From the NCBI GenBank assembly GCA_947460825.1, contig CANHHA010000004.1, forward strand, positions 1 through 64,000: a stretch of DNA of 64,000 bases, read 5' to 3'. Source of the DNA: Flavobacteriales bacterium (GTDB lineage: Bacteria; Bacteroidota; Bacteroidia; Flavobacteriales_D; Crocinitomicaceae). Below are positions 1 to 64,000 of the stretch, one piece after another. Position 1 is the stretch's first letter. Every line of letters starts with the position of its first letter. Made by a program: the position numbers and the translations under genes. Below the pieces are notes generated by a model. It did no database searches and was not told the DNA's origin. It was given only the letters and a program-made list of their open reading frames with translations.

Positions 1-179
1 AGTCCCTTTCTGTCTTGAATTTTGAAACAATTGTGTAGATATCCATGGTTTTTTATTTCAAAGAAAGTAATGTGGACCTTATTCTATTTACGTTGTGCTA
101 TTAGATAGGCAATCGCCCTTGGAAGGGGGTTCGCCTAGGCGAAAAGGGGGATGATTTACTTATTCCAACCCAATAAAAA
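1..179. other. non-coding left edge with a 14-bp palindrome
   Basis: No gene is visible. A perfect 14-bp palindrome (TTCGCCTAGGCGAA) lies at 130-143, downstream of the LamG gene that ends at 180. It is flanked by G-runs rather than a clean T-tract, so a terminator role is uncertain. Confidence 0.4.
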
Positions 180-1403
180 TCACTCCTCCATCTCCACGAC
201 CCGCTCCACGGTGCCATCTTCATAGATGAACAGCATCAGGGTGTTTTTGCGGCGAGGGATGATTTTACCGTTGAGGTCGGTGATTTTTACAAGTTTTTTA
301 ACGCCCGCACCCAGCTCGTCCATTCCGGTGAAGTTCAAGGTAAGGTTTAGGGTAATGGTACTGTCGCACCCATTGGCAGCGGTAAGGGTTTGCGTGTAGA
401 TACCGCTTTGGGTATAGGTTTGACCGTTCAGTGTGTAGGAATCTAAGGCCGTTTCGGTAAGGGTGTTTGTTGCGTTTTCTAATACGGTAACTACCACGGT
501 GTCTGCACCAGTACATCCGAGCGTGTCTTGGGCCGTTAACACGTAGTCGTTGCTTTGCGCAGGCGCAAAAGCCTGCCCATCCACCACGTTGTTATTCCAT
601 TGGTAGTTACTTCCTCCGGCACCGTTTAGGGTTACGTTATCTCCAGCGCAAATACTTTGGTCTAGGCCAGCAGAGATATTCATGCTTGCACTATTCAATT
701 GTGCATGGTACAAATCCTGAATTTCACATTCAGTTAGGGCACGGTCCCAGATGCCAATCTCGTCGAGTTGACAATTTATATAATTCGGTCCAAAAATATC
801 AACGCCAAAATATAGATTTGAAGATGTACAATTTCCAATTGTTCCATTATTTGATTGACCAACTAAGGTTCCATTAAAATACACATAACAAGTACCACCA
901 TTACCCGTACTGACATAAATTATATTTTGCCATGAACCTATTACAGGTGGAAATGGTATATTCGCCGCTCCTGTCCCTGAACATCCTCGCCCATAATTCA
1001 TGTTCATATAAGGACTGCCATTCCAATTTGTACCCGCTAAGGTACCCCAAGTAGTACTACTAGCGCTTCCGAGACAAATAAATTCAGCTATACCGTTATT
1101 TTGGTTCGGTCTAATCCATGTCGATATAGTGATTAAACCTGTAGTGGGAATATTATTAGTCATGCTTGATATCAAATCATCTACACCATCAAACCCATAG
1201 GCCTGATTTGCATTCCCAAACCTATCCGTGCTCAAGATTGCCCCATTCACCGTTCCATTATTCCCATTCCCACTTTCGTCGTTGGCGTTGCCGTTAAAGG
1301 GCCACCAACCTACTAGGCCGTTTGAAGGAACATAGTTTGGGATTTGGGAAAAAGCGTTTAAACCCAGGATGAACGCGGTTAAAATAAGTAGTGTTTTATT
1401 CAT
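180..1403 (-). CDS. secreted LamG/concanavalin A-like domain protein
   Basis: A 407-residue exported protein. An N-terminal signal peptide (about residues 1-19, ending near AFS) is followed by a LamG-like jelly-roll fold (about 30-235) that begins with LVGWWPFNGNANDESGNGN and contains LDEIGIWDRALTECEI. Both stretches are typical of Bacteroidota laminin-G-like proteins. A second beta-rich part (about 240-355) contains AGLDQSICAGDNVTLNGAGG, an Ig/PKD-like repeat common in Flavobacteriales surface proteins. The last 40 residues (KKLVKITDLNGK, then LMLFIYEDGTVERV) resemble the end of a type A T9SS sorting domain, but the LYPNP start of such a domain is missing. The ATG has a TAATTTTG box 14 nt upstream. 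A broken copy of its last codons lies at 3020-3080. Ligand unknown; carbohydrate binding or adhesion is an inference from the fold. Confidence 0.8.
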   Translation of the reverse strand: MNKTLLILTAFILGLNAFSQIPNYVPSNGLVGWWPFNGNANDESGNGNNGTVNGAILSTDRFGNANQAYGFDGVDDLISSMTNNIPTTGLITISTWIRPNQNNGIAEFICLGSASSTTWGTLAGTNWNGSPYMNMNYGRGCSGTGAANIPFPPVIGSWQNIIYVSTGNGGTCYVYFNGTLVGQSNNGTIGNCTSSNLYFGVDIFGPNYINCQLDEIGIWDRALTECEIQDLYHAQLNSASMNISAGLDQSICAGDNVTLNGAGGSNYQWNNNVVDGQAFAPAQSNDYVLTAQDTLGCTGADTVVVTVLENATNTLTETALDSYTLNGQTYTQSGIYTQTLTAANGCDSTITLNLTLNFTGMDELGAGVKKLVKITDLNGKIIPRRKNTLMLFIYEDGTVERVVEMEE

Positions 1404-1417
1404 GATTAATTTTTGTT

Positions 1418-1425
1418 CAAAATTA
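1418..1425 (-). promoter_or_regulatory. -7 box (TAATTTTG) of the LamG gene
   Basis: It fits the Bacteroidota TAnnTTTG consensus and lies 14 nt before the ATG at 1403. Further upstream, 1471-1500 resembles 2851-2885 in front of the next gene. Confidence 0.45.
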
Positions 1426-1634
1426 CCCCTGAACGCTACGTCTGTTTTGAAAATTCAAATGAATTTCGATGAATTCTCCTATTTTATCTTATTTACCAAT
1501 GTTGCATTTAGCACCAATTGTTTCATGCGCTTATCTTTGGGATGCACTTGAGTTTTGAAAATTGAATCTTCAAGTAAGTTATATTCTTCTGATATCTCGA
1601 TACTAAACTGTTTTAATATTGTCTCCCTTCTTTT

Positions 1635-2804
1635 TTAAAGGGTGTCAGGTGAAGGATTGTCGTAATTAACAAAATCATTTATTTCACTTAACTCCAAAAT
1701 ATATTCTGGTTTAGTTAACCAAAACCTTAAGATTTCCTGAACCTGATCAGAAACACCATTGGAATAAAGTTCAGCGCCATAAGAAGGGCTTTTAAGCCCC
1801 CAAAACAAACCGATAATTACAAGTACAATCGAAATAATTATGGCATAAAACCAACTTTCCGAAACCTGACTTTCAGAACCTTTAACTTTATACAAATAGC
1901 CTGTACGCTCGTAAAATTCTTTCTTAAATTGTGTTGAATCAAACACTTCTAGCAATCCGTAGGTAATTTGCTTATCGTGCAAAGTATATGGACTTACTAG
2001 CAATACATTACTATTAAACATGTATACTCGTTTATACATATCATTATTTAATCGATATTGAACTAACTTACCTCTAAGCAAATCCAACTCATAGAGTTTG
2101 TCCTTGTGAATTATTAAATTCCCGCAAACAAGTTGCTTATACAATTTATTCAGTGTATCATAGAAAAGTGTACTTCCAAGAAAAGCCCATTTTTTTGTCT
2201 TAAAATTGAATGTGTAAGCCGAATTATTTTTGTACGGAAAATCGTTCTCATTAGTACACAGAAACCTCACATTTTCTCGTCCTTTCTGAAAGATACTCTC
2301 TACAAATGAAACTCTAGGTCTTTTCTCAGATACCAGAAACCATTGTCCTTTATTGAAGTCATAACTAGTTAAAATACTCTTAGTCGTAAACAACCCATAC
2401 CCCCCGAACACATGTGGCCGGCCGTCATGCATAAAAAATGCCCCTCCATACTGGTTCTGGTGATGAAAACTCTGATCAATACGTATAATGGAATCATTCC
2501 GCAGTTCCAATACCCACCCGCAGCCACGGTCCACAAAATACATCGGACTACCTTTTTCAGACAAAGGAACAAACTCTGTACGTAACTCATTAAATGAAAC
2601 TTGGCCATCCCATTTAAGAGGTTTCTTAATGGCCTTTTTTGTTGTTAAGGAAATTTCAATTTGATAGGTACTGTCCTCTATTACAATTAACGTGTTTCGG
2701 TTGTAATCAAAACAAATGACTGGGTCCACAATTTTTAAGCGATAACTCTGTGCCTTCCCTACCAAACTGCAACACAAAAACAGCATTAATACTACGTACT
2801 TCAT
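1635..2804 (-). CDS. exported single-span membrane protein of unknown function
   Basis: I do not recognise this 389-residue protein. It has a signal peptide (about 1-18, ending GKA), then a large extracytoplasmic part (about 20-315) rich in short beta-like segments with Trp and Gly turns (for example HVFGGYGLF and GQWFLVSEKRP). This could be a Kelch or beta-propeller-like fold, but no repeat is clear enough to claim it. A single transmembrane segment follows (about 318-337, WFYAIIISIVLVIIGLFWGL), then a cytoplasmic tail of about 50 residues. The topology recalls a sensor ectodomain without a known signalling domain. It shares an upstream sequence with the neighbouring LamG gene, so the two may be co-regulated. 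Confidence 0.7.
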   Translation of the reverse strand: MKYVVLMLFLCCSLVGKAQSYRLKIVDPVICFDYNRNTLIVIEDSTYQIEISLTTKKAIKKPLKWDGQVSFNELRTEFVPLSEKGSPMYFVDRGCGWVLELRNDSIIRIDQSFHHQNQYGGAFFMHDGRPHVFGGYGLFTTKSILTSYDFNKGQWFLVSEKRPRVSFVESIFQKGRENVRFLCTNENDFPYKNNSAYTFNFKTKKWAFLGSTLFYDTLNKLYKQLVCGNLIIHKDKLYELDLLRGKLVQYRLNNDMYKRVYMFNSNVLLVSPYTLHDKQITYGLLEVFDSTQFKKEFYERTGYLYKVKGSESQVSESWFYAIIISIVLVIIGLFWGLKSPSYGAELYSNGVSDQVQEILRFWLTKPEYILELSEINDFVNYDNPSPDTL

Positions 2805-2808
2805 AAAA

Positions 2809-2816
2809 CGAAAGTA
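2809..2816 (-). promoter_or_regulatory. -7 box (TACTTTCG) 4 nt from the ATG
   Basis: A TAnnTTCG variant of the -7 consensus ends only 4 nt before the start codon at 2804. If used, the mRNA would be leaderless or nearly so. Confidence 0.4.
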
Positions 2817-2916
2817 GTAAGTTCAATGATTTTTCAACTGATTTTTATGTGAATTCCCCTATTTTCCCCTATGTTATTTACGAATTAATTTAGTGGCTGC
2901 CCTTCGGCATGATTCG

Positions 2917-3354
2917 ACCCTTCGATAAACTCAGGGGAGTCCAGCTCATCACTAGCTGCTCAGGGACCGCTAGCACGACAGGCTGAAGGACCAGCACCTA
3001 GAGAGATGATTCATTTTAATCACTCCTATATCTCCACTACCCGCTCCACGGTGCCATCTTCGTAGATGAATAGCATCATGACTTAAGATAGCTTACACAT
3101 CAACAACAAAATATTCGACCCCGCTGGGGTCGCTCGGTTGCTGCATTACTTAAACAATCATTTACGATTCCGATGGAATCGGATTAGCTAGCCTAGCCAT
3201 TATAGGTATTGAAAGCCGATAAAAAACACTATTAATTGGAGGAATCAACCGGTTATCCCGATAACCAAATACAACTTAAAATATCTCAATAGGCATTTCC
3301 ACTGGGTGCTGGTCCCTGAGTAGTCCGAAGGACGTATCGAAGGGCAGCACCCAG
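2917..3354. repeat. non-coding stretch with clustered hairpin repeats
   Basis: No gene fits between 2805 and 3362. The stretch holds several perfect small inverted repeats: CGACCCC-GCT-GGGGTCG at 3116-3132, CGATTCC-GAT-GGAATCG at 3165-3181 and GGTTAT-CCCG-ATAACC at 3251-3266. A larger one has 9-bp arms, CTGGGTGCT at 3302-3310 and AGCACCCAG at 3346-3354. The sequence GGACCAGCACC at 2988-2998 is the inverted copy of 3305-3315. CCCTTCGATAAACTCAGGG at 2918-2935 resembles the CCTTCGA...CTCAGGG repeats scattered between genes in many Bacteroidota. This looks like an accumulation site for REP-like elements. Confidence 0.55.
3020..3080 (-). pseudogene. fragment of a LamG-gene tail (paralogue remnant)
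   Basis: This stretch matches 180-240 base for base except at about eight positions. Read on the minus strand it encodes MMLFIYEDGTVERVVEI and then stops (TAG), with the parental TGA also kept in frame two codons later. The parent ends LMLFIYEDGTVERVVEMEE. Upstream of the fragment the similarity stops abruptly and no open frame continues. It is therefore the surviving 3' end of a deleted paralogue or a partial duplication. Confidence 0.75.
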
Positions 3355-3362
3355 AATTAACC

Positions 3363-3818
3363 CTACACCCCAAACTGTCGTAAGTGATGATCTAAATGTT
3401 TATACAGCATGTTCGACCACTCCACTGCGGAAAGTTTACCCAAACTCATGGATGGAACACGCGCTAGTCCTTCCGGGCCAAGACGTTCGATGGCTTCTAC
3501 ATAGGAAATTAAGCGCTGACGCTCTTCAGAAACATCATGTGTCCCGGTTCGAATAAACGTAGGTCCTGTGGGTAAATTCTTTCGATAAGGCTGATCATTG
3601 GTCATCGATTTACGGAAAAACCATTGCATCAACACGCGCATAATGAACGGAGGACGATCCGTATTTTCTCCTAAAATTTGTTGATACGGTAAACAGCAAT
3701 GAGATAGCATTTGCCCCACATTCATTTTACCCCACAAGGGATTTTCATTACCCGATAGGCATTTAATTCGTCGAATAAACTCGGTTGTGGTTTCTCGCAG
3801 GTAAATGTTGGGCAGCAT
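3363..3818 (-). CDS. DUF1569 / DinB-like protein
   Basis: A 151-residue cytoplasmic protein of the DUF1569 family, part of the DinB four-helix superfamily. The characteristic start LSGNENPLWGKMNVGQMLSHC (about 20-40, including the conserved MxxxHC metal-site region), the SMTNDQPYRKNLPTGP segment, and the C-terminal LSAVEWSNMLYKHLDHHLRQFG are all present. In DinB relatives three histidines bind a metal; here H40, H144, H147 or H148 are candidates. Its role is unknown; related enzymes include thiol-dependent transferases. It lies downstream of sucC, separated by a strong palindrome, so it may be transcribed weakly from that promoter or from its own. Confidence 0.75.
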   Translation of the reverse strand: MLPNIYLRETTTEFIRRIKCLSGNENPLWGKMNVGQMLSHCCLPYQQILGENTDRPPFIMRVLMQWFFRKSMTNDQPYRKNLPTGPTFIRTGTHDVSEERQRLISYVEAIERLGPEGLARVPSMSLGKLSAVEWSNMLYKHLDHHLRQFGV

Positions 3819-3832
3819 GTTGAGGCATTCTC

Positions 3833-3864
3833 CCCTAGGTGCGGGTTTAAACCCGCACCTAGGG
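3833..3864. terminator. 32-bp perfect palindrome between sucC and the DinB-like gene
   Basis: The arms CCCTAGGTGCGGGTTT and AAACCCGCACCTAGGG are perfectly complementary with no loop. The element begins 11 bp after the sucC stop. It can form a very stable hairpin in either transcript, but no T-tract follows directly, so it may be a dispersed repeat acting as an mRNA 3'-end stabiliser rather than a classic terminator. Confidence 0.5.
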
Positions 3865-3875
3865 AGGCATTGAAA

Positions 3876-5087
3876 TTACGCCAATACTTCTTTTACCTTA
3901 TCTGCAGCTTCTTGAAGCAATACCGCTGAATGAACATTCAATCCTGAATCATCAATTAACTTCTTCGCTTCTACGGCATTGGTTCCTTGTAAACGGACGA
4001 TAATCGGAACTGGAATATGGCCGATGTTTTTATAGGCATCCACAATTCCTTGCGCTACGCGGTCGCAACGAACAATTCCTCCGAAAATATTCACCAAAAT
4101 AGCTTTCACATTTGGATCTTTCAAAATGATATGAAATGCTTTTTCTACGCGCTCCGCATTTGCCGTTCCACCTACGTCTAGGAAATTTGCTGGATTACCA
4201 CCGGATAATTTGATGATGTCCATGGTGGCCATGGCTAGACCTGCACCATTCACCATACACCCTACATTTCCGTCTAACTTCACGAAATTCAATCCTGCTT
4301 CATCCGCTTCAACCTCAGTTGGATCCTCTTCGTTTTTATCACGCATCGCAGCATAATCCGGGTGACGCATCAAGCCATTACCGTCTAGGGTAACTTTCGC
4401 ATCTACTGCAATGATTTTATTATCTGATGTTTTGAACAATGGATTAATCTCAAACATGGCCGCATCAATACCATCGTACGCCTTGTACAAAGATGCTACG
4501 AATTTGGTCATTTGCTTGAACGCTTCACCACTCAATCCAAGGTTAAATGCAATCTTACGCGTTTGAAAGCCTTGCAATCCTACGCGAGGATCAATGAATT
4601 CTTTAAATATTTTATCTGGCGTATGTTCCGCTACGTGCTCAATGTCCATTCCACCCTCGGTAGAATAAATAATCACGTTACGGCCTTTCTCACGGTCTAA
4701 CAATACCGACATGTAAAACTCCTGTGTTTCGTTCTCTCCGGGATAGTACACATCTTGAGCAATCAACACTTTATTGACCTTTTTACCTTTGCCATTGGTT
4801 TGCAGGGTAACCAAATGTCCACCAAGGATTCCTTTTACCTTCTCCTCAACTTCACCAATTCCTTTGGCAAGAACAACCCCGTGAGACCCTGTTTCTTCAA
4901 CAGTTCCTTTACCACGACCACCCGCATGGATTTGTGCTTTTATCACATACCATCCAGTACCAGTTTGCTTGGTTAATTCTTCCGCAGCGGCTACTGCATC
5001 CGCTACATTTTCTACTACCACTCCTTCTTGAATGGCTACTCCGTAGCTTTTTAAAATCGCTTTTCCTTGGTATTCGTGTAAATTCAT
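3876..5087 (-). CDS. sucC: succinate-CoA ligase (ADP-forming) subunit beta
   Basis: The beta subunit of succinyl-CoA synthetase joins with SucD to convert succinyl-CoA + ADP + phosphate to succinate + ATP + CoA in the TCA cycle. The 403-residue protein is full length. It begins with the family signature MNLHEYQGKAILKSYGV and has the ATP-grasp domain (about 1-240, with KAQIHAGGRGKGTVEE binding nucleotide and AVDAKVTLDGNGLMRH at the metal site). The CoA-ligase flavodoxin-like domain (about 250-400) contains GCMVNGAGLAMATMD and NIFGGIVRCDRVAQGI. sucD is not in the window, as is common when the two subunits are encoded apart in Bacteroidota. It follows the biotin carboxylase gene by 48 bp on the same strand and may share its transcript. 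Confidence 0.97.
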   Translation of the reverse strand: MNLHEYQGKAILKSYGVAIQEGVVVENVADAVAAAEELTKQTGTGWYVIKAQIHAGGRGKGTVEETGSHGVVLAKGIGEVEEKVKGILGGHLVTLQTNGKGKKVNKVLIAQDVYYPGENETQEFYMSVLLDREKGRNVIIYSTEGGMDIEHVAEHTPDKIFKEFIDPRVGLQGFQTRKIAFNLGLSGEAFKQMTKFVASLYKAYDGIDAAMFEINPLFKTSDNKIIAVDAKVTLDGNGLMRHPDYAAMRDKNEEDPTEVEADEAGLNFVKLDGNVGCMVNGAGLAMATMDIIKLSGGNPANFLDVGGTANAERVEKAFHIILKDPNVKAILVNIFGGIVRCDRVAQGIVDAYKNIGHIPVPIIVRLQGTNAVEAKKLIDDSGLNVHSAVLLQEAADKVKEVLA

Positions 5088-5135
5088 ATGCTTTTTTGGT
5101 TGTGTAAAATTAGTGATTTATCCGAGAGGATTTCC

Positions 5136-6623
5136 CTAGGCTTGTAATTTATTTTTCCACCTGCTAGTATTTTCTCTAGATGCAAATTCCTTTTCCTTAA
5201 AGGCTTTAATATCCTTCCAAATTTGGTCAATACTAAAGGTAAGTGCACGATGCTCCTCCTCCATTGCGGTATTCACGACCCTTGGATCAGAGAAATAGTG
5301 CTTAACAAAGTTTGTATCGAAATTTCCTGATATGAACGCCTCATGCTTCAATACATATTTACCAAAATCAAGGGTTGTTTTCACACCAGAAATCTGATAA
5401 TCATCGATGGCCTCTATGCATCGTCTAATGGCATCTTGGCGCGTTTTACCCCAAACCACCAATTTAGCAATCATTGGATCATAGTATATCGGAATATCCA
5501 TTCCTTCGAGAAACGCATCATCTACTCGCACGGAACGTCCCGATGGAATGCGATATCGGTTAAGGGTTCCGATATCTGGGATGAATCCGTTTAAGGTATC
5601 TTCTGCATACACGCGTATTTCAATGGCGTGTCCGTTGATGCTTAATTCTTCTTGTGTTTTTGGCAGCTTTTCGCCCCGCGCAACACGGATTTGCCATTCC
5701 ACTAAGTCTGTACCGGTAATTTCTTCGGTAACCGGGTGCTCCACCTGTAGCCGCGTATTCATTTCTAAAAAATAGAACTTCAACTCCGCATCCAATAAAA
5801 ACTCAACCGTACCTGCGCCTGAATAATTACAAGCCTTACATACATTGACCGCGGCCTCCCCCATTTGTTTGCGCAATTCAGGAGTTACTACAGCACTTGG
5901 GGCTTCTTCAATTACCTTTTGATGTCTTCGCTGAATCGAACATTCTCGTTCGAACAAATACACTACGTTTCCATGGTTATCTGCAAATACTTGTATTTCA
6001 ATGTGACGAGGTTTTGTTACAAATTTTTCAATAAACACCGCATCATCGCCAAAAGAAGACCTGGCTTCACTTTGTGCGGTGTGCATTTGCTCTTCAAATT
6101 CTTCTTCACGCTCCACCAAGCGCATGCCTTTTCCACCACCACCAGCGGAGGCTTTGATTAAGACCGGATAGCCAATGCTTGCAGCAATTTTCTTTCCAAG
6201 TTCGACGCTTGCGACGGCTTCATCAACTCCAGGAACTAAGGGAACACCAAATTCTTTAACCGCTTGTTTGGCACTTAATTTATCGCCCATGACCTCCATT
6301 GATTCCGGAGACGGTCCGATTAGGGTGATGCCTGCCTCCTTTAATTTTCGAGCGAAGCCTGCATTTTCAGACAAAAAACCATATCCAGGATGTACCCCAT
6401 CCACCCCCAACTCCTTGCATGCTTGAATGATGGCATCCTGACGCAAATAGGATTCCGAGGAAGGGCTTGCTCCCAAATACACCGATTCATCTGCTTCTAA
6501 TACATGGGGAGCGAAACGATCTGCATCGCTGTACACCGCAACACTTTTAATATGCATTTTCTTCAAGGTTCTTAACACCCTTCGTGCAATTTCACCTCGA
6601 TTTGCTACTAGTACTTTATTCAT
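5136..6623 (-). CDS. acetyl/propionyl-CoA carboxylase biotin carboxylase subunit
   Basis: This enzyme carboxylates biotin on a carrier protein using ATP and bicarbonate, the first half-reaction of acyl-CoA carboxylases. The 495-residue protein has the N-terminal signature VLVANRGEIARRVLRTLKK (residues 4-22), the central ATP-grasp glycine loop KASAGGGGKGMRLV, the catalytic segment FLEMNTRLQVEHPVTE, and the C-terminal biotin carboxylase domain (DPMIAKLVVWG). The C-terminus extends about 45 residues past the usual AccC end (about 450), which fits the propionyl- or acyl-CoA carboxylase type more than housekeeping AccC; the substrate cannot be settled from sequence alone. No biotin carrier domain is fused. 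Its ATG overlaps the end of tamB by 8 bp, so it is translated in the same operon. Confidence 0.92.
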   Translation of the reverse strand: MNKVLVANRGEIARRVLRTLKKMHIKSVAVYSDADRFAPHVLEADESVYLGASPSSESYLRQDAIIQACKELGVDGVHPGYGFLSENAGFARKLKEAGITLIGPSPESMEVMGDKLSAKQAVKEFGVPLVPGVDEAVASVELGKKIAASIGYPVLIKASAGGGGKGMRLVEREEEFEEQMHTAQSEARSSFGDDAVFIEKFVTKPRHIEIQVFADNHGNVVYLFERECSIQRRHQKVIEEAPSAVVTPELRKQMGEAAVNVCKACNYSGAGTVEFLLDAELKFYFLEMNTRLQVEHPVTEEITGTDLVEWQIRVARGEKLPKTQEELSINGHAIEIRVYAEDTLNGFIPDIGTLNRYRIPSGRSVRVDDAFLEGMDIPIYYDPMIAKLVVWGKTRQDAIRRCIEAIDDYQISGVKTTLDFGKYVLKHEAFISGNFDTNFVKHYFSDPRVVNTAMEEEHRALTFSIDQIWKDIKAFKEKEFASRENTSRWKNKLQA

Positions 6624-9600
6624 TTTCTTCTTTATTTTCTATGCTTGGAGCCGGATCTGTTGGAGCTCCGACAGGCGGTAATTTAGTTTGACGTTTCTTT
6701 CGTTTGAATTTTACTACTTTATTTTCCTTAGATCTAAACACATCTAAAAAAGATTGCAAGAGTACAAAATCTTTTGCGCTATTGAAATCTTCATGATATG
6801 AAAGTCCAGCACCTTGTGTAAAAGGCCCAGCATTTTCTTTTACCGTATTTGTGTTTGAACGATTAAACGCATTGACGCGAAAGGTCCCCGATTCATTTAC
6901 CAAGTATTCAATACTCACATCGCCTACTAGGCCTCCATTGGCTGCGGATGAACCCGTTGTGTTTTGAACCCCGAAACTTCCTGTAACCACCAATCGATCT
7001 TTAGCAAAGGATTTTTGAACCGAAGTAGAAACGTTATCTGTCCCCAAATCCATCTTCACTTGATAGCTTTTAGACATTTGAGAAAGCGCTTGATTTATTT
7101 GACTTTCAACCAAATCGATGGCCGCGGATTCATTGGCTGAATTGGTTCCCTTGAAGGGTTGAAACTTACTGAAAAGCATTAAAGAGAAAAACTGACGATT
7201 TAATTCATCTTTATCTTCATTGATTCGATTAATTAGTGCCTTTCCTGCTTCGGAGGCCTTGGGTGCAGAAACTTCGAAGGCGATATTGGGTTTCACCAAG
7301 GTTCCTGTTAAATTTAACAAGCACTGCGCGTCTTGCTTTGCCAGCGTTTGATCTGTTTGTTCTGGCGTTAGCTCCAACATATTGGCATTTTTCACTTGGT
7401 AGGAAGTAAGCACCTTGAGGTCTGCATTGTACACATCTCCTGACCAATTAATGGTTCCTTGAACGATTTCAAACGGTTTTCTAGCGGGGCCCATCGTGAA
7501 ATTGTATACGCTTCCTGGTAAGATACTCAATCCGCCATCCAAGCGCATTTGGTTATAAGCATCCAGTTTTAAATTCAGTTTTCCTTCGGTTTTTGCTTTG
7601 ATTTCATCTTGTGTTTGCTCGTTAAACACCAATCGAACTTCAGCATCAGGAGTTATATCAAATGACATGTCTAGGTTTACTCCAGTAAAATCAATCCGGT
7701 CTTCTATGACTTCAGAAGCCTGGTCTTCCGAAACAAAATGAATGATGGATTGATCTTCCAATTCTGAAGTGCCATACATCGGAAAGACCAATTTCGTGCC
7801 TTTCCGTGTTTTTACATTAACGGAAACATCCATGATATTTCCGTATCCAGAAATATTTGCAGTTCCACGTCCATAAGCCCTTCCATAATACACATCGCCT
7901 TCTTTATATTTGGTGTTTAGCAACATGAACTTATCAATTTTACCGCTCGGATTCGCGTTCAATGCATGGTGGTAATCTTCTTCAAAATCGACATCTACAT
8001 TATAATTAAACTTACTGAAGTTTGAATGATAAACCGTTCCATCAATCGTTGCCACATTGCCATCAGCATCTCGAATCGGGAGTTTGTTGATTAAAAACCC
8101 ATCTTCCTCTACCTTTATTTTTCCATTCATGGTGTATCGACATCCAAGGAGTGTGAAATTCGCCGCCGCATCTTTTAGGGATAAGGAACCCTTAAGACGA
8201 GGTATATCGGGCGTTCCTTTTACATCAATGAATCCATGGAGTTTACCTTCCACCTTATCCAGCACATCGGGGTCCATGAAGGCATTGGTAAACGAGATAT
8301 CCGTATTCTGAAAATCCAAGCGAAGCGAAAGGTTTTCAGCAGCCACATTCGTTAAATAAGTTCCAGAAAAATCTAATGTTTTCATTCCCCGATAGGCCAA
8401 GGTTCCCTTTAACCCTACCGTTGACAATGCGTCATTATAATTGGCATCCATGTGAATGTCGCCCACTTCTTCGTTATCTATAAAAAAGGAGGAAACATCC
8501 ACATTCGAAGTGAGTGTTGGGGCCCCATACGGATTTGCCAATCCTATTGCCCCGTTTACCTTCCCTGCTAACTCAAGATCTAAGTTTAACATCGTTGATA
8601 AATCTGATAAATCTAAATTGGTTAAGCGGAGGCTGAGCACATCATTTCTGTTCTCTGATAGGCAACCATCGGCTTCTATGCGTTGATTCTTCTGATCACT
8701 TCGCAGCATAAAAGTACTGGTTTGAATGTGTTTGTCGTTGACTACCAAATCACTTCCCGCATCCAAATACCATTTAAAGCCATTGATTGAAAATCGCGAC
8801 TGATCAAAAAGCAAATCAAAATCGCTGCTGGATAGCATGGTTGTTTTCCATTTAATAAGAGACTCATTCAATCGGCCTTGATCCCAGCCCAGGCTTGAAT
8901 TCAATCTCCCATCAATTCCTGTGGTTAAAAAATCAAGGTCATGAAAAATCAATGAATCTCCGGCGTCAAATTGATTGACCAACAACGTTGCAGTAACGCC
9001 CGAGGAATTTACGCGCTGTTGCAAATTGATTCCTTCAAATTGCAAACTATCGTATGAAATTCGATCCGAGGTAAGTTGCATACTAAATAGATCTTGATCT
9101 GAATCAAATTTCACGTTGAGCGCTGTGTTCGCAGCAAGCTCCAAGCCGGGAAGAAACAAATCCGTCACCGCTTCTAGATTTTTCACCACTAACCTTGCAT
9201 CAATTTCATTATTCACTGTTCCTTGAATAGGCTTTTTGGATTGCACCAAGCTCGGTACAACCCGTGAAATCCCAAACAGCACATCATCCCAGATGGTCTT
9301 TGGATCAATCTTGCCGTTAAAATCTAAATCTGCCAAAGGACTGCGAAGCGTTAACAATTCCTGCTCTCTTGAATGCGTGAAATCGAGCGTGGCGGATGGG
9401 ATTGCGATTTCCTTTCCCTCTTCTTCGTAGTTGAATTGATTCACCGTCAACCCTCCCTCGAACTGATCAAAGGAGCTGCCATTCATGTGAATTGAAAATG
9501 CACCGGACAAGGTGGTGTTTTTTGTTTCAGTAAAGCCAAGATGACCCAAATCAAGCGTTTCAACAGCTAAGGTCGCCCGATAATTCGGCAGACCATTCAC

Positions 9601-11160
9601 ATTGAATTCACCTTCTACGGTCGCTTTGGCATGAGGATCATCAAGTTGTATTTTACCCGATAATACTGCGCCATTTAATTCTATTTCTTTCAAGGCTACC
9701 TTATGATACACATACCCCTGGGCTTCGATTTCACTAAAATATCCAGCGCCTTTCGTTATGCTGTAGCCATCATTTAGTACGTCAAATGCAGCAAATTTAA
9801 GGGTACCATTAAGCATCCCCACTTCAGGTACTCCAAGGATTTCTCCTAATTGCAGATGGTTCAGGGCTAGCGCCACGCTATCTGGCCGCAAATTTAATAT
9901 GCCAGTATTTGTTCCCAGGACATCGAACCTCATGGGAGCACGTAAATCCAGACTTCCCTTTTCTGTCCGAATGGCAAGCGGCTGCAATATTAACATGCCT
10001 TGTTTACCATCTACTACCATATTACTGAATCGTATGGTTCCCAAACGACTAAGTTCAGAACCCAAGCTCAGTAAAGTTCCGTCGGGTAGTCTTACCTTAC
10101 CCAATTCTGCCATGTCAATGGTTGCTTGGCGAATGACTTCTCGAACCGGGTAGTCAGCGAAATCTGAAAAATTGGGTAAATCGAGGTCTCCGCGTAGGAA
10201 GGTGTTTTTTCTTAAACGCAGGTCTAGGTTCTTGATTTTAAAATGATTCACCACATTGTATAGTGTTCCGCTGAGTTTTATCTGCTCATTCATCCCCTTC
10301 ATTTCAGGAACAAAAAATGCCACATCTGCCAAATTAACGCTGCTCGGTTGAATGGCTATATTAAAAAGTACCTTATTATTAAAATCCGCTAACGCTGAAG
10401 GGTCCGAATAAGAATATCCAATTTCAGAGGCATGAATCTCGGAACGGTTTAATTTGATAAATACTTCATTTAATCTCAAGCCTGAATCACTGATTTTAAC
10501 CTTGGCCTTTAAGGCCTTAACCCAAAGCCCGGATTGATCTTTCGTATGAAAATCCTCCAAATTAAATGCTGTAATCGGACCGTCATTAAAAAAATCAGAA
10601 CCCGTTAAATTGACATGCTTGAGTGCTACGTGGTTAAAATCAAGCCCGGTTTTCATCCTTGGAATCCGAAAATCATCATACCTTAACTTGGTATCTCGCA
10701 TAGAAATTTTGCGCAATGAAACCTTAAACTTAGCCGTGGAAGTACTGGGTTCATCGGACGCAAAATAATCAGCTATAAACTGAAAATTCATGTTCCCCGT
10801 TGGATTTTCTGCATACACCCACACCTCTCCTTTGTCCAGAATAAGCTCTTTAATGGTTAAATGTTGCGCACCAAAATCTTTAACCAACACCTCTAAACTG
10901 CGAATCGATACCAAGCGTTTTTCAGATAAATCATGAATCAATACATCTTCTAGGTAAACCCGATTAAATAGCGTAACATCGACCTTGCCAATTTGCACCT
11001 TAGTTTTCCATTCCTTAGAAAAGAAATCTGTAGCCTGCTTAGCAAGATAAGATTGAAAGGACGAAGTCCGAATTAGAAAGGCGAATAGAATGACAAAAAT
11101 CAACACCCACTCAAAGAAAACCCCGAAGGTTCTGCCAAGGATTTTAATTACTTTTGTCAT
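6616..11160 (-). CDS. TamB-like translocation/assembly protein (DUF490)
   Basis: A 1514-residue AsmA-like protein. One N-terminal membrane anchor (about 14-32, FFEWVLIFVILFAFLIRTS) is followed by a long periplasmic beta-rich body, and the C-terminal DUF490/TamB domain (about 1050-1450) includes LDAYNQMRLDGGLSILPGSVYNFTMGPARKPFEIVQGTINWSG in its pattern. TamB proteins bridge inner and outer membranes and act in outer-membrane protein assembly or lipid transport; in Bacteroidota they pair with TamA/BamA-like proteins, none of which is here. The extreme C-terminus (VVKFKRKKRQTKLPP and acidic tail) is charged. It is divergent from tsaD with only 24 bp between start codons and overlaps the biotin carboxylase start by 8 bp. 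Confidence 0.9.
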   Translation of the reverse strand: MTKVIKILGRTFGVFFEWVLIFVILFAFLIRTSSFQSYLAKQATDFFSKEWKTKVQIGKVDVTLFNRVYLEDVLIHDLSEKRLVSIRSLEVLVKDFGAQHLTIKELILDKGEVWVYAENPTGNMNFQFIADYFASDEPSTSTAKFKVSLRKISMRDTKLRYDDFRIPRMKTGLDFNHVALKHVNLTGSDFFNDGPITAFNLEDFHTKDQSGLWVKALKAKVKISDSGLRLNEVFIKLNRSEIHASEIGYSYSDPSALADFNNKVLFNIAIQPSSVNLADVAFFVPEMKGMNEQIKLSGTLYNVVNHFKIKNLDLRLRKNTFLRGDLDLPNFSDFADYPVREVIRQATIDMAELGKVRLPDGTLLSLGSELSRLGTIRFSNMVVDGKQGMLILQPLAIRTEKGSLDLRAPMRFDVLGTNTGILNLRPDSVALALNHLQLGEILGVPEVGMLNGTLKFAAFDVLNDGYSITKGAGYFSEIEAQGYVYHKVALKEIELNGAVLSGKIQLDDPHAKATVEGEFNVNGLPNYRATLAVETLDLGHLGFTETKNTTLSGAFSIHMNGSSFDQFEGGLTVNQFNYEEEGKEIAIPSATLDFTHSREQELLTLRSPLADLDFNGKIDPKTIWDDVLFGISRVVPSLVQSKKPIQGTVNNEIDARLVVKNLEAVTDLFLPGLELAANTALNVKFDSDQDLFSMQLTSDRISYDSLQFEGINLQQRVNSSGVTATLLVNQFDAGDSLIFHDLDFLTTGIDGRLNSSLGWDQGRLNESLIKWKTTMLSSSDFDLLFDQSRFSINGFKWYLDAGSDLVVNDKHIQTSTFMLRSDQKNQRIEADGCLSENRNDVLSLRLTNLDLSDLSTMLNLDLELAGKVNGAIGLANPYGAPTLTSNVDVSSFFIDNEEVGDIHMDANYNDALSTVGLKGTLAYRGMKTLDFSGTYLTNVAAENLSLRLDFQNTDISFTNAFMDPDVLDKVEGKLHGFIDVKGTPDIPRLKGSLSLKDAAANFTLLGCRYTMNGKIKVEEDGFLINKLPIRDADGNVATIDGTVYHSNFSKFNYNVDVDFEEDYHHALNANPSGKIDKFMLLNTKYKEGDVYYGRAYGRGTANISGYGNIMDVSVNVKTRKGTKLVFPMYGTSELEDQSIIHFVSEDQASEVIEDRIDFTGVNLDMSFDITPDAEVRLVFNEQTQDEIKAKTEGKLNLKLDAYNQMRLDGGLSILPGSVYNFTMGPARKPFEIVQGTINWSGDVYNADLKVLTSYQVKNANMLELTPEQTDQTLAKQDAQCLLNLTGTLVKPNIAFEVSAPKASEAGKALINRINEDKDELNRQFFSLMLFSKFQPFKGTNSANESAAIDLVESQINQALSQMSKSYQVKMDLGTDNVSTSVQKSFAKDRLVVTGSFGVQNTTGSSAANGGLVGDVSIEYLVNESGTFRVNAFNRSNTNTVKENAGPFTQGAGLSYHEDFNSAKDFVLLQSFLDVFRSKENKVVKFKRKKRQTKLPPVGAPTDPAPSIENKEENE
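11149..11156 (+). promoter_or_regulatory. -7 box (TACTTTTG) for tsaD
   Basis: It matches TAnnTTTG and lies inside the first codons of tamB on the other strand. Predicted transcription would start near 11161, about 24 nt before the tsaD start. Confidence 0.45.
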
Positions 11161-11167
11161 ACGTGAG

Positions 11168-11175
11168 CAAAATTA
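11168..11175 (-). promoter_or_regulatory. -7 box (TAATTTTG) for tamB
   Basis: It matches TAnnTTTG and ends 7 nt before the tamB ATG. It lies in the tsaD leader, so the two opposite promoters face each other and predicted starts are within a few bases. Confidence 0.45.
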
Positions 11176-11184
11176 ATCATTGCA

Positions 11185-12204
11185 TTGAATAATCGCTTGA
11201 TTTTAGGAATTGAATCGTCTTGTGACGATACATCGGCTGCCGTTCTGAGAGGAACGCAAATCCTCGCGAATATAACACACACACAGTTGATTCATGAAGC
11301 ATATGGAGGCGTAGTTCCGGAATTAGCAAGCCGCGCACACATAGAGCATATTGTACCCGTAGTTAATCGGGCCATAGAAACAGCTCAAGTTTCCTTAAAA
11401 GATATTGATGCCATTGCCTTTACCCAAGGACCTGGCCTTATGGGTTCACTCGTGGTTGGGACCTCTTTTGCAAAAGGGCTCGCGCTGGCCTTAAATAAAC
11501 CCTTGATTGGGGTTCATCACATGAAGGCGCATATTTTAAGCCATTTCATCACGCATGAAGGAATGACAGCACCTACTTTTCCTTACCTATGCTTAACCGT
11601 AAGTGGTGGACATACGCAAATAGTTGTCGTTCATGATGCATTGAACATGGAAATCATAGGAAAAACAATCGATGATGCAGCAGGCGAGGCCTTTGATAAG
11701 GCCGCTAAAATGTTGGGATTACCGTATCCAGGCGGACCGCTCATTGACCACTACGGAAAGACCGGGAATCCTATGGCATTTAGCTTTGCTGAACCGAATA
11801 TTCCGGAGCTGAACTTTAGCTTTAGTGGGTTAAAAACATCGATTCTATATTTTCTTAAAAAAGAAGTCGCCAAGAATCCTGAATTCATACCAGAAAATAT
11901 AAATAACCTTTGCGCATCAATTCAGCACAGCATCACGGATATTTTAATGAAAAAACTTAAAAAAGCCCAGGAACGAACAGGAATAAAGTGCATTGCTGTG
12001 AGTGGAGGGGTATCGGTTAACAGCGAATTACGAGCCAAACTTCACGCGTGGCGAAGCGAGCAACCCGATCTTTCTGTTCACTTAGCACATCCGTCCTATT
12101 GTACGGACAATGCAGCAATGATCTCAATCGCTGGGGCATTTTTATTTGAGGCGGGCATTACCCATGACCAGCAGATATCCGCTAATGCAAAATTGCCATG
12201 GTAA
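11185..12204 (+). CDS. tsaD: tRNA N6-adenosine threonylcarbamoyltransferase TsaD
   Basis: TsaD transfers the threonylcarbamoyl group from threonylcarbamoyl-AMP to A37 of tRNAs that read ANN codons, working with TsaB and TsaE. The 339-residue protein is full length. It shows the ASKHA N-terminus ILGIESSCDDTSAAV, the metal-binding HHMKAH motif (near residue 112), the LTVSGGHTQIVV nucleotide-binding loop, and the C-terminal VSGGVSVNSELR and YCTDNAAMI motifs. The start is a TTG at 11185; no in-frame ATG precedes the essential IESSCD motif, so TTG is the only sensible choice. The small gene at 12257 follows after 52 bp on the same strand. Confidence 0.97.
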   Translation: MNNRLILGIESSCDDTSAAVLRGTQILANITHTQLIHEAYGGVVPELASRAHIEHIVPVVNRAIETAQVSLKDIDAIAFTQGPGLMGSLVVGTSFAKGLALALNKPLIGVHHMKAHILSHFITHEGMTAPTFPYLCLTVSGGHTQIVVVHDALNMEIIGKTIDDAAGEAFDKAAKMLGLPYPGGPLIDHYGKTGNPMAFSFAEPNIPELNFSFSGLKTSILYFLKKEVAKNPEFIPENINNLCASIQHSITDILMKKLKKAQERTGIKCIAVSGGVSVNSELRAKLHAWRSEQPDLSVHLAHPSYCTDNAAMISIAGAFLFEAGITHDQQISANAKLPW

Positions 12205-12256
12205 ATTTGGAAGTTTAGAAAAATTTTATAACTTCAAGGAACCAAAACTCACTACT

Positions 12257-12532
12257 ATGTTTTTAGAAATCCAAGAAATCCAAAAGGAGCAGGTCCCAAA
12301 TTGCACCTATGAAAAACTAAGCTCCATTGCACAGGAAGCTACTTTGCAGCAACTACTGCATAACGCCATGATTTTAGGAAATACCCATCAAGGTAAAGTA
12401 CAAATCATTTTTTGTGATGATGATGGATTAAAAAAGGTACACACGACCATTTGGGCCAAAGGAGAGCAGTTCATCACACTGAAAGGAGGGGCTTGGATTC
12501 CAATTTCTAAAATTGTAGATATAATTTTTTAA
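12257..12532 (+). CDS. conserved hypothetical protein, 91 residues
   Basis: A small soluble acidic protein. The start at 12257 (MFLEIQEIQK) is chosen because the frame upstream overlaps the end of tsaD and has no family-like content. The sequence has an alpha-helical first half (KLSSIAQEATLQQLLHNAMILGN) and a beta-rich second half ending in KVHTTIWAKGEQFITLKGG and WIPISKIVDIIF. That ending, with a positively charged strand followed by I-P-I-x-K-I-x-x-I, is reminiscent of small Bacteroidota proteins often found next to tsaD. I cannot assign a function. It sits 52 bp after tsaD and 9 bp before the DsbD-domain gene, so it is probably in the same transcript. Confidence 0.7.
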   Translation: MFLEIQEIQKEQVPNCTYEKLSSIAQEATLQQLLHNAMILGNTHQGKVQIIFCDDDGLKKVHTTIWAKGEQFITLKGGAWIPISKIVDIIF

Positions 12533-12541
12533 CTTAGCGGC

Positions 12542-12991
12542 ATGTGTCGTGTAGTTTATCGTACCCTTTTATTTTTTAGTTTTTTCGGTTATTTTGAGTC
12601 TTTTCAAGCACAAAACCATGTGACATGGAATGCTTCTTGGGATAAGAATTCGAAATCGGTGGTTATCAAAGGAACCATTGATCCTACGTGGCACTTGTAC
12701 TCCCCAAAAACCGACCCGAACCTTGGACCGATTGTATTAAGTGTTACGTTTGAAAAAAATAAGGGCATAAAGAAAATCGGAAGTTTAGAATTTTTAACAG
12801 CACCTGTTGCGCATCAAGATGATAATTTTGGGGGAATGGTTTACATTTGGGAGAATGTGGTAGAAATACGCCAAGCCTTTCGAATTAAGAAAGCAGGTGC
12901 ATTAAAACTCACATTAAATTACATGATTTGCGACGAAACGAAATGTATTCCTCCAATCGATGTGCCTATAACGATTCAAATTAATAACTAA
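12542..12991 (+). CDS. stand-alone DsbD N-terminal (alpha) domain protein
   Basis: A 149-residue periplasmic protein with a signal peptide (about 1-24, ending FQAQ). The mature part is a single DsbD-alpha immunoglobulin-like domain: it starts VTWNASWDKNSKSVVIKGTI, has the cap-loop type segment WHLYSPKTDPNLGP, and ends with the redox pair C130-C135 (ICDETKCIPP). In DsbD the equivalent pair hands electrons to periplasmic partners. The next gene, dsbD, carries its own version of the same domain with ICDAAGCIFPP (C135, C140), so this is a tandem paralogue. It probably acts as an extra electron shuttle or a partner for another acceptor. It is 2 bp from dsbD and surely co-transcribed. Confidence 0.85.
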   Translation: MCRVVYRTLLFFSFFGYFESFQAQNHVTWNASWDKNSKSVVIKGTIDPTWHLYSPKTDPNLGPIVLSVTFEKNKGIKKIGSLEFLTAPVAHQDDNFGGMVYIWENVVEIRQAFRIKKAGALKLTLNYMICDETKCIPPIDVPITIQINN

Positions 12992-12993
12992 CT

Positions 12994-15036
12994 ATGAGGT
13001 ATTTTTTATCTACTTGTTTGCTCCTTTTAAGCTTAGCGACATTTGCCCAAGGCTCTTGGCAAGACCATATTAAATGGAAATTTAGCCTAGAGAAAATTGA
13101 CAGCAGTCATGCGTATATCGTTGGTAAAGCGACACTTCTAAACCATTTCCATATTTTCTCGGTAAATCACGACCCCAAAAAGGCGGATTTCACGGGAACG
13201 CCTACCACCTTTGATATCAAAGCCAACAAGAATTTCAAGTTGATTGGGAAACTTAAGGACGGCAGTGCACCAAAAAAGTTTGTTGATGAATTAGGTGAAC
13301 AATTGTATTTTGAAGGAAACGCTACCTTTAAGCAACAGATTGAAATACTAAGTAACGAAGTGTTTAGCATCCCTTTCACTTATAGTTTTCAAATCTGTGA
13401 TGCAGCGGGATGTATTTTCCCGCCTGCACAAGACGTAACAGTTAAAATAACTGGCTATAAAAGTGCATTGTCTTCCGCTAATGTTCCCCAAGAAACACCA
13501 CAAGACACCAGCACAACCACTACATCTTCAGGCGACAACAATACGGGCGACACCATGGATCAAAAGGAAGAGAAAGATAAGGTGCCAAACAAACCAAATA
13601 CACTATGGTGGACGTTTTGGGCAGGATTTGGGGGCGGATTATTTGCCCTTTTAACGCCATGTATGTTTCCAATGATCCCCATGACCGTAACGTTCTTTAC
13701 AAAACAATCAAAAACACGCGCAGAAGGAATCATCAAAGCACTGGTTTATGGCGTGTCAATTGTTGTGATATATGTTACTTCGGGCATTTTATTTACGGCA
13801 GTTTTAGGAACCACCGGACTAAATGACCTATCCACCAACATATGGATGAACCTCGTGTTCTTTGCAATCTTTATGGTTTTCGCCTTCTCATTTCTTGGAG
13901 CCTTTGAAATTCAATTACCCAGCAAATGGGTCAATAAAATGGACAAGCAAGCAGATAGAGGTGGATATATTGGCATCTTCTTTATGGCTTTCACCCTTGG
14001 ATTGGTTTCTTTTTCGTGTACAGGCCCAATCATTGGAAGCCTTTTAGTTACCGCATCAACCACTGGGTCCTACCTCACCCCTGCCATGGGCATGGGTGGA
14101 TTCTCACTTGCCTTGGCTATTCCATTTACCTTATTCGCTATTTTCCCAAGTTGGTTAAACTCTCTTCCACAATCCGGAGGCTGGTTGAATTCAGTAAAAG
14201 TGGTTCTCGGGCTTCTTGAAATCGCCTTAGCGATGAAATTTTTATCTGCCGTGGATATGGCCTACCATTGGGATATCCTTAGCCGTGAATGGTTTGTCGG
14301 ATCCTGGTTTGTGATTTTCATGATCATGGGCCTTTATCTACTCGGAAAGATCCGATTCGCTCACGATTCCCCCGTAGAAAAATTAAGCGTTCCAAGGTTC
14401 ATGTTCGCGTTTGTAGCCCTAGTATTCTCTGTATACTTGTTTACCGGAATGTTTGGGCACCCATTGAAATTAATCGATGGGATTGCTCCTCCAAGAACCC
14501 ATTCAGAGGATAATTTCCGCTTTAATAACGGCGGCCTTGATACCGGGGTAAAACAAGATTCTATTACCGATAAATATTCGTCAGATATGCACCCTGTAGG
14601 CGACGGTTCCATCTTGGTGTTCCATGATTTATACAAAGGGAGAGCCTACGCTAAAGAGCGAAATCTTCCAATCCTCATGGATTTCACGGGACATGCCTGT
14701 CAAAATTGTCGGAAAACAGAATCTACCGTTTGGACCAATGACGAAATCCGTCCATTACTTCAAAAGAGTTTCGTAATTGTCTCGCTCTATGTGGATGATC
14801 ACCAACCGCTTCCTGAAAGCGAGCAGCGTTATTCCAAGGAGTTAGGCGGGAAAATTCGCGACGTTGGAAATAAATGGGCCGAGTACGAAGTAATTAATTA
14901 CAAAAGCTTCCAACAACCGCTCTATGTAGTAACGGATCATGAAGGGAAAGACCTTACAGAGAGTATTGGATATACCCCGGATATTGAAAGCTATAAGAAC
15001 TTCTTATTGAAAGGCATACGAAAATTCAACCAGTAG
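12994..15036 (+). CDS. dsbD: protein-disulfide reductase DsbD
   Basis: DsbD moves electrons from cytoplasmic thioredoxin across the inner membrane to periplasmic thiol enzymes. The 680-residue protein has the full three-part layout. A signal peptide (1-18) precedes an N-domain (20-155) with C135 and C140, and an acidic linker rich in T, S and Q follows. The eight-helix membrane domain (about 203-480) carries C223 (LTPCMFPM) and C342 (FSCTGP). The C-terminal thioredoxin-like domain (about 535-680) carries C569-QN-C572. It starts 2 bp after the separate N-domain gene and ends exactly where topB begins (TAG then ATG), suggesting translational coupling along the run tsaD to topB. Confidence 0.95.
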   Translation: MRYFLSTCLLLLSLATFAQGSWQDHIKWKFSLEKIDSSHAYIVGKATLLNHFHIFSVNHDPKKADFTGTPTTFDIKANKNFKLIGKLKDGSAPKKFVDELGEQLYFEGNATFKQQIEILSNEVFSIPFTYSFQICDAAGCIFPPAQDVTVKITGYKSALSSANVPQETPQDTSTTTTSSGDNNTGDTMDQKEEKDKVPNKPNTLWWTFWAGFGGGLFALLTPCMFPMIPMTVTFFTKQSKTRAEGIIKALVYGVSIVVIYVTSGILFTAVLGTTGLNDLSTNIWMNLVFFAIFMVFAFSFLGAFEIQLPSKWVNKMDKQADRGGYIGIFFMAFTLGLVSFSCTGPIIGSLLVTASTTGSYLTPAMGMGGFSLALAIPFTLFAIFPSWLNSLPQSGGWLNSVKVVLGLLEIALAMKFLSAVDMAYHWDILSREWFVGSWFVIFMIMGLYLLGKIRFAHDSPVEKLSVPRFMFAFVALVFSVYLFTGMFGHPLKLIDGIAPPRTHSEDNFRFNNGGLDTGVKQDSITDKYSSDMHPVGDGSILVFHDLYKGRAYAKERNLPILMDFTGHACQNCRKTESTVWTNDEIRPLLQKSFVIVSLYVDDHQPLPESEQRYSKELGGKIRDVGNKWAEYEVINYKSFQQPLYVVTDHEGKDLTESIGYTPDIESYKNFLLKGIRKFNQ

Positions 15037-16806
15037 ATGAAACTGTGTATTGCGGAAAAACCGAGTGTCGCACGAGATTTAGCTCAAATCCTTGGCGCAT
15101 CCACTCGGAAAGAGGGGTATTTTGAAGGAAATGGATATTGGGTGAGTTGGACCTTTGGTCATTTGTGTACGCTGAAAGAACCTGAAGATTATAACCCAAA
15201 CTGGAAACAGTGGCGGGTTGAGGATTTACCCATTTCCCCTGAACAATTTGGCATTAAAGTAATCAAAGACGAAGGGGTACAACGACAGTTCAATGTGCTC
15301 AAATCCCTGGTAGCACAATGTGAAGAAGTGATCAATTGCGGGGATGCGGGACAAGAAGGTGAATTGATTCAACGCTGGGTACTCTTGAAAGCAGGGTGTA
15401 AAGTTCCAGTAAAGCGCTTATGGATTTCTTCCCTTACGGATGAAGCTATTAAAGAAGGTTTTTCTAAGCTTAAAAATGGCGAGGAATTCGATAATTTGTT
15501 TGCCGCAGGAAATTCACGTGCCATCGGCGATTGGATGCTAGGCATTAATGGAACAAGACTCTACACCAAAAAATTTGCGCCGGCAAAAATGACATTATCC
15601 GTTGGTAGAGTGCAAACCCCTACCCTCGCCATGATTGTGCATCGGCAAAAGGAAATCAATGCATTCAAATCCGAAACCTACTGGGAACTTAAAACGATAT
15701 ACCGAGAAACAGAGTTCCTTTGTCAAATTGATCGATTACAGTCAGAGGAAAAAGCCAAGAAAGGCGTAGCATATTTGAAAGATAAACCCTTTAAAATCAC
15801 CTCTTTTGAACAAAAGGAAGGGAAAGAAGGAAATCCGAGATTGTACGACTTAACTTCATTGCAAGTAGAGGGAAACAAGCGTTATGGTTTCAGCGCCGAT
15901 GAAACGCTTAAGTGTGTTCAAAGCCTTTACGAGAAAAAACTGGTAACCTACCCACGGGTTGACACCACCTACCTCACAGAAGATCTTCACCCCAAAATAC
16001 CCAATGTATTAAAAGGGCTAAGAGATTATAGTAGATTTACTGAATCTTTGTTGGAAAAGCCCATTCCTAAAACAAAGGCTATTTTCGACAACAGCAAGGT
16101 AACCGACCACCACGCTATTATTCCTACGGGAATTATCCCTTCAGGAATTTCTCCCGATGAACATAAAATATATGACTTAATCGCTCGTCGGTTAATTGCG
16201 GCTTTTTATCCGGAATGTAAGGTTTCGAATACCACCGTAATGGGTCAAGTAGATCAATTAGCATTTAAAGTAACCGGGAAGCAGGTTTTAGATAAAGGTT
16301 GGCGTGTGGTTTATGAAGACCTCGATCAAAAAGTCGAGAAAAAAGGGGAGTCTGAAGATAAAATCTTACCCCTATTTACCGAAGGCGAAGAAGGTCCGCA
16401 TGAACCCTTTATGCATCAAGGCAAAACCTCTGCCCCAAAACCCTATACGGAAGCAACGCTCCTCAGAGCCATGGAAACCGCTGGGAAACTGGTTGAGGAT
16501 GAGGAAATGCGTGAATTAATGAAGGAAAACGGTATTGGAAGACCCTCTACCCGCTCCGCCATTATTGAAACCTTATTCAAACGGAAGTACATCGAGAAAA
16601 AGAAAAAGAATCTCATTGCAACCGATACTGGCATGCATTTAATTGACACCATTAAAAACGACCTGCTTAAAAGCCCTGAACTGACTGGTCAATGGGAACA
16701 TAAGTTACGACAAATGGAACGTGGACTTTACGACCCAAAGCAATTCAAAGCAGAGCTTTTTCAAATGGTCCGAGAATTAACGGACGAAGTAATCTTTGGG
16801 AATTAA
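15037..16806 (+). CDS. topB: DNA topoisomerase III (type IA)
   Basis: This type IA topoisomerase breaks and rejoins one DNA strand and resolves recombination or replication intermediates. The 589-residue protein starts MKLCIAEKPSVARDLAQILGA, the TopB Toprim signature, with the acidic CGDAGQEGELIQRW motif (about residues 102-115). The catalytic tyrosine lies in KKLVTYPRVDTTYL (about residue 307). The conserved ENGIGRPSTRSAIIETL is near residue 498. It ends soon after the core at KQFKAELFQMV, so it lacks the C-terminal zinc-ribbon extension that lengthens many TopB proteins of Bacteroidota to about 700 residues. The ATG follows the dsbD stop without a gap. Its TAA overlaps the stop of the convergent protease gene. 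Confidence 0.93.
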   Translation: MKLCIAEKPSVARDLAQILGASTRKEGYFEGNGYWVSWTFGHLCTLKEPEDYNPNWKQWRVEDLPISPEQFGIKVIKDEGVQRQFNVLKSLVAQCEEVINCGDAGQEGELIQRWVLLKAGCKVPVKRLWISSLTDEAIKEGFSKLKNGEEFDNLFAAGNSRAIGDWMLGINGTRLYTKKFAPAKMTLSVGRVQTPTLAMIVHRQKEINAFKSETYWELKTIYRETEFLCQIDRLQSEEKAKKGVAYLKDKPFKITSFEQKEGKEGNPRLYDLTSLQVEGNKRYGFSADETLKCVQSLYEKKLVTYPRVDTTYLTEDLHPKIPNVLKGLRDYSRFTESLLEKPIPKTKAIFDNSKVTDHHAIIPTGIIPSGISPDEHKIYDLIARRLIAAFYPECKVSNTTVMGQVDQLAFKVTGKQVLDKGWRVVYEDLDQKVEKKGESEDKILPLFTEGEEGPHEPFMHQGKTSAPKPYTEATLLRAMETAGKLVEDEEMRELMKENGIGRPSTRSAIIETLFKRKYIEKKKKNLIATDTGMHLIDTIKNDLLKSPELTGQWEHKLRQMERGLYDPKQFKAELFQMVRELTDEVIFGN

Positions 16807-19800
16807 TCCTGTTTCACAAAAGGCTTAACGGACCTGGTTCCATCACTAAAGCTGGCTACAACCCGATATGTACCACGTGCCAATCCACTTATGTTAAGGT
16901 AAGAAAGCGCGCTCTGTATTGGACATTCCATCACCACACGACCTGCAGCATCTAAAATGCATACCGATTGAGCAATGCCATTGGTGAATTCTACATTCAA
17001 GAGTTCGTTCGCTGGATTTGGATAAAGCAACCAATTACTTCCGCTGAGTTCAGTCAATGAGGCATTATCCACAACCACTTCAAACGTTGTGGTATCCGAA
17101 CAATTGGCATTCGATGCAACTAAGGTTACGGTATATACACCAGGAACACTGTAGGTATGCGAAGGAGTGACTCCATTCGATGAATTATTATCCCCGAAAT
17201 TCCAATGGTATTGTGTGGCATTATTGGAGGCATTCGCAACTACACTTGCTGTCATTCCTGTGGCGGAAATACTCGCTACTGCGGTAACTTCATCCATAAC
17301 TAATTGAACGGGGGTTCTCGGACTGATGCATGGATCTTTAACCACTTCCCAATCATAAAAATAATAGTAGAATGCACCGCCTGCGCTTGAACCTGTAATG
17401 GAAACTAAACCCGGAATTTGATACGGGAACACCGCACCTGCATTATTACGGTACAAATTCATCTGCGCGCCACCGATTCGATAATTCACCCCGGGTTCCA
17501 CATGAAAGTTCAATGAAATCCGCGAACCTCCAGAAGGAATATTTAAAAACCTAGAATCTAACTGATTACCGCTCGCATCCCACAAGGTAATGGTACGGTC
17601 TCCCGTTGAACCTGCATTCACCCATGCAGAAACAATCGTTAGGGGTTCATTAACCGAGAAAATCATGTATTGCGTGGTTGCATTATTATGCTGTCCACCA
17701 GCACCAAAGGAATTATTTAAGGGACCAAGATATTGAGAAAGGTTATTCTCAACGGATTCTACCCAAACGGTATCCGTTTGTTGTAAGAGGGTAGAATAAC
17801 TCGACCCTGCCGTCAATAAGTTTCCATCAAATTCAGCATCATAATAGGACATGCTGCCATTTGCCGTTGCATTTACCGTAACCGAATCCGAGGCACACAC
17901 CGTAACACCTGCAGCGAGGGGTGCATCTGGACGATCAATGGTAATGTATTGAGCAAAACTGATGGTATCCGTTCCGAAGGCATTTCCAACAATCAAGGAA
18001 ACTGTATATTGACCGTCTTGCGTATACACATGACTAGGAAACTGAAGCGTAGATGCGGCGCCATCGCCAAAATCCCAAGTCCAACTCGTTGGACCTCCAG
18101 TAGACTGATCATAAAAATCAATAACCCCAGTACAACTAGTAACCGCGTTGGCTTGAAAATCAGCTCCCGGAGGATTGGTAGGTATTTGACACGCCCATGT
18201 CATAACAAATCCGGCATTGGTCACATAGGTATCAGAAAAAAACTTCAAGGTAACTGCACCGTATGTTGTATTAATCACCCCTGCATTCGGGAGCGTATTT
18301 CCTGTATATTGACCAATTAAAGGACTTGTATTGTTTGGCCCGTCATAAATGTACAGGTAATCGTAATTAGCCTCTAAATCAAAGATTGAAAAATTGAGGG
18401 TAATGCTCGCTGCCCCAATTGGAGCAATGGTAATCTCGCTGGTTACTAGGTCTTGATAATTGGCTGCCGCACCCCCCGGATCGAATAAGGTTCCTGTGCA
18501 TGAATTCTGGGTTTGATTCAATCCCATAGGATTCATGGTTATTGCACAAGGCAAGCTTGGATCCACATTAATGTAGTCCACCAAGATCAAGGTATCTGTA
18601 CCACAAGCCCCTCCACTTGCAATTAAGGAAACCGAATATAAGCCCGGGTTTTGATAGGAATGAGAAGGGTTTAAAGAAGACGATGTTGTGCCGTCGCCAA
18701 AATTCCATTGAAAGGTACCTGCATTAAAACTCTCGTTCGTGAAATTGACCAATGCTGGTGCCTGACAATAATCTTGAAAAGCGGTAGAGAAATCTGCATT
18801 GACGGTATAGGAAAAGGCGGGGCCCACCCCTACCGCGTACCACGCGTTGGTGGTACTCATTACCTCCGGAGAACATGCACCAAACAAATCAATAGCCGAC
18901 TGAACTGCATAAAAACGTGCATCTTGATAATCTGAATTTGGCGTTAAATAAAAGGTGTTGTTTCGAAATGCGATGCGCGCTGCATCCACAATACCTAAGC
19001 CGCTCACATTGTATGCGTTGTTGATATCGTTAGTGCCTGTGCCGCCCACTGTAAGTAAATAAAACCAAAAATTCTGAACCCCAGAATTCGTATGAACACC
19101 TCCGTTATCTTGGGTTCCAGTGTAATAGTTGGTACCTAGATAAGTATCCGGATCTGCAAAGGCGCTCGGATTACTCATGTTACGGATTCCATTACCATTG
19201 GGTGTGGCATCTTCCCCCATAATCCAATTTAAGGAATTGTTATTAGCAAAAGCCTCCACGGAAACACCAAAAATATCCGAAAAGGATTCATTCAAGGCAC
19301 CTGATTCATTCGCGTATACCAAATTGGAGGTATTTGAGGTCAGACCGTGTGCAATTTCATGGGCGGTAATATCAATCGCCGTAAGTGGCGTAAAGGTAGT
19401 TCCGTTTCCATCTCCATACGTCATGCGTTGTCCATCCCAAAAAGCATTATTGTAGTTGGTATTGTAATGCATATAGCTTTTCAATAAAAACCCATTCCCA
19501 TCAATGCTATTTCGGTTGTGGATTTGCCAAAAATAATCATAAGTCATTTCAGCTCCCCAATGCGCATCACCGGCAAAATGGTCCTGATTGACCGTGTTAT
19601 TCCAATAATTATCCGCATCAATAAAATCTACTGCTGCTCCGTAATTCGAGGTGTTATTCAAGTCAAAGGTTTGAATCCCATTTCCTCTTCCGGTTTCACG
19701 CAGCCTAAATTGAGAGGCAAAATAATCCGCCACCATCACGCGATTACCGGAATAGGCGGTAACTGCAATACCGTTGCTGTCCGCAGTATGTATTCTGTTT

Positions 19801-20447
19801 TCCGCTGCTACAATTTGATTTGTATGGGCATCTATATAAATGAACTGTCGAGACAGGGGCTCATCTGCGTATACATCCATACCATAAACCAAGGTGGATG
19901 TGTTACCTGAAGGGTTCCTGTACCACATCAATTGCGGTGTGGGATAATAGCTGCCCTCGCTTCCTTGTTCCCTTTTGAGTAAGGCTTCTTCTTCTGGCAT
20001 CTCCCACTTGTAGCGCGTTGCATGCACATGATTCAGCGCTGTTTCTATCACTTGGTCGCTTGAAATGGAGGGCGTAATCGAACCCGAAACCTTATCCAGT
20101 GCCGCATTAACAGAAACCAAAAGACTCCCATTCATGTGAATTTTAATGGCGTTATGATGAATTGGAATGCCTTTGTAGGTTAGCGAATAGGTGTAATGAA
20201 TCCACCCGAGCTGATCACTTATTTTATCCGAAAGGATGAACGAATATTCCTCTGGTAACTCGAATAAATCATGGATAAATTTACCATGGGATTCAGGTGC
20301 CAAGGAAACGTTCCCGTCAAATTTTATGAAGCGCGGAAAAGACTCTTTCGGTTGCTTCCAAATGGAAGTGATATGATCTTGTGATATGGATTGTGCAGTA
20401 AGTTGCAGGGATGCAAAAAACAGCAACGATAGGGTAAAAACTTTCAT
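16803..20447 (-). CDS. secreted M4 metalloprotease with PKD/CUB domains and T9SS tail
   Basis: A 1214-residue thermolysin-family protease exported by T9SS. Order: signal peptide (1-18); FTP and PepSY-like propeptide (about 45-190); peptidase M4 (about 225-545) with zinc site H363-E-I-A-H367 and third ligand E387 in GALNESFSD; PKD domain (about 555-620, FQWNFGDGTTSSSLNPSHSY); CUB-like beta-sandwich (about 635-750); second PKD (about 760-840); an Ig-like or adhesive region (about 845-1040); third PKD (about 1055-1130); type A sorting domain (about 1140-1214, LYPNPANELLNVEF to the end). It should be cut by PorU and attached to the surface or released. The nearest neighbours are unrelated housekeeping genes. 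Likely role: extracellular protein digestion. Confidence 0.93.
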   Translation of the reverse strand: MKVFTLSLLFFASLQLTAQSISQDHITSIWKQPKESFPRFIKFDGNVSLAPESHGKFIHDLFELPEEYSFILSDKISDQLGWIHYTYSLTYKGIPIHHNAIKIHMNGSLLVSVNAALDKVSGSITPSISSDQVIETALNHVHATRYKWEMPEEEALLKREQGSEGSYYPTPQLMWYRNPSGNTSTLVYGMDVYADEPLSRQFIYIDAHTNQIVAAENRIHTADSNGIAVTAYSGNRVMVADYFASQFRLRETGRGNGIQTFDLNNTSNYGAAVDFIDADNYWNNTVNQDHFAGDAHWGAEMTYDYFWQIHNRNSIDGNGFLLKSYMHYNTNYNNAFWDGQRMTYGDGNGTTFTPLTAIDITAHEIAHGLTSNTSNLVYANESGALNESFSDIFGVSVEAFANNNSLNWIMGEDATPNGNGIRNMSNPSAFADPDTYLGTNYYTGTQDNGGVHTNSGVQNFWFYLLTVGGTGTNDINNAYNVSGLGIVDAARIAFRNNTFYLTPNSDYQDARFYAVQSAIDLFGACSPEVMSTTNAWYAVGVGPAFSYTVNADFSTAFQDYCQAPALVNFTNESFNAGTFQWNFGDGTTSSSLNPSHSYQNPGLYSVSLIASGGACGTDTLILVDYINVDPSLPCAITMNPMGLNQTQNSCTGTLFDPGGAAANYQDLVTSEITIAPIGAASITLNFSIFDLEANYDYLYIYDGPNNTSPLIGQYTGNTLPNAGVINTTYGAVTLKFFSDTYVTNAGFVMTWACQIPTNPPGADFQANAVTSCTGVIDFYDQSTGGPTSWTWDFGDGAASTLQFPSHVYTQDGQYTVSLIVGNAFGTDTISFAQYITIDRPDAPLAAGVTVCASDSVTVNATANGSMSYYDAEFDGNLLTAGSSYSTLLQQTDTVWVESVENNLSQYLGPLNNSFGAGGQHNNATTQYMIFSVNEPLTIVSAWVNAGSTGDRTITLWDASGNQLDSRFLNIPSGGSRISLNFHVEPGVNYRIGGAQMNLYRNNAGAVFPYQIPGLVSITGSSAGGAFYYYFYDWEVVKDPCISPRTPVQLVMDEVTAVASISATGMTASVVANASNNATQYHWNFGDNNSSNGVTPSHTYSVPGVYTVTLVASNANCSDTTTFEVVVDNASLTELSGSNWLLYPNPANELLNVEFTNGIAQSVCILDAAGRVVMECPIQSALSYLNISGLARGTYRVVASFSDGTRSVKPFVKQD

Positions 20448-20488
20448 AGGGTAGCTTAGGTCCCTAAAAGTATAAAAACGAACTCAAT

Positions 20489-22387
20489 TTACATGCGCTC
20501 AGGCGCATTAATCCCCAAAATAGTTAACCCAGTTTTTAAAACCTTGGCGACATTCTTTGAGATTAATATGCGCGCAGCCCGCAACCCTTCGTTGGCTTCA
20601 TTTAGTATCGGACTTTGCTGATAAAAAGAATTATAAGCTTTTGTAAGTTCATACAGGTAATTTGCCAATAAGGCCGGAGAATAATTGTCAGCTGCTTCGG
20701 CAATCGTTTGAGGAAATGCCGCAAGTACTTTAATCAACTCAATTTCTCCTGATTCAATCACCAGCGCGGACTCATCGATTTCCACTAATTCTGCCTTTCG
20801 CAATAAGGAATTAATTCGGGCGTAGGTGTATTGAATAAACGGACCGGTATTTCCAGTTAAATCTATCGATTCCTCTGGATTGAATAACATTCGTTTTTTC
20901 GGGTCAACTTTCAATAAATAATATTTCAGTCCTCCCATTCCAATCGATTCGAAAAGCACGTTGCGTTCCGTTTCTGATAACTCAGCAATCTGACCGCGTT
21001 CTTGTGTCATTACCGTAGCCGCATTCACCACCTCCTCCATGAGGTCATCTGCATCTACCACCGTACCTTCCCTAGATTTCATTTTCCCTGAAGGAAGATC
21101 CACCATGCCATAGGATAAATGAAAGCAGTTTTTCGCCCATGAATAACCTAATTTATAAAGGATTAAAAACAACACTTTAAAATGATAATCTTGCTCATTC
21201 CCTACCGTATAAACGATTGCAGATAAGGATGGATAATCATGAAAACGTTCTATCGCAGTGCCTATGTCTTGTGTTATATATACGGCTGTACCATCGGCTC
21301 GAAGCACGAGTTTTTCATCTAAACCATCAGGTGTAAGATCAATCCAAATACTGCCATCGGGTTTTTGATAAAAGACACCACGCGCCAAACCGTCCATTAC
21401 CTGATCTTTACCGAGTAAGAAGGTATCGCTTTCGTAATACAATTTATCAAAATCTACCCCCATGCGTTGATAGGTCACATCAAATCCTTCGTACACCCAA
21501 CCGTTCATGGCGGACCACATTAAATAGGTTTCTGGATCTCTTCCCTCCCATCGCACCAACATGTCTTGGGCCGCTCTTAGAATCTCGGTTTCATTCTTAG
21601 CGAGCTCCTTAATCTTATCTGAAATGACCGCTTGTGCCTTTTCCTCTTTTCCAACGAGCGCTTGATCTAATTCCTGAAATTTTTCGAGCGCCGAGGCAGA
21701 AGTGTTAGAAAAATCTCCCGCATTCCAACGCGCAAGTACTTCTTTAACTTCAAGCTGCAGATGCTTTTCAAACTCCACATAATACTTACCAACTAACTTA
21801 TCCCCTTTGAGCCCAGAATTAGCGGGAGTTTCACGTTCGCCATTGGATTGAAGCGGCGCAAAGCGATGCCAAGCCAACATGCTTTTACAAATATGGATTC
21901 CTCGGTCGTTAATGACTTGGGTTTTGATGACTTGATGCCCATGGGCTTTTTTTAATTGCGCGACCGCATAGCCAAGGAAAATATTTCTAAGGTGACCTAA
22001 ATGCAGCGGTTTATTGGTGTTCGGTGAAGCATATTCCACCATGACCATCTGCTTAGAATCGGGGTCAGCTATGCCGAACGAATCGTTTTGATGGATTGTG
22101 ATGAGTTGATCAGACCATAAAGTCTCGGAAAATACAAAATTTAAAAATCCTTGAATCACTTCGAAATCCGCAACAAATGAAACTTCTGATTTCACATGCT
22201 TTCCGATAAGTTCGGCAACTTGTGCCGGCGGTAATTGAAGTGCTTTAGCAAATGGAAAAACCATCAAGGTCACATCACCACGAACGCCTTTGCGCGTAGG
22301 TTGAAACTGAATCCAAGATGGATCAATATCAATTCCTATCCATTCCTTCCCTTTAGATAGAAGGATTTCCTTCAACGCTACTTCCAT
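20489..22387 (-). CDS. argS: arginyl-tRNA synthetase
   Basis: ArgS charges tRNA-Arg with arginine using ATP. The 632-residue class I synthetase has an N-terminal additional domain (about 1-115), the HIGH signature in the form ASPNTNKPLHLGHLRNIFLG (about 125-144), the catalytic Rossmann core with TYQRMGVDFDKLYYESDTFL, and the KMSKS-equivalent DLPSGKMKSREGTVVDADDL. The helical anticodon-binding domain near the C-terminus ends KTGLTILGINAPERM, as in the family. Its ATG overlaps the end of the arginase gene by 10 bp, so it is the second gene of an arginine-linked pair and its translation is probably coupled. Confidence 0.97.
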   Translation of the reverse strand: MEVALKEILLSKGKEWIGIDIDPSWIQFQPTRKGVRGDVTLMVFPFAKALQLPPAQVAELIGKHVKSEVSFVADFEVIQGFLNFVFSETLWSDQLITIHQNDSFGIADPDSKQMVMVEYASPNTNKPLHLGHLRNIFLGYAVAQLKKAHGHQVIKTQVINDRGIHICKSMLAWHRFAPLQSNGERETPANSGLKGDKLVGKYYVEFEKHLQLEVKEVLARWNAGDFSNTSASALEKFQELDQALVGKEEKAQAVISDKIKELAKNETEILRAAQDMLVRWEGRDPETYLMWSAMNGWVYEGFDVTYQRMGVDFDKLYYESDTFLLGKDQVMDGLARGVFYQKPDGSIWIDLTPDGLDEKLVLRADGTAVYITQDIGTAIERFHDYPSLSAIVYTVGNEQDYHFKVLFLILYKLGYSWAKNCFHLSYGMVDLPSGKMKSREGTVVDADDLMEEVVNAATVMTQERGQIAELSETERNVLFESIGMGGLKYYLLKVDPKKRMLFNPEESIDLTGNTGPFIQYTYARINSLLRKAELVEIDESALVIESGEIELIKVLAAFPQTIAEAADNYSPALLANYLYELTKAYNSFYQQSPILNEANEGLRAARILISKNVAKVLKTGLTILGINAPERM

Positions 22388-23337
22388 GATTCAATTAAGG
22401 TACGTGTACAATTGGTGATTAACTCGAGGGCAACCTCGGCCATTCTATTTTTTTTCTCGTCCAGGGTTGGATTCACCTCAACAAATTCCAAGGCGACTAA
22501 CTTAGGAGAACGACACAATCCTTCGAGGAGTGATTTTGCTTCTTGTATCGTTAATCCATTAGGTACCGGTGTACCCGTACCAAAGGACGTTTCAACTGGA
22601 TCCATCGAGTCTACATCAAAGGAGACATAAAGGATATCACAGGCATTCAATTGATTTGTGATTTGTTCTAAGGCTTTTTGAACACCAAGTGACCGAACCT
22701 TTTCCACCGTGATATTGGTGATGTGCTCTGCTTCAATAATCGCCTCTTCTTCAGGTTCCGTACTGCGCACACCAACATAAATCAAATCTGAAAACTTTAC
22801 TGAATTACTTTTTAATTGTGTCCATTGAAGCGATGTTTCGATGTCCACATGATTTCGTTGACATGGGAGATTATCGACACCCAAGGCTGTTGCAAGGGGC
22901 ATGCCGTGCAAGTTACCGGAGGGCGTAGTATATGGCGAGTGCAAATCCGCATGGGCATCTATCCAAACCACCCCAATGCGTTTGTCGGGGAAAGCGGCTT
23001 TTAAACCATGCAAGGTTCCACCTGCAGAAGCGTGGTCACCTGCTAAAATAAGAGGAAACCGATTGGCTTGAATATGGGAAGCCAAGGCGGAAGAAACCGT
23101 TTGATAGACTTGTTGCATCCCGTCAATCCGTTTCGCTAAGGGGTAGATAACCGGACGATCAAGAAGGTGATTCAAGTCGGGAAGTACTTCCCATACGACT
23201 TTGCTAAAGAGTTGATTTTCCTGGGTTCTTGCTGCAGCTTGAATAGCGAAAGGACCCAAGGAAGCCCCTCGAGTTCCTGCCCCTAATTCCGAGGGGTTTA
23301 TGATAAGTTGGATCGTTCTGCTCATGGCGGGTTCCAT
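22378..23337 (-). CDS. arginase family hydrolase
   Basis: Arginase converts arginine to ornithine and urea. The 319-residue protein carries the ureohydrolase metal motifs GDHASAGG (about 118-125), DAHADLHSP (about 146-154) and SFDVDSMDP (about 244-252), which bind two manganese ions. The pattern of MSRTIQLIINPSELGAGTRGASLGP at the N-terminus is typical of arginases rather than agmatinases. The start could be 23337 (MEPAMSR) or the ATG at 23325 (MSRTIQ); the latter gives the family-like N-terminus. A TATCTTTG box 15 nt upstream of the first ATG supports transcription start here. It overlaps argS, linking arginine breakdown and arginine charging in one mRNA. Confidence 0.9.
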   Translation of the reverse strand: MEPAMSRTIQLIINPSELGAGTRGASLGPFAIQAAARTQENQLFSKVVWEVLPDLNHLLDRPVIYPLAKRIDGMQQVYQTVSSALASHIQANRFPLILAGDHASAGGTLHGLKAAFPDKRIGVVWIDAHADLHSPYTTPSGNLHGMPLATALGVDNLPCQRNHVDIETSLQWTQLKSNSVKFSDLIYVGVRSTEPEEEAIIEAEHITNITVEKVRSLGVQKALEQITNQLNACDILYVSFDVDSMDPVETSFGTGTPVPNGLTIQEAKSLLEGLCRSPKLVALEFVEVNPTLDEKKNRMAEVALELITNCTRTLIESWK

Positions 23338-23352
23338 TCAATAGGAACTAGA

Positions 23353-23360
23353 CAAAGATA
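23353..23360 (-). promoter_or_regulatory. -7 box (TATCTTTG) of arginase-argS
   Basis: A perfect TAnnTTTG, 15 nt upstream of the first possible ATG. It is the best promoter for the arginase-argS pair. Confidence 0.5.
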
Positions 23361-23413
23361 CAAAAGTTGACCACCTAACGAAAAGAAAACTTTCAGGATT
23401 AGGCGAAAGGCTG

Positions 23414-23421
23414 TATATTCG
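23414..23421 (+). promoter_or_regulatory. -7 box (TATATTCG) of the tRNA-Ala locus
   Basis: A TAnnTTCG-type box. Predicted start near 23426, only about 6 nt before the first 51-bp tRNA-like unit, as expected for a tRNA leader. The array therefore seems to lie between the original promoter and the tRNA. Confidence 0.45.
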
Positions 23422-23431
23422 CACTCACAAT

Positions 23432-23584
23432 GGGGATGTAGCTTTCCGCAGTCGCGGAACTAGAGCGAGTGATTAAAAATATGGGGATGTAGCTTTCCGC
23501 AGTCGCGGAACTAGAGCGAGTGATTAAAAATATGGGGATGTAGCTTTCCGCAGTCGCGGAACTAGAGCGAGTGATTAAAAATAT
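23432..23584 (+). repeat. three identical 51-bp tandem units mimicking the 5' half of tRNA-Ala
   Basis: Units start at 23432, 23483 and 23534, and the true tRNA starts exactly one period later at 23585. Each unit begins with the same 12 bases as the tRNA (GGGGATGTAGCT), covering the acceptor 5' strand and D-stem. A hairpin, TTCCGC-AGTC-GCGGAA, then replaces the D-loop. The tRNA sequence CTAGAGCG (D-stem 3' strand) follows, and the unit ends in a 15-base AT-rich spacer before the anticodon stem would begin. The AT-rich end also precedes the real tRNA. The three copies are identical, which suggests recent amplification or active homogenisation. Confidence 0.85.
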
Positions 23585-23658
23585 GGGGATGTAGCTCAGT
23601 TGGCTAGAGCGCTTGACTGGCAGTCAAGAGGTCGTCGGTTCGAGCCCGATCTTCTCCA
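23585..23658 (+). tRNA. tRNA-Ala (anticodon GGC)
   Basis: A 74-nt cloverleaf can be drawn. Acceptor GGGGATG pairs with CTTCTCC, with the alanine identity pair G3-U70; D-stem GCTC/GAGC; anticodon stem CTTGA/TCAAG around loop CTGGCAG, giving anticodon GGC for GCC/GCU; T-stem GTCGG/CCGAT around TTCGAGC; discriminator A. CCA is not encoded (ACA follows). Acceptor position 6-67 is a T-T mismatch, which weakens an otherwise standard stem. A strong terminator follows 9 nt later. The gene is flanked on both sides by partial copies of itself. Confidence 0.95.
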
Positions 23659-23667
23659 CAAATAAAG

Positions 23668-23690
23668 AAGCCCCTTTTGGGGCTTTTTCT
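23668..23690 (+). terminator. terminator of tRNA-Ala
   Basis: Perfect stem AAGCCCC/GGGGCTT with loop TTTT, then a T-run. It is repeated twice more downstream with copies of the tRNA 3' end. Confidence 0.9.
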
Positions 23691-23702
23691 ATTTTTAAAA
23701 CC

Positions 23703-23790
23703 ATCGGGCGAGCACTTAGCGAAGCGATTTCACGACCAAAGGGAGTAGCTTATGCCGAACGAAGTTGAGGTAAGCCCGATCTTCTCCACA
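23703..23790 (+). repeat. downstream module 1: inverted arm plus copy of the tRNA-Ala 3' end
   Basis: ATCGGGC at 23703-23709 is the inverted partner of GCCCGAT at 23774-23780. The stretch 23773-23790 (AGCCCGATCTTCTCCACA) is identical to the tRNA 3' end at 23643-23660. The T-arm loop is thus replaced by a long hairpin while the acceptor 3' strand and discriminator are kept. The interior contains GCGAAGCGATTTCACGACC and GCCGAACGAAGTTGAGG, motifs also found in modules 2 or 3. Confidence 0.8.
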
Positions 23791-23797
23791 ATTAAAG

Positions 23798-23820
23798 AAG
23801 CCCCTTTTGGGGCTTTTTCT
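23798..23820 (+). terminator. terminator copy 2
   Basis: Same AAGCCCC-TTTT-GGGGCTT stem and T-run as the tRNA terminator, placed after the first copied tRNA end. Confidence 0.8.
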
Positions 23821-23832
23821 ATTTTTAAAACC

Positions 23833-23886
23833 ATCGGGCGAGAGGTTTATGCCGAACGAAGTTGAGGTAAGCCCGATCTTCTCCAC
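23833..23886 (+). repeat. downstream module 2: second copy of the tRNA-Ala 3' end
   Basis: Inverted arms ATCGGGC (23833-23839) and GCCCGAT (23871-23877) enclose a shorter interior than module 1. The tail AGCCCGATCTTCTCCAC at 23870-23886 again copies the tRNA end. It lacks the GCGAAGCGATTTCACGACC part. Confidence 0.8.
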
Positions 23887-23894
23887 GTATAAAG

Positions 23895-23916
23895 AAGCCC
23901 CGCTTGGGGCTTTTTC
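23895..23916 (+). terminator. terminator copy 3
   Basis: Stem AAGCCCC/GGGGCTT with loop changed to GCTT, then a T-run. Confidence 0.75.
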
Positions 23917-23930
23917 TATTTTTAAAACCA

Positions 23931-23998
23931 TCCCGCGATCACTGAGCGAAGCGATTTCACGACCAACGGGAGTAACATTATGCGCCTTGGCGGGAGTC
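23931..23998 (+). repeat. downstream module 3, diverged and without the tRNA tail
   Basis: Arms TCCCGC (23931-23936) and GCGGGA (23990-23995) pair, and the interior shares GAAGCGATTTCACGACCAA with module 1. No CTTCTCCAC tRNA tail follows, so the series ends here. From 24001 to the next gene there is nothing recognisable. Confidence 0.6.
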
Positions 23999-24058
23999 CA
24001 TATATTGTGTCCACAATAACTCTAATGAAATTTATTATCTTTATCCAAAATAATGATC

Positions 24059-24391
24059 ATGAAAAAACTTTGCTTAATCCTAGGGCTTTTGGTTTCTTTA
24101 AATGCTTTTACCCAGACCGTTTACTCCGTAGATTCTAAATATGATGCAGACGTTAAGGTGTATGTTGCTTCTTCTAAGTATGATGCGGATTTGGTAGTCT
24201 ATAAATGTTCATCGAAATATGACGCGACCGACAACAAGGGCTTGTGGTTCTTTGCCTCTTCAAAATATGATGCTAAAAAGAAGATTTATTTCTGCGATAG
24301 CAAATATGATGCAGACTTAATTATCTACTTTACAGACAGCAAGTACGATGCGCAATGGAGAACAAGCAGTAAAAAAAGTTTGATGTATTAA
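24059..24391 (+). CDS. secreted SKYDA-repeat protein (DUF6150-like)
   Basis: A roughly 110-residue exported protein. A signal peptide (MKKLCLILGLLVSLNAFTQ) precedes six repeats, each built on SKYDA with about 13-16 residues per unit and an aromatic-rich strand between (for example DVKVYVA, DLVVYKC, KKIYFCD, DLIIYFT). This alternating pattern suggests a small repeat-built beta structure such as a solenoid. It matches the DUF6150 type of short Bacteroidota proteins, whose function is unknown. An ATG two codons upstream (24053) is also possible; 24059 gives the normal signal peptide. It is the first gene after the tRNA-like array and stands 43 bp before the transpeptidase run. Confidence 0.75.
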   Translation: MKKLCLILGLLVSLNAFTQTVYSVDSKYDADVKVYVASSKYDADLVVYKCSSKYDATDNKGLWFFASSKYDAKKKIYFCDSKYDADLIIYFTDSKYDAQWRTSSKKSLMY

Positions 24392-24434
24392 GAAAGGAAA
24401 TGTAACCATAGTCGAAAAGCTTGTTTGATAATCC

Positions 24435-24893
24435 ATGAAAAGGATTTTAAAGCTTTTTGGATTTGGTTCACTTATATCTTTGCTTACTTATTACTTTTTA
24501 CCCGAGCAGCAATTAACTCCCGGTCAGAAAGCCGACAAGATCATGGTCTACAAAGCCGATCACGTTCTTAAATTGTACTACCAAGGTAAAATTATTGCCA
24601 GTTATTCAGTATCCATCAGCAAGAACGGGTTGGGTGCAAAAAAAAAATGTGGTAACCACCTTACCCCAGAAGGACAGTTCCGCATTACGAAACGTACCTG
24701 GTCTGCCTATCACAAAGCAATAGATATTGGCTACGGTTGTGATGTATTAATCCACGGACAAAAATACGGCTGGGTAGGTAAATTTCACCGTTGGAAAGAT
24801 TGGACCTTGGGATGTATTGCCCTGACCAATCCCGAAATCGATGAGATTTACGACGCCATTGATAACGGCTGTACCATTGAGATAATGCCATGA
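24435..24893 (+). CDS. L,D-transpeptidase (YkuD family), membrane-anchored
   Basis: L,D-transpeptidases form 3-3 peptidoglycan cross-links or attach proteins to peptidoglycan through a catalytic cysteine. The 152-residue protein has an N-terminal hydrophobic segment (about 8-24), then a short YkuD domain. It starts IMVYKADHVLKLYYQGK and carries H107 in LIHGQKYG and C127 in WTLGCIALTN, the HXX...S/T-xGC motif. The size and the WVGKFHRWKDWTLGCI segment resemble YafK/ErfK-type enzymes. It overlaps the next transpeptidase gene by 4 bp (ATGA), so the two are translated together. Exported location is inferred from the hydrophobic N-terminus. Confidence 0.88.
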   Translation: MKRILKLFGFGSLISLLTYYFLPEQQLTPGQKADKIMVYKADHVLKLYYQGKIIASYSVSISKNGLGAKKKCGNHLTPEGQFRITKRTWSAYHKAIDIGYGCDVLIHGQKYGWVGKFHRWKDWTLGCIALTNPEIDEIYDAIDNGCTIEIMP

Positions 24894-25537
24894 AAAAGAT
24901 CCTTCCTTTACTTATTGCACTTGTTGCCATACTGTTCCTCTGGATTTTCTTGAGTAAAGAAGAACCCTTAACTGGTGAATTCTACAAAGCGCCTTTGCCT
25001 GAAAAATTCATTAAATCCTCGTATTATTCAGACTATGACTTAGAGAACAAGTTTGTCATTTATGTGGATTTTAGTAAATCCCGACGAAACCGTCGCTTGT
25101 GGGTTGTTGACAAAGGTGAGGTTATTGCTACCTCGTACACAGCACATGGTAAAAAATCCGCATCGTTCAGCTCCTTCCTAGCGCCACGTAAGTTTTCTAA
25201 TATGGAAGGTAGTAATCAAAGTTCTTTGGGGATTTATCGAATTTATCCAGAGCGAAATATGAACCCAGGCAGAAAACATACATGCCGTTGCGAAAACTAC
25301 ACACAGAGCAATATGTGTAAACATAAGGGGAGAAAATTCCCAATTAATGGATTAGAAGAATCTAACAATAAGGCCATTGACCGCGGCGTAGTTATTCATA
25401 CAGCAAGATACGTGAGCGAACAGGGATGCACAGGCAACAGCGACGGTTGTTTTACGGTTTCACCTGAAATCTTTGAAATCTTGCAAAATAAACGCCTGTT
25501 GATCCTTAAAAAGTGTTACTTAGTGGCTATACAATAA
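24890..25537 (+). CDS. L,D-transpeptidase catalytic-domain protein (YkuD_2-like)
   Basis: A 215-residue protein of the murein L,D-transpeptidase catalytic domain group. One N-terminal membrane segment (about 4-21) leads to an extracytoplasmic domain starting FVIYVDFSKSRRNRRLWVVDKGEV. The active-site pattern is H170 in GVVIHTARYV and C187 in NSDGCFTVSPEIFEIL. An unusual Cys/His cluster (HTCRCENYTQSNMCKHKGRKF, about residues 130-150) precedes the catalytic part; I do not recognise it from standard family members, and it could bind a metal or form disulfides. The neighbour at 25544 and the small protein at 26491 also hold Cys clusters. It is 4 bp coupled to the first transpeptidase. Confidence 0.82.
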   Translation: MKKILPLLIALVAILFLWIFLSKEEPLTGEFYKAPLPEKFIKSSYYSDYDLENKFVIYVDFSKSRRNRRLWVVDKGEVIATSYTAHGKKSASFSSFLAPRKFSNMEGSNQSSLGIYRIYPERNMNPGRKHTCRCENYTQSNMCKHKGRKFPINGLEESNNKAIDRGVVIHTARYVSEQGCTGNSDGCFTVSPEIFEILQNKRLLILKKCYLVAIQ

Positions 25538-25543
25538 AACCAT

Positions 25544-26482
25544 ATGAAGGTCCTCAACATCCTTGGAATAATACTCCTTTTTGTCATATTAACCGCCCTT
25601 TCCCAAGTGGGAGGAATCATCCTTTTGCTGTGGTTGCTGTTGTATCAATTCTTCAAGAAACGGTTAAAAAACGCATGGGTTCGACGTGTTGTCCATGTGG
25701 GAGGATTTGTGGTGTTTTATCTTTTTTTCATGTTCGTTATTATCCCGCCCCTTGCGCGCATTCAAGACCGGGTTCCACTGCCAATGTCTAAATCAGGTGC
25801 ATTGGTCCCTGTAACGTATTGGACAGCAATTTTTGGCAGGAATTACATTAAGTCTGAAGGAAGAGCAAAGCTGGAAACCATTGCGGAAGCCAACGTAAAA
25901 AAACACCCAGATCTTAAAGTAAAATACATGGATTGCAATTATCCGTTTAGGTTCATTGGGTCAGATGAAAAACATGTAAAGATTGGTTTTCCGATCCTAG
26001 AAGGACTCTTTCCACATTTTTCGCACCTCGGCGACAAAGCGGACATTGCATTGATTTACAAAGATGAGGAAGGAAACCCCTCCAATTTAACTCCAACGGC
26101 CATTGGCTATGGGAGCTCGGTTGAACCAAATAAAGGTGAACCGGGATATGTTGGCCCAAATTGCCCATGCAGAACCAAAACTGTGCAACAAAAAAATGGT
26201 TATGATGGTGTTCCATGTGTTTGTGATAATACACTTACCCTTGGGTTTATTAGGATGTATTCCTTTATGTACAGAAACGTTCCCCAAAATGAAAAAATTA
26301 AGCTAGATACAGTTTTATCAGCCTCACTAATCAAGATGTTTACCCCATACGATTCAGAAATAATTTTAGAGGCGCACTTGAGAGAACGTTTAAAGGTTTT
26401 GCGAACTTCATTTGGAAGTCACTCGTGTAAAACAGTGCGTCACGATGACCATTTCCACGTGAGAATGGGAGGAATAAAATAG
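25544..26482 (+). CDS. LAS-type metallopeptidase (M74/M15-like), membrane-bound
   Basis: A 312-residue protein with two N-terminal membrane segments (about 4-33 and 47-67) and an extracytoplasmic domain. The ending HDDHFHVRMGGIK (H303 and H305) matches the MepA/LAS metallopeptidase zinc motif. An upstream SHLGDKADIAL supplies the H161 and D167 ligands in the usual H-(6)-D order. These enzymes cut peptide cross-bridges in peptidoglycan. Between them is a Cys-rich loop (NCPCRTK and GVPCVCDN). It follows the second transpeptidase by 6 bp. The overall family assignment rests on these motifs and the company of peptidoglycan enzymes, so a different LAS subfamily is possible. Confidence 0.75.
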   Translation: MKVLNILGIILLFVILTALSQVGGIILLLWLLLYQFFKKRLKNAWVRRVVHVGGFVVFYLFFMFVIIPPLARIQDRVPLPMSKSGALVPVTYWTAIFGRNYIKSEGRAKLETIAEANVKKHPDLKVKYMDCNYPFRFIGSDEKHVKIGFPILEGLFPHFSHLGDKADIALIYKDEEGNPSNLTPTAIGYGSSVEPNKGEPGYVGPNCPCRTKTVQQKNGYDGVPCVCDNTLTLGFIRMYSFMYRNVPQNEKIKLDTVLSASLIKMFTPYDSEIILEAHLRERLKVLRTSFGSHSCKTVRHDDHFHVRMGGIK

Positions 26483-26490
26483 CGTTAATC

Positions 26491-26874
26491 ATGAGAAAGT
26501 GGATTTTATACTTCGCATTGCTTACCTCCCCATTTCTTTTAATGGTGGTCGTAAATCAAGCAACTAAAACGAAAGCCTACACCGTCCACGTATTCGGAGA
26601 AAAGGTTTCCGCATTAAATACTGATGATTCATTACCATCGCAATGCACATGGGACTGCCATACCAATGGGTGTTCGCATCGCGATCAAAACGTTATTAGT
26701 CTTGGTCCAATTGACACCCTCCGCAGTATGATTATTGAATCCCTTGGTGTATCAAACGGAGATACCTACCAAACAATGAACATACTGGTTCTCGTAATTC
26801 TCTGGCCTTTACTCATGTTTGGACTGGTTGTAGCGAATATAGAATTGTTCAGAAACCGAAAAAAGAACGCATGA
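26491..26874 (+). CDS. small membrane protein with Cys/His cluster
   Basis: A 127-residue protein I do not recognise. It has an N-terminal hydrophobic segment (about 5-22), an extracytoplasmic part with QCTWDCHTNGCSHRDQ (about 51-66), and a C-terminal membrane segment (about 97-116, ILVLVILWPLLMFGLVVANI) ending in basic residues. The C-x3-C-H-x3-C-x-H pattern could hold a metal or disulfides. The next gene has a closely similar last 35 residues, so the two are a related pair. It lies 8 bp after the LAS peptidase and overlaps the next gene by 4 bp. A link to cell-wall remodelling is only from context. Confidence 0.6.
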   Translation: MRKWILYFALLTSPFLLMVVVNQATKTKAYTVHVFGEKVSALNTDDSLPSQCTWDCHTNGCSHRDQNVISLGPIDTLRSMIIESLGVSNGDTYQTMNILVLVILWPLLMFGLVVANIELFRNRKKNA

Positions 26875-27056
26875 AGGAATTGATTACTCCTATTTATGTC
26901 TATTGTACGGATTTCTGCATTACCAGTGCAAATTTAATGGGCATTACCTATGAAGATTTCTGTGCCCTTGTCTTTTGTGTGCTGTGGCCATTGATTACCC
27001 TGGGACTTTCACTTACCTTAATTATTCAATTGCGCCAAAGATTTAAAAATAGGTGA
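26871..27056 (+). CDS. small single-span membrane protein, 61 residues
   Basis: Its C-terminal half (YEDFCALVFCVLWPLITLG, then a basic RQRFKNR end) resembles the end of the preceding protein (YQTMNILVLVILWPLLMFG and RNRKK). The short N-terminal part has two cysteines (YCTDFC). It overlaps the previous gene by 4 bp (ATGA), which supports translation as a coupled pair. Small size makes it easy to miss in annotation. Function unknown; a subunit or regulator of the neighbouring membrane protein is an inference. Confidence 0.55.
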   Translation: MKELITPIYVYCTDFCITSANLMGITYEDFCALVFCVLWPLITLGLSLTLIIQLRQRFKNR

Positions 27057-27080
27057 TGTGTTTCCCAATGGATTCATTAT

Positions 27081-27088
27081 TACCTTTG
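27081..27088 (+). promoter_or_regulatory. -7 box (TACCTTTG) 4 nt from the ATG at 27093
   Basis: A perfect TAnnTTTG directly before the start codon, predicting a leaderless or near-leaderless mRNA. Confidence 0.5.
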
Positions 27089-27092
27089 ATGC

Positions 27093-27719
27093 ATGAAATG
27101 TTTAGTCTTCCTTTTTAGCTTCCTTTGGTCTGTTTCCATAATCGCACAAAAAAAACACGTGCCTTTCTCCGGAGAATTATTATTCAAAGCCCAGCGCGTA
27201 ATACCAATGGACTCCGTCCAAGAACACATGCTTATTTATGCGAAAGACACCTTGCTTAAGGTAATTAACTTCTCCTCTAACATGGGTAAACAAGAGTTAA
27301 TCAAACATTTAAGCAAAGAAAAATCTTACCTGCTTCTCGAAACCACCAAAGGGAAGTATGCCATCCGAACGAATTATTCTAAGTACCAAGACACAACCGT
27401 ATCGTATTCGTTCAAAAAGAAACTAGGATCCAAACGCATCGCCGGAATGAAAGCGAAGAAACTGAGCGTTACCTTTAAAGATATCGATAAAAAATTCTCC
27501 TTTTATTACTTCAAACAAATCCCTGCCATGTACGGGAGCGCCTATACAAACTTTCCTGGATTAGTTGTTGAATATTACATTCCAACAGACGAGGGTATGT
27601 TCCAATACACCTTAACCGAATTCAAACGAATAGATCCTCCCTTGACGCTTTTTATGGTACCCACGGGGTATAAACTAGTAAGCATCGAAGAATTCATGGA
27701 AGAAATGTCCAAGCCCTAG
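27093..27719 (+). CDS. exported protein of GLPGLI-like type
   Basis: A 208-residue protein with a signal peptide (about 1-18, ending SIIAQ). The mature part is beta-rich: MLIYAKDTLLKVINFSS, then KGKYAIRTNYSKYQDTT, then GSKRIAGMKAKKLSV, and FPGLVVEYYIPTDEG near residue 165. The last segment resembles the G-L-P-G-L motif of GLPGLI family periplasmic proteins common in Bacteroidota, so I call it GLPGLI-like with caution. Those proteins have no established function. It has its own -7 box right at its start codon and is probably a separate transcript from the transpeptidase cluster. Confidence 0.6.
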   Translation: MKCLVFLFSFLWSVSIIAQKKHVPFSGELLFKAQRVIPMDSVQEHMLIYAKDTLLKVINFSSNMGKQELIKHLSKEKSYLLLETTKGKYAIRTNYSKYQDTTVSYSFKKKLGSKRIAGMKAKKLSVTFKDIDKKFSFYYFKQIPAMYGSAYTNFPGLVVEYYIPTDEGMFQYTLTEFKRIDPPLTLFMVPTGYKLVSIEEFMEEMSKP

Positions 27720-27782
27720 GTAGTTAACACCTTGCTGTGTAAAGAATTCACATGAATCCTGATTACAACCTAACCCTTTTCT

Positions 27783-27790
27783 TACTTTCG
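27783..27790 (+). promoter_or_regulatory. -7 box (TACTTTCG) of ftsK
   Basis: TAnnTTCG variant 14 nt before the ftsK ATG at 27805. Confidence 0.4.
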
Positions 27791-27804
27791 TATTTTACCC
27801 CAAA

Positions 27805-30339
27805 ATGCGAGAAAACCAATACGTTCCATACGAAGAAGAGGAAACTCAATACGACAACCCCGGACCTGCGCCTAAAAAAGAGAAATCCACTGCAGCAAAA
27901 CCAAAAAAAGAGGCGAAACCAACGGTAGAAAAACCCAAAAGTTTTGTTACTTCTAAACGTGTAATTACTTCGCTTGGCGCCCTTATTACCCTTTCCAGTA
28001 TCTTCCTTTTTTTCGCCTGTATTTCTTACTTCCTAACCTGGAAAGCAGATCAAGATTCCGTGCTAGGCTACGGTTTTTTTGAGTACATTTTTAATAACAA
28101 TGTTCCAGCACCCGACAATTGGTTAGGTAAGTTTGGTGCCTGGTGCAGTCACGCACTGATATACAATAGCTTTGGGATTTCATCCATTGGACTTAGCTTA
28201 CTTGGATTTTTACTCGGTGTTCGTCTGCTTTTTAAGGTAGAATTACTGCCGATCATACGCACTACCCTTGTCACGCTGAGCTTTATGGTGTGGGGGTCTA
28301 TCTTTCTTGGGTATTTCCATGAGTATATCAATTTCGGAGGAGGCACATTTGGCTTCTTTATTAATGAATGGCTTTCCCTTACCATTGGTGGTGTCCCAAC
28401 CTTTATTCTTCATTTAGTGTTGCTTTATGTCACGGTCACCCTACTCTTTAACCCCAATTACCAAGCAGTTTTTGATCGAATCAAACCATCCAATTTAAAT
28501 GGTGATTATTTTGATATCAACGAAGACAAAGAATCGCCTTCCGAGAAACCCTATAATTCAATGAAGGTTGTTAATCCGATTAAAGAAAACGAAATAACTG
28601 AAGACCTCGTTTCTAAACCTGTTCACTTCGGCGAAGCCCTAGCGGAAGAAGAGGAAGAGTTGATTGATGACTCAGAACTTGAGATTACCTTTATCGATAA
28701 ATCCAAACAAGAACCATCGATTGACTTGGAATTAGAAATTAGCCCAACAGAAGAAGCAGAAGTACCTGTATCGGTGAAAAATCCAAATGCCGATACTACC
28801 GCAGATGACCTGGTTAGTGAATTTGGCTTGTATGATCCGAAAATGGACCTCGAATCTTACGTGCTTCCTCCCATTGAATTGTTAAAAGAATATGGCGGAA
28901 ATGGTGGCGCTTCTGTTACCAAGGAAGAATTAGAGAGCAATAAAGACCGCATCGTAGAAACACTTGCCCACTATAAAATCGATATTGCAAAAATTAAAGC
29001 AACGGTTGGCCCAACGGTTACCTTGTATGAAATCATCCCTGCGCCGGGAGTTCGCATTGCAAAAATTAAAAACCTTGAGGACGACATTGCTTTAAGTCTT
29101 TCGGCATTGGGTATCCGGATTATTGCACCGATTCCAGGCAAAGGAACCATAGGGATTGAAGTTCCAAATTCTAAACCAGAAATGGTGAGTATGCGCTCCC
29201 TAATCGCCTCCGAGAAATTTCAAAATTTCGACGGAGAATTACCGATTGTCATGGGGAAAACGATCACCAACGAAACCTTTGTATTTGACTTAACCAAAAT
29301 GCCCCACCTGCTCGTTGCAGGAGCTACAGGTCAGGGGAAATCGGTAGGATTAAATGCTATTTTAGTATCCCTTCTTTACAAAAAACATCCAGCCCAAGTG
29401 AAATTTGTATTGGTGGATCCTAAGAAGGTTGAACTCACCTTGTACAATAAAATAGAGCGACATTTTCTAGCGAAACTTCCGGGGGAAGGGGATGCCATCA
29501 TTGTGGACACCTCTAAGGTGGTAAATACCCTCAACTCGCTTTGTATTGAGATGGATGATCGGTATGAACTGCTTAAAAATGCTGGAGTTCGTACCATCAA
29601 AGAATACAATGCTAAATTCATTGGGCGTAAATTAAATCCTGAAAAAGGACATCATTATTTACCTTATATCATTGTTTTAATCGATGAGTTTGCGGATCTC
29701 ATCATGACGGCAGGTAAGGAAGTAGAGCATCCAATTGCGCGAATTGCACAGCTCGCTCGAGCCATTGGAATTCACCTCATCGTAGCTACTCAACGACCTT
29801 CGGTAAACGTAATTACCGGAATGATTAAAGCAAACTTCCCTGCGCGTATTGCATTTAGGGTATTGTCGAAAATCGATTCCAGAACGATTCTGGACGGTTC
29901 GGGTGCTGACCAATTAATTGGACGTGGTGACATGTTAATCTCTACCGGTTCAGACATGATTCGTTTACAGTGCGGATTCGTAGATACCCCTGAAGTGGAA
30001 GAAATTTGCGAATTCGTTGGAGACCAACGGGCGTATCCGAGTGCATTCCTACTTCCAGAATATGTTCCTGAAGGAGGAGAAAGCAGCGGTGAAATGGATA
30101 TGAATGAAATTGACCCCATGTTTGTTGATTCAGCGCGCATCGTTGTAATGAATCAACAAGGTTCTGCCTCATTGTTGCAACGAAAATTAAAACTGGGATA
30201 CAATCGAGCAGGTAGGATCGTAGACCAATTGGAAGCCATGGGTATTATTGGTTCATTTCAGGGCAGCAAAGCAAGAGAAGTACTGTTTGGGGACATTGAG
30301 TCCTTGGATGAATTCTTGCGTGTAAAGGGCGTACTATAA
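27805..30339 (+). CDS. ftsK: DNA translocase FtsK
   Basis: FtsK anchors at the septum and pumps DNA so that the chromosome terminus is cleared and dimers are resolved with Xer recombinases. The 844-residue protein has a charged N-terminus (PKKEKSTAAKPKKEAKP), four or five membrane helices (about 50-215), and an acidic linker (about 230-340). The alpha/beta motor follows (about 350-770), with Walker A GATGQGKS at 506-513 and Walker B-type YIIVLIDEFADLIM. The gamma winged helix ends it (about 780-844, QQGSASLLQRKLKLGYNRAGRIVDQLE), which in other species recognises polarity sequences. It is a full-length, standard Bacteroidota FtsK. Confidence 0.96.
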   Translation: MRENQYVPYEEEETQYDNPGPAPKKEKSTAAKPKKEAKPTVEKPKSFVTSKRVITSLGALITLSSIFLFFACISYFLTWKADQDSVLGYGFFEYIFNNNVPAPDNWLGKFGAWCSHALIYNSFGISSIGLSLLGFLLGVRLLFKVELLPIIRTTLVTLSFMVWGSIFLGYFHEYINFGGGTFGFFINEWLSLTIGGVPTFILHLVLLYVTVTLLFNPNYQAVFDRIKPSNLNGDYFDINEDKESPSEKPYNSMKVVNPIKENEITEDLVSKPVHFGEALAEEEEELIDDSELEITFIDKSKQEPSIDLELEISPTEEAEVPVSVKNPNADTTADDLVSEFGLYDPKMDLESYVLPPIELLKEYGGNGGASVTKEELESNKDRIVETLAHYKIDIAKIKATVGPTVTLYEIIPAPGVRIAKIKNLEDDIALSLSALGIRIIAPIPGKGTIGIEVPNSKPEMVSMRSLIASEKFQNFDGELPIVMGKTITNETFVFDLTKMPHLLVAGATGQGKSVGLNAILVSLLYKKHPAQVKFVLVDPKKVELTLYNKIERHFLAKLPGEGDAIIVDTSKVVNTLNSLCIEMDDRYELLKNAGVRTIKEYNAKFIGRKLNPEKGHHYLPYIIVLIDEFADLIMTAGKEVEHPIARIAQLARAIGIHLIVATQRPSVNVITGMIKANFPARIAFRVLSKIDSRTILDGSGADQLIGRGDMLISTGSDMIRLQCGFVDTPEVEEICEFVGDQRAYPSAFLLPEYVPEGGESSGEMDMNEIDPMFVDSARIVVMNQQGSASLLQRKLKLGYNRAGRIVDQLEAMGIIGSFQGSKAREVLFGDIESLDEFLRVKGVL

Positions 30340-30381
30340 TTTCTTAACACCTTTTTGTAGCTTTACAGTCAATTTGATTGT

Positions 30382-32817
30382 ATGAAGAATTTCCTTTTCG
30401 GACTTTTTATTTTTAGCGTAACGCTTGTCTCTGCTCAACTTGTGAGCATGCCGTCACCACTGAACAAATATTACCATTCTGGAACAGATTTTTCAAGACA
30501 CCACGAGGTTATTCAGTTTTTCGAAGCGCTTCAACAGCGTTATCCCTTGCAGATTAACCTTGAAACCTATGGTTATACCAACGAAGGACGTCCGCTAATA
30601 CTGGTGTTTATTAGTTCAGAAAAGAACATTAAATCCTTGGAAACTATTCGCATAAATCACCTAAAAAACGATCCATCCGAAAACGTATCAATCGCCTGGC
30701 TTAGCTACAACGTTCACGGGAATGAAAGTTGTGGCACCGAAGCGGCTATGGAAACCGCCTATCGCCTTCTAAGCACCGAGGCCCAACGTTTAGAAAACAC
30801 CTTAGTCATTATGGATCCCTGCTTAAATCCTGACGGGAGAGACCGCTATGTAAATTACTTCAAACAGTACCATAATCATACGGAGCAAGTGCATGTACAA
30901 AGTGCAGAGCACGATGAAACTTGGCCCGATGGACGACCAAATCATTACTTATTCGACCTCAACCGAGATTGGGCATGGCTTACGCAAGTTGAATCTCAAC
31001 AACGCGCTAACGTGTACAACCAATGGTTACCTCATGTGCATGTGGATTTTCATGAACAAGGCATGAATGAACCCTATTATTTTCCTCCGGCAGCAGAACC
31101 TTACCATGAAGTCATTACGAATTGGCAACGAGACTTTCAAAAGCACATTGGTAAGAACCATGCCTCGTACTTTGATAAAAACGGATGGCTTTATTTTTCA
31201 AAAGAAATTTTCGACCTACTCTATCCTTCTTATGGAGATACCTATCCCACCTTCAATGGAGCCATTGGAATGACCTATGAACAAGGAGGCTCTGGAAGAG
31301 CAGGACTTGGAGTAATCACAGCCGTTGGGGATACCCTCACCTTGGCAGAACGCATTGAACATCATACAATCACGGGAATTTCTACCATAGAAACCGTTAA
31401 TAATTATCATGCAAAGTTGATTTCGGAATTTCAAAAATTTCAATTAAAATCTGAACAAAGAAATCCGAACACCTATGTCCTTTACGGAGGGTCCCCGAAC
31501 ATTAAGTCACTCACCGAACTCCTAGACCAGCATCAAATAACATACACGACGGTGCTCCAGGATCAATCCACAGAACTCAAAGGGTTCGACTACTTTACGA
31601 ATCAAGACAAAACCATTAAGCTTCTTAAAAACGACGTGCTAATTAGTACCAATCAATCAAAAGGAAACTTTGTTAATGTATTGTTCGAACAAAAAACGGC
31701 GCTCAGCGACTCACTCACCTATGACATCACAGCGTGGTCTTTACCCTACGCCTACGGCATTCAATGCATTAAAATAAATAAAGCAGTAGCGGTGAATCAA
31801 ACTGCCACCACAGAGCAACAGGCCCTATTTAGTTTAAGTGAAGAGCCTTACGCGATCGCCATTCCATGGGAAAACTTAAACGCTTCTCGCATGTTAAATG
31901 AACTTTTAAAGGCAGGCATTAAGGTATCAATGACCGAGAAAGAATTTACAACATCACATGGTCACTTCGATAGGGGAACACTGCTTGTACTAAAATCAGA
32001 CAATCCCGGGAAATCTCTCACCACCTTAGTCCCTCCAATCATCAATAAATACAAGCAAGACGCCACCGCGTTACTTTCGGGTTGGGCAGAAATTGGAACA
32101 GATTTAGGTTCTTCCAGCATTAAGAATATAACTAAACCCAGGATTGGCGTTTTGTTCAATGAGCAATCATCTTCACTGTCCGTTGGAGAAATATGGCATT
32201 TTTTGGATCAAGATCTAGCCATAGAACACCAATTACTCCGTAATGGAGACATAGATTCCTATGGTTTAAGTCAACTCGATGTACTCTTTATCCCCGAAGG
32301 CTTTCGAAGTGATGACAACACCACGATTAAGCAGTGGATAAGCAACGGTGGAACGTGCATTGTAATGGGATCTGGTGCTTCAAATTTCATGGAAGTAGAC
32401 TACGGAATGAAGGTCGTAGAAGAAGCGCCTCCTGTGTTTTCATCGGAATTAGGCAATTATGGCAACCTCGAACGTTCAAGCATCAGCGAAACCATCATTG
32501 GTGCGATTTATCAATGTAAGACAGACCCTTCGCATCCCCTTGCCTTTGGCTACAATAACACGTATTACACCCTGAGACTGTCCGCCGATGTGTACCCGTT
32601 TGAAGGGGATATTATTCAAAAAATCTCGGATAAAAATGCATGGGTTACCGGCTTTGCGGGCTACAAGGTAAAACACAAACAAGATGGTGCAATTACCGTT
32701 GGCTCAAAAACCATCGGGAATGGGAAAATTGTTTACTTTTTCGATAACCCCTTGTTTAGAGGATTTTGGGAAAACGGTAAATTACAAGTAGCAAATGCCA
32801 TCTACTTTTTACGATAG
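30382..32817 (+). CDS. secreted M14 family zinc carboxypeptidase
   Basis: An 811-residue exported peptidase. Signal peptide about 1-18. The M14 domain (about 30-360) has zinc ligands H112 and E115 in NVHGNESCGTEAAM, third ligand H224 in VHVDFHEQGMNEP, and the catalytic glutamate E300 in GMTYEQGG. The C-terminal 450 residues form a DJ-1/PfpI or glutamine amidotransferase-like part (about 580-700, including VLFIPEGFR and WISNGGTCIVMGSGASNFM), as seen in large bacterial M14 proteins, and end without a T9SS sorting tail. It should cut C-terminal residues from extracellular peptides, or amide-linked peptidoglycan stems. It follows ftsK by 42 bp and may have a weak promoter of its own. Confidence 0.88.
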   Translation: MKNFLFGLFIFSVTLVSAQLVSMPSPLNKYYHSGTDFSRHHEVIQFFEALQQRYPLQINLETYGYTNEGRPLILVFISSEKNIKSLETIRINHLKNDPSENVSIAWLSYNVHGNESCGTEAAMETAYRLLSTEAQRLENTLVIMDPCLNPDGRDRYVNYFKQYHNHTEQVHVQSAEHDETWPDGRPNHYLFDLNRDWAWLTQVESQQRANVYNQWLPHVHVDFHEQGMNEPYYFPPAAEPYHEVITNWQRDFQKHIGKNHASYFDKNGWLYFSKEIFDLLYPSYGDTYPTFNGAIGMTYEQGGSGRAGLGVITAVGDTLTLAERIEHHTITGISTIETVNNYHAKLISEFQKFQLKSEQRNPNTYVLYGGSPNIKSLTELLDQHQITYTTVLQDQSTELKGFDYFTNQDKTIKLLKNDVLISTNQSKGNFVNVLFEQKTALSDSLTYDITAWSLPYAYGIQCIKINKAVAVNQTATTEQQALFSLSEEPYAIAIPWENLNASRMLNELLKAGIKVSMTEKEFTTSHGHFDRGTLLVLKSDNPGKSLTTLVPPIINKYKQDATALLSGWAEIGTDLGSSSIKNITKPRIGVLFNEQSSSLSVGEIWHFLDQDLAIEHQLLRNGDIDSYGLSQLDVLFIPEGFRSDDNTTIKQWISNGGTCIVMGSGASNFMEVDYGMKVVEEAPPVFSSELGNYGNLERSSISETIIGAIYQCKTDPSHPLAFGYNNTYYTLRLSADVYPFEGDIIQKISDKNAWVTGFAGYKVKHKQDGAITVGSKTIGNGKIVYFFDNPLFRGFWENGKLQVANAIYFLR

Positions 32818-32847
32818 GATTAGCTACTTCTTCAAGATTTAATTGCT

Positions 32848-32855
32848 TATCTTCG
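32848..32855 (+). promoter_or_regulatory. -7 box (TATCTTCG) of the FKBP-DUF4249 pair
   Basis: TAnnTTCG variant 19 nt before the ATG at 32875. Confidence 0.4.
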
Positions 32856-32874
32856 CAACTTAAGAACCACAATA

Positions 32875-33795
32875 ATGAAACACGCTCTTTATTTATCCCT
32901 ATTTGTATTAATTTTTTCTTCTTGTACAAACAAGGAAAAAACATATACCGTCGCACTAAAAGACCACAAGGATAGCCTCTCTTATGTGCTTGGAGCAATT
33001 AATGCGAAAACGATTGTTAATTCAGGGACTGAAGCCTTTGATAAATTAGATAAGAATCTGGTCTTGAAAGGTTTTAAACAAAACTTAAATGGAACCCCCG
33101 CACAAGCGTGTTTAAACACCCTACAATTACTCTTCGGTCCAACCTACCAAGACTTTAATCCCACATACGTTAAGGAAGGATCCCTCTGTATGGGTAAAAT
33201 GAGTGGGTACGCATTCTTCTTTGACATCCGTAAACTTGGTGCACTCGATAAAATCAATTTTGCCATGGTAAAAAAAGGATTTGAAGACGGCCTGTATAAA
33301 CGAGACACGATGTTTATGAAAGATAATACCATGCGCTTCATGATGACCGAATTCATGACCGGTTTAAATATTTCGAACGGAAATAACATGATGGCCAAGG
33401 CAAAAAAAATATCAGGAATTGCAGTTCTGGAGGGTGGAGTCCTCATGGAAACCATCAAGCCAGGATCCGGACCTCAACCCTCAGCAACCGATGACGTTAA
33501 GGTTCATTACATTTTAACCTCGGCCTTGGGAGATACCATTCAAAGTTCTTATAAAGGAGATGGTAAAGGAAATATTGAGCCTATTCCGTTAGCATTGAAC
33601 GGCGGAGTGATTCCCGGATGGACGATTGCCATACCTCAGATGAAGGTTGGTGGTAAATACCGAATTTTTATTCCGTGGAATTTAGCGTACGGTGAACAGC
33701 AAGGTAAAGAATCCCTTTGCTTTTTAGTGGAATTAATTGCTATAGGAAAGGAGGGAAGCTTTACTGCAAATGCGAAAAACCCACAAGCCCAATGA
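32875..33795 (+). CDS. FKBP-type peptidyl-prolyl isomerase lipoprotein
   Basis: A 306-residue lipoprotein: signal ending FSSC17 (lipobox). A helical FKBP_N dimerisation part (about 30-185) is followed by the FKBP domain (about 195-290, with VKVHYILTSALGDTIQSSY, LNGGVIPGWTIAIPQMKVGGKYRIFIPWNLAYGEQ). It catalyses proline cis-trans isomerisation of exported proteins, probably on the periplasmic face of the outer or inner membrane. The helical N-part has two related segments (GFKQNLNG and GFEDGLYKRD), as in FkpA/Mip proteins. The stop overlaps the next ATG by 4 bp, joining it to a DUF4249 protein. Confidence 0.9.
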   Translation: MKHALYLSLFVLIFSSCTNKEKTYTVALKDHKDSLSYVLGAINAKTIVNSGTEAFDKLDKNLVLKGFKQNLNGTPAQACLNTLQLLFGPTYQDFNPTYVKEGSLCMGKMSGYAFFFDIRKLGALDKINFAMVKKGFEDGLYKRDTMFMKDNTMRFMMTEFMTGLNISNGNNMMAKAKKISGIAVLEGGVLMETIKPGSGPQPSATDDVKVHYILTSALGDTIQSSYKGDGKGNIEPIPLALNGGVIPGWTIAIPQMKVGGKYRIFIPWNLAYGEQQGKESLCFLVELIAIGKEGSFTANAKNPQAQ

Positions 33796-34931
33796 AACGA
33801 TTAGTTATTATATTTCTTCTTGGACTTTTTGGCCTTTCTTCGTGCAACGAAAAAATCGATCTCATCGGGGATTATAAAGAGACTGCTGTTGTTTACGGCT
33901 TGCTAGACCATGCCGACAGTCTTCATTTTATTAAAATTACCCGTGCATTTATTGGCCCGGGAAGTGCCGTTGACTTAGCTCAAATTTCTGATTCAAGCTA
34001 TTTCAACCAAGTTAATGCAACGGTTACAGAATTTATCGGCGATGTAGCCACGCGCACCTGGGTTCTTAAGGATACCCTCGTGATGAATAAAGAAATCAAT
34101 GGAGCATTTTACGGTCCTGAACAAAAGGTATACTATTTCAAGACCTTACCTACCGGACCCAATGAAGTACAACAAGGGCCGCCAAGTGCCTTGACTTCCT
34201 CGCTTAACAAGAATGCTACGTACAAGCTGGAAATCGATATAGACAACGGTAAGTTTAACGTGTTGGGTGAAACAAACCTCGTAAACGGGTTAACGTCCCC
34301 TTCAAACTCCCAAAACTTCAGCTTTAAATTTGCTAACAATCCGGGGTCCTATGTAAGCGCGGGTGTTGCAGCGGTAAATACCTTTGGTAACGCCTATATA
34401 GTCAACACCTCCTTGAAGGTGATTTACAATGAATACATCGGGGTCAATAAAACCGTTTCTTCTTTTGATTGGACGCTGGGTGAATCACCCATTTTACCGG
34501 GCGAGTCACGCACCTTCACGGCATATGGCGAAACCTTCTATACCTTAATGAAGAATAGTGTTAGCAGCGACCCTGCAATCACGCGTAGAACCTTTGAAGG
34601 CATAGAATTCACAATTACTGGAGGTCATGAAGAGCTGTATAATTACATGGTAGTTAATGCCCCAAGTTCTTCTCTATCGCAAAGTAAACCAACCTATACA
34701 AACCTCAGTGTTACCAATGGAAAAGGGGTTGTAGGAATATTCTCTTCCCGCCAGACCCTTAAATTCTATCGTCCCTTTTTCACCAATGCCGCCCAAGCAT
34801 ACATCAGAGCCATAGATAAAAAATCTACGCGGGAATTATGCCAAGGTCCAATTACGGGGTTACTGCTATTTTGCTCCAACCATCCTGGAGATAACGTTGT
34901 TGGCGCCGAAGAATCTTTTGCATGTCAGTAG
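33792..34931 (+). CDS. DUF4249 lipoprotein
   Basis: A 379-residue lipoprotein of the DUF4249 family. The start MKRLVIIFLLGLFGLSSC gives a lipobox with Cys17; an earlier start 25 codons upstream would put the signal inside and was rejected. The body begins NEKIDLIGDYKETAVVYGLLDHADSLHFIKITRAFIG, the usual DUF4249 opening with its repeated beta-strand layout, and continues with an Ig-like beta-sandwich. The family is widespread in Bacteroidota, often beside TonB-dependent receptors, and its function is unknown. Here the neighbour is an FKBP isomerase, with start and stop overlapping (ATGA), so both are made from the same mRNA. Confidence 0.85.
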   Translation: MKRLVIIFLLGLFGLSSCNEKIDLIGDYKETAVVYGLLDHADSLHFIKITRAFIGPGSAVDLAQISDSSYFNQVNATVTEFIGDVATRTWVLKDTLVMNKEINGAFYGPEQKVYYFKTLPTGPNEVQQGPPSALTSSLNKNATYKLEIDIDNGKFNVLGETNLVNGLTSPSNSQNFSFKFANNPGSYVSAGVAAVNTFGNAYIVNTSLKVIYNEYIGVNKTVSSFDWTLGESPILPGESRTFTAYGETFYTLMKNSVSSDPAITRRTFEGIEFTITGGHEELYNYMVVNAPSSSLSQSKPTYTNLSVTNGKGVVGIFSSRQTLKFYRPFFTNAAQAYIRAIDKKSTRELCQGPITGLLLFCSNHPGDNVVGAEESFACQ

Positions 34932-34940
34932 TACAAGGCA

Positions 34941-37418
34941 ATGGATGAGCGTAAAACCTTATTCGTAGATTTAATTCTACCCGTCCCTATTCGGAACCTC
35001 TTTACGTATAGAGTACCATATGAGCTTAATGAGGTTATTTCCATGGGACAGCGCGTGATTGTTCCTTTTGGAAAAAATAAACGCATAACGGGCATTGTTG
35101 CTGCTATCCATGAAAATGCCCCAAGCGCCTATCAGGCCAAATACCTTGAATTTATATTGGACGATAAGCCGATTTTATCGGCGCATCAATTGCATTTTTG
35201 GCATTGGATTGCTGAATATTATTTAGCACCAATTGGAGATGTTATGGCTGCAGCCCTCCCTGCGAACTTTAAACTAGCCAGCGAAACCAAGGTGGTACTT
35301 CATCCGGATTATGATGGGACCGAAGCAACAGACGAACACGAAAAATTAATTCTTGACACCTTAGCGCATCGCGAACAAATTGATTTGAAAGAACTCTCTG
35401 AGATGCTTGAGGTCAAGAACATTCAAATCATCATTAAACGTTTGATTGAAAGACGCTGTGTAATGACCCAAGAGGAAATCAACCAACGGTATACCCCTAA
35501 AACAAAAACCTTCATTCAAATTAACCCAACGTACTCAGAAACGGACTTGAGTAGGATCTTGGAGGAACTTAATGCTCGAACCAATACCCAGGGACAAATG
35601 AATGCGTTACTTAGGGTGATTCAACTGCTACCATCCCATGGAATAGATCAGAAATATTTAGAAAAAAAACAGCTACTAAACCACGAAATAAGTCCAAGCT
35701 CTCTATCGGCGCTTGAAAAGAAAGGAATCCTGATCCAGGAAAAACTGCGCATTGACCGCGTTGGATCAAGGCACGAGGGAAACTCCACCTTTCCGTTATT
35801 GAGCCAAGACCAGTCCGATGCACTTCATGCCATTGAAACCTCTTGGAAAGAAAAAGACATTACCCTGCTCCACGGAGTTACGGGCTCAGGAAAAACAGAA
35901 ATCTATATCCACCTGATTCAATCCTATTTGGATTTAGGAAAACAAATATTGCTGCTCATTCCTGAAATAGCCCTGACCACTCAACTGATACATCGCTTGG
36001 AAAAGTATTTTGGAAAGCAACTTGGCGTATATCATTCCAAATTCAACCAAAACGAACGCGTAGAAATCTGGAATAAGGTCCATGCGAATCACCCCGATGA
36101 ATTCCGGGTAATTATTGGAGCCAGATCCTCTGTGTTTCTTCCGTTCCAAGACCTCGGCTTGGTTATCGTAGATGAGGAACACGAAAGTTCGTATAAACAA
36201 CATGATCCATCGCCTCGCTATCATGGCCGTGATGCAAGTATTTATCTAGCGAGAATGTTTAAGGCCAAAGTTCTTCTAGGGTCTGCAACTCCCTCATTAG
36301 AGTCGTACCAAAATACCTTGGATGAAAAATACGGATACGTGCGTTTAGATGCTCGGTTTGGCGACATCAGCATGCCAGAAATACTGATTGCCAATACACT
36401 CAAGGAAACGGCAGGAAAATCTATGACCTCACATTTCTCCAGTTTATTGATCGAACAGATGACTATGGCCCTTGGAAACAAGGAGCAAGTGATCCTTTTT
36501 CAAAACCGACGAGGATATACCCCGTATTGGTCATGTGAAATCTGTGGATGGATCCCAAAGTGTGACGCATGCGACGTCTCTCTAACCTATCACAAACACG
36601 TCAACTTACTCAAGTGTCATTATTGCGGATACACTAGTCCTCCAATGGGTAGCTGTGGTGCCTGCGGAAGTCACAAACTTAAAATGCAAGGATTTGGGAC
36701 AGAAAAAATTGAGGATGAATTAGCAGCGGTATTTCCAGAAGCAAAAATAGCCAGAATGGATTTAGATACCACTCGCTCAAAACATGCCTATTCCGAATTA
36801 ATTACGCGCTTTGAAGACCGAGAAATCGATGTATTGATTGGAACTCAAATGCTGTCTAAAGGCCTGGATTTTGACCATGTCAGTTTAGTCGGTATCCTTG
36901 ATGCGGATCATTTATTAAACCGCCCAGACTTTAGAGCATACGAGCGCGGATTTCAATTAATGACCCAGGTAGCGGGAAGAGCTGGAAGGAAAAACAAGCG
37001 GGGTAAGGTCGTAATTCAAACCAAACAACCCGACCATTGGGTATTGCAACTAGTCACTTCACACGATACTATTGCATTTATTAAGAATGAATTGATTGAA
37101 CGCAAGAATTTCAACTATCCCCCATTCACCAAACTATTGGTAATCACCTTAAAACATGCCGACGAGCACTTATTAAGCAGGGCTTCTCTTGATTTGGCTA
37201 TGCATTTAAAAAATGCCCTGAAAGAACGGGTGCTTGGTCCCGAATTCCCCATCGTGAAACGCATACAAAACCAATTTCAAAAAGAAATTAAACTCAAGTA
37301 TGAAAAGACACTTTCGGATAAAAAAATTAAGGAGCACCTCTTGGCACTCCTTAATCAATTCTACGAAACGGTTCCTTATAAAACTATCAAAGTAAGTATA
37401 GACGTAGACGCATATTAA
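34941..37418 (+). CDS. priA: primosomal helicase PriA
   Basis: PriA restarts collapsed replication forks: it binds forks, unwinds the lagging strand and reloads DnaB. The 825-residue protein has the N-terminal 3'-DNA binding domain (about 1-105), the winged helix (about 115-200), and a helicase with Walker [12 protein letters not shown] and [11 protein letters not shown]alker B. The zinc-binding region has four CxxC pairs: CEICGW, CDACDV, CHYCGY and CGACG. The C-terminal domain ends with [10 protein letters not shown]. The TAA overlaps the TAA of the convergent sigma factor gene in a 4-bp TTAA. It follows the DUF4249 gene by 9 bp, likely as a chance operon member. Confidence 0.96.
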
Positions 37419-38284
37419 CCTAAATAACTTTTAAGAATCTTGTTCTTTGATGTATGTTTTAGGCGGCGAATTGCTTTTTCCTTTATTTGTCGCACGCGTT
37501 CTCTGGTTAAATCAAATCGATCTCCAATTTCCTCCAAGGACATCGGCGGACGACCTTCTAAGCCATAAAACATAGAAATTACTTCGCTTTCTCTTGGAGT
37601 TAAACTAAGTAAAGACCGTTTGATATCACTTCTTAGGGATTCGATTGTTAAATTATTCTCTGGGCTAGGCATGCCTTCACCGCTAAGTACATCATACATG
37701 TTGGATGAAGATTCATCTCCTTCAACTAAGGGTGCATCCATAGAAATATGTCTACCATTCTGCGCCAAAGATTGCTTAACCTCATCCGTACTGCAATCTA
37801 AAAACTCTGCCAATTCCTCTGCGGAGGGCGGTCGTTCAAACTTTTGCTCTAACTCAGAAAAGGCGCGGTTGATTTTGTTAATGTTCCCGATTTTATTCAA
37901 GGGTAAGCGTACAATCCTTGCCTGTTCCGCTAGCGCTTGAAGAATCGACTGTCGAATCCACCATACGGCATAGGAAATAAATTTAAACCCTCGAGTTTCA
38001 TCGAAACGCTCTGCAGCTTTAATTAATCCGAGATTTCCCTCGTTAATTAAATCTGGGAGTGCTAACCCTTGGTTTTGATATTGTTTCGAAACGGAAACCA
38101 CAAATCGAAGATTCGCCTTGGTCAAGCGCTCGAGCGCTGCTCGATCCCCTGTCCGAATTCTTCGTGCCAATTCCACTTCTTCATCCGCGGTAATCAAATC
38201 TACTCTTCCAATCTCTTGAAGGTATTTATCAAGTGATGCCGTTTCTCGGTTGGTTACCTGTTTCGCAATTTTAAGCTGCCTCAT
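37415..38284 (-). CDS. rpoD: primary RNA polymerase sigma factor
   Basis: This is the Bacteroidota-type primary sigma-70 factor. It has 289 residues and no region 1.1, which matches the short housekeeping sigma of this phylum. It starts with region 1.2 ([29 protein letters not shown]), followed by region 2 ([24 protein letters not shown]), region 3, and region 4 with [27 protein letters not shown] as the -33 helix. It recognises TAnnTTTG -7 boxes, of which many are visible in this window. It is convergent with priA (stop codons overlap) and runs behind trpS, with 96 bp between. Confidence 0.95.
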
Positions 38285-38329
38285 AAACTATTGTATTTAA
38301 AGTCGTGAAGACTCTAACGCACAAACATC

Positions 38330-38348
38330 AAAAAGGTTAGTCCTTTTT
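38330..38348. terminator. possible terminator of trpS
   Basis: AAAAAGG-TTAGT-CCTTTTT forms a perfect 7-bp stem in the 95 bp between trpS and rpoD. It is A/T-dominated, so the call is weak. Confidence 0.35.
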
Positions 38349-38379
38349 ATGAAAAAAGTTCAAAAAACTTTGTAAATAC

Positions 38380-39357
38380 TTAGGAAATTCGTAATCCGAG
38401 AGACTGGCGAACGCGGTTTAGTACCGGATTAGCTACAGCACTGGCCCGTTGCGCTCCATCCAATAAGATTCCCTCCACCTCCGAGGGATGATTCATAAAA
38501 TAAGTGTACTGGGTTCGTTCCGAAGCAAATCGTGAACAAATAAGTTCAAACAAGGCCTGCTTGGCATGACCATACCCATATCCTCCTGTCAGGTAATTCG
38601 AACGCATTACTTCAACTTCAGCTGGTTCTGCAAGCAATTGATATATACTGAATACAGTGCACGTATCCGGATTTTTAGGAGCCTCAAGCGGTGTGCTGTC
38701 AGATGAGATACTCATAATACGCTTTCGCAATCCCTTCTCGTCTTCAAAGATATCGATGATGTTGTTTCGAGATTTACTCATCTTTTGCCCATCAATTCCA
38801 GGAATCAGCATGGTTTGTTCATTGATATGCTCATCGGGCAACACGAACACCTCCCCCATCTTAGCGTTAAATCGAGCGGCTATGTCTCGGGTAAATTCAA
38901 GATGCTGCAATTGATCTTTTCCAACGGGTACTTGATTCGCATCATATAATAGAATGTCCGCTGCCATTAACATCGGGTAAGTAAATAAGCCCCCATTCAC
39001 ATCTTCTAAGCGGTCTGCCTTATCTTTAAAACTGTGCGCTAAGGTTAATCTTTGGTAAGGAAAAAACGTTAATAAATACCACATAAGCTCCGAAACTTGC
39101 GGAACATCACTTTGGCGATAAAACACCACATTATTTGGATTCAAACCACATGCAAGCCATGTTGCGGCAGTGGATAGGGTATTGCTTTTGAGGAGCAAAG
39201 GGTCCTTGATTTGAGTTAACGAATGTAGATCCGCGATGAATAAAAAGGATTCATTATCAGGTACCTCAGACATCTTGATGGCGGGAATAATTGCCCCCAG
39301 GATGTTCCCAAGATGTGGTGTGCCGGTGCTTTGTATTCCTGTTAAAACTCTTGCCAT
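38380..39357 (-). CDS. trpS: tryptophanyl-tRNA synthetase
   Basis: TrpS activates tryptophan and loads it on tRNA-Trp. The 325-residue class I enzyme has the HIGH-like TGTPHLGNILGAI (about 12-24), the ADLHSLTQIKDP segment, KDQLQHLEFTRDIAARFN binding the ATP/Trp pocket, and the KMSKS loop in GIDGQKMSKSRNNI. Length and the C-terminal RASAVANPVLNRVRQSLG fit the family. A perfect TATTTTTG -7 box lies 12 nt upstream. It runs in the same direction as rpoD, which lies 95 bp downstream, and is divergent from the acyltransferase gene. Confidence 0.96.
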   Translation of the reverse strand: MARVLTGIQSTGTPHLGNILGAIIPAIKMSEVPDNESFLFIADLHSLTQIKDPLLLKSNTLSTAATWLACGLNPNNVVFYRQSDVPQVSELMWYLLTFFPYQRLTLAHSFKDKADRLEDVNGGLFTYPMLMAADILLYDANQVPVGKDQLQHLEFTRDIAARFNAKMGEVFVLPDEHINEQTMLIPGIDGQKMSKSRNNIIDIFEDEKGLRKRIMSISSDSTPLEAPKNPDTCTVFSIYQLLAEPAEVEVMRSNYLTGGYGYGHAKQALFELICSRFASERTQYTYFMNHPSEVEGILLDGAQRASAVANPVLNRVRQSLGLRIS

Positions 39358-39369
39358 TCGTTCTTTCTA

Positions 39370-39377
39370 CAAAAATA
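39370..39377 (-). promoter_or_regulatory. -7 box (TATTTTTG) of trpS
   Basis: A perfect TAnnTTTG located 12 nt before the trpS ATG at 39357. Confidence 0.5.
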
Positions 39378-39417
39378 ACAAATCAGTAGATAAATTCACG
39401 AAATCAAGTTAATTCCT

Positions 39418-39425
39418 TACTTTTG
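39418..39425 (+). promoter_or_regulatory. -7 box (TACTTTTG) of the acyltransferase gene
   Basis: It ends 3 nt before the ATG at 39429. Either the mRNA is leaderless or translation starts at the next in-frame ATG (39447). Confidence 0.5.
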
Positions 39426-39428
39426 GCC

Positions 39429-40187
39429 ATGCGTATTTTTTTTGGAATGCTATCGCTACTTTGGAAGGTCTATATCGCCATTGTTTTCTTTTTCTTTGCG
39501 CTAAGTTTATTTCCTATTTTTTGGGGGATCATCCAATCGCCTAAAACAAAGAATTACAGCTTTTCCCTGTTCATCTTTTGGAGTTATATGATGCGGATAT
39601 GCTGTTTTTATCCCATTAAGAAAATTGTACACGGGGAGCTTCCAAAAGGACCCTATATCATTGTAGCTAATCACACCTCGTATTTGGATATCTTTTTTAT
39701 GTACTCAATTGTTCCTCAGCATCAATTCATGTTTTTAGGAAAAAGTGAAATTCTGAGTTATCCCATTGTAAGCACTTACTTTAAAAACATGAATGTCCCT
39801 GTTTTTAGACATGATAAATCCAAGGCTGGCCGGGCATATACCAATGCCATTAAAGCCTATGAACAAGGGTATTCATTGGTAATATTTCCAGAAGGTACAT
39901 TTCCGGAAAAAGATCTACCTAAAATGGTCGCTTTCAAAGCAGGAGCCTTCAAATTAGCCAAGCAATTGAACGCACCGATATTCCCAATTACTTTCATGAA
40001 TAACTATAAGCTGTTTTCAGATCCTATGGAATGGCTTGGACCGGCGCGCCCAGGACTTGCTACGGTACATTTACATGCTTTGGTAAGCAAAGAGGAAGTT
40101 GAATCCATGAGTGCTGATGAATTAAAAGACCATTGTTTTCGCATTATTTCAAAACCTTTGGAAGAAGCTCATCCAGAACTTTATTAA
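39429..40187 (+). CDS. 1-acyl-sn-glycerol-3-phosphate acyltransferase (PlsC-like)
   Basis: This enzyme adds the second acyl chain to lysophosphatidic acid to make phosphatidic acid in the membrane. The 252-residue protein has one or two N-terminal membrane helices (about 7-35), the catalytic NH82TSYLD87 (HX4D) block, and the substrate-binding EGTFPEKDLPKM motif. The region FKLAKQLNAPIFPITFMNNY follows the usual order. A -7 box sits 3 nt from the ATG at 39429; if transcription begins at or after the ATG, the second in-frame ATG at 39447 (MLSLLWKV) could be the true start. gatC follows with 9 bp between, but has its own box. Confidence 0.9.
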   Translation: MRIFFGMLSLLWKVYIAIVFFFFALSLFPIFWGIIQSPKTKNYSFSLFIFWSYMMRICCFYPIKKIVHGELPKGPYIIVANHTSYLDIFFMYSIVPQHQFMFLGKSEILSYPIVSTYFKNMNVPVFRHDKSKAGRAYTNAIKAYEQGYSLVIFPEGTFPEKDLPKMVAFKAGAFKLAKQLNAPIFPITFMNNYKLFSDPMEWLGPARPGLATVHLHALVSKEEVESMSADELKDHCFRIISKPLEEAHPELY

Positions 40188-40192
40188 CTTTG
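40185..40192 (+). promoter_or_regulatory. -7 box (TAACTTTG) of gatC, overlapping the acyltransferase stop
   Basis: A perfect TAnnTTTG that uses the TAA stop codon of the upstream gene and ends 4 nt before the gatC ATG. It suggests a leaderless gatC mRNA. Confidence 0.5.
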
Positions 40193-40196
40193 ACCT

Positions 40197-40496
40197 ATGA
40201 AAATAGACGATGCCCTCATTAATCACTTGAGTAATCTAGCAAAACTTTCCTTTGAGGGTGAGCATAGAGCGGCTCTGAAAAAAGATTTAGAGAAAATTAT
40301 CGGATTTATGGATCAGTTGAATACCCTAAATACGGATCAGGTGGAACCTCTTGTTTTTATGACCGATGAAGTCAATCGGCTTCGTAAGGATGAAGCACGG
40401 TTAGAAATCTCAAAAACAGATGCGCTGAAAAATGGCCCAAAACACGACAGCGATTACTTCAGAATTCCTAAGGTAAAAGGAAAACATTCTAACTAA
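40197..40496 (+). CDS. gatC: Asp-tRNA(Asn)/Glu-tRNA(Gln) amidotransferase subunit C
   Basis: GatC stabilises the GatA-GatB complex that amidates misacylated Glu-tRNA-Gln or Asp-tRNA-Asn. The 99-residue protein has the full-length signature LINHLSNLAKLSFEGEHRAALKKDLEKIIGFMDQLNTLNTDQVEPL, then a GPKHDSDYFRIPKVKGK end. GatA and GatB genes are not in the window, as is usual in this phylum. Its TAA overlaps the TAG of the convergent zinc-finger gene within a 4-bp CTAA. Confidence 0.93.
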   Translation: MKIDDALINHLSNLAKLSFEGEHRAALKKDLEKIIGFMDQLNTLNTDQVEPLVFMTDEVNRLRKDEARLEISKTDALKNGPKHDSDYFRIPKVKGKHSN

Positions 40497-40855
40497 GAAA
40501 TGTACTGGGATTTTTCAACAATTACGCAGCGGTTGTTTTGTTGTTTTAGATACCCTAATTCATAACAAAAAAAATAGGTCTCTCCTTTTTTGGTTTGAAA
40601 TAAATTAGTGTGGTAGTTAAAATTATATCCTAACTCAATCAAGTCAGTAATTGGTTTAACACAATGTTTTTTAGTCAGCAACTCCTCTAAAATCCGTCGA
40701 TTTTTACGTAAAATTCGGTTGACTTTACGCACCGTAGCATTGCTATCTTCGTTCAATCGATTATTGAACGTATTTCGACAATAATCGGAACAGAATTTTT
40801 GATCTTTCCTGCCCTTTAACACTTCATTACATTCATGGCAATGACGTTGATTCAT
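40493..40855 (-). CDS. small zinc-finger-like protein
   Basis: A 120-residue protein with an N-terminal zinc ribbon, CHECNEVLKGRKDQKFCSDYCRN (C-x2-C...C-x3-C), like the DUF2116 or FCS-type ribbons. A basic helical part (RKVNRILRKNRRILEELL) follows, then a conserved C-terminal fold (LIELGYNFNYHTNLFQTKKGETYFFCYELGYL). Similar proteins occur across Bacteroidota and are probably nucleic-acid binding; this is an inference from the ribbon and basic helix. The start is set at MNQRHCHE; a further ATG six codons upstream (40873) adds no conserved sequence. It is divergent from the MoxR operon. Confidence 0.75.
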   Translation of the reverse strand: MNQRHCHECNEVLKGRKDQKFCSDYCRNTFNNRLNEDSNATVRKVNRILRKNRRILEELLTKKHCVKPITDLIELGYNFNYHTNLFQTKKGETYFFCYELGYLKQQNNRCVIVEKSQYIS

Positions 40856-40942
40856 AGTATTGGTGATTAACAAGAATTAACAAGTAATACCCAGGGAAAG
40901 CCTCGAAATTGTGCCAATTTTAGCCTTTGAAAATACCCTTAA

Positions 40943-41965
40943 ATGGAACATATGCTTACCCAAGAATTGCATCGAACTGAACAATTACGTCAAATTGCTG
41001 AAAAAATTGCATTAGAACACCAAGTTTTGTCGGTACTCAAACGAGAAATTTCTAAAAAAATCGTTGGACAACAACAGCTGATTGACCGACTGCTGATTGC
41101 CTTACTCTCGAATGGGCACATTTTACTAGAGGGAGTTCCAGGCTTAGCGAAAACCTTGGCTATAAAAACATTATCTGATGCCGTTGATGGATCGTTTAGT
41201 CGAATTCAATTTACCCCGGATTTACTCCCAGCAGACCTTACAGGGACTCAAATCTATCAGCAAAAATCCGAGAAGTTTGTGGTAAAGAAAGGACCTGTTT
41301 TTGCTTCTTTTGTCTTAGCAGACGAAATTAATCGCGCTCCAGCAAAAGTACAAAGCGCCTTACTTGAGGCAATGCAAGAACGACAAGTAACCATTGGAGA
41401 CGAAACGTTTCCGCTTCCAAGTCCCTTTCTCGTAATGGCTACTCAAAACCCCATTGAGCAAGAAGGTACTTACCCGCTACCCGAAGCGCAAGTGGATCGA
41501 TTTATGCTCAAAGTAAGCATTGGATATCCTTCTAAATCTGAGGAATTACAAATTATCCGAAATCACATTCAACCGGCGTTGCAACAAAAAGTAAATCCGG
41601 TAATTTCCTTGGCTGAAATTGAGCGTATGCGCCGCTTGGTCGAAGAAATATACATGGATGAAAAAATAGAATCCTATATCGTATCGTTAGTATTTGCCAC
41701 TCGCTATCCCGCAGACTACGGAATCGGTGATCTCGCTCATTATATTTCATTTGGCGCATCACCACGAGGCAGCATCAATCTTGCCGTAGCGGCAAAAGCC
41801 CATGCATTTTTAAACGGTAGAGCCTTTGTGATTCCGGACGATGTTCAAGCCATGGCCCCAGACGTATTAAAACATCGGATGGGTCTGAGCTATGAGGCAG
41901 AAGTTGCTAATCTAAAACCGGAAGATTTAATTCAACAAATTATATCTCGCGTTGAAGTTCCATAA
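40943..41965 (+). CDS. MoxR family AAA+ ATPase
   Basis: MoxR ATPases act as chaperones that prepare VWA-domain partners or metal-containing enzymes. The 340-residue protein has Walker A LLEGVPGLAKTLAI (about 60-73), Walker B FVLADEINRAPAKVQSALLEAMQE, sensor 1 MATQNPIEQEGTYPLPEAQVDRF, and the C-terminal lid with YEAEVANLKPEDLI. The first residues (MEHMLTQE) may begin at either of two ATGs. It starts a seven-gene run, moxR-DUF58-BatD-like-batA-batB-batC-batD, known as the Bat (Bacteroides aerotolerance) operon. Downstream genes are tightly spaced or overlapping. Confidence 0.93.
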   Translation: MEHMLTQELHRTEQLRQIAEKIALEHQVLSVLKREISKKIVGQQQLIDRLLIALLSNGHILLEGVPGLAKTLAIKTLSDAVDGSFSRIQFTPDLLPADLTGTQIYQQKSEKFVVKKGPVFASFVLADEINRAPAKVQSALLEAMQERQVTIGDETFPLPSPFLVMATQNPIEQEGTYPLPEAQVDRFMLKVSIGYPSKSEELQIIRNHIQPALQQKVNPVISLAEIERMRRLVEEIYMDEKIESYIVSLVFATRYPADYGIGDLAHYISFGASPRGSINLAVAAKAHAFLNGRAFVIPDDVQAMAPDVLKHRMGLSYEAEVANLKPEDLIQQIISRVEVP

Positions 41966-41968
41966 TGC

Positions 41969-42838
41969 ATGAATAGAGAAGAAATCCTGAAACGGATACG
42001 AACCATTGAAATCGCATCCAAAGGCCTAAGTAAAGACTTATACTCTGGGCAATATAAAACAGCCTTCAAAGGGCGTGGAATGTCGTTTTCAGAGGTTCGT
42101 GACTATCATTACGGAGATGAGATTCGTGCAATTGACTGGAATGTTACCGCTCGATATAATACGCCTTATGTAAAAGTATTTGAAGAAGAGCGCGCATTAA
42201 CGGTCATGGTTTTGATCGATGTGTCGGCGTCTTTTTATTATGGCTCAGGAACTCATTCAAAGATTGAAAAAGCCGTTGAATTTTTAGCCACCATTGGATT
42301 TTCAGCACTTGCGAACAACGATAAAACAGGGGCTATCTTCTTCGCAAACGACGTTGAATGTTACATTCCTCCAAAGAAAGGTAGAGATCATATCCTATTA
42401 ATGATTGACCGATTAATCGCATTTCAACCTAAAGATACGGGCACATCCTTGAGCGCCCCTCTAAAAACCTTGAGACATACCCAAAAGAAACGATGTATTT
42501 GCTTCCTAGTTTCTGACTTTATTGATGATTCGGTTAACCTAGATGAATTATCATTAACCAAAAAATATCACGATTTGATTGGTGTTAAAATCAACGATCC
42601 GAGTGAAAGAGAATTACGAATTCCCGCCTTTTATCAAGTGATAAATCCAGAAACAAAAAGAACAGAATGGGTCAATGGATTTTCAGCGTATGTGAAGTCC
42701 GTGTTTACATCAACCTATCACGTACATCAAGACTTTGTTAAACAGGCACTTGAAACACGCGGAATTTCTTTAATTACCTTAAGTACGGAAGGGTCTATTG
42801 CCGCTCCCTTAGCTCATTTTTTTAACAAGCGAAAATGA
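41969..42838 (+). CDS. DUF58 domain protein of the Bat operon
   Basis: A 289-residue cytoplasmic protein. The DUF58 domain starts LYSGQYKTAFKGRGMSFSEVRDYHYGDEIRAIDWNVTARY, the conserved core, and is followed by a VWA-like part with VLIDVSASFYYGSG as the MIDAS-type DxSxS motif. DUF58 proteins sit after MoxR ATPases and are thought to be their clients, but the molecular role is not established. It begins 3 bp after moxR, and its end overlaps the next start (TGA/ATG) by 4 bp. Confidence 0.93.
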   Translation: MNREEILKRIRTIEIASKGLSKDLYSGQYKTAFKGRGMSFSEVRDYHYGDEIRAIDWNVTARYNTPYVKVFEEERALTVMVLIDVSASFYYGSGTHSKIEKAVEFLATIGFSALANNDKTGAIFFANDVECYIPPKKGRDHILLMIDRLIAFQPKDTGTSLSAPLKTLRHTQKKRCICFLVSDFIDDSVNLDELSLTKKYHDLIGVKINDPSERELRIPAFYQVINPETKRTEWVNGFSAYVKSVFTSTYHVHQDFVKQALETRGISLITLSTEGSIAAPLAHFFNKRK

Positions 42839-43779
42839 ACCGAAAGCTGTTATACCTTTTATTTACTCACTGCATACTTACAGCATATGCCCAAGAACCT
42901 ATTACCTACATTTCTAGTAAAGAAATCACCGTTGGATCGCTGCTGGAGGTGCAATACGATCTTGTAATCCCAGAGGGTGAGGTCCTAAGCTTTACTCCTC
43001 CTGTCCGTATTTTCCCATGCAAACGAATCGCCTCTCAATCAAACCTCAAAGGAAGCGCATTTACTGAACTTGAAATATTTAGCTATTCGGATACCATATT
43101 GCGGGTGGGAGCTGTAACGCATTGGAAAGCGAATTTTAGACTAATTCCTTGGGATACGGGAATGTTAGTGCTTCAACCACTCCCCTACAGACTCCATGAA
43201 CGCATGGGTTATTTTAGTTCAATCCTTGTTCAATCCTCCTTTGTTTCCGCTAAAAAAGGCATTCGTATTTACGACATCGAAGAATCCATAACTCCGTTGA
43301 ATAAAGAATTTGTGTTTTCTGAATTTATCAAAACATACGGTTGGATTCCCCTGCTCATACTGCTTTTTGTTGGTGGAATTCTTCTCTATAAAAAATTCAA
43401 ACGCACTGCGCTTGCAGAACCCATTTCATTAACGCTCAAGCAACAAACGCTGCAGTCTATCGATAAATTAGCAGGAAAAAAACAATGGGAATCTGATCAA
43501 AAAACACATTATACCGAGCTTAGTTTTATCTTGCGATGGTACTTGTCGGCCAGATACCACATTAACCTCCTCGAGCGTACATCGTTTGAAACCATGCTGC
43601 TTCTGCGCGCATTATCGCTTGACGAATATCTGCAAACAATCATTGCGCGTGTGCTCACAGAATCTGATTCCGTTAAGTTCGCCTCCAATAGCCTCTCGGA
43701 ACAAGAACACCTGGTTTTAATAGAACAATTGAAGGAGATAATCCAATTAAGTAGCCCAATAGATACATCGCATGTTTAA
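42835..43779 (+). CDS. Bat operon membrane protein (DUF4381/BatD-like)
   Basis: A 314-residue protein with a signal peptide (1-20, ending AYA), an N-terminal beta-rich ectodomain (about 21-155, beginning EPITYISSKEITVGSLLEVQY) resembling a shortened BatD Ig-like domain, one membrane helix (about 168-186, GWIPLLILLFVGGILLYKK), and a helical cytoplasmic part (about 200-310, LSFILRWYLSARYHINLLERTSFETM). This layout corresponds to the third gene in Bacteroidota Bat operons, often called DUF4381 or hypothetical. It overlaps batA by 8 bp. The likely role is a structural partner of the VWA proteins BatA and BatB at the membrane. Confidence 0.8.
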   Translation: MNRKLLYLLFTHCILTAYAQEPITYISSKEITVGSLLEVQYDLVIPEGEVLSFTPPVRIFPCKRIASQSNLKGSAFTELEIFSYSDTILRVGAVTHWKANFRLIPWDTGMLVLQPLPYRLHERMGYFSSILVQSSFVSAKKGIRIYDIEESITPLNKEFVFSEFIKTYGWIPLLILLFVGGILLYKKFKRTALAEPISLTLKQQTLQSIDKLAGKKQWESDQKTHYTELSFILRWYLSARYHINLLERTSFETMLLLRALSLDEYLQTIIARVLTESDSVKFASNSLSEQEHLVLIEQLKEIIQLSSPIDTSHV

Positions 43780-44809
43780 TCGTTGGAATTTACAAGTTCA
43801 GCATTATGAGTTTTTAGAACCAATCTGGTTCTGGGGACTTCTTGCAATTCCATTGATAAGTATCCTATTGTTTCGCCTAGACCGTCGGAGAACGGGTGAT
43901 TGGAAAATAAACAGCGCCACCCCACTGCTGCCTCCAACAAAAATTAATGTTCTCGCACTTTTTCGATCTTTATTTATTCAACTACCCGTAGCAATTCTCG
44001 CCCTATTGATTGTTGCTATGGCGAAACCATATTCATGGCAAGAAAGTGAACAAAAACATGAAGAAAACAAGTACGGAATTGATATTATAATCGCCTTAGA
44101 CGTTTCGATGTCTATGTATGCAACGGATTTTGAACCCAATCGATTAGAAGCCGCAAAGGAGGTAGCTACTTCGTTTATTAATGGAAGAAACGGAGACAAG
44201 ATTGGATTGGTTCAATATGCTGGCGAGGCCTTTACCAGCTGTCCTCCTACCTTAGACTACCCCATACTGATAGAACAACTCGGCAAAGCAGACGGAATGG
44301 AAATGGAACCGGGAACCGCCATTGGTACGGGGTTGGGAACTTCCGTAGTTCAATTGCGAAACAATGCCCTCAAATCCAAAGTAATTATTTTACTTACCGA
44401 TGGTAGCAATAATTCGGGGGATATAAGTCCGGAGGAAGCGGCATTACTCGCCAAAGAAAAGGGAATCTGTGTATACACGATTGGGATTGGAAGCAATGGA
44501 ATGGCCCCAACCCCTGTAATGACACCCACGGGAATGATCTATCAAAACATGCCCGTTGAAATCGATGAGCAAACCCTAACACAAATTGCAACGGTTACCG
44601 GTGGAATGTATTTTCGTGCGGAGGATAAAAAGGGACTTAAAAACATATACGAGGAAATAGAATTAATGGAAAAAAGAAAAATAACTCATAAAGTCGTTCA
44701 AGCGGACCCTCCGCCAACACCGCAAGCATTTTTAAATTGGGCCTTCGTTTTATTCATGCTCTACATGGTTATTAAATCTGTGCTGTTCTTACCTCAACCC
44801 CACGAATAA
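43772..44809 (+). CDS. batA: VWA-domain membrane protein BatA
   Basis: A 345-residue inner membrane protein: N-terminal helices at about 16-34 and 67-86, a VWA domain (about 95-310), and a final helix (about 318-337). The metal-dependent adhesion site is complete: DVSMSM (D110-S-x-S), with the conserved threonine and DGSN. These Bat proteins protect Bacteroides from oxygen stress, and an exported-protein quality role has been suggested. The N-terminal phrase FLEPIWFWGLLAIPLI is typical. batB follows 4 bp later. A VWA pair with a TPR and a BatD protein makes the classic BatABCD set. Confidence 0.92.
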   Translation: MFNRWNLQVQHYEFLEPIWFWGLLAIPLISILLFRLDRRRTGDWKINSATPLLPPTKINVLALFRSLFIQLPVAILALLIVAMAKPYSWQESEQKHEENKYGIDIIIALDVSMSMYATDFEPNRLEAAKEVATSFINGRNGDKIGLVQYAGEAFTSCPPTLDYPILIEQLGKADGMEMEPGTAIGTGLGTSVVQLRNNALKSKVIILLTDGSNNSGDISPEEAALLAKEKGICVYTIGIGSNGMAPTPVMTPTGMIYQNMPVEIDEQTLTQIATVTGGMYFRAEDKKGLKNIYEEIELMEKRKITHKVVQADPPPTPQAFLNWAFVLFMLYMVIKSVLFLPQPHE

Positions 44810-44813
44810 CTCT

Positions 44814-45914
44814 GTGAAATCGAATAAATACATACCTTACTATTTGTTTTCCTTGGGGATTATTGGAGCAATACTCTTCGCGCTACACTATGTATTAAGC
44901 GCCTCCGGTGATGTTAAGTCTGCATTGATTTTCACCAATCCAAGTTATCTCAATTGGTTATTAATCGTTCCGATTTTTCACCTATTATCCTATAGGAACC
45001 AATTGAGAAAGGATAGCATAGATAAGCAATTTGGAAGCCCGAATTTTGGAAAGAAGCAAGCAATAATTTCAACCATTGCTGCTCATTTTTTGCTCATGTT
45101 AAGCTTGTCGTTTTTGGTTATTGCCTTGGCACAGCCAGTTTTCGGGAGGAAAAAAGTAGCTGGAATTTCCAAAAACATGGAACTCACGATTTGCTTAGAC
45201 GTCTCAAACTCAATGAATGTACGTGACATCCAGGGCGAATCACGAATGGAAGTCGCTAAACGAACCATTAACGGACTCATCAACCAGCTTTCTGGGGAGA
45301 AAATTGGCTTATGCGTTTTTGCAGGAAATGCCATGGTGCAACTGCCTCTTACTTCGGATTATGTCACCGCTCAATTATTTACAGATGAAATACAAAGCAC
45401 CTACATTTCAAACCAGGGAACCAACATTGTAGAAGCGCTAGAAACGGGAGTATTAATGTTCACGAAGACCAACGACCCTAAATGTATTGTAATGATAACG
45501 GATGGAGAAGATCATGAAAAACAATCCAGTGAGATATACAACTTCATTCGCGAACAACAAATCGCATTTTATGGCATTGGAATCGGCACTACTTCGGGTG
45601 GGCCTATCCCAGAAGACCCCTTGGATCCTAATTCCTCAAATAAGCGCGATGCCAATGGATTCACCGTAAATTCCAAACTAAATGCGGATTACATCAAGCA
45701 ATTGGCGAATACGCTGAATGGAACAGCCATAATTACCAGTGAAGCCTATCCAGATTTAAATGCGATATTAACAGAAATTAACCGCGCCAAATCAACAAAA
45801 TCACGAAATTTGGACTTTGAAATCAAGGCAAGTATATACGAATATGCCGTACTGCTTGCACTGTTTTCGATGGCATGTTGGATGTTAATACAGGGAATAA
45901 AAAGGAATGGGTAA
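44814..45914 (+). CDS. batB: VWA-domain membrane protein BatB
   Basis: A 366-residue paralogue of BatA: two N-terminal helices (about 8-26 and 43-58), a helix at about 88-109, the VWA domain with MIDAS DVSNSMNV and the DGEDHEKQ loop, and a final helix (about 341-360). The start is a GTG at 44814; no ATG upstream lies in this frame before batA ends. The N-terminal region YLNWLLIVPIFHLLSY is typical. It overlaps batC by 8 bp. In Bacteroides the BatABC proteins form a complex at the inner membrane. Confidence 0.92.
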   Translation: MKSNKYIPYYLFSLGIIGAILFALHYVLSASGDVKSALIFTNPSYLNWLLIVPIFHLLSYRNQLRKDSIDKQFGSPNFGKKQAIISTIAAHFLLMLSLSFLVIALAQPVFGRKKVAGISKNMELTICLDVSNSMNVRDIQGESRMEVAKRTINGLINQLSGEKIGLCVFAGNAMVQLPLTSDYVTAQLFTDEIQSTYISNQGTNIVEALETGVLMFTKTNDPKCIVMITDGEDHEKQSSEIYNFIREQQIAFYGIGIGTTSGGPIPEDPLDPNSSNKRDANGFTVNSKLNADYIKQLANTLNGTAIITSEAYPDLNAILTEINRAKSTKSRNLDFEIKASIYEYAVLLALFSMACWMLIQGIKRNG

Positions 45915-46605
45915 GCGATTTTTATTAGTACTTATTGGCACATTTGGGCACATTGTATTCGCACAACAATGGGTAGACTCCATCAAGGCTGCGCGTGAAG
46001 CTTACCAGAAAAAAGATTTCAGCTCAGCGGAACGAATATACCGCACGCATTACAAAAAAGCCAAAGCTAAAGGAGGAGTCGATGAGGAACTTGCACAAAC
46101 CAAGTATCGACAACGCAATTTTAAAGGTGCCATTGAATATTATCAGAAAAAATTAAAAACCGTAAAAAAAAGCATTGAAAAAGGACGCATCAAACACAAC
46201 CTAGGCAATGCATATTTCGAAGCAGGCGATTACCCCCGTGCGATTGAATCTTATAAAGATGCGCTTCGCTTAAATCCAAGCAATGAAAAAACGAGATATA
46301 ACTTGAGTGAAGCTATACGGAGACAACAGAATAAACAACAAAAGGCTCCGAATCCACCCCCTAAAAATTCAAAAAACAAACCGAAGCAAGATTCTTCCGA
46401 CCCAGCCAAAAACAATTCAAACAAAGACAAAAAGAACAATTCAGGAGAAGCGCCCTCTGGACAATCCAATCCAAGTAAACTTCACCGAAAAGATGTTGAT
46501 CGTAAACTGGATGAACTCGCTAAAAAAGAAGGTGAAACTCGACGAAAAATTAATCGTAACAGCGGAAAAAAACAGGTTGAAAACACTTCGACTAAAGATT
46601 GGTAA
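45907..46605 (+). CDS. batC: TPR protein BatC
   Basis: A 232-residue exported protein with a signal peptide (about 1-19, ending FAQQ), three TPR-like repeats (about 20-135; the last is IKHNLGNAYFEAGDYPRAIESYKDALRLNP), and a long Lys/Asn/Pro/Ser-rich tail (about 145-232) with little predicted structure. The tail is highly basic (KPKQDSSDPAKNNSNKDKKN). TPRs suggest that BatC is the scaffold between BatA/BatB and BatD. It is 8 bp coupled to batB, and its TAA shares one base with the ATG of batD (TAATG). Confidence 0.9.
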   Translation: MGKRFLLVLIGTFGHIVFAQQWVDSIKAAREAYQKKDFSSAERIYRTHYKKAKAKGGVDEELAQTKYRQRNFKGAIEYYQKKLKTVKKSIEKGRIKHNLGNAYFEAGDYPRAIESYKDALRLNPSNEKTRYNLSEAIRRQQNKQQKAPNPPPKNSKNKPKQDSSDPAKNNSNKDKKNNSGEAPSGQSNPSKLHRKDVDRKLDELAKKEGETRRKINRNSGKKQVENTSTKDW

Positions 46606-48293
46606 TGACAAAACTCTACACACTTTTATTGTTTTCAATCGCTTGTCTAGTTCATGCCCAGAAACCCATGGTCAAACTCGAGGTTGATCAAATCAAAATA
46701 ACCTTAGGAAACGAATTAATTATTACCGTAAAATCAAACATTGAAGGTGAAATCACCATTGACTTTCCTTCTGAATTTGTTCGTGGATACAACGTAATGA
46801 GTGGCATGGAGCAAGTGGTGGATTACAATACCGGAACGGTAAATACGATCAGCTACTATTCTCAAAACGGAAGCTTTAAGAAGACCGGTAATTTTGTAGT
46901 TGGTCCAGCCTACATAAAACGTGGAAAACATGTATACAAATCTAATGTTGTTCAAGTATCTGTTCAAAAAGAGCGCATAGATCATGGAAATGGGAGCGTT
47001 ACTGCGAAGCAACTTAAACAACTCGCATTTGGAACCATTGAAGTAAATAAATACTCCGTGTACGAAGGGGAGCCGCTTATCATACAATCCAAAGTATATT
47101 CACGCTTTGCACCAACGAGTATCGAAGATTATCAATCCTACAAGATAGACCAAGGCATTGAAAAATACAGCCTTGAACAAGCTAAAAACCTAACAGCGCG
47201 CAAAGAAATAGTTAAAGGCGTAGAAATGTATGCCGTTACTACCGATAAAAACCTGATTTTTCCAAGCGGAAATGGAAATTTACAAATCAACCCATTCAAA
47301 TTAGTTTTGAGGCAGAATTATGATGGCTTAGCGGTAGTGTCTACCGGAACCACCGTGACTGTAAAATCATTACCCGACAACGCCCCCAACTCATTTATTG
47401 GGTTTGTCGGAACCCTTGATGCGAAATGCAAATACAGCGGCTCTTGCGACAAGAAAGGGGATGTATTAACGCTTGAAGTTGTATTATCGGGGAAAGGAAA
47501 CCTACACAACGTGGAGGCACCAGTGCTGGACTTAAGCGAAGGATTAATTCAATTTGGAAAACCTACCGTTTCTGAAGAATTCACCTTTGGGCCACAAGGT
47601 GCCGATGGCAAAGTGATATACACCTACCGATTACAGGCAACCAATCCTTTAAAAAAATCCATAAACCCCCTCGAAATCTCGTATTTCAATCCTGAGAAAG
47701 CTGCTTATGTGACCCTAAGTTTAGAAGGATTTAAATCTACCGAAATTCAACCCAATAAGCCCATCAAAAAACAAGGAACTACCACCGTAATTAAGGCTGA
47801 AAACTCCACTAAAATGATTCAAGAACCGTCCAATCCTAATAATACCATCCTTTGGGGCGGACTTTCATTCGCTGCCGTTTTATTCTTGGGGGCGGTTGGA
47901 TTATTTTTCTATCGCAAAAAACCACAACCAATGGTTAAAGAATCTACAACCAAAACGGAAAGCATACCCGAGATTTCTTTTCCTACCGGAAACGAACTTG
48001 AACAGCAATTTAACCAGGCCATGGAATCCGGAGACCTCAACCACCTTGAATCACTCTTATTTACGATGTTGGGTATTGCATTCAACGAAAATCCTGCGAA
48101 TCAAAACAAAGGCCTACTCTTGGATCGTTTACGCACCAGCAACGAAAGCGATTATGAAATACTTCACGCCTGGTACCTAAAGAATCAACAGGCAAAATAC
48201 GGGATAAAGCCAGAGGTTTTAGACCAAAAACAATGGTTAACAGAAGGAGCATCGATATACAAACATCTAAAGGGACGTTATTTAACTTCGTAA
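46605..48293 (+). CDS. batD: BatD protein (oxygen tolerance)
   Basis: A 562-residue protein with a signal peptide (1-17, MTKLYTLLLFSIACLVHAQ). Three or four Ig-like domains (about 20-395) follow, starting KPMVKLEVDQIKITLGNELIITVKS. A membrane helix (about 425-443, GGLSFAAVLFLGAVGLFFY) and a cytoplasmic helical tail (about 465-560) complete it. The start is set at the ATG that overlaps the batC stop; a TTG two codons earlier is less likely. BatD is the last gene of the operon. Its 3' end overlaps the ribonuclease Z gene on the opposite strand by 16 bp. Confidence 0.9.
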   Translation: MTKLYTLLLFSIACLVHAQKPMVKLEVDQIKITLGNELIITVKSNIEGEITIDFPSEFVRGYNVMSGMEQVVDYNTGTVNTISYYSQNGSFKKTGNFVVGPAYIKRGKHVYKSNVVQVSVQKERIDHGNGSVTAKQLKQLAFGTIEVNKYSVYEGEPLIIQSKVYSRFAPTSIEDYQSYKIDQGIEKYSLEQAKNLTARKEIVKGVEMYAVTTDKNLIFPSGNGNLQINPFKLVLRQNYDGLAVVSTGTTVTVKSLPDNAPNSFIGFVGTLDAKCKYSGSCDKKGDVLTLEVVLSGKGNLHNVEAPVLDLSEGLIQFGKPTVSEEFTFGPQGADGKVIYTYRLQATNPLKKSINPLEISYFNPEKAAYVTLSLEGFKSTEIQPNKPIKKQGTTTVIKAENSTKMIQEPSNPNNTILWGGLSFAAVLFLGAVGLFFYRKKPQPMVKESTTKTESIPEISFPTGNELEQQFNQAMESGDLNHLESLLFTMLGIAFNENPANQNKGLLLDRLRTSNESDYEILHAWYLKNQQAKYGIKPEVLDQKQWLTEGASIYKHLKGRYLTS

Positions 48294-49195
48294 ACTTTGC
48301 CGTCCTGTACCGCTTCAACGTCCTGAAATATCTCACAAGCCTCATTGGCATGCCCTATGGTATCTCCATATCTGGAGGAAAAATGACCAAGCAATAACTT
48401 ACGGGCGCCACTTGCTAACGCCATCAAGGCAGCATCTTTGGCCGTTGAATGAAATGTCTGTTCCGCACGCTCTTTGCGATCCATTAGAAAGGTTGCTTCA
48501 TGATACAAGGTAGAAGTTCCTTTCAAAAACCCAGCTTGATCCTTAAATGGCTTGGTATCGGAGCAATAGGAATACACCCGTGGTGTGGGCATTGGAAGCG
48601 TGTAGTCGGAATATTTTACCCATGAACCGTCTAAACGCTGAAAATCTCTACCCTGCGCCAAAAGTTTCAAATGCTCCTTATTCAGGTTTGCCTCGGAAAT
48701 TGCTTTCTTATCAATCTTATATCGCTGGAATTTTTCTTCTATTTGAAATCCAAAAGTTTTAATGCGATGCTTTAATGGAAACGCTGAAATTTGCATACCA
48801 TCATCTTCAAAAATCAACGCTTTGGTTTTCATTTCAAGAGGAATAAACGTGAAGTTAAAACTGAGTTTAGTTTCACTGGCTCTGAACATGACCATTAAAA
48901 TTTCTAACAATGCTGGGGGACCATATACATGAACACCAGCGGTTCTCCCTAATAAACTCATGGTGCCGAGAAGACCAGGTAATCCATAAAAATGATCTCC
49001 ATGTAAATGCGAAATTAAAATATGATTAATGCGTTGAAAGGGGGCATTGAATTTTCTCAACTGCATTTGTGTGCCTTCACCACAATCAATAAGCACATAG
49101 CGATTATTGCAAAATACTAATTGGGAGGAACACGCACGGCTTGTTGTGGGAATAGCAGCTGAACTGCCAAGAATTAATACATTGAAATTATTCAA
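48278..49195 (-). CDS. rnz: ribonuclease Z
   Basis: RNase Z removes the 3' trailer from tRNA precursors. The 305-residue beta-lactamase-fold enzyme has the zinc motif H63-L-H65-G-D67-H68, the LIDCGEGTQMQLRK motif, and ALASGARKLLLGHFSSRYGD with later metal ligands. It starts MNNFNVLILGSSAAIPTTSR as in the long-form family. Its gene overlaps the upstream STAS gene by 8 bp and the batD end on the other strand by 16 bp. The tRNA-Ala in this window does not encode CCA, so RNase Z trimming is needed before CCA addition. Confidence 0.95.
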   Translation of the reverse strand: MNNFNVLILGSSAAIPTTSRACSSQLVFCNNRYVLIDCGEGTQMQLRKFNAPFQRINHILISHLHGDHFYGLPGLLGTMSLLGRTAGVHVYGPPALLEILMVMFRASETKLSFNFTFIPLEMKTKALIFEDDGMQISAFPLKHRIKTFGFQIEEKFQRYKIDKKAISEANLNKEHLKLLAQGRDFQRLDGSWVKYSDYTLPMPTPRVYSYCSDTKPFKDQAGFLKGTSTLYHEATFLMDRKERAEQTFHSTAKDAALMALASGARKLLLGHFSSRYGDTIGHANEACEIFQDVEAVQDGKVYEVK

Positions 49196-49535
49196 AATCT
49201 GCTAAGGCTTCTTCAACGGATTGAAAAATCCTAAACACACGATCCAATTGAGCGATTTCAATCATTTTAAGTACTACAGGTTGAGCACCTGCGATGGCAA
49301 AAGACCCGTTGGTATCTTTACACAAGCGATTAGCGACTAAGATTGCACTCAAACCAGAAGAGTCACAGAACTTGGTTTTACTTAAATCCAATAATATCTT
49401 GTTATGCCCCTTTTTGTTTTCAAATGTAAATACCGATTTTAAGTCAGGAGCGCTGTGCGTGTCTAGTTTTTCTACCAAAGAGGTAACCACTACAACATGG
49501 TTTCGGACGTCACTTTTAAAATTCATAATAGGCAT
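49188..49535 (-). CDS. STAS domain protein (anti-sigma factor antagonist type)
   Basis: A stand-alone STAS domain of about 112-115 residues. The phosphorylatable loop LSKTKFCDSSGLSAILVANRLC (conserved D-S-S-G) is present near residues 52-72 and suggests regulation by a serine kinase, as in SpoIIAA. No anti-sigma factor or phosphatase gene lies nearby. The start may be MPIMNFKSD or MNFKSD (49526); a -7 box 5 nt upstream of the former supports it. It overlaps rnz by 8 bp and lies 20 bp after pyrB, so it belongs to the pyrR-pyrB-STAS-rnz run although no functional link is clear. Confidence 0.88.
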   Translation of the reverse strand: MPIMNFKSDVRNHVVVVTSLVEKLDTHSAPDLKSVFTFENKKGHNKILLDLSKTKFCDSSGLSAILVANRLCKDTNGSFAIAGAQPVVLKMIEIAQLDRVFRIFQSVEEALADFE

Positions 49536-49540
49536 TTTAT

Positions 49541-49548
49541 CAAATATA
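49541..49548 (-). promoter_or_regulatory. -7 box (TATATTTG) of the STAS-rnz pair
   Basis: A perfect TAnnTTTG in the 20-bp gap after pyrB, 5 nt before the first ATG. It could separate STAS-rnz expression from pyrB. Confidence 0.4.
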
Positions 49549-49555
49549 TCAAAAA

Positions 49556-50485
49556 TCAGCGTTCAATCTGCGAAGCAAGTAAATAAATAACTGCCATACG
49601 AATAGCTACACCATTCTCAACTTGATTTAAAATTATACTTTGTGGCCCATCTGCCACATCCGATGTGATTTCTACCCCCCTATTTATTGGTCCAGGGTGC
49701 ATAATCACAATATCCTTACCAAGGCTATCCAACAGTTCTTGATTTAAGCCAAACTGTAAGGTGTAATCCCGTAAACTCGGGAAATATTGAATGTCCTGAC
49801 GCTCTAGTTGAATCCGAAGCATATTCGCTACGTCGCACCATAGCAGGGCTTCATGCAGATTATTTGACACCTTTACCCCTAAATCACTCATGTGCTTCGG
49901 GATTAAGGTGGAGGGTCCGCAAACCATTACTTCAGCTCCAAGTTTTTGCAGGCAATAAATATTCGATAAAGCTACTCGAGAATGTAAGATATCTCCTATG
50001 ATTGCCACCTTCTTCCCTTTCACGGAACCCAGCTTCTCTCGAATTGAATACGCATCCAAAAGGGCCTGTGTAGGATGTTCATGTGTGCCATCCCCCGCAT
50101 TAATTACTTTGGCGGAAATATGCTTCGTTAGAAACCGAGCTGCTCCCGGCGAGGCATGACGGATTACAACCATATCCACCTTCATGGATAGAATGTTATT
50201 CACGGTATCCATTAAGGTTTCTCCCTTTTTTACGGAACTATTCGAGGAGGTGAAGTTAACAACATCTGCTGAGAGTCTTTTAGCTGCCAATTCAAAAGAC
50301 AATCGTGTTCGGGTAGAATTTTCAAAAAATAAATTAGCGATTGTAATATCCCTCAAGGAGGGTACTTTTTTGATTGGCCGATTAATCACCTCTTTAAATG
50401 AGTCGGCTGTTTTGAAGATCATTTCAATATCTTCCACGGTTAAATCACGGATTCCCGTAAGGTGCGAGACGCTTAAATTATTCAT
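49556..50485 (-). CDS. pyrB: aspartate carbamoyltransferase, catalytic subunit
   Basis: PyrB joins carbamoyl phosphate and aspartate in the second step of pyrimidine synthesis. The 309-residue protein has the carbamoyl-phosphate motif FFENSTRTRLSFELAAKRL (about 52-70), HPTQALLD (about 132-139), and IMHPGPINRGVEI near the C-terminus for aspartate. No regulatory subunit (PyrI) is nearby. The start overlaps the end of pyrR by 8 bp, so the two are translationally coupled and share control. Confidence 0.97.
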   Translation of the reverse strand: MNNLSVSHLTGIRDLTVEDIEMIFKTADSFKEVINRPIKKVPSLRDITIANLFFENSTRTRLSFELAAKRLSADVVNFTSSNSSVKKGETLMDTVNNILSMKVDMVVIRHASPGAARFLTKHISAKVINAGDGTHEHPTQALLDAYSIREKLGSVKGKKVAIIGDILHSRVALSNIYCLQKLGAEVMVCGPSTLIPKHMSDLGVKVSNNLHEALLWCDVANMLRIQLERQDIQYFPSLRDYTLQFGLNQELLDSLGKDIVIMHPGPINRGVEITSDVADGPQSIILNQVENGVAIRMAVIYLLASQIER

Positions 50486-51026
50486 TCGGATCCTTCATGT
50501 ATAATTCTACTTTATCTTCTCCATCGACTTCAACCCAACTCACTTTAACTTTTTCATGGAACAGGGTGTCTACGGACTTACCGATATAATCGGCTTGTAT
50601 GGGTAAATCTCGGTTGAATCTTCGATCAATAAGCACCAATAATTGTACCTTGGTAGGCCTTCCGAACGTTAACAAGGCATCTAAACCCGACCGGATGGTT
50701 CTTCCCGTAAACAATACATCATCAATCAGAATTACTTGTTTATTCTCGATGCTAAAATCGATATTGGTCGCGCTTGGAATAATCGGTTTTTCCCTTCTTC
50801 GAAAATCATCCCTGTAAAACGTAATGTCTAGATTCCCACAAACGGGTGATGTGGCAAGAATCTCTTGGAGTTTCTCTCGGAGGCGCTTCACGACATGAAT
50901 TCCCCTGGGTTGTAAACCAATCAATACGGTGTTTGAGAAATCAGAATGTTGTTCAACGAGCTCGTGGCACAACCTTGTTAGGGTTAAATCGAACTGTTGT
51001 GCATCGAGAATAACCTGCTTATCCAT
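50478..51026 (-). CDS. pyrR: bifunctional pyrimidine regulator / uracil phosphoribosyltransferase PyrR
   Basis: PyrR has uracil phosphoribosyltransferase activity and in Gram-positive bacteria binds pyr mRNA to cause attenuation. The 182-residue protein begins MDKQVILDAQQFDLTLTRLCHELVE, and has the PRPP loop VILIDDVLFTGRTIRSGLDAL near residues 96-116 and the GIQPRG-like LQPRGIHVVKRL. The start is the ATG at 51026; an in-frame TTG three codons upstream falls in the -7 box and was rejected. Whether it regulates RNA here is unknown; no obvious terminator/antiterminator sits before it, since the leader is only a few bases. Confidence 0.94.
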   Translation of the reverse strand: MDKQVILDAQQFDLTLTRLCHELVEQHSDFSNTVLIGLQPRGIHVVKRLREKLQEILATSPVCGNLDITFYRDDFRRREKPIIPSATNIDFSIENKQVILIDDVLFTGRTIRSGLDALLTFGRPTKVQLLVLIDRRFNRDLPIQADYIGKSVDTLFHEKVKVSWVEVDGEDKVELYMKDPNE

Positions 51027-51032
51027 TCCATG

Positions 51033-51040
51033 CAAAGATA
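51033..51040 (-). promoter_or_regulatory. -7 box (TATCTTTG) of pyrR
   Basis: A perfect TAnnTTTG ending 6 nt before the pyrR ATG. This leaves no room for a leader attenuator, so PyrR-type attenuation upstream of pyrR is unlikely. Confidence 0.5.
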
Positions 51041-51067
51041 GTAAAAAAACTGAGAACGATTGCTTAC

Positions 51068-51544
51068 TTACTTTTGAAGTAGCACAGTAGCATATGCCTT
51101 TATCGCCTTACTTTCTCCAAAGGAATCAACGCGCTCATGGGTCGTGGCCTTGATGGAAACGGCATCAATTTCTACCGCTAACAATTCGGCAATAATAGAT
51201 TGCATTTCGGGGATGTGTGGATTGAGCTTAGGATATTCAAGAATTACAGTTGAATCGAGATTTATCAGCGCATAACCACTTGATTTCATTAGATCAACCA
51301 CGTTCGCTAACAGAATTTTAGAATCAATCCCTTTGTATTGTGGATCTTTATCTGAAAAATGATGACCAATGTCTCTTAAATTAGCAGCTCCGAGGATCGC
51401 ATCACAGATGGCATGCAGCAGTACGTCCGCATCCGAATGGCCTACTGCACCGATGTCAGAAGGGATTTCTAAGCCACCAACAATGAGTGGAATACCCGAA
51501 TCTAAGCGATGAACATCAACCCCAAATCCTATTCGTAATTTCAT
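51068..51544 (-). CDS. ispF: 2-C-methyl-D-erythritol 2,4-cyclodiphosphate synthase
   Basis: IspF makes the cyclic diphosphate of the MEP isoprenoid pathway. The 158-residue trimeric enzyme has the metal ligands in GFGVDVHRLDSG (D9-x-H11) and the GHSDADVLLHAICDAILGAANLRDIGHHFSD block, with the terminal ISIKATTHERVDSFGESKAIKAYATVLL. Length is typical. Its ATG follows the porV stop with 3 bp between, so it is co-transcribed with the T9SS gene porV; no functional reason is obvious. Confidence 0.97.
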   Translation of the reverse strand: MKLRIGFGVDVHRLDSGIPLIVGGLEIPSDIGAVGHSDADVLLHAICDAILGAANLRDIGHHFSDKDPQYKGIDSKILLANVVDLMKSSGYALINLDSTVILEYPKLNPHIPEMQSIIAELLAVEIDAVSIKATTHERVDSFGESKAIKAYATVLLQK

Positions 51545-51547
51545 AGC

Positions 51548-52798
51548 TTATTCCGCAGCCTTCACTTGCTTATCACCCAAATAAAGACGTAGGGTGAATC
51601 GAAGGGTATTAGATAGGGGATTTTGACGTCCATTTAATGATGCCAAATACGAAAAATCGATGCCGAACATGTTGTATTTCAAACTAGCACCCAGATTCAA
51701 ATATTGACGATTTCCTTTGTTTTTACTTTCATAAAAAACACCAGTACGAACAGCAAATGTTTCGTTATACCACCACTCTATGCCACCCGCAATATTAATT
51801 TCTGATAATTCCTCCTTGAGTTTGGATCCTTTGACCGTTTGATAGGAGCCATCACCATTCTGAATGTAATCCCCGTTCTCGTCTGTAGCTACTACTCCTG
51901 GGGCATCGTAAAACGACTGCAACATGCCATTAATCACCCCCACATCACCACTTTTTCCTGACAACATTACATTTTCACCGTCAACTTTATCGTATAATGC
52001 GGGAGTTGGAACCAATAGACGTTGGATATCAATCGAATATGTTACACTATTATACGAATCATACTTCGCCACAATGGCATTTCCGATTTTTAAATTCATT
52101 GGAATGAAATCACGTTTTGCCAATACGGAATATGCTACTTTATTTCCAATGTTGTTGATGGTTGCCGCAAATTGATACGTAGCGGAAGTTTTACCTAATT
52201 TAATACGGTCATTGTAATACGCGAACGAGAGATCTGCTGCGCCAACTTTTCCAGGTTTTGTCATTACACCGGCCACTGTTAATCCACCGGTTAAATTTGA
52301 ATACGCAAATTTTCCATTGACCCCAATACTAAATTTATCAGACAGCTTGAATGCGTAGGCTCCTGTAAGTTCAAATTCACTGGGTTTATCATCTCTCAAA
52401 ACATTACCCGAAGCGTCGGTAAATGTTATTTCTCCTAAACTAAAGTAGCGTAATGCACCTCCAATGGAATGTTTTTTGTTTACTCGATAATATCCTGACA
52501 AATAAGACAAGTGCATATCATTTGTCAATTGACGAAGCCATGGAGTGTAAGACAAACTTAGTTCGCTGTTCTTTTCTGCAAAACTCAAACCCGCTGTATT
52601 CCAATATACTGAAGTAGCACTTGGACTCAGCGCGGTTCCAGCTTCACCCATTCCTCCAGCTCGGGAATCTGGCGTTATTGCCATGAAAGGCAAGGCCGTC
52701 GTAATGGTATTTAATTGTAAACTATTTTGGTTTGCATCCTGAGAAAAAACAACCAAGGGCGCAAGAAATAGGACAGGAAAAAATAATAAAATCCGCAT
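51548..52798 (-). CDS. porV: T9SS outer membrane protein PorV
   Basis: PorV (LptO) is an outer membrane beta-barrel that works with PorU in cleaving and delivering T9SS cargo to the surface. The 416-residue protein starts MRILLFFPVLFLAPLVVFSQ (signal peptide; an upstream ATG six codons earlier gives a less normal leader). The mature part begins with ITTALPFMAITPDSRAGGMGEAGTALSPSATSVYWNTAGLSF, the highly conserved PorV opening, and ends with strands typical of an FadL-like barrel. It lies 58 bp downstream of porU on the same strand. Confidence 0.95.
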   Translation of the reverse strand: MRILLFFPVLFLAPLVVFSQDANQNSLQLNTITTALPFMAITPDSRAGGMGEAGTALSPSATSVYWNTAGLSFAEKNSELSLSYTPWLRQLTNDMHLSYLSGYYRVNKKHSIGGALRYFSLGEITFTDASGNVLRDDKPSEFELTGAYAFKLSDKFSIGVNGKFAYSNLTGGLTVAGVMTKPGKVGAADLSFAYYNDRIKLGKTSATYQFAATINNIGNKVAYSVLAKRDFIPMNLKIGNAIVAKYDSYNSVTYSIDIQRLLVPTPALYDKVDGENVMLSGKSGDVGVINGMLQSFYDAPGVVATDENGDYIQNGDGSYQTVKGSKLKEELSEINIAGGIEWWYNETFAVRTGVFYESKNKGNRQYLNLGASLKYNMFGIDFSYLASLNGRQNPLSNTLRFTLRLYLGDKQVKAAE

Positions 52799-52856
52799 AA
52801 TAAAAGTTGTAAACAAGGCGCTAATATACGGAATTCGAGGTGCTTTATTGTGTAGA

Positions 52857-55800
52857 CTAATTAATTATCACCAATTTTTCTGTTTCCTCCGCACGTTTTC
52901 CTTCATTGTTTTGATACTGTAGGCGATAGATATACACGCCATTGGCTAACTTATCTCCATAATCATCTCGCCCATCCCAGAACAATCCTCTGGTAGTAAA
53001 TCCTTGTGTATTCACTTGGTTTTGAATGGTTTTAACCAGTCTGCCTCCTATGGTGAAAATCTGTATTTGAACATCCATAATGTCACAAGATTGGTTGTGT
53101 TCAAGCATGAACTCCGTGGAAGTAGAAAATGGATTCGGATAATTGTATAGCCTTTTTACCATGGGGTTTTCATCTGCCTGTACATTAAAGGAAATCTTGA
53201 CATCCGAAGAATTATTATTTACATCCCATGCCTTCACGCTAATGGAGTGGTTTCCTGTGGCCAAGGCGCTGAAGGGATATTTTACTTGCCCCGACTGGTA
53301 GGTATTTAAATCTGCAGAATAGTATTCATTCAAGATAATTGGATTCGAAGACTCTTCATCTAGAATTGCCATTAAATCGTGACCAATTCCATTTCCAACG
53401 GTGTTAATTCCGCTTTCGTCAAATAATTTAATGAACAATACAGGTTCTTCATTGCTTATGCCGCCGTCTATAAATTGCTCGTCGTTTAAATACGCATTGA
53501 TCTCAGGTCCAATTGAATCTACAAGGCCATTCGGGTCAATCCCCCCAATAATAAATGTTGTATCCAACCCAATCGCATCAATTTGATTCGAGAATGCATA
53601 ATAACTCAACTTACCACGACCATAATTCAACGCAATATCCTTAGGAACAATAAAACTAAACTCAAAATATCCATTATTCACACTCGCTTTTCCTTTGTAC
53701 AAAATATTCCTTTGTAATTCGAAATCTAGCACTGGAGAACCTGGGTCTTGACCTAAGGTTTGATTGTTTTTAATTTTATCAAAAACCGAGGGGGTAATTG
53801 TTCCATTAAAGTTGTTTACCAACGCCTGATTAGCGTCGACAATATGGCCCTTGATCGTTACTTTACTCAATGCACTTAATGTATCAATTGATATGTAGGG
53901 TGCTCCATTCACACTATCTGTAACGACCCCTAATCGTGGTAGCGCTATTCTCAACGCAGGATCTCCAATCAGGGTAAAGCTTCGTTTATTATCGGAGGCG
54001 AGCGCCACATTTTTGGTTTTTTCTACAATTTCACCAAAAGTTCTTGGATTTCCCGAAGCATCGCGCTCAAAGGCATTGTTCGTGAAGGCAATTCCAACAC
54101 TTGAATTCACGCCAAAAAACACCGATCGTGTTGTTGTCATTAAAGCGATTGCTCCACCCTTTGGATTTAGGGACATCCACTCCCCTGCAGATACTCTCGA
54201 GGGATCATCGTATTTGGTGAATTCACAGGTGGCAGATACAAACAAGGTCAGCGCATTGATGTTTTGCCAAGACTGTATTTGGGGTATGGTAACCACTCGT
54301 TCTTCTGCCAGCCCTACCTCTCCTCCGTGACCCACATAATTCATGACTAAGGTTCCACGATTTATTCGATCTGTAATGGCATCAAAAACCTCGGGGTATC
54401 GCTGTCCACCCGCTGAAGTTTGTTGTGGAGAGGCATCCATATAAAGCTTATCTACATTTAACTCACGGTGATTGGCTTTAAGTATTTCATATTGAGGTTC
54501 AGTATCGTTTTTAATAAAATAACCATTTTCCTCATCATCTGCTATTTGAACCACCTTTGTACGCCAATCGCCAAAAGTGAGCGCTGAATTATTATCTAAA
54601 CAGCAATTAGCATTGGCAGATTGAAAGATCTGAGAACCATTTTTCATGTAATGTTCAATTTTATCCACTTGTTGTTTCGCTTGAGTCACATCACTAATCA
54701 ACAAGCGGCCTACTCCGATGTCGATCATATCGGAATCGAAAATGGCTTCATTGTCATCGAGCATTCCGAAATAGTCATCGGTTACGAGGGCTGATATATG
54801 ATTTTCACTGTTGTCTACTTGATAAGTCACAATGAAATTATTGTTATTGGCAATTCGGTCTTTCGGATCATAGGTTCCATCGCCAAATAAACACAAATAC
54901 TTCAATATTTTTGACCCACTTTGCAGCGATCGATCATAGAACATTTTTGCCATTTTCCGGATGGCTGTAGGGTCTTGCGCACCCGAACTAAATTCATTGT
55001 ATACCTGATCAACAAGCACGGTATGAACTGCTAAGCCTTCTGACCGGTGCAAATTGGCTAAGCGTTCTGCTTGACTGAAAAACGCGGAAGGGGTAACAAT
55101 TAAATAATCAACTTGAGATAAGCCGTGTAAATTTTGATTTTCAATTCGGCCGATGGCTGATGGGGTTAAAAAACCAGTTCCATTAGAGGCAACGAATTCG
55201 CGGTAATATTTTTCACACCAAAAATTAAATACATTCCCATTCAGAATCCCATTTACCTTACGTGGTGTGTGAGGAACAGAAAGGTCCCAAACAAAGCCCG
55301 TAGAATTCATATTACTCAGTTGATACTTTACTAAAACCGTAGAATCGGGAAGGGTTAAATTGCGGAAACCGAATTGCGCACCACTGAAGATTAAATTCCG
55401 ACGCGCATTGAGTAAAATTCGATCCAAATAAGCAAGTGTGGTTGCATTGTTTCGCGTTACTGAAAGATTGAGGGTTAGGGTTGAACTTGGATTCGCAACC
55501 GTAAAATTAACCACTGAGCGATTAAAGTCATATGGGGCAACTGGAAGTGTGGATTGAAAAACCTGAGTGCCGTTCAGTGTGTATTTTTGTGCGGTCCCTG
55601 CCGAAGACTGGGCGTTTGCTGCCAAACTGACCCGAAACCGAGCAGGCGTAGTGGATTCGATGGCAGGCACAGAAAAGGTAAAATTCCTGGACAATTCAAT
55701 ATCAAACAACTCTCCATACCACCGTTTGCCTCCCCCAACGAGTGAAGCCAAGTCATTTTCATACACGTCTCGAAAATCATAGCTCGTGTATGTTACACTT

Positions 55801-56678
55801 TCAACTCCCGAAGAATAATCGATCTCATTGATGGTTTTTGCGGGAAGCGAAGCACTTATCTGAATAAAATAATACGATTTATCGGAATAGGGATTTCTTC
55901 GCTGTTCGAACTCTACCGACCCGTTGGGGTACCATTGGTGAGGACCATGCCCATAAAAAAGGATATAATCTCCCTCATCGAAAGAACCGTCTTGCCCTCC
56001 AATGATACTGATGGCATTTTGAGCAAGGTCATCGGTATAGGGGGTAGCATTTAGTTCAGGTAAACTTCCTTCTCCATTTCCAAAAACATGGATGTGATTT
56101 GGATTTAAGCCATTTACATTAATCCCAAGGGAACTTAATAAAGATCGATCAATTTTGTGAATACCATCGGAACCGACAGAAATTTTGTACCATTCACCTT
56201 GTGCCAGCACTGAATTCGCCACAAAATCCTTGTTAATGGCGCTTGGGGTTTCCTTGGTTAAACTCACTGACACCGCAGTTATTTTTTTTACCGTTCCTTG
56301 CTCTATATAAAACGGATAACACGAAAAACTCAACATCGGTAAGTTAGCCGCCCGAACTACTTTTAAGGAATAGCTAAGGGAAGTTGGGAGCTCAAAACCG
56401 ATGGCCGCCAAATAATTGATTTCAGCGGAAGTGGCGTTGATTGCAACGTAGGATATTAATTCACATGAAAAATCAACTGATTTTAACTCCTTGCGATACA
56501 TATACCTTGGGACACCTTCCGTGGAGGCTTCGCCGGCAATCGAGGGCACCAGGTACGTTGACTCCCCCAAACTGATTGAAATAGGCGCCGTCCATGGGAT
56601 AATAATCTCAACCGCTTGAGCCCAAATGGATAACGCAGAAAAACAAATCAATAAACTTAGGGTGTGGAGGTATTTCAT
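52857..56678 (-). CDS. porU: T9SS C-terminal signal peptidase PorU
   Basis: PorU is the surface sortase-like cysteine peptidase that removes the C-terminal sorting domain of T9SS proteins and attaches them to lipid. The 1273-residue protein has a signal peptide (1-22), an N-terminal Ig/beta region (about 25-540), a gingipain-like C25 domain (about 545-930) with catalytic H784 in NYVGHGGEVG and C818 in VSATCEFTKY, and further Ig-like domains. A C-terminal type A-like domain (about 1195-1273, LYNYPNPFSTSTEF to LVIIN) is normally not removed from PorU itself. A TATTTTTG -7 box sits only 4 nt before its ATG. porV follows downstream; porP/sprF and gldJ lie upstream on the other strand. Confidence 0.96.
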   Translation of the reverse strand: MKYLHTLSLLICFSALSIWAQAVEIIIPWTAPISISLGESTYLVPSIAGEASTEGVPRYMYRKELKSVDFSCELISYVAINATSAEINYLAAIGFELPTSLSYSLKVVRAANLPMLSFSCYPFYIEQGTVKKITAVSVSLTKETPSAINKDFVANSVLAQGEWYKISVGSDGIHKIDRSLLSSLGINVNGLNPNHIHVFGNGEGSLPELNATPYTDDLAQNAISIIGGQDGSFDEGDYILFYGHGPHQWYPNGSVEFEQRRNPYSDKSYYFIQISASLPAKTINEIDYSSGVESVTYTSYDFRDVYENDLASLVGGGKRWYGELFDIELSRNFTFSVPAIESTTPARFRVSLAANAQSSAGTAQKYTLNGTQVFQSTLPVAPYDFNRSVVNFTVANPSSTLTLNLSVTRNNATTLAYLDRILLNARRNLIFSGAQFGFRNLTLPDSTVLVKYQLSNMNSTGFVWDLSVPHTPRKVNGILNGNVFNFWCEKYYREFVASNGTGFLTPSAIGRIENQNLHGLSQVDYLIVTPSAFFSQAERLANLHRSEGLAVHTVLVDQVYNEFSSGAQDPTAIRKMAKMFYDRSLQSGSKILKYLCLFGDGTYDPKDRIANNNNFIVTYQVDNSENHISALVTDDYFGMLDDNEAIFDSDMIDIGVGRLLISDVTQAKQQVDKIEHYMKNGSQIFQSANANCCLDNNSALTFGDWRTKVVQIADDEENGYFIKNDTEPQYEILKANHRELNVDKLYMDASPQQTSAGGQRYPEVFDAITDRINRGTLVMNYVGHGGEVGLAEERVVTIPQIQSWQNINALTLFVSATCEFTKYDDPSRVSAGEWMSLNPKGGAIALMTTTRSVFFGVNSSVGIAFTNNAFERDASGNPRTFGEIVEKTKNVALASDNKRSFTLIGDPALRIALPRLGVVTDSVNGAPYISIDTLSALSKVTIKGHIVDANQALVNNFNGTITPSVFDKIKNNQTLGQDPGSPVLDFELQRNILYKGKASVNNGYFEFSFIVPKDIALNYGRGKLSYYAFSNQIDAIGLDTTFIIGGIDPNGLVDSIGPEINAYLNDEQFIDGGISNEEPVLFIKLFDESGINTVGNGIGHDLMAILDEESSNPIILNEYYSADLNTYQSGQVKYPFSALATGNHSISVKAWDVNNNSSDVKISFNVQADENPMVKRLYNYPNPFSTSTEFMLEHNQSCDIMDVQIQIFTIGGRLVKTIQNQVNTQGFTTRGLFWDGRDDYGDKLANGVYIYRLQYQNNEGKRAEETEKLVIIN

Positions 56679-56682
56679 AGTG

Positions 56683-56690
56683 CAAAAATA
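56683..56690 (-). promoter_or_regulatory. -7 box (TATTTTTG) of porU-porV-ispF
   Basis: A perfect TAnnTTTG ending 4 nt before the porU ATG, predicting a leaderless or near-leaderless mRNA for the T9SS pair. Confidence 0.5.
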
Positions 56691-56782
56691 AGGGGAAAGA
56701 TCAAAAACGGAACGGTGTTTTATTTATTTGAAATTATTTACGATATTTGTAACCAAGTTAACTTAAATCCGTAGAAGCGCTC

Positions 56783-57778
56783 GTGATAAAACGTAAAAGT
56801 CTGTTCTTATTTCGCATGGTGAGTAAGCCCTTAATGGTTTTTCTATTCACCTCATCAGTGTCCACGTTAATGGCGCAAGACCCCACATTTACTCAGTTTT
56901 ATTCAAATCCTATTTATCTCAACCCTGCCTTAGCTGGTACCACGGGGTGCCCGAGGGTATCCATTAATTACCGAAATGAATGGCCTCAACTTACTGGTAA
57001 CTACACCACGTACTCCGCAGCATTTGACTCTTATGTTAAGGATATTAAAGGTGGCGTGGGAATAATTGCGATGTATGACCAACAGGCAGAAGGGACCATT
57101 TCCACGACTATGTTAGGGGGGATTTACTCGTACAATTTAAAAATTAATCGCAAGGTTTCTGTTAATTTCGGAGTTAGAGCTGCCTACATTCAAAAGTATT
57201 TAGATTGGAGTAAATTAACCTTTGGTGACATGATCGATCCGCGTCGCGGATTTATTTATCAAACTGGTGATGTTCCGAGAGGTGGAAAAAGAGGGCTTTT
57301 TGATGCAAGTGCAGGTGCCATTATCTTCACCAAGTATTTTTACGGCGGTTTTGCAGCACACCACATCAATCAACCGGATGAATCCATGATTCTTGGAACC
57401 AGTAAATTGCCCATGCGCCTAACCGCGCACATGGGCGGAACCATTCCAATCGGAAGAAGAGGACGCTACACGGATGGTACTACCATAAAGCCAGCGATTA
57501 TTTATCAGTATCAAAATGGATTTCAAGAGTTTAACATCGGTGGTTACCTGAATTACGAGCGTTTAAACATCGGAGTTTGGTACCGTAATAGGGATGCCAT
57601 GGTATTCATTGTTGGCGTTAAAGCAGACAAGTTTCGCTTGGGATACAGCTACGATTTAACGGTATCAAAACTTGGCAATGGCCTTACCGGAGGATCCCAT
57701 GAGGTTTCATTCCAAATGGACATTAAGTGTAGAAAAAAACCAAAAAACTTTAGAAAAATAAGTTGCCCTTCATTTTAA
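56783..57778 (+). CDS. PorP/SprF family T9SS membrane protein
   Basis: A 331-residue outer membrane protein of the PorP/SprF family. The mature part begins QDPTFTQFYSNPIYLNPALAGT, the conserved start of the family, followed by beta-strands such as YNLKINRKVSVNFGVRAAYIQKYLDW and a conserved end GGSHEVSFQMDIKC. SprF proteins help particular type B cargo such as SprB to the surface, and PorP is a core component; which one applies cannot be decided here. The start is a GTG at 56783 giving a signal-like segment; an ATG at 56816 is possible. It lies between porU and gldJ. Confidence 0.9.
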   Translation: MIKRKSLFLFRMVSKPLMVFLFTSSVSTLMAQDPTFTQFYSNPIYLNPALAGTTGCPRVSINYRNEWPQLTGNYTTYSAAFDSYVKDIKGGVGIIAMYDQQAEGTISTTMLGGIYSYNLKINRKVSVNFGVRAAYIQKYLDWSKLTFGDMIDPRRGFIYQTGDVPRGGKRGLFDASAGAIIFTKYFYGGFAAHHINQPDESMILGTSKLPMRLTAHMGGTIPIGRRGRYTDGTTIKPAIIYQYQNGFQEFNIGGYLNYERLNIGVWYRNRDAMVFIVGVKADKFRLGYSYDLTVSKLGNGLTGGSHEVSFQMDIKCRKKPKNFRKISCPSF

Positions 57779-57829
57779 GTGTAACCATTAAATAAAATTG
57801 AATTTAAATTGAGCCAAATTAGCACATAT

Positions 57830-60652
57830 ATGAAACGTTCAATAATTACAAAAATCTCGTATGCGTTTATCGCAGTGGGATTAATGGCTAGTTGTCAGAA
57901 AGAAACATCCTCGTCTACGGGTTGGGAGTATAACAACATCAACAACGGCGGATTTGAGAAAGCGGACTTCGAAGAACAACGAACCGGACCCGGTCTGGTG
58001 ATGATTGAAGGAGGAACCTTTACGATGGGTAGAACGGAAGAAGACGTTTTCGACGATAACAATAACCGTCCAAACCGCTTTACTGTATCTTCCTTTTACA
58101 TGGACCGTACCGAAGTTACTAATTTCCATTGGTTAGAGTATGTATATTGGATGAAGCGCGTATATTATAAAACGTACCCGCACATTTACAAAAAAGCACT
58201 TCCTGATACCTTATGTTGGAGAGATCCCCTTTCCTACCGAGAAAAATTTGTGGAGTACTATTTCCGCTACCCTGCTTACCGCGATTATCCGGTGGTTGGT
58301 GTTTCTTGGATTCAAGCCAATGATTTTTGTAAATGGAGAACTGACCGTGTGAACGAGTATATTCTTGTGGAGCAAGGAATCATTAAATGGCATTTTGCTG
58401 ATATAATAGAAGACGGAGGTGATTTGGGAGCCCTCGGACCTGATAGCAAGTATGCCAAGAAATCTCAGAATGCTCCTGAAAACATGTTTAACACCGAAAG
58501 TTATTTAGCGGGTCAATATAATATCGAATCGGGTAAAATAGCTCCATCTAGTCCTCAAGATAGGTTGGACTATAAATATAAAGGTACGGGTTACACGCTT
58601 ACCGATGGAAATGCTACTAAAACAAAGCCTGGTGAGACTTATCCAAGAGACCCATACATGCTAAACAATTATGACCCGGTGTATGCTATTAAAAATGATG
58701 AAAACTATTACCAAGGGAAACGTTTAGTTCGCTTAGAAGATGGAATTCTTCTTCCAAAGTATCGTCTTCCCACAGAAGCTGAATGGGAATATGCTGCGCT
58801 AGGCTTGCTTGGTAACTTAGATCCGAACTCTGAAAACATTGACGAACGCAGAATTTACCCATGGGATGGGCATTATGTTCGGTATGATGAAGAGCAATTT
58901 CAAGGAACAATCCAGGCAAACTTTGTTCGCGGTACAGGTGATCACATGGGGGTTGCAGGAGCCTTGAATGACGGTGCAGATGCAACTACCTATGTAGACG
59001 CATATTGGCCAAATGATTTCGGTTTATACAACATGGCGGGGAATGTATCTGAGTGGGTAATGGACACCTATCGTCCAACCACGAGCGATATGGCAGAAGG
59101 ATTTATGCCGTTCCGAGGCAACGTATACCAAACGCCACTAATGGTTCCAGACGGACTTCACGATAAATATGTTAAAACGAAGGACAATATTTATGATGTT
59201 CACGGCATGAAGGAATTTGTAAATGAATATGCTCGCGTGCTATATGCTCGTCATGGAAATATTAGCACAGATTTGGACCGTAAATACAGTGATTTTTATG
59301 GGGACCAATTAGAATCAACACGACGAGCCAAAGAAGAGAATTCTGCTAAAGTGTATATAGCCAATGGGGGTGCCGTTAACCAACGAATTGTTATTGCAGG
59401 CAGCAAAGACTCAATTCAATTAATCAGTAAATTCAATGGCATTGGAAAACCTAAGAGTTTACAATGGACTATACTCGATGAGTCAGGAAATCCAATGAAA
59501 ACAGGTGTTGATTTTTGGATTGATACACTAACAAATAAATCTTCTGAATTCTCTGATACCGCATGGGTAAAATTATTGACGCCTGGAAAATATGGAATTA
59601 GTTTGACTGTGGAAGATTCTAAAGGAGTTAAAACCACCGCTAAACTAGAAAAATATTTAGTAGCTGGAGATGCGAATGATGCACCATTTATCAATAGCCA
59701 ACGACAAAAAGCGATGATTAATTCGCGTCAGGATAAGCGGAAATATCAATTTAACAGCCCGAGCAATTACTACACATCTAATGGTCGTAAACTTACGACA
59801 CAAGATAAAGCTCAACTAGAAGTGCTTGATGAATTGAATTCTCTTATTGATACTGCAATTTTCATGTACAATAAAGGCAATACCGTAAAGGCATCAGCGT
59901 ACATTGAACGTGCCTTATTCAGTAATATTCCAAATACCAAAATTAAACATGGCGATTTTAGAAGTCAAAAAGACTTGAATCTAATTAATACTTTTAATAA
60001 TGGTGCTACAGAAGGTTTAACTGATGAAGCAAATTGGGATCAAATTGGATTATTTATTGATACTGATCCTGATACTGCCCAAGTAGCAATGGAATTTAAA
60101 TCTGCTTTCAGCAATGAGTATTTAGAATCCAAATTCCCTAATTATGCCACTGATCAAACCATCACCACATGGTTGTTAAATCTTCGCAATGGGCTATCTG
60201 AATATACGATTGAAAGTCGTGGTAAGCAACGTTGGAGAAACGTTACGGAAGAGGAAAACATTGGTCGTTTAAACTACCGAAAAGATGACTACATCGATTA
60301 TTTAGACGGAGACCTAGAATCTTCTATCTTCTATAACAATACAAAACGTAAGGATGATATTAACTCTGGACGTTTAAGTGCAAAGAATACCGTTTATCAA
60401 TCTCAACATGAGAATCGTGACTTGAACGACGAACTCATTACCTCGAATTCTTCTGGATGGCCAACTACCCTGATTTCAGACCGTTCTAAGGTATACAAAG
60501 GAGGTTCTTGGGCTGATAGAGCGTATTGGTTATCTGCTGGAAACCGACGATTCCTAGATGAAGACAAAACGAGTGCAACCATCGGTTTCCGATGTGCGAT
60601 GGATCGCCTAGGTGGTCAACCTAATTTAAATTACAAGAAAAGGAAACGTTAG
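57830..60652 (+). CDS. gldJ: gliding motility lipoprotein GldJ with a large insert
   Basis: GldJ is a lipoprotein needed for gliding and T9SS, and it stabilises GldK. The 940-residue protein has a lipobox ending MASC21, then TGWEYNNINNGGFEKADFEEQ and PGLVMIEGGTFTMGRTEEDV, the FGE-sulfatase (SUMF1-like) opening. Its C-terminal end is KVYKGGSWADRAYWLSAGNRRFLDED...TIGFRCAMDRLG, matching the family. GldJ proteins are usually about 560 residues; here the excess lies between about residues 505 and 880, inside the FGE fold. The first part of the insert (about 510-620) looks like an Ig/PKD-like beta domain and the rest helical. The start is the ATG at 57830; a TTG seven codons upstream was rejected. 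A strong terminator follows. Confidence 0.9.
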   Translation: MKRSIITKISYAFIAVGLMASCQKETSSSTGWEYNNINNGGFEKADFEEQRTGPGLVMIEGGTFTMGRTEEDVFDDNNNRPNRFTVSSFYMDRTEVTNFHWLEYVYWMKRVYYKTYPHIYKKALPDTLCWRDPLSYREKFVEYYFRYPAYRDYPVVGVSWIQANDFCKWRTDRVNEYILVEQGIIKWHFADIIEDGGDLGALGPDSKYAKKSQNAPENMFNTESYLAGQYNIESGKIAPSSPQDRLDYKYKGTGYTLTDGNATKTKPGETYPRDPYMLNNYDPVYAIKNDENYYQGKRLVRLEDGILLPKYRLPTEAEWEYAALGLLGNLDPNSENIDERRIYPWDGHYVRYDEEQFQGTIQANFVRGTGDHMGVAGALNDGADATTYVDAYWPNDFGLYNMAGNVSEWVMDTYRPTTSDMAEGFMPFRGNVYQTPLMVPDGLHDKYVKTKDNIYDVHGMKEFVNEYARVLYARHGNISTDLDRKYSDFYGDQLESTRRAKEENSAKVYIANGGAVNQRIVIAGSKDSIQLISKFNGIGKPKSLQWTILDESGNPMKTGVDFWIDTLTNKSSEFSDTAWVKLLTPGKYGISLTVEDSKGVKTTAKLEKYLVAGDANDAPFINSQRQKAMINSRQDKRKYQFNSPSNYYTSNGRKLTTQDKAQLEVLDELNSLIDTAIFMYNKGNTVKASAYIERALFSNIPNTKIKHGDFRSQKDLNLINTFNNGATEGLTDEANWDQIGLFIDTDPDTAQVAMEFKSAFSNEYLESKFPNYATDQTITTWLLNLRNGLSEYTIESRGKQRWRNVTEEENIGRLNYRKDDYIDYLDGDLESSIFYNNTKRKDDINSGRLSAKNTVYQSQHENRDLNDELITSNSSGWPTTLISDRSKVYKGGSWADRAYWLSAGNRRFLDEDKTSATIGFRCAMDRLGGQPNLNYKKRKR

Positions 60653-60670
60653 AAAATTCCCAACTTTAAT

Positions 60671-60678
60671 TAACTTTG
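60671..60678 (+). promoter_or_regulatory. -7 box (TAACTTTG) of murF, just before the gldJ terminator
   Basis: A perfect TAnnTTTG located 2 nt upstream of the hairpin. Predicted transcription starts inside the 5' arm of the terminator, so the murF mRNA would lack a full hairpin. It leaves a leader of about 20 nt. Confidence 0.5.
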
Positions 60679-60679
60679 A

Positions 60680-60703
60680 GTCCCGCACAAGCGGGACTTT
60701 TTT
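60680..60703 (+). terminator. gldJ terminator, touching the murF ATG
   Basis: GTCCCGC-ACAA-GCGGGAC forms a perfect 7-bp stem, followed by six T; the murF ATG is the next base (60704). Confidence 0.9.
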
Positions 60704-61981
60704 ATGGAACAACATTTTCCTATATTTTATGAATGTTCGGGTATTTCAACGGATACGCGGACCATTTCACCCGGTGATCTTTTCATTTGTTTAAAAGGGG
60801 ATCGATATGACGCCAACGAATTTGCTGAACAGGCATTATCGCAAGGCGCGAAGTACGTGATTAGTTCTGATGAAGCTCGATGTAATAATTTGAACATCCT
60901 ATTTGTTGATGATACCCTGCACTTCTTGCAAGCGCTGGCCAAGCACCACAGAAAGCAATTCAATATTCCAATCCTTGGCATTACAGGGAGTAACGGTAAA
61001 ACCACCACCAAGGAACTGATTAATGCGGTACTGGAGACAGAACGTGAGGTTCTTTGTACCACGGGTAACTTAAACAATCACATCGGTGTGCCCCTAACCC
61101 TACTTCGTTTAAATGCTACCCATGAAATAGCGATCATTGAAATGGGCGCCAATAAACCCGGGGACATTGAAGAACTTTGTACCATCGCAGAACCCACACA
61201 TGGCATCATTACGAATATTGGGAGCGCTCATTTAGAAGGTTTTGGAACCTTTGAAGGAGTGCTTAATACTAAACTGGCCTTGTATCGTGCCATTGAAACG
61301 CAAGGAGGAACGCTTTTCTTTAATGCGGATGATCCCGTATTAACGCAACATCTCCCTCAAATCCGTTCAATCAATTACGGCATGAACAACGCAGCGAATT
61401 GTCAAGGAACTATAATCGAATTAACTCCTTACGTCAACTTTCAATATACCATTGATCACGTAGTTTCACCACGTATAAAAAGCCATTTAATTGGTGCGTA
61501 TAACCTTTCTAATTTTCTTGCTGCAGTTTGCATAGGGCATTTTTTCCAAATAACACCAGCGTCGATACAACAGGGACTTGAAAACTATATTCCATCGAAC
61601 AATCGATCGCAAGTTCATAAAACCGCACGAAATACCTTAATTCTTGATTGTTACAATGCTAATCCATCAAGCATGCTGGCCGCGTTAGATTCCTTTGCTC
61701 AAATACCTCACCCACAAAAGATTGCCATCTTGGGAGACATGTTGGAATTAGGAACGTTTTCCGAAGAAGCGCACTCAGCGCTTTTAGATCAGGCGTTTAC
61801 ATTAGGAATTCCGGTAATTACCGTTGGAAAAGAATTTGAACGAATCACCACGGAACGCGATCACTTTAAGGATACTCAAGGTTTAATTTCATCGGGATTA
61901 CTCGCTCGGTATACGGAAGCGCTAATTTTAATCAAAGGATCAAGAGGTATTGGACTAGAGCAAATTGCACCCTATCTTTAA
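60704..61981 (+). CDS. murF: UDP-N-acetylmuramoyl-tripeptide-D-alanyl-D-alanine ligase
   Basis: MurF adds D-Ala-D-Ala to the UDP-MurNAc-tripeptide, the last cytoplasmic step of peptidoglycan precursor synthesis. The 425-residue protein has the N-terminal substrate domain ([21 protein letters not shown]), the ATP-binding loop [16 protein letters not shown] (about 86-101), the central [17 protein letters not shown] motif, and the C-terminal ligase domain ([18 protein letters not shown]). Mur genes of the dcw cluster are not around it, as in many Bacteroidota. The ATG directly follows the gldJ terminator. The TAA overlaps the stop of convergent prfB in a TTAA. Confidence 0.96.
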
Positions 61982-63060
61982 CCCCCGTATTGCATTAAAA
62001 AGGCTTTTAAGAACTCGTCTAATTCGCCATTCATAACCGCATCTACATCGGAGGTTTCTATACCCGTTCGAACATCCTTTACCAATTTATACGGGTGCAT
62101 CACATAATTTCGAATTTGTGAACCCCATTCAATTTTCTTCTTTCCAGCTTCGATTTCGCTGCGTTTCTCCATACGCTCGCGCAAGACCAATTCATACAAT
62201 TGGGAGCGCAGCAATTGCATCGCCTTTTCTTTATTCGCTAATTGGGAACGAGATTCTGAATTTTCAATAATTATTCCGGATGGGGCATGACGTAAACGAA
62301 CCGCTGTTTCTACCTTATTTACGTTTTGGCCTCCTGCACCTCCAGAACGGAATGTTTCCCATGAAATATCTGCCGGGTTAACATGAATTTCAATTTGATC
62401 ATCGACCAAGGGATAGACATACACAGAAACGAAGGAAGTATGGCGTTTAGCATTGGAATCGAAGGGTGAAATGCGCACCAATCGATGCACCCCATTTTCA
62501 CCTTTCAAATAACCGAAAGCAAATTCACCATCAAACTCCAAAGAAACGGTTTTAATTCCGGCCACATCCCCTTCTTGAAGATTCAGTTCAGTTATTTTAC
62601 AGCCCTGCTTTTGCGCCCACATTAAATACATCCGCATGAGCATAGAAGCCCAATCACAACTTTCTGTACCACCTGCGCCTGCAGTAATTTGGATTACGGC
62701 ACTCAAGGAGTCTTCTTCATTCGACAACATATTTTTGAGCTCCAGTTCTTCCACAAATACACCAAGTTGTTGATATTGTTCTTGTACCTCAGCAGCAGAG
62801 GCCCCACCTTCTTTCTCAAATTCTATCAAGACCTGAAGATCTTCATATCCTGATTGAATTCGTTTAAATCCTTCTACCCAATATTTTAAGCCTCGAATTA
62901 TTTTCATCTGGGCTTCCGCCTTTTTTGGATCATCCCAAAAACTTGGATCTTGAGTGCGCAACTCTTCTTCACTTAACTGCTCTGTTTTTTCTGCAATTTT
63001 CAAGTAATTATAAATCGTCTGAATCCGCTGCTCTAATTCTTTATTTTGTTCATTGGTCAT
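61978..63060 (-). CDS. prfB: peptide chain release factor 2
   Basis: RF2 recognises UAA and UGA and triggers peptide release. The 360-residue protein has the RF2-specific SPF anticodon tripeptide in [16 protein letters not shown], the catalytic GGQ in [18 protein letters not shown], and the coiled N-terminal domain. The start is the ATG at 63060 ([10 protein letters not shown]); an upstream start adds five residues of no known use. The N-terminus reads straight through ([12 protein letters not shown]) with no in-frame UGA, so the autoregulatory +1 frameshift seen in many prfB genes is absent. A TACTTTTG box lies 4 nt before the ATG. Confidence 0.95.
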
Positions 63061-63064
63061 GATG

Positions 63065-63072
63065 CAAAAGTA
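63065..63072 (-). promoter_or_regulatory. -7 box (TACTTTTG) of prfB, 4 nt from the ATG
   Basis: A perfect TAnnTTTG; predicted transcription begins at about the first base of the start codon. Confidence 0.5.
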
Positions 63073-63113
63073 CAAAAGTTAAGTCCTACCCTGTTTGAAT
63101 CGTTTGATTATAT

Positions 63114-63121
63114 TATTTTTG
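63114..63121 (+). promoter_or_regulatory. -7 box (TATTTTTG) of gcvH
   Basis: A perfect TAnnTTTG, 16 nt before the ATG at 63138; TTTG at 63094-63097 is a possible -33 element, although its spacing of 16 nt is a little short. Confidence 0.5.
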
Positions 63122-63137
63122 TAAAAAAACAAGAGCC

Positions 63138-63515
63138 ATGAATATACCTGCGAATTTAAAATACACCAAAGAGCACGAATGGATTGCCATTGAAGGAGAT
63201 ATAGCAACCATTGGGATTACCGATTTTGCACAGAGCGAACTAGGAGATATCGTTTATGTTGAAATCGAAACGATTGGCGAAACGTTATCCAAGGATGAGG
63301 TGTTTGGATCTGTGGAGGCTGTAAAAACCGTTTCCGATTTATTTATGCCTGTAAGCGGTGAAATTCTTGAATTCAATGGTGACTTGGAGTCTAATCCTGA
63401 AGTGGTGAATAACGACCCTTACGGTTCAGGATGGATGATTAAAGTGCAAATTTCTGACATGGGTGAATTAGAAGGACTTATGGATGCTACTGCATACCAA
63501 GACTTAGTTGGATAA
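63138..63515 (+). CDS. gcvH: glycine cleavage system H protein
   Basis: GcvH carries the lipoyl arm that shuttles methylamine between the P, T and L proteins of the glycine cleavage system. The 125-residue protein has the conserved [16 protein letters not shown] stretch, where the lysine (about K63) is lipoylated, and the ending typical of the family ([21 protein letters not shown]). The start [14 protein letters not shown] is usual. GcvP and GcvT genes are not in the window. It runs toward gyrB with a shared bidirectional terminator between. Confidence 0.96.
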
Positions 63516-63533
63516 TACCATTCCTTTACACAT

Positions 63534-63570
63534 AAAAAAAGCCCTGACGGTTTCGTCAGGGCTTTTTTTT
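63534..63570. terminator. bidirectional terminator between gcvH and gyrB
   Basis: GCCCTGACG-GTTT-CGTCAGGGC forms a perfect 9-bp stem, with A7 before and T8 after, so it can work for both convergent genes. The T-run overlaps the first base of the gyrB stop. Confidence 0.93.
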
Positions 63571-64000
63571 TAGGCATCTATTTTCGCGTATTTCGCATTA
63601 CGCTCAATGAACTCTCGTCGAGGGGGAACATCATCTCCCATCAACATCGAGAATATTTGATCACACTCTGCCGCATTTTCGATGGTAACTTGTCTTAGTG
63701 TACGAGATTCTGGATTCATGGTAGTTTCCCATAATTGCTCTGCGTTCATTTCCCCAAGACCTTTGTATCGCTGGACATTCACAGAGGACTCACTTCCTCC
63801 CCCTTTAAATTCTTGAATCAATCGGTCCCGCATGTCTTCATTCCACGCATAATCAGATTTTGTTCCTTTTTTCACTTGATAAAGTGGTGGCGTAGCAATG
63901 TAAATATATCCATGCTCAATCAACTCTTTCATATATCTAAATAAGAAGGTCAAGATCAGGGTTTCAATGTGAGATCCATCGACATCGGCATCACACATGA
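63570..64000 (-). CDS. gyrB: DNA gyrase subunit B, 3' part (cut by window edge)
   Basis: Only the last 143 or so codons are in the window; the gene continues past 64000. The visible part carries the Toprim metal-site motif DADVDGSHIETLILTFLFRYM, then ATPPLYQVKKG, QRYKGLGEMNAEQLWETTMNPE and the terminal DDVPPRREFIERNAKYAKIDA, which fit the C-terminal part of GyrB. ParE shares these motifs, but the PPRREFIE(R/E)NA end is typical of GyrB. The protein introduces negative supercoils with GyrA, using ATP. Confidence 0.88.
   Translation of the reverse strand, partial: MCDADVDGSHIETLILTFLFRYMKELIEHGYIYIATPPLYQVKKGTKSDYAWNEDMRDRLIQEFKGGGSESSVNVQRYKGLGEMNAEQLWETTMNPESRTLRQVTIENAAECDQIFSMLMGDDVPPRREFIERNAKYAKIDA

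Follow-up and report, generated by a model that had tools for sequence, protein, structure and literature searches.

Palindrome-tagged tRNA ends in a Flavobacteriales genome and their association with small GIY-YIG nuclease genes

In the 64,000-nucleotide stretch of Flavobacteriales DNA analysed here (the window), an intact tRNA-Ala(GGC) gene is directly abutted by three identical 51-bp units in tandem (positions 23432-23584; three copies in the draft assembly), each of which copies the 5′ end of the tRNA and carries a palindrome in place of its D-loop. We consider it probable that these units are displaced, palindrome-tagged tRNA-Ala 5′ ends from a family of tRNA-invading GIY-YIG elements, and that they form an old, ORF-less and tandemly amplified member of that family, whose cutting, mobility and route to an array we infer from its products. 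The locus contains the following features.

23414..23421, + strand: promoter-like box TATATTCG (sequence; the same box lies directly upstream of the tRNA at the empty site of genome G043, L020)
23432..23482, + strand: unit 1, displaced tRNA-Ala 5′ end with a hairpin replacing the D-loop (sequence, tandem-repeat call)
23444..23459, + strand: palindrome of unit 1, TTCCGC-AGTC-GCGGAA (sequence; pairing across relatives)
23483..23533, + strand: unit 2, identical to unit 1 (sequence, tandem-repeat call)
23534..23584, + strand: unit 3, identical to unit 1 (sequence, tandem-repeat call)
23495-23510 and 23546-23561, + strand: the same palindrome in units 2 and 3 (sequence)
23585..23659, + strand: intact tRNA-Ala(GGC) (ARAGORN, RF00005)
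23665..23691, + strand: terminator-like hairpin of tRNA-Ala (sequence)
23703..23789, + strand: 3′-end copy 1, with an ATCGGGC arm, a 64-nt insert and GCCCGATCTTCTCCAC (tRNA identity from the T-loop onward, 23773-23789)
23796..23821, + strand: terminator copy 1 (sequence)
23833..23886, + strand: 3′-end copy 2, with AGCCCGATCTTCTCCAC at 23870-23886 (97-bp repeat, sequence comparison)
23891..23917, + strand: terminator copy 2 (sequence)

Each unit is composed of tRNA nucleotides 1-12, the perfect hairpin TTCCGC-AGTC-GCGGAA where the D-loop would stand, CTAGAGCG (tRNA nucleotides 20-27) and a 15-nt AT-rich spacer. A tandem-repeat call with a period of 51 and 100% match spans 23430-23596, and ARAGORN, which reports this tRNA-Ala GGC as the sole tRNA of the window, places its start at 23585, exactly one 51-bp period past the last unit. 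This bears out what an earlier note had read from the letters, namely three tRNA-Ala 5′-end units with a hairpin for a D-loop, in register with the gene. The units end before the anticodon stem, and ARAGORN finds no complete cloverleaf in them. The palindrome pattern TCCGCN{2,6}GCGGA occurs four times in the window, three of them within the array, compared to 0.13 expected. The promoter-like TATATTCG, which we take to be a promoter box of the Bacteroidota -7 type, ends 10 nt upstream of unit 1, where the same note had seen it, and its position suggests that the units are probably transcribed and form a pre-tRNA leader. The 5′ units are real, but they are only half of the picture, as two copies of the tRNA-Ala 3′ end (AGCCCGATCTTCTCCAC at 23773-23789 and 23870-23886), spaced by 97 bp and each followed by a terminator copy, had been missed in that note together with the genome-wide pattern. 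Tandem 3′-end copies downstream of the gene, the hallmark of the tyrT/rtT type of repeat, are present at the window's tRNA-Ala. Because they sit past a terminator, these 3′ copies are probably untranscribed. Reading of the 51-bp units revealed no GIY-YIG ORF within the array, and the array itself is therefore not counted as a free-standing GIY-YIG homing element. Just downstream of the tRNA-Ala locus, positions 24053-24391 encode a small SKYDA-repeat protein identified as DUF6150 (PF19647, E 6e-40), and the start of a similar DUF6150-type gene also adjoins the tRNA in some relatives (L007, L027).

The search of relatives that the earlier note had proposed returned units in at least 13 of the 86 genus genomes; a strict pattern, which would miss more degenerate units, accounts for 12, and G044 was added by reading. 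These 13 genomes carry 1-3 diverged copies, all upstream of tRNA-Ala(GGC). Among genome contigs, 47 records contain the strict pattern, 12 of them by a tRNA (11 tRNA-Ala and one tRNA-Thr, L059); for the other 35, ARAGORN finds none in the 300 bp upstream and the 600 bp downstream. The units have two types of hairpin, CATCCGCC-NN-GGCGGAGG and TTTCCGC-NNNN-GCGGAAC; the hairpin of G007 is intermediate between them. Over 16 distinct units the helix is paired in 97.3% of cells: five of the seven pairs are invariant, one is CG in 11, UA in four and UG in one, and another is CG in 12, AU in one and unpaired in three. The covariation score exceeds all 500 of 500 shuffles, and two pairs have changed on both sides, a number that 102 of 500 shuffles reach. 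Occupied and empty alleles of the tRNA-Ala array, as distinct from a GIY-bearing allele, can be compared directly, with two units in G007 and none in the same leader of G043. When unit presence is mapped on a tree of the arginase-like protein encoded next door (usable sequence from 21 of 33 loci, 13 with units and eight without), it needs four changes, two of which are forced by strongly supported branches, and G043 nests within the carrier clade with modest support. Units persist in clades in which identity of the neighbour protein to that of the window's genome is down to 55-62%. The changes on the tree and the position of G043 indicate that the array is probably old and has undergone losses and changes in copy number. 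Given that there is no ORF in the array, and no GIY ORF beside the units at the genus tRNA-Ala loci read, descent from a full element is what we infer for it.

Displaced ends are found well beyond tRNA-Ala. We examined the flanks of all 35 tRNA genes (RF00005) of the window's genome, G000, and found copies of the gene's own end at 11: Ala, Asn, initiator Met, two other Met(CAT), Arg-CCT, Arg-TCG, Ser-GCT, Leu-TAA, Leu-GAG and Val-GAC, of which Val-GAC has the weakest (score 11, tying the best control end for its flank). A 5′ match at Ser-GGA has no hairpin and probably arose by chance, so that we count 11 tRNAs and not the 12 given by score; it is still included in the 26 tRNAs and 56 breakpoint rows below. 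In six genomes with 185 tRNAs, 26 tRNAs have a 5′ copy upstream and 20 have a 3′ copy downstream at a score of at least 10, and either copy is present at 12/35 tRNAs in G000, 8/26 in G007, 1/35 in G017, 4/31 in G489, 3/30 in G062 and 9/28 in G517. Drawn from the matches listed and the places examined, with repeated tRNAs merged, these 185 stand against all RF00005 matches as 35/35, 26/32, 35/38, 31/35, 30/34 and 28/41, respectively. At a score of at least 9.5, wrong-side copies of either end were found at 0 of the 185 tRNAs in the six genomes, and ends of other tRNAs, used as a control, reach this score in 0-3.3% of comparisons.

The copies also break at defined places. On the 5′ side, 49 of 56 copies end by nucleotide 22, within the D-arm, and seven at 23-43; these rows are partly orthologous, include a doubtful match at L356 and come from a 16-nt query that excludes breaks before about nucleotide 10, so the outer limit is the informative one. 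On the 3′ side, 29 of 35 copies, again partly orthologous, end 13-21 nt from the 3′ end, in the T-loop, with three earlier and three later. A hairpin with a stem of at least 5 stands at the break in 46/56 of the 5′ copies and 16/35 of the 3′ copies, compared to 46/280 random upstream positions; by this measure a perfect hairpin is absent from the break in 19 of 35 3′ copies, the window's own included. Several loci depart from the common form. Initiator tRNA-Met (L133, G000:C8) has two 5′ copies with a period of about 87 bp that include the anticodon arm without the CAT anticodon, and at another tRNA-Met (L147, G000:C5) a 5′ copy and, after it, a near reverse complement of that copy make up a unit that may fold as one long hairpin. 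An upstream tRNA-Phe copy in G517 (L267) has palindromes in both D-loop and T-loop. Behind a tRNA-Asn (L108/L209, G489:C7) lie four 30-bp tandem units of T-loop and TCCGCC..GGCGGA hairpin, an array that the end-copy score missed. In the enterobacterial outgroup Kosakonia (G532; 48 tRNAs, 20 regions) we found five 3′ copies and three wrong-side matches, and 5′ copies at 0 of the 48 tRNAs. The 3′ copies are therefore not special to this group and can arise otherwise. Those at tRNA-Lys and tRNA-Arg (L385, L386, L401) lie downstream, are broken near the T-loop and bring to mind the tyrT repeats of E. coli.

The palindromes themselves are dispersed. The TCCGC..GCGGA-type pattern is found in 28 places in the window's genome, three of which are the array, compared to five for a control pattern, and different tRNAs of this genome carry different hairpins at the same place. 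The description of the D-loop as engineered, which the earlier note had offered, is thus misleading. Around small GIY-YIG ORFs (47 loci) the mean number of GC-rich palindromes per 1.2 kb is 1.36, compared to 0.13 around large ones (15 loci). One small GIY-YIG ORF (L283, G000:C1:206034-206817) sits within a group of five TCCGC..GCGGA palindromes, a long way from the nearest listed tRNA. A separate candidate, a single mimic with one hairpin distributed across Bacteroidota, was rejected, with matches in 18 of 395 genomes of the phylum and no 5′ tRNA mimic among the 23 loci listed; one of the 23 is the 3′-side array of tRNA-Asn at L108.

Relatives often have a small GIY-YIG ORF (PF01541) placed between the intact tRNA and its displaced end. 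Among the matches listed, best-scoring first, a tRNA lies within 1.5 kb at 26 of 69 small loci (4/19 in the six genomes, 11/25 in the genus, 11/25 in the order) and a displaced end at 22 of 69 (3/19, 11/25 and 8/25, respectively); two of the 69 (L288 and L294) are ORFs at one place, and 43 have no tRNA in the DNA examined around them. For the large class of GIY-YIG ORFs (200 aa or more, with UvrC included), the matches listed have a tRNA in 0/16 cases and a displaced end in 0/16. Ten of the 21 small ORFs of G517, one of the 21 being under the family cut-off, have a listed tRNA (37 of 41 listed) no further than 500 bp away, in all ten cases on the same strand, compared to 0.69 expected. The corresponding count is one of three in G000, where the ORF is positioned past the 3′ copy and not between, and one of six in G062. 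We also assembled 43 small ORFs that have a tRNA on the same strand no more than 450 bp away, a set rebuilt by profile that was partly chosen for tRNA adjacency and includes two pieces of one ORF at L224; 24 lie between a displaced end and the tRNA, 13 have a copy elsewhere at the locus and six have none. Numbers of end copies and of small GIY ORFs do not scale across genomes. In a tblastn comparison of one GIY ORF with phages, all 11 records were partial and below 60% identity. A further small GIY-YIG ORF (L298, G062:C1:3596052-3596261) lies about 150 bp downstream of tmRNA, a position suggesting that tmRNA may also be a target; by eye there is no plain end copy there.

Individual loci display the full form and its relation to the window. 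At loci picked because earlier searches had put ORF and tRNA together, the tRNA-Ala of G079 has the order 5′ copy, hairpin, GIY ORF, tRNA, which is the full form upstream, and those of G069, G070 and G063 have hairpin-tagged 5′ copies with the ORF downstream of the tRNA. The G063 copy reads GGGGCATTAGCT-hairpin-CTAGAGCG, the same anatomy as the window's units. In eight genomes of the genus, tRNA-Phe is followed by a GIY ORF and then a 3′ copy with a T-loop palindrome, with a terminator-like hairpin after seven of the eight copies and a tandem cassette at L315. Among the T-loop palindromes (TCCGCCGCGGCGGA, TTCGCCGCGGCGAA and TGCGCCGCGGCGCA) the differences come as paired changes. Of the several origins entertained in the earlier note, repeated insertion into tRNA 5′ ends gains support from the palindrome-tagged ends, the GIY-YIG ORF between end and tRNA in relatives and the empty site of G043; nothing seen here speaks for the RNase P trap or the tRNA-repair reservoir that it also listed.

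The nucleases sort in part by the tRNA that they adjoin. On the tree of 43 ORFs, isotypes cluster as a whole (14 changes; shuffled mean 20.5, 0/200 as low), unevenly, in that Arg-TCT, Asp and Leu-CAA do not cluster alone and near-copies help Phe. The clearest groups other than Phe are Leu (GAG, CAA and TAA, from three families, with one further Leu-CAA ORF outside the group), Asn (three genomes, two families) and Arg-CCT (two genomes of one genus), and the tRNA-Met ORF of the window's genome groups with the tRNA-Met ORF of G079 and one Asp ORF (97/97). Separate nuclease lineages for 5′ and 3′ insertion were also considered and rejected, as the two sides need eight changes, compared to shuffled means of 8.5 and 8.6, and do not form separate clades on a tree that included one spurious reading frame (L279_Sergga_3q) and tandem near-copies.

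A precedent for such nucleases is found in phages. The portions of PMC13096335 available to us report that SegB of phage T6, a free-standing GIY-YIG nuclease, cuts inside tRNA genes; that the motif RAWTSGAAC is common to 23/83 of its sites, aiding cutting without being strictly required; and that SegB lies near tRNAs in phages and is required for tandem amplification of tRNA-Tyr plus segB. A review of T4, in the excerpts at hand, names the tRNA intergenic region as the SegB target and covers trans and collaborative homing (PMC2988022). By our own reading, the reverse complement of the motif, GTTCSAWTY, corresponds to the T-loop consensus. Because SegB cuts tRNA genes, its motif matches the T-loop and 3′ copies break there, we propose a mechanism of arm cutting. 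In its full form, such an element has a GIY-YIG ORF of about 80-110 aa between a displaced end and the tRNA; the copy lies upstream when the break is in the D-arm and downstream when it is in the T-loop, and the anticodon arm is a less frequent break site. The nuclease would cut a conserved arm of a preferred tRNA, and repair would then copy the cassette in and duplicate the neighbouring end of the tRNA, in many cases along with the leader or terminator, so that one intact gene is kept; the duplicated product is what the genomes contain. The palindrome would mark the broken loop of the displaced end and perhaps prevent recutting. The tRNA-Ala cassette would either have lost its ORF or never have had one and moved in trans, and the size of the array, which differs between genomes, may have risen and fallen by unequal recombination.

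Other processes could produce parts of this pattern. Replication slippage or template switching at tRNA stem-loops, in which a nascent strand would stall at the first arm it encounters (the D-arm from the 5′ side, the T-arm from the 3′ side), take up one of the dispersed palindromes and then resume synthesis, with the GIY-YIG genes as passengers or exploiting the same fragile sites, would account for the side and arm specificity, the use of palindromes found in 28 places, ORF-less copies such as the window's array and the 3′ copies of Kosakonia. We nevertheless regard it as unlikely, as it leaves unexplained the nuclease ORFs between copy and tRNA (24/43), the same-strand bias (10/10 in G517) and the partial sorting of nuclease lineages by isotype. 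The attachment sites of large tRNA-integrating elements with tyrosine integrases do leave partial tRNA copies behind, according to the sections of PMC9897764 that were accessible, and remnants whose bodies were lost might look similar; this is a very improbable source here, given the spacing of 51-97 bp in the window and of about 300-600 bp between copy and tRNA in full cassettes, the GIY-YIG nature of the intervening ORF, and displaced 5′ ends that are as common as 3′ ends. An artefact of a metagenome-assembled draft of 73 contigs with 51-bp repeats can hardly be credited, since the same anatomy, with 1-3 diverged units, recurs in the 13 separately assembled genus genomes.

The earlier note had also raised an RNA regulator, and the units could be a functional leader RNA that competes for the tRNA 3′ strand or steers RNase P and so tunes tRNA-Ala maturation. 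Its conserved hairpin, 97.3% paired with a few compensatory changes, is in keeping with such a role, as are the persistence of the unit in deep clades and a drop in acceptor-stem probability from 0.78 to 0.26 when three units are folded in silico. Folding results were otherwise mixed: the acceptor-stem value is higher with the real than with a scrambled hairpin in seven of 13 genomes and lower in six, and with the native D-loop put into the units, 10 of the 13 genomes give a value below that of the real hairpin, two a value above it and one a tie. Moreover, the covariation depends on few events, only 13/86 genus genomes carry units, G043 lacks them within the carrier clade, and the 3′ copies past the terminator are probably untranscribed. 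As the explanation of the array, a leader function thus strikes us as quite improbable.

Tandem 3′-end copies downstream of a tRNA are known from the tyrT-type repeats of E. coli (rtT RNA), which the window's two copies resemble; the Kosakonia loci have similar 3′ copies, with 5′ copies at 0/48 tRNAs. REP/BIME palindromes are moved by RAYT transposases and are likewise short and dispersed, whereas the associated enzyme here is a GIY-YIG protein. Tyrosine-integrase islands and phages with attL/attR, as the accessible sections of PMC9897764 describe them, also occupy a tRNA gene and leave one complete and one partial copy, whereas the cassettes described here measure about 50-600 bp, copy both 5′ and 3′ ends and have a palindrome at the break. 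The closest likeness is to free-standing GIY-YIG homing endonucleases such as SegB of T4 and T6, with a small ORF outside introns and beside tRNA genes (PMC13096335 and PMC2988022, as far as the extracts go); SegB likewise cuts in tRNA genes at a motif that in our reading matches the T-loop and is needed for amplification of the tRNA segment. Unlike SegB, the present cassettes are carried by bacterial chromosomes. An ORF of about 80-110 aa, whose product would be the cutting enzyme, stands between the displaced end and the intact gene; the broken loop often has a palindrome, some arrays are tandem and have no ORF, and the lineages sort by isotype in part. Among the matches listed from the open-access literature, none describes GIY-YIG cassettes with displaced tRNA ends in bacteria, which is no proof of absence, and the part of a GIY-YIG superfamily study available to us (PMC1564403) contains nothing on them. 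We tentatively entertain, at somewhat less than even confidence, that these are a separate class of mobile element, in which isotype-preferring GIY-YIG cassettes cut the D-, anticodon or T-loop of a tRNA, rebuild an intact tRNA by end duplication, close off the displaced loop by means of a palindrome and move cassettes without an ORF in trans; the window's array would then be such a satellite, possibly co-opted as a structured pre-tRNA leader.

The genome-wide pattern is best explained, in our view, by GIY-YIG cassettes that invade tRNA genes, together with derivatives that have no ORF; these would be a variant of free-standing homing elements and have a reasonable chance of forming a separate class. 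On this reading, palindrome-tagged tRNA fragments gain an origin that can be tested, the GIY-YIG nucleases of bacterial chromosomes are connected with SegB, the phage enzyme that cuts tRNA genes, and a number of nucleases become candidates for tRNA specificity. Large mobile DNA is well known to dock at tRNA genes; in the present case these genes appear to house elements that are barely more than one small gene, or even less, while the tRNA is kept working.
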